Shown here: piece after piece, positions 1 through 6,694 of the stretch | How the letters are laid out: every line of letters begins with the position of its first letter | Numbering within the stretch: the stretch's first letter is position 1 | Assembly: GCA_947488485.1 (NCBI GenBank) | Contig: CANKZO010000122.1 | Coordinates: 1 to 6,694, forward strand | DNA from: Opitutia bacterium | GTDB lineage: Bacteria > Verrucomicrobiota > Verrucomicrobiae > Opitutales > UBA953 | Direction of reading: 5' to 3' | DNA: 6,694 nucleotides | The notes under the pieces: model-generated | Told to the model about the DNA's origin: nothing | The model's database searches: none | The model's input: only the letters and a program-made list of their open reading frames with translations | Translations under genes and position numbers: made by a program

Positions 1-2102
1 TCGGTGCCCCGCCGCATCTCTGGTTCTGCCGCGACACAAACGGCGACGGTAAGGCCGATGAGAAGATCGAGGTCGCGACGGACTTCGGCGTACGCGTCGA
101 CCCGGCCCGCCCGCAGCTCGCCAATCCTGAGCGCGCTCCGAATGCGCTGCTCTGGGGCCACGACGGCTGGCTCTACGTCGGCGCCTACACCGCGCGCTTC
201 AAGTTCGACGACGGTAAGTGGGTCCGCGCCACCAGCAACTTCCGTGGGCAGTGGGGCCTCGCGCAAGACGACTTCGGCCGCCTGTATTCCAATAACAACA
301 GCGACCTCCTGCGCGTCGACGTCGTCAACTCGGGCTACCTGCTGCGCAATCCGGCCCTCGGCCGCACCACGGGCCTCAACACCAAGGCCGCGGCGGAGCA
401 GCTCGTCTGGCCGAACCGCGTCAACCCGGGCATCAACCGCGGCTACCGGACCGAGATGCTTCGTGACTTCAAACTTAAGGAGTGCACCGCAGCCTGTGGT
501 CCGTGGATCTATCGTTCGGATCTCTTCCCCACCGACGCCTATGGCAATGCGTTCATCTGCGAGCCAGCGGGTAATCTCGTGAAGCGACTGGTGCTCAATC
601 CCGACAAGGGCTTGGTCAAGGGTACGCCGTTCTATGATCAGCAGGAGTTTGTCGCCTCGACCGACGAGCGCTTCCGCCCCGTCAACGCGCTCACTGGACC
701 CGAAGGCGCTCTCTACCTCGTGGACATGCACCATGGCGTAATCCAACACCGCATCTCACTTACGACCTACCTGCGCAAGCAGGGTGAAGATCGTGGCCTT
801 ATCGCGCCCCTCCACCTCGGCCGCCTCTGGCGCGTCGTCCCCGAAGGCCACAAGACCACGGCGCTGAAGGGCCTGACCGGACTCAAGCCCGCCGACCTCA
901 TCGCTGAACTCGGTAACGGCAACGAATGGCGCCGCGAGACCGCTCAGCGTCTGCTCGTCGAAAGCGGCGATAAATCTGTTGCTCCCGCGCTGACCGCCTT
1001 CGGGCTCAAGGCCACCACGGCGATGGGGCGCGTCCATGCGCTTTGGACCCAGCATGGACTCAAGGTGACCGACTGGGCGCTCGTCTCGGCTGGCCTGGCC
1101 GACGCTGATCCGCGCGTCCGTGCCGCCGCTCTGCGCGTCTCGGAAGGTCTCGTCGCTGGCCCGCATCGCGCTGAAGTCATCGCCCGCTGGAACGAACTCG
1201 CCGCGACCGAAGCCGTCCCCGAGGTGCAGCTGCAGCTCGTCCTCACGATGGGCGAAGCCAAGGACCTCGCCGTCGACCTTGTCGCCGCCGCGCTAGCGAA
1301 CCGCGCCGCGGAGCACATCGCCATCCAGGATGGTTTCATCAGCGGCCTCGCTGGTCGTGAGCTCGAGAACTTCGCCGCGGTGCTCAAGCAGCCCGCCGCC
1401 TATTCGAAGACCTTGCCCGCCGCGTTGCTGCGCTGCGTCTTCTCCGAGCGTAAGCCGGAACGCATTGAGCAGGCACTCGCCATCATCGCCGCGCTGCCGC
1501 TGCGGTCGCAGCAGGTGACTTTGCTCGGTTCGCTGACCGCGCACCCGACCGTCACCGCCAAGCGTCCCGTTAAGCTCGCCGCCGAGCCGGCTTCGCTGGC
1601 TAAGCTTTCCAAGAGTAAGGACGCCGCGATGATTAAGGTCCTCGCCTGGTTCAAGAGTACCGTCGTCTGGCCGGGCAAGCCCGGCGTCATCGTCCCCACC
1701 GTGAAGGCCCTCACTAATGAGCAGCAGCTGCTCTTCGATTCCGGCAAGCAGACCTACGCCGGCCTGTGCACCGCGTGCCATCAGCCGACCGGTAAAGGCC
1801 TCGAGGGACTGGCTCCGCCACTGGCTGAGTCAGAATGGGTGCTGGGTGACCCCGAGCGTATCGTGAAGGTCGTCATGCACGGCCTTCGCGGTCCGATCAA
1901 GGTGAAGGGCGTGGCTTACAGCTACGACATGCCCGCCGCCGGTTTCCTGACCGATGAGCAGATCGCCGGCGTCCTGACGTATATTCGTCGCGAGTGGGAC
2001 CATGTGGCCTCGCCCGTGCCGGTTGACCTCGTGCAGAAGATCCGCGCCGAGACCAAGGGTCGGACCGATGCGTGGACGGAGCCGGAGTTGTTGAAGAAAT
2101 AA
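1..2102 (+). CDS. PVC-type heme-binding CxxCH protein (beta-propeller, HEAT-like, cytochrome c), 5' truncated by the window
   Basis: The reading frame is open from position 3 and ends with TAA at 2100-2102, giving 699 visible residues; the start lies upstream of the window. The first ~280 visible residues are propeller-like: a calcium-loop-like DTNGDGKADE, then LLWGHDGWLYVG, the cysteine pair CTAAC, and NALTGPEGALYLVDM. This matches the N-terminal part of the large 'membrane-bound dehydrogenase' proteins of Planctomycetes and Verrucomicrobia. Residues ~297-500 are Ala/Leu-rich helical pairs of HEAT type (for example DADPRVRAAALRV). Residues ~573-666 form a class I cytochrome c domain: heme motif CTACH at 1767-1781, and a likely axial Met in YDMPAAG at 1929-1931. 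Such proteins are thought to be periplasmic redox enzymes acting on sugars or alcohols, with electrons passing to the heme; the substrate cannot be read here. The family call is strong, the reaction is inferred. Neighbouring genes give no operon context, because the next gene is convergent. Confidence 0.93.
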   Translation, partial: GAPPHLWFCRDTNGDGKADEKIEVATDFGVRVDPARPQLANPERAPNALLWGHDGWLYVGAYTARFKFDDGKWVRATSNFRGQWGLAQDDFGRLYSNNNSDLLRVDVVNSGYLLRNPALGRTTGLNTKAAAEQLVWPNRVNPGINRGYRTEMLRDFKLKECTAACGPWIYRSDLFPTDAYGNAFICEPAGNLVKRLVLNPDKGLVKGTPFYDQQEFVASTDERFRPVNALTGPEGALYLVDMHHGVIQHRISLTTYLRKQGEDRGLIAPLHLGRLWRVVPEGHKTTALKGLTGLKPADLIAELGNGNEWRRETAQRLLVESGDKSVAPALTAFGLKATTAMGRVHALWTQHGLKVTDWALVSAGLADADPRVRAAALRVSEGLVAGPHRAEVIARWNELAATEAVPEVQLQLVLTMGEAKDLAVDLVAAALANRAAEHIAIQDGFISGLAGRELENFAAVLKQPAAYSKTLPAALLRCVFSERKPERIEQALAIIAALPLRSQQVTLLGSLTAHPTVTAKRPVKLAAEPASLAKLSKSKDAAMIKVLAWFKSTVVWPGKPGVIVPTVKALTNEQQLLFDSGKQTYAGLCTACHQPTGKGLEGLAPPLAESEWVLGDPERIVKVVMHGLRGPIKVKGVAYSYDMPAAGFLTDEQIAGVLTYIRREWDHVASPVPVDLVQKIRAETKGRTDAWTEPELLKK

Positions 2103-2121
2103 GCGCGAACGAAGGTCGCGC
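2103..2121 (+). terminator. Possible 3' hairpin of the cytochrome gene
   Basis: The six bases directly after the TAA stop, gcgcga, pair perfectly with tcgcgc at 2116-2121 around a 7-nt loop. There is no T tract afterwards, only a G run, so it is not a classical intrinsic terminator. It may act as an mRNA 3' stabiliser or together with the larger inverted repeat. Confidence 0.35.
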
Positions 2122-2122
2122 G

Positions 2123-2161
2123 GGGGAACTGCTGGCATGGTGAACTGCTGCGAAGCAGCGG
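2123..2161 (+). repeat. Left arm of 39-nt inverted repeat
   Basis: This arm is 33/39 identical to the reverse complement of 2569-2607. The outermost matches are gggga and ctgctggca; the inner 16 nt, tgctgcgaagcagcgg, are identical in both arms. That inner part contains its own hairpin (gctgc-gaa-gcagc, 2147-2159). The arm starts 20 nt after the stop codon of the cytochrome gene. A local direct repeat gaactgctg occurs at 2126-2134 and 2142-2150. Confidence 0.85.
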
Positions 2162-2173
2162 CAACTTGGCCAT

Positions 2174-2191
2174 GGCCGCCGGATGGCGGCC
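2174..2191. repeat. GGCC-rich palindrome
   Basis: The arms ggccgcc and ggcggcc pair perfectly (7 bp) around the loop ggat. Read inward from the gene it resembles the REP7 palindrome seen from the opposite side, since both contain GGATGGC between GGCC-rich arms. It therefore extends the mirror symmetry of the gap beyond the 39-nt arms. Confidence 0.7.
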
Positions 2192-2195
2192 GCAG

Positions 2196-2221
2196 GGTAG
2201 GGGCAGGACTAAGTCATGCCC
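2196..2221 (+). repeat. REP1 element
   Basis: The head ggtag (2196-2200) is followed by arm gggcaggac, loop taa and arm gtcatgccc. Eight of nine positions pair, with a G-A mismatch at stem position 6. Confidence 0.7.
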
Positions 2222-2248
2222 GCCTGTCTCGATGTGTTCCCAGCCGCC

Positions 2249-2284
2249 AACCGCTAACCGCTATCACCTCGCGGCTCTGCCGCG
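2249..2284. repeat. Short direct repeat and 6-bp hairpin upstream of REP2
   Basis: The heptamer aaccgct occurs twice in tandem at 2249-2262. At 2270-2284, cgcggc pairs perfectly with gccgcg around the loop tct. Like the palindrome at 2174-2191, this hairpin is followed almost at once by a gggtaggg head, so a palindrome-gc-agggtaggg arrangement occurs twice. Confidence 0.55.
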
Positions 2285-2287
2285 CAG

Positions 2288-2313
2288 GGTAGGGTCGGGA
2301 CCGCGTCACGACC
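2288..2313 (+). repeat. REP2 element
   Basis: The head ggtag (2288-2292) is followed by arm ggtcgggac, loop cgc and arm gtcacgacc, then tag. Eight of nine positions pair; the mismatch is again G-A at stem position 6, the same place as in REP1. Confidence 0.75.
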
Positions 2314-2325
2314 TAGCTGTCTCTG

Positions 2326-2351
2326 GGCAGGGACGTGACGGCGTCGCGTCC
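2326..2351 (+). repeat. REP3 element
   Basis: The head is ggcag (2326-2330), then arm ggacgtgac, loop ggc and arm gtcgcgtcc. All nine positions pair if one G-T wobble at stem position 6 is allowed. The 21-nt hairpin differs from REP6 (opposite strand) at one base only. Confidence 0.75.
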
Positions 2352-2361
2352 GCTGTATCGA

Positions 2362-2387
2362 GGTAGGGACAGCACCACGTGCTGTCC
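2362..2387 (+). repeat. REP4 element
   Basis: The head ggtag (2362-2366) is followed by arm ggacagcac, loop cac and arm gtgctgtcc, then tag. All nine positions are Watson-Crick pairs, making this one of the two perfect stems of the cluster. Confidence 0.8.
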
Positions 2388-2406
2388 TAGTTGTTTAGTT
2401 ATCTAG

Positions 2407-2433
2407 GGCAGGGCGGTAATCGCTATCGCCGCC
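2407..2433 (+). repeat. REP5 element
   Basis: The head ggcag (2407-2411) is followed by arm ggcggtaat, loop cgct and arm atcgccgcc. Seven positions match, one is a wobble and one is a mismatch, so this is the weakest member. Confidence 0.55.
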
Positions 2434-2504
2434 GTTCGAGGCCGTAGATGGGGAGTCGTCGGGACTTAGCTAAGCAAGATGAAATCGTACGTCCGTCCGC
2501 GATC

Positions 2505-2530
2505 GGACGCGACGCCGTCGCGTCCCTACC
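2505..2530 (-). repeat. REP6 element, inverted
   Basis: Read on the minus strand, the head ggtag (2530-2526) is followed by arm ggacgcgac, loop ggc and arm gtcgcgtcc, a perfect 9-bp stem. It faces REP7 head to head across a 13-nt spacer, so the two form a BIME-like pair. Their heads give the inverted repeat ccctacc / ggtaggg at 2524-2550. Confidence 0.8.
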
Positions 2531-2543
2531 TTTTGATGCATCG

Positions 2544-2570
2544 GGTAGGGCTGGCCATCCTTGGCCGGCC
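2544..2570 (+). repeat. REP7 element
   Basis: The head ggtag (2544-2548) is followed by arm ggctggcca, loop tcct and arm tggccggcc. All nine positions pair with one T-G wobble. Its last two bases overlap the right arm of the 39-nt inverted repeat. Confidence 0.7.
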
Positions 2571-2607
2571 GCTGCTTCGCAGCATGCCAGCGTGCCAGCA
2601 GATCCCC
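2569..2607 (-). repeat. Right arm of 39-nt inverted repeat
   Basis: Read on the minus strand this is the partner of 2123-2161 with six substitutions. It includes the hairpin gctgc-ttc-gcagc at 2571-2583. It begins 20 nt after the stop codon of the autotransporter gene, the same distance as the left arm from its own gene. Confidence 0.85.
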
Positions 2608-2627
2608 GCGGCGCGACTGCGCGCCGC
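2608..2627 (-). terminator. Possible 3' hairpin of the autotransporter gene
   Basis: The arms gcggcgcg and cgcgccgc pair perfectly (8 bp) around a 4-nt loop and touch the TGA stop of the minus-strand gene. As at the other edge there is no T tract after it, so factor-independent termination is uncertain. Confidence 0.45.
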
Positions 2628-4565
2628 TCAGAACGCCCGACGGAGGCTGATCGCGCCGGAGATATCCGGGGATTCGCCGACACCGGCGACATGAACCGTG
2701 AAGGACAGCGTGGTCTGGGCGTCGAGCTTGTGGTCGACGTCCAGGCCGAAGCGGGCCTGATCGCGGACCGGGTCGGCGGTCGGCAGCGAGAGCGTGAGCG
2801 TGCTCGTGATATCCGTCGCGGTGAGCGCGGCCTGGTCGTGGTCGTAGCGGCGGATCCACTCGGCCGAGAGACGGACCTTGGTGTCGGCACCGATGGCGCG
2901 GATGGCGGCGAGGCCCAGTCGGCCTTCCTTGGCGGTCTGCTCCATCGCGCTGAAGCTGCCGGCAAAGGAGCCTCCGGTTTCCGCATAGGCATCGGAGCGA
3001 ACCTTGCTATGGCCGTACGACACGTAGGCCTTGAGGTCGGTCTCGTAGGCGCGGGCGAGGACGGGCGAATCGTAGCGGAGGCGGAAAGCCTTGCTGGCGA
3101 GGTCGGTCTCGCCGTGGGAGTAATCGATGCCGCCACCGGTCACGTAACCGCGGTCGGTGCGGTTGTTCCAATCGCCTGCGGAAGCCAGCAGGGAGAAGAT
3201 GCCGCCATCGGCCTGGATCAGGTCGACCTCGCCGACGAGGTACTGGCCGGCGTTACGGGCCGTGCCGCCGTTGGCGAGCTTCTGATCCTGCACGCCGTAG
3301 CCGGCGCCGATGCCGATCAGGACGTTGGCCCAGGGCTCGAAGGTCGCGCCTGCTTCGCCGGAACGGGTGAGCAGGTCGCGGGAGCGGGAGCTCGAGGCGA
3401 TGTCGCCCGTCGCCCAGTAGGAGCGGCCGCGACCGAGGTCGGCGAGCGGACGGTGGTGCGCTCCTTCGAGGTGCGTGCGGGCCAGCTCAAGGCCGGTCGA
3501 GAGCGTGGAGTGCACGCCGGCGACGGAGCCCAGCCAGTCCTGGGCGTCCAGCATCACGGCGTCGTGGTAGATGAACGTCCGCGTGCTGCTGGCGGATTCG
3601 CTCTGGCCGACGATGACCGAGCCGTCAGCGGACACACCGGTCGCTGCCGAACCCGTGTCGCCCGGGAGAGCGCCAAGGCTGGTCATGCCATCGGTGGAGG
3701 TCCAGCGGAAGGCGTACCAACCGTTGGTCGAATGGCTTTGGCCGACGACGACCGAACCGTCCGCGGAGACGCCAAGGGCGGTCGAAGAGCCTCCGCCGAC
3801 GAGCGTGCCTAGGTCGACCATGCCCCCGCTTACGGTCCAGCGGAAGGCGGCGTTGGCGGACGAGGAATTGCTGGCTCGCCCGACGACGACGGAGCCGTCG
3901 GAGGAAGTGGCGTAAGCGCAGGAGTCGGTGCCTCCTGTCAGCGTCCCGAGGTTGGTCATGCCGCCGGCGGAGGTCCAGCGGAAGGCGCGTTGCCCGCTGA
4001 CCGAGTCGCCGTAGCCCACGACCACGTTGCCGTCCGCCGAAACACCATAGGCTTGGGAGTGGGTGCCACCCGCGAGGATGCCTAGGCTGACCATGCCGCC
4101 TGCGGAGGTCCAGCGGAAGGCGCGATCGCCGTTGGTGGAGCCTGACATGCCCACGACCACGGAGCCATCGGCCGAGGCGCCTCGGGCGTCGGATTCGATG
4201 CCGCCCGAAAGGACGCCGAGGTCGGTCATCGATCCGGAGGTCCAGCGAAAGGCCCTGCTGGTATTTGAGACTGAGAAGCTACGCCCGACGACGACCAGGC
4301 CGTCGGCGGAAATGCCGTTGGCCATGCTGACGAGGTGTCCGGAGAGCGTTCCGAGGCTGGTCATGCCGGCCGAGGTCCAGCGGAAGGCGCGGTCGCCGCT
4401 GGCCGTGTCAGCGTAACCGACGATCACGGTGCCGTCGCCGGAGATCGCATTCCCGTAGGCGTAGGTGCCGCCGGGAAGGAGTCCGAGGTCGGTCAGCGTG
4501 CCGGCGGACAAGGTGCAGGAGGCCATGCCAGCGGCCAGGAGGAAGGCGGAGGTGCGCGGGGTCAT
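2628..4565 (-). CDS. HAF-repeat autotransporter with C-terminal beta-barrel
   Basis: This complete gene encodes 645 residues, ATG at 4565-4563 and TGA at 2630-2628. Residues 1-22 look like a Sec signal peptide (positive start, FLLAAGMA core, probable cleavage after SAG). Residues 25-338 hold seven tandem HAF-type repeats of 44-46 residues with core LGxLxGG, then SADGSVVVG, then AFRWTSAGGM. Residues ~382-645 resemble an autotransporter beta-domain: SYWATGD, alternating amphipathic strands, and the C-terminal ending SLRRAF with the terminal Phe usual for outer-membrane barrels. The expected role is a barrel in the outer membrane that exposes the HAF domain at the surface; its ligand is unknown. 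There is no clear Shine-Dalgarno sequence before the ATG, but no other ATG or upstream start is better. The gene is divergent from the 5011 gene and convergent with the cytochrome gene. Confidence 0.93.
   Translation of the reverse strand: MTPRTSAFLLAAGMASCTLSAGTLTDLGLLPGGTYAYGNAISGDGTVIVGYADTASGDRAFRWTSAGMTSLGTLSGHLVSMANGISADGLVVVGRSFSVSNTSRAFRWTSGSMTDLGVLSGGIESDARGASADGSVVVGMSGSTNGDRAFRWTSAGGMVSLGILAGGTHSQAYGVSADGNVVVGYGDSVSGQRAFRWTSAGGMTNLGTLTGGTDSCAYATSSDGSVVVGRASNSSSANAAFRWTVSGGMVDLGTLVGGGSSTALGVSADGSVVVGQSHSTNGWYAFRWTSTDGMTSLGALPGDTGSAATGVSADGSVIVGQSESASSTRTFIYHDAVMLDAQDWLGSVAGVHSTLSTGLELARTHLEGAHHRPLADLGRGRSYWATGDIASSSRSRDLLTRSGEAGATFEPWANVLIGIGAGYGVQDQKLANGGTARNAGQYLVGEVDLIQADGGIFSLLASAGDWNNRTDRGYVTGGGIDYSHGETDLASKAFRLRYDSPVLARAYETDLKAYVSYGHSKVRSDAYAETGGSFAGSFSAMEQTAKEGRLGLAAIRAIGADTKVRLSAEWIRRYDHDQAALTATDITSTLTLSLPTADPVRDQARFGLDVDHKLDAQTTLSFTVHVAGVGESPDISGAISLRRAF
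3552..4493 (-). repeat. Seven tandem HAF-repeat coding units
   Basis: Units encode residues 25-68, 69-113, 114-158, 159-203, 204-249, 250-294 and 295-338. The repetition shows at DNA level: the plus strand carries gaggtccagcggaaggcg or close variants about every 135 bp. The last unit departs from the consensus, with TFIYHDAVM in place of AFRWTSAGGM, as expected at the junction with the linker and barrel. Near-identical units could allow copy number to change by recombination. Confidence 0.88.
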
Positions 4566-4625
4566 GCGGCTTTTGAAAAACCAACTCGGGGGCGTTTCAA
4601 CGAAATTGGCTCCTCTACTGCGTTA

Positions 4626-4631
4626 TTTATA
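4626..4631 (-). promoter_or_regulatory. Possible -10 box of the autotransporter gene
   Basis: The minus strand reads TATAAA here, after an A8 run, about 60 nt before the ATG. No good -35 hexamer is visible at the usual spacing, so the call is tentative. Confidence 0.35.
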
Positions 4632-4641
4632 GTTTTTTTTA

Positions 4642-4655
4642 CGAAGCCGGCTTCG
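4642..4655. promoter_or_regulatory. 14-nt perfect palindrome, possible operator
   Basis: The sequence cgaagccggcttcg is a perfect palindrome. It lies where the -35 region of the proposed autotransporter promoter would be. The heptamer gcttcgg occurs at 4650-4656 and again at 4671-4677. Confidence 0.35.
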
Positions 4656-4850
4656 GCGCCGTGAGGCATCGCTTCGGCCCTCTCAGGGGTAAGGGCCGCA
4701 CCACATGTGGCCCGCGGAGCTCCGTGCGAGTCTCCGAGATGAATCACGCAAATTATTCATAATTAATAATTTAAATAAATCAGGCCAGGACGCCGATCCC
4801 GGGGTCTTCGTGCGTGCGCCAGGTCTGCCGCTGATTCAACCACGCCAGTA

Positions 4851-4871
4851 ATTTATAAAAAATTTATAAAT
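4851..4871. promoter_or_regulatory. AT-only 9-3-9 inverted repeat
   Basis: The arms atttataaa and tttataaat pair perfectly around aaa. The element is entirely A and T, lies between two divergent genes, and could bind a regulator or ease DNA opening. It has no GGTAG head, so it is not a REP element. Confidence 0.5.
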
Positions 4872-4886
4872 GAAGTGATGAAAATC

Positions 4887-4898
4887 CGCCACGTGGCG
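4887..4898. promoter_or_regulatory. 12-nt perfect palindrome CGCCACGTGGCG
   Basis: This GC-rich palindrome stands alone in AT-rich surroundings, 112 bp before the 5011 start. Its isolation suggests a protein-binding site; no regulator can be named. Confidence 0.4.
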
Positions 4899-4959
4899 AA
4901 ATCCACCCGTAAGGACTTTACAACTATTTTACCTATCCTGACACAGGAATGACATATTA

Positions 4960-4975
4960 GTTATTGAGTAATAAC
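4960..4975. promoter_or_regulatory. 6-4-6 inverted repeat near the promoter of the 5011 gene
   Basis: The arms gttatt and aataac pair perfectly around gagt. It ends just before the TATAAA at 4979-4984, so a bound protein could block or help RNA polymerase. Confidence 0.35.
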
Positions 4976-4978
4976 ATT

Positions 4979-4984
4979 TATAAA
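4979..4984 (+). promoter_or_regulatory. Possible -10 box of the 5011 gene
   Basis: TATAAA lies 26 nt before the ATG. The best -35-like hexamer, ATGACA at 4949-4954, is 24 nt away, which is too far for a standard promoter. Confidence 0.3.
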
Positions 4985-4988
4985 CAGC

Positions 4989-5006
4989 CTAGGGCAATAC
5001 CCCTAG
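4989..5006 (+). promoter_or_regulatory. Leader hairpin 4 nt before the start codon
   Basis: The arms ctaggg and ccctag pair perfectly around caatac. AGGG in the left arm is the only Shine-Dalgarno-like sequence near the ATG; it would be hidden in the stem and is also far from the start (16 nt). Confidence 0.45.
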
Positions 5007-5010
5007 TCCC

Positions 5011-6694
5011 ATGCGCAAGCCCCTCGCGAAGCTCTCCAAGGCTGTCCTGATGACCGCCGCCGCCCTGATCACGTGCGCCCCGCCGGCCGTTAAGGCGGCC
5101 ACTTATCAGTGGGATGTCAATGGTTCTGCTGCGGGACTGGGAGGTACCGGTACTTGGACGACTGGAGCGGCGTTTTGGGATCTTCTTGGGGCTGGTGGAG
5201 ATGCTGGTGCTGATTCGACGGTGGCTTTAGTTCCCAATCAGTCTACCAATACTTTGCAGTTTGGCGGCAACTCGTCTGGTACGGTCAGTTTGGGTGGGGC
5301 TAGTTCCGCTTTGGGGCTAATTTTTTCCGGCGTTGATGGGAATGTTATCTCCACGACCTCAAACGCAGCCTACACACTTACTGTAGGAACTGGTGGCATT
5401 GTTGCTACTAACAGTGCTTCCATCAGCGGCAGCGCAAACTTGATTGCGAGTGGATCTCAGAATTGGTCTGTTTCTCAAGGAAAGACGTTGGTTGTTTCTG
5501 CAAACATTTCTAGCGGTGGTTTCACAAAGGTCGGTTCTGGAATTCTAGATCTTCAAGCTGCGAATACGACAACGGGCACCTTCACGTTATCTGATGGTAC
5601 ATTAAAGTTATCCAATTTTAGTGCGCTTCAGAATGCGACGTTAACCCTTCTTGCGGGAAGTACGGGGCAGCTTTCCTTTGCTTCTACTGCTGGGGTTTAT
5701 AACATTGGTAACATTGCGGCTGTAGTTGGCGCAGATTTTTCGTCGGCCGCTGTCAGCGTCGGATCGAGAAATGGCACGGCTTTAGTAAGCGGAATTATTT
5801 CTGGTTCGGGTGCTCTGAGCAAAGTTGGCACCGGGACTTGGACTTTGTCTGGATCCAATAACTTCAGCGGGAGTCTTTCCATTAATTCCGGAGTATTGGA
5901 GAGCAAAAACTCGCAGGCGCTGGGCACGACGGCCGGCACCACCACGGTGGCCGCGGCCGGCCAGCTCAAGCTTGTCTCGCCGATCTCGATCAGCTACGAC
6001 CGGACGCTCAACGCCCAGCGGTCGTACTCGCTGGACATGGCTGAGCGGATCACGCTCACCGCGGGATTGTCGACCGCGACGAACGTCCACCTGTGGAGCA
6101 ACACCGGCGTGAGCCGGATTTCAGATACCTTGACGTTGGTCGGTGCCGCCGGCACGCGCGTCAACCTCCAGGTTGATGGCAGCGACACCATCACCGGCGT
6201 CGCCTCGGCTTCCCGCCTCTATCTCGGGGCGGTAAACGTGAACGTCGGCGCCCAGACCTCGGTCGGCACGGGCACGGCGATCTCGGGCTCCGGCGCCGAC
6301 CTCTACCTCAACCTCACCTCGACCGGCTTCAAACGTGCTGGAGGGCTGTACGTATCGGGCGACATGAACCTCGGTGCGGGCAAGCTGACGCTCGACGGAG
6401 GGGGCTCTGTTTGCTTGCTGGGCAACAATAGCGGTACCACTGGCGCTATGACGGTCACGAGTGGTTGGTTGTATGCTGCCACTCCGACGGCGCTCGGCAG
6501 CAACCACGATGTAACGCTGGGGTCCTTCGGAGGAATCCGCGTGTATCACGATGTCGACCTCGGTTCGGGCAGGCTGACGATGAACAACGCCACGATCGAA
6601 TCAACCGGGCGCGTCGCTAACGATGGCTCAGGCCGCGCGGTCGTCCCCTTCGACGGCGACCTGAACCCGACTGACCTGGTCGGCCGCGGCACGA
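5011..6694 (+). CDS. Secreted protein with autotransporter-associated beta-strand repeats, 3' truncated by the window
   Basis: The frame is open from ATG at 5011 to the window end (561 complete codons, no stop). Residues 1-30 form a Sec signal peptide: MRKPLAKLSK, a hydrophobic core, then AVKAA with cleavage near TYQW. The mature start, TYQWDVNG...GTGTWT, is the usual opening of large Verrucomicrobia proteins with autotransporter-associated beta-strand repeats (PATR type). Repeat-like units are seen at about residues 169-200 (FTKVGSGILDLQ) and 263-298 (ALSKVGTGTWTLSGSNNFSG). The rest is Gly/Ser/Thr-rich alternating sequence expected for a beta-helix. It is probably exported and surface-attached; no barrel or sorting signal is visible because the C-terminus is missing. 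No clear ribosome-binding site precedes the ATG, but the signal peptide supports this start. Base composition changes sharply near residue 300. Confidence 0.92.
   Translation, partial: MRKPLAKLSKAVLMTAAALITCAPPAVKAATYQWDVNGSAAGLGGTGTWTTGAAFWDLLGAGGDAGADSTVALVPNQSTNTLQFGGNSSGTVSLGGASSALGLIFSGVDGNVISTTSNAAYTLTVGTGGIVATNSASISGSANLIASGSQNWSVSQGKTLVVSANISSGGFTKVGSGILDLQAANTTTGTFTLSDGTLKLSNFSALQNATLTLLAGSTGQLSFASTAGVYNIGNIAAVVGADFSSAAVSVGSRNGTALVSGIISGSGALSKVGTGTWTLSGSNNFSGSLSINSGVLESKNSQALGTTAGTTTVAAAGQLKLVSPISISYDRTLNAQRSYSLDMAERITLTAGLSTATNVHLWSNTGVSRISDTLTLVGAAGTRVNLQVDGSDTITGVASASRLYLGAVNVNVGAQTSVGTGTAISGSGADLYLNLTSTGFKRAGGLYVSGDMNLGAGKLTLDGGGSVCLLGNNSGTTGAMTVTSGWLYAATPTALGSNHDVTLGSFGGIRVYHDVDLGSGRLTMNNATIESTGRVANDGSGRAVVPFDGDLNPTDLVGRGT
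5104..5912 (+). other. Low-GC passenger block inside the secreted-protein gene
   Basis: Codons here often end in T or A (ggt, gct, tct, aat, tta), unlike the signal-peptide segment before it and the sequence after ~5912, where ggc, gcc, ctc and acc dominate. As hand counts, 5581-5640 has 23 G+C in 60 bases, while 6241-6300 has 46 in 60. The frame is continuous across both borders. Confidence 0.75.

Follow-up and report, generated by a model that had tools for sequence, protein, structure and literature searches.

An intergenic array of GTAG-type REP hairpins in an Opitutia bacterium, very probably a mosaic of several RAYT-linked families

The gap between two convergent genes in DNA of an Opitutia bacterium holds seven hairpins with GGTAG or GGCAG heads and differing stems. 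This array very probably is a mosaic of several GTAG-type REP families, each spread by its own REP-associated tyrosine transposase (RAYT), that landed in one tolerant convergent gap; at least four families, and probably five or six, are present. A constant head with differing stems is therefore explained by several RAYT–REP families sharing one gap, and no new mechanism is needed. The evidence comes directly from the head, pairing and covariation of the hairpins, from their abundance and intergenic placement in relatives, from the hairpins flanking RAYT genes, from the link between RAYT class and stem, and from the differing contents of orthologous gaps.

We propose that every REP family owes its spread to a RAYT of its own; these enzymes, Y1 HUH transposases of the IS200/IS605 superfamily, would act on single-stranded hairpin DNA. 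The GTAG head would serve cleavage, and pairing together with the apex (the loop and its closing pairs) would serve recognition, whereas the mid-stem would exist as a few alternative paired versions. Members of different families could then have inserted in the same tolerant site between convergent genes. That RAYTs moved the copies in our DNA, that they did so on single strands and that the hairpin parts have these recognition roles is what we infer with the help of published cleavage data (PMC8266576).

Seven hairpins in a convergent gap

The window (the whole stretch of DNA analyzed, 6,694 bases) contains three main open reading frames (ORFs), none of which is a transposase. Gene 1 (3–2102, + strand), truncated at the window edge, encodes DUF7133 and cytochrome c domains; gene 2 (2628–4565, − strand), convergent to gene 1, encodes an autotransporter beta-domain; and gene 3 (from 5011, + strand), divergent from gene 2, contains a passenger repeat. 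The whole REP array lies inside the intergenic gap (2103–2627) between the 3′ ends of genes 1 and 2. Rfam at gathering thresholds gave no match in the window. A pattern of GG[TC]AG followed by a 9-bp stem (at least 8 of 9 pairs, G–T counted) with a 3–4-nt loop occurs exactly seven times in the window, six times on the + strand and once on the − strand and always within 2196–2570, in agreement with the sequence-only reading, which had listed seven such heads and stems. Relaxing the threshold to 7 of 9 pairs adds one hairpin (2256–2281, − strand), probably by chance. The head is GGTAG in five elements, placing an exact GTAG beside the stem, and GGCAG in two (2326 and 2407).

Compared with stems that flank RAYT genes in relatives, one window stem is identical, four differ by 1–2 bases and two by 5 bases. 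REP 4 (2362–2387, +), with a GGTAG head, a perfect stem (GGACAGCAC/GTGCTGTCC) and loop CAC, is identical to the REPs flanking all six members of RAYT class 9. REP 2 (2288–2313, +; GGTAG head, stem GGTCGGGAC/GTCACGACC, loop CGC) is one base away from REPs flanking RAYT class 8 (L082, L127), and REP 7 (2544–2570, +; GGTAG head, stem GGCTGGCCA/TGGCCGGCC, loop TCCT) is two bases away from a REP flanking a class 6 RAYT (L069). REP 6 (2505–2530), which has its GGTAG head on the − strand, a perfect stem (GGACGCGAC/GTCGCGTCC) and loop GGC, differs by two bases from REPs of both class 16 (L117) and class 17 (L086). REP 3 (2326–2351, +; altered GGCAG head, stem GGACGTGAC/GTCGCGTCC, loop GGC) is two bases from the class 17 REP and three from the class 16 REP. 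The other two elements lack a close cognate RAYT-flanking hairpin, which counts against our explanation: REP 1 (2196–2221, +; GGTAG head, stem GGGCAGGAC/GTCATGCCC, loop TAA) differs at 5 of 22 positions from its best counterpart, and REP 5 (2407–2433, +), with an altered GGCAG head, an imperfect stem (GGCGGTAAT/ATCGCCGCC), loop CGCT and a weak fold, differs at five positions from its nearest, in class 15.

Folded as single-stranded DNA, four of the seven elements are strong, with none of 200 shuffles as good; 2288 and 2326 are moderate (5 and 7 of 200 shuffles as good) and 2407 is weak (33 of 200, z −0.95). Taken alone, REP 5 is uncertain as a genuine REP. It faces REP 6 at a spacing similar to that seen for REP pairs beside class 15 RAYTs (L096, L130), and this opposite-orientation arrangement, a feature of BIMEs and REPINs, recurs in further pairs beside RAYTs. 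REPs 3 and 5 are predicted to be immobile because GCAG substrates are reported to be barely cleaved by the S. maltophilia enzyme (PMC8266576). REPs 1 and 2 (2196, 2288) each carry one G·A mismatch, at stem position 6, and so form 8 of 9 pairs. The same mid-stem mismatch as in REP 2 is present on both sides of the RAYT in the class 8 REPs of two genomes (L082, L127) and recalls the bulge needed by E. coli REPs.

Covariation of the two arms

Pairing was analyzed in an alignment of 23 elements with 3-nt loops, which includes five of the seven window elements and leaves out 2407 and 2544, whose loops have 4 nt. The covariation score is 0.778 versus 0.184 in shuffles, none of 500 reaching it (slid controls score 0.04–0.13); the opposite arm does change to match, as had been claimed from the window alone. 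Cells in which both sides change number 59 versus 17.0 ± 3.4, again reached by none of 500 shuffles. The expectation that covariation would emerge with more copies was thus borne out by these two measures but not by two others: double-change pairs (7 versus 5.4, a level matched by 59 of 500 shuffles) and additional pair types (18 versus 15.1, matched by 49 of 500) do not stand out among the 23 elements. The figure of 98.6% paired positions is partly built in, the 23 rows having been pre-filtered for pairing.

A covariance model (R1) built from this alignment, a scan that the sequence-only reading had proposed, found matches in all ten relatives scanned, at least 72–118 per genome out of 150 candidates scored. 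Its window matches are REPs 1–4 and 6, which were also its building input, and REP 7 at E 0.008; REP 5 reaches 11.0 bits (E 0.19). We compared eight further genomes, each by 150 scored candidates: four family members without a found RAYT gave at least 12 (G009), 0, 0 and at least 55 (G066) matches, and four more distant Verrucomicrobiota gave none.

RAYT genes flanked by like hairpins

The NF047646 profile (REP-associated tyrosine transposase) has matches in 10 of 13 relatives (E ≤ 0.01) and in 49 of 79 genomes of the family (E ≤ 1e-5). Alone it is unspecific, as 6 of 14 named control genomes match too. Matches exceed its 80-bit cut-off in 3 of the 13 relatives and 11 of the 79 family genomes; the 30 loci from the relatives score 53–85 bits, and the first short RAYT scanned (L042) scores 69.5 bits, below the cut-off. 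Pfam PF01797 detected RAYT-like genes in five of seven relatives with fewer matches, so NF047646 was used.

We examined 71 RAYT loci, a selection that does not take in every match of the 79-genome search: 20 were picked for mostly short open frames, and many long or partial NF047646 matches (for example in G019 and G021) are outside this set. Three loci without a parsed ORF (L098, L109, L116) were dropped, leaving 68, of which 55 encode short RAYTs and 13 encode Y1 proteins from other branches. The catalytic Y aligns in all 55 short RAYTs and HxH is present in all 55, the latter being partly built in because ORFs were picked by an MP[DN]H-like motif, which the three dropped loci lacked. Accepting flanking hairpins at 7 of 9 pairs within 450 bases, we found 49 of the 55 short RAYTs to be bracketed by GGTAG hairpins, five to have them on one side and one (L120), which aligns as a different clade, on neither. 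Three of the one-sided genes (L077, L105, L138) begin at the start of a contig. The sequence-only reading had called the elements REP-like, REPs being known for a GTAG-type head beside a palindrome and for movement by RAYTs; they are REPs of the GTAG type, and the relatives contain RAYT genes flanked by like hairpins.

The 13 other Y1 proteins (225 aa or longer, or containing an NQGAYH/HVFSRG-type motif; 171–322 aa in the sequence available, some truncated at contig ends) were set aside as movers: GGTAG hairpins occur on both sides of none of them and on one side of one (L099), with one flank out of view in four (L083, L090, L092, L136) that reach a contig end. Five longer Y1 proteins (L076, L083, L084, L085, L095; 301–322 aa as read) have the NQGAYH motif and no GGTAG hairpin within 450 bases, and are another Y1 branch in those genomes. 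G019 and G021 have 8 and 20 NF047646 matches, an expansion of a more distant Y1 family; most of them align with the profile's second half and sit within long open frames. Searches with NF047646 found no RAYT in G003, G007, G009 and G066, although these genomes have at least 87, 83, 12 and 55 hairpin matches, respectively; the hairpins may be leftovers, or the MAGs may be incomplete.

Stem sequence follows RAYT class

In a set of 48 RAYTs (50 before two near-identical proteins were merged; L077, L125, L131, L138 and the hairpin-less L120 are outside it), uncorrected RAYT protein distance correlates with the distance between flanking hairpins (Mantel r 0.75; none of 5,000 permutations as high, maximum 0.15). 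Average linkage with a 45% distance cut divides the RAYTs, which come from one family and mostly from MAGs, into 18 clusters. The correlation may only reflect that gene and hairpin travel as one unit or are co-inherited. By part, the apex gives r 0.68 and the mid-stem 0.63; the two basal pairs are uninformative (−0.02), and stem positions 1–2 (basal GG/CC) are near-universal among unique, class-balanced hairpins. Agreement at 5′ positions 8–9 and the first two loop bases is 0.83–0.94 within and 0.25–0.42 between classes; the third loop base (0.92 within, 0.82 between) is largely common. Mid-stem position 6 is the most variable within class (0.49), with positions 3, 4 and 7 at 0.73. Where one RAYT has distinct arms beside it (44 pairs, each with four or more differences), the two arms share an identity of 0.79 across the apex and 0.54 across the mid-stem.

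The best-matching hairpins of two same-class RAYTs, by contrast with these distinct arms, have a mean distance of 0.04 in the apex and 0.04 in the mid-stem. Because same-class hairpins are equally close in both parts, each class consists of a limited number of paired stem variants and not of a cloud of drifting sequences, and a free mid-stem is unsupported. A strict apex-only code is likewise unsupported, given apex and mid-stem correlations of 0.68 and 0.63 and equal conservation within class. The earlier suggestion that head and fold are selected, and not the stem sequence, therefore holds in part. Much of the stem does vary under a constant head and maintained pairing, but RAYT classes differ from one another in the loop and upper stem, where hairpins of a single class agree. 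The stem sequence is not free: its apex is conserved within class and its mid-stem recurs in few paired versions.

These patterns would be compatible with a family-wide recognition code across the 18 RAYT clusters, which we consider possible though on balance doubtful. In such a code, the apex (the loop and two closing pairs) would identify the cognate RAYT, a common cleavage platform would be formed by the head and basal GG/CC, and the mid-stem would be a paired spacer, not necessarily alike in both arms of one RAYT. If so, new families would arise by joint change of apex and RAYT on a fixed platform.

Alternatively, on the strong form of the sequence-only reading, a single RAYT could move any GGTAG hairpin whatever its stem, with stem diversity reflecting neutral drift under one enzyme. 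The near-identity of head and basal GG/CC in all classes would fit such an enzyme, as would the mid-stem differences between distinct arms beside one RAYT and the presence in one relative, BS6 (G005), of four RAYT matches but more stem types than that in a 400-kb sample. The stem nevertheless follows RAYT class, several BS6 stem types that have no RAYT there flank one in a relative, and a TnpA-REP of S. maltophilia is reported to require a specific loop base (PMC8266576). We thus judge a single permissive enzyme unlikely, and favor several families each spread by its own RAYT.

Abundance, placement and turnover in relatives

Chance was tested in 20 stretches of 20 kb (400 kb) from BS6. The hairpin pattern has 46 matches there versus 0–5 in ten dinucleotide shuffles (mean 2.2), and GGTAG is the top pentamer head (41 of 615, 6.7%, versus 0.19% overall), followed by GCCGC with 18; hairpins sharing one cluster are not independent, and clustered copies were counted singly. 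Because no pairing filter was applied to them, GGTAGGG sites provide a test without pairing bias: a hairpin follows directly at 39 of 82, compared with 0–1 of the 44–133 sites of each of seven control 7-mers. At GGCAGGG a hairpin follows 3 of 99 sites. Just one of the five GGCAG matches in BS6 has a stem of the REP families, and GGCAG thus looks like an altered head.

In position, 36 of the 39 GGTAGGG hairpins in BS6 lie outside mechanically called ORFs (at least 150 aa), which cover 87% of the sample. Together with the model matches in all ten relatives, this gives many dispersed, mainly extragenic copies in the relatives, as is typical of GTAG REPs. Of the 35 BS6 hairpins with two neighbors, 18 are in convergent, 14 in unidirectional and 3 in divergent gaps, whereas convergent gaps make up 27 of 150 gaps in BS6.

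Such placement also raises the possibility that the hairpins persist chiefly as transcription terminators or stabilizers of mRNA 3′ ends between convergent genes, the GGTAG head being incidental, and 2090–2640 of the window does contain four terminator-like sites versus an expected 0.2; three of the four coincide with the stems of REPs 4 and 6. A terminator, however, has no need for a GGTAG head, yet this head has the highest count of any pentamer; moreover, the hairpins flank RAYT genes on both sides and their stem class tracks RAYT class. Maintenance mainly for termination therefore seems very unlikely to us, although terminator work could be a secondary use of hairpins that RAYTs have spread. 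Chance hairpins in GC-rich DNA are refuted for the set, despite a G+C content of 63% that raises the hairpin background in the BS6 sample and a model score for REP 5 (11.0 bits) no better than that of an unrelated-looking site at 4688–4713 (11.7 bits), by the excess over shuffles and control 7-mers in BS6 and by the absence of model matches in six of the eight comparison genomes (150 scored candidates each).

Gene 1, which is 94–95% identical in amino-acid sequence to its counterparts at four loci (L001, L002, L006, L021), was the query for finding this locus in related genomes. In the 700 bases downstream of it, hairpins of this kind occur in 14 of the 18 relatives scanned, with sets that differ among them, and are absent from four (L004, L008, L014, L020). 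In five relatives (L001, L002, L006, L007, L021), the gene start that follows gene 1 differs from that in the window, judged by inspection of unaligned sequence; these gaps therefore indicate turnover of the region rather than clean empty sites.

Comparison with known REP systems

The kind of element is already known. The sequence-only reading had called many stems under one head unusual, but several coexisting GTAG families, in Opitutus terrae among others, and GTAG families across the PVC superphylum were reported in 2013, including sub-families with alternative complementary stem residues, repeat-specific REPtrons and placement mostly between convergent or unidirectional genes (PMC3733652). 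Likewise, RAYT-linked REP classes, 22 and 13 of them, have been described in Pseudomonas and Stenotrophomonas, with a class defined by its RAYT (Nunvar 2013, PMC3686654). Among the titles listed by our literature searches, none concerned REPs of this Opitutae lineage.

Like the GTAG REP families described earlier, those of O. terrae included, which mostly have stems of 6–9 bp, the present elements carry a GTAG tag at one end and have short loops (Di Nocera 2013, PMC3733652). They also resemble the families in that paper in occurring as several per genome, in complementary stem variants and opposite-orientation pairs, in gap placement and in their repeat-specific REPtrons. They belong to a different Opitutae lineage from O. 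terrae, and the likeness is one of architecture and placement. With Stenotrophomonas REPs they share a class set by the flanking RAYT and 8–9-bp stems directly beside the tag, but the phylum and the stem sequences are other than in Stenotrophomonas and Pseudomonas, and here 18 RAYT clusters fall within one family (PMC3686654).

Short, mostly perfect palindromes beside GTAG are also a trait of group 3 TnpA-REP/REPtrons (Corneloup 2021, PMC8266576). All nine pairs are Watson–Crick in many of our classes; in classes 8 and 14, unlike group 3, a mismatch or bulge interrupts the middle of the stem in RAYT-flanking copies, which by their hairpins come closer to the bulged E. coli group 2. The requirements measured for group 3 TnpA-REP, namely GTAG, pairing and a loop base, agree with what is conserved in our hairpins. 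In vitro, cleavage by the S. maltophilia enzyme is reported to depend on GTAG, one loop base and an unmismatched stem, with limited effect of changes in the central or upper stem (PMC8266576). Changing the three bottom stem positions improved cleavage by that enzyme, however. The cleavage data thus fit the apex conservation but not the near-universal basal GG/CC, which is another point against our explanation (PMC8266576).

Measurements of how a RAYT selects its REP exist for few pairs, and that work covers three duos (PMC8266576). The present genomes offer many transposase–hairpin pairs that can be compared within one bacterial family, a natural data set on RAYT–REP recognition. With many diverged pairs, one common head and related small genomes, the recognition rule could be read from evolution and tested by swaps of apex and mid-stem.

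Other repeats in the window and its relatives

An outer inverted repeat of 40 nt, 85% complementary (2123–2162 and 2568–2607), brackets the entire REP array. The start of its left arm, GGGGAACTGCTG, has five copies in the 400 kb of BS6 and occurs also at L003 and L021; this left motif also lies behind genes elsewhere, and the RAYT of L047 is bracketed by a pair resembling the outer repeat. The repeat is perhaps another dispersed element, or it forms the ends of a larger unit.

Other short repeats were noted at window position 2251 and downstream of gene 1 in L004, L005 and L021. Among them, CCGCTAACCGC has 12 copies in the BS6 sample, whereas GGACTGAATGGA and GGGCTGAATGGA have 6 and 3 copies in eight relative loci and 0 in that sample. 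Finally, the weak REP-model match at 4688–4713 (E 0.14), in the gap between the divergent genes 2 and 3, is possibly a decayed REP with a GGTAA head.
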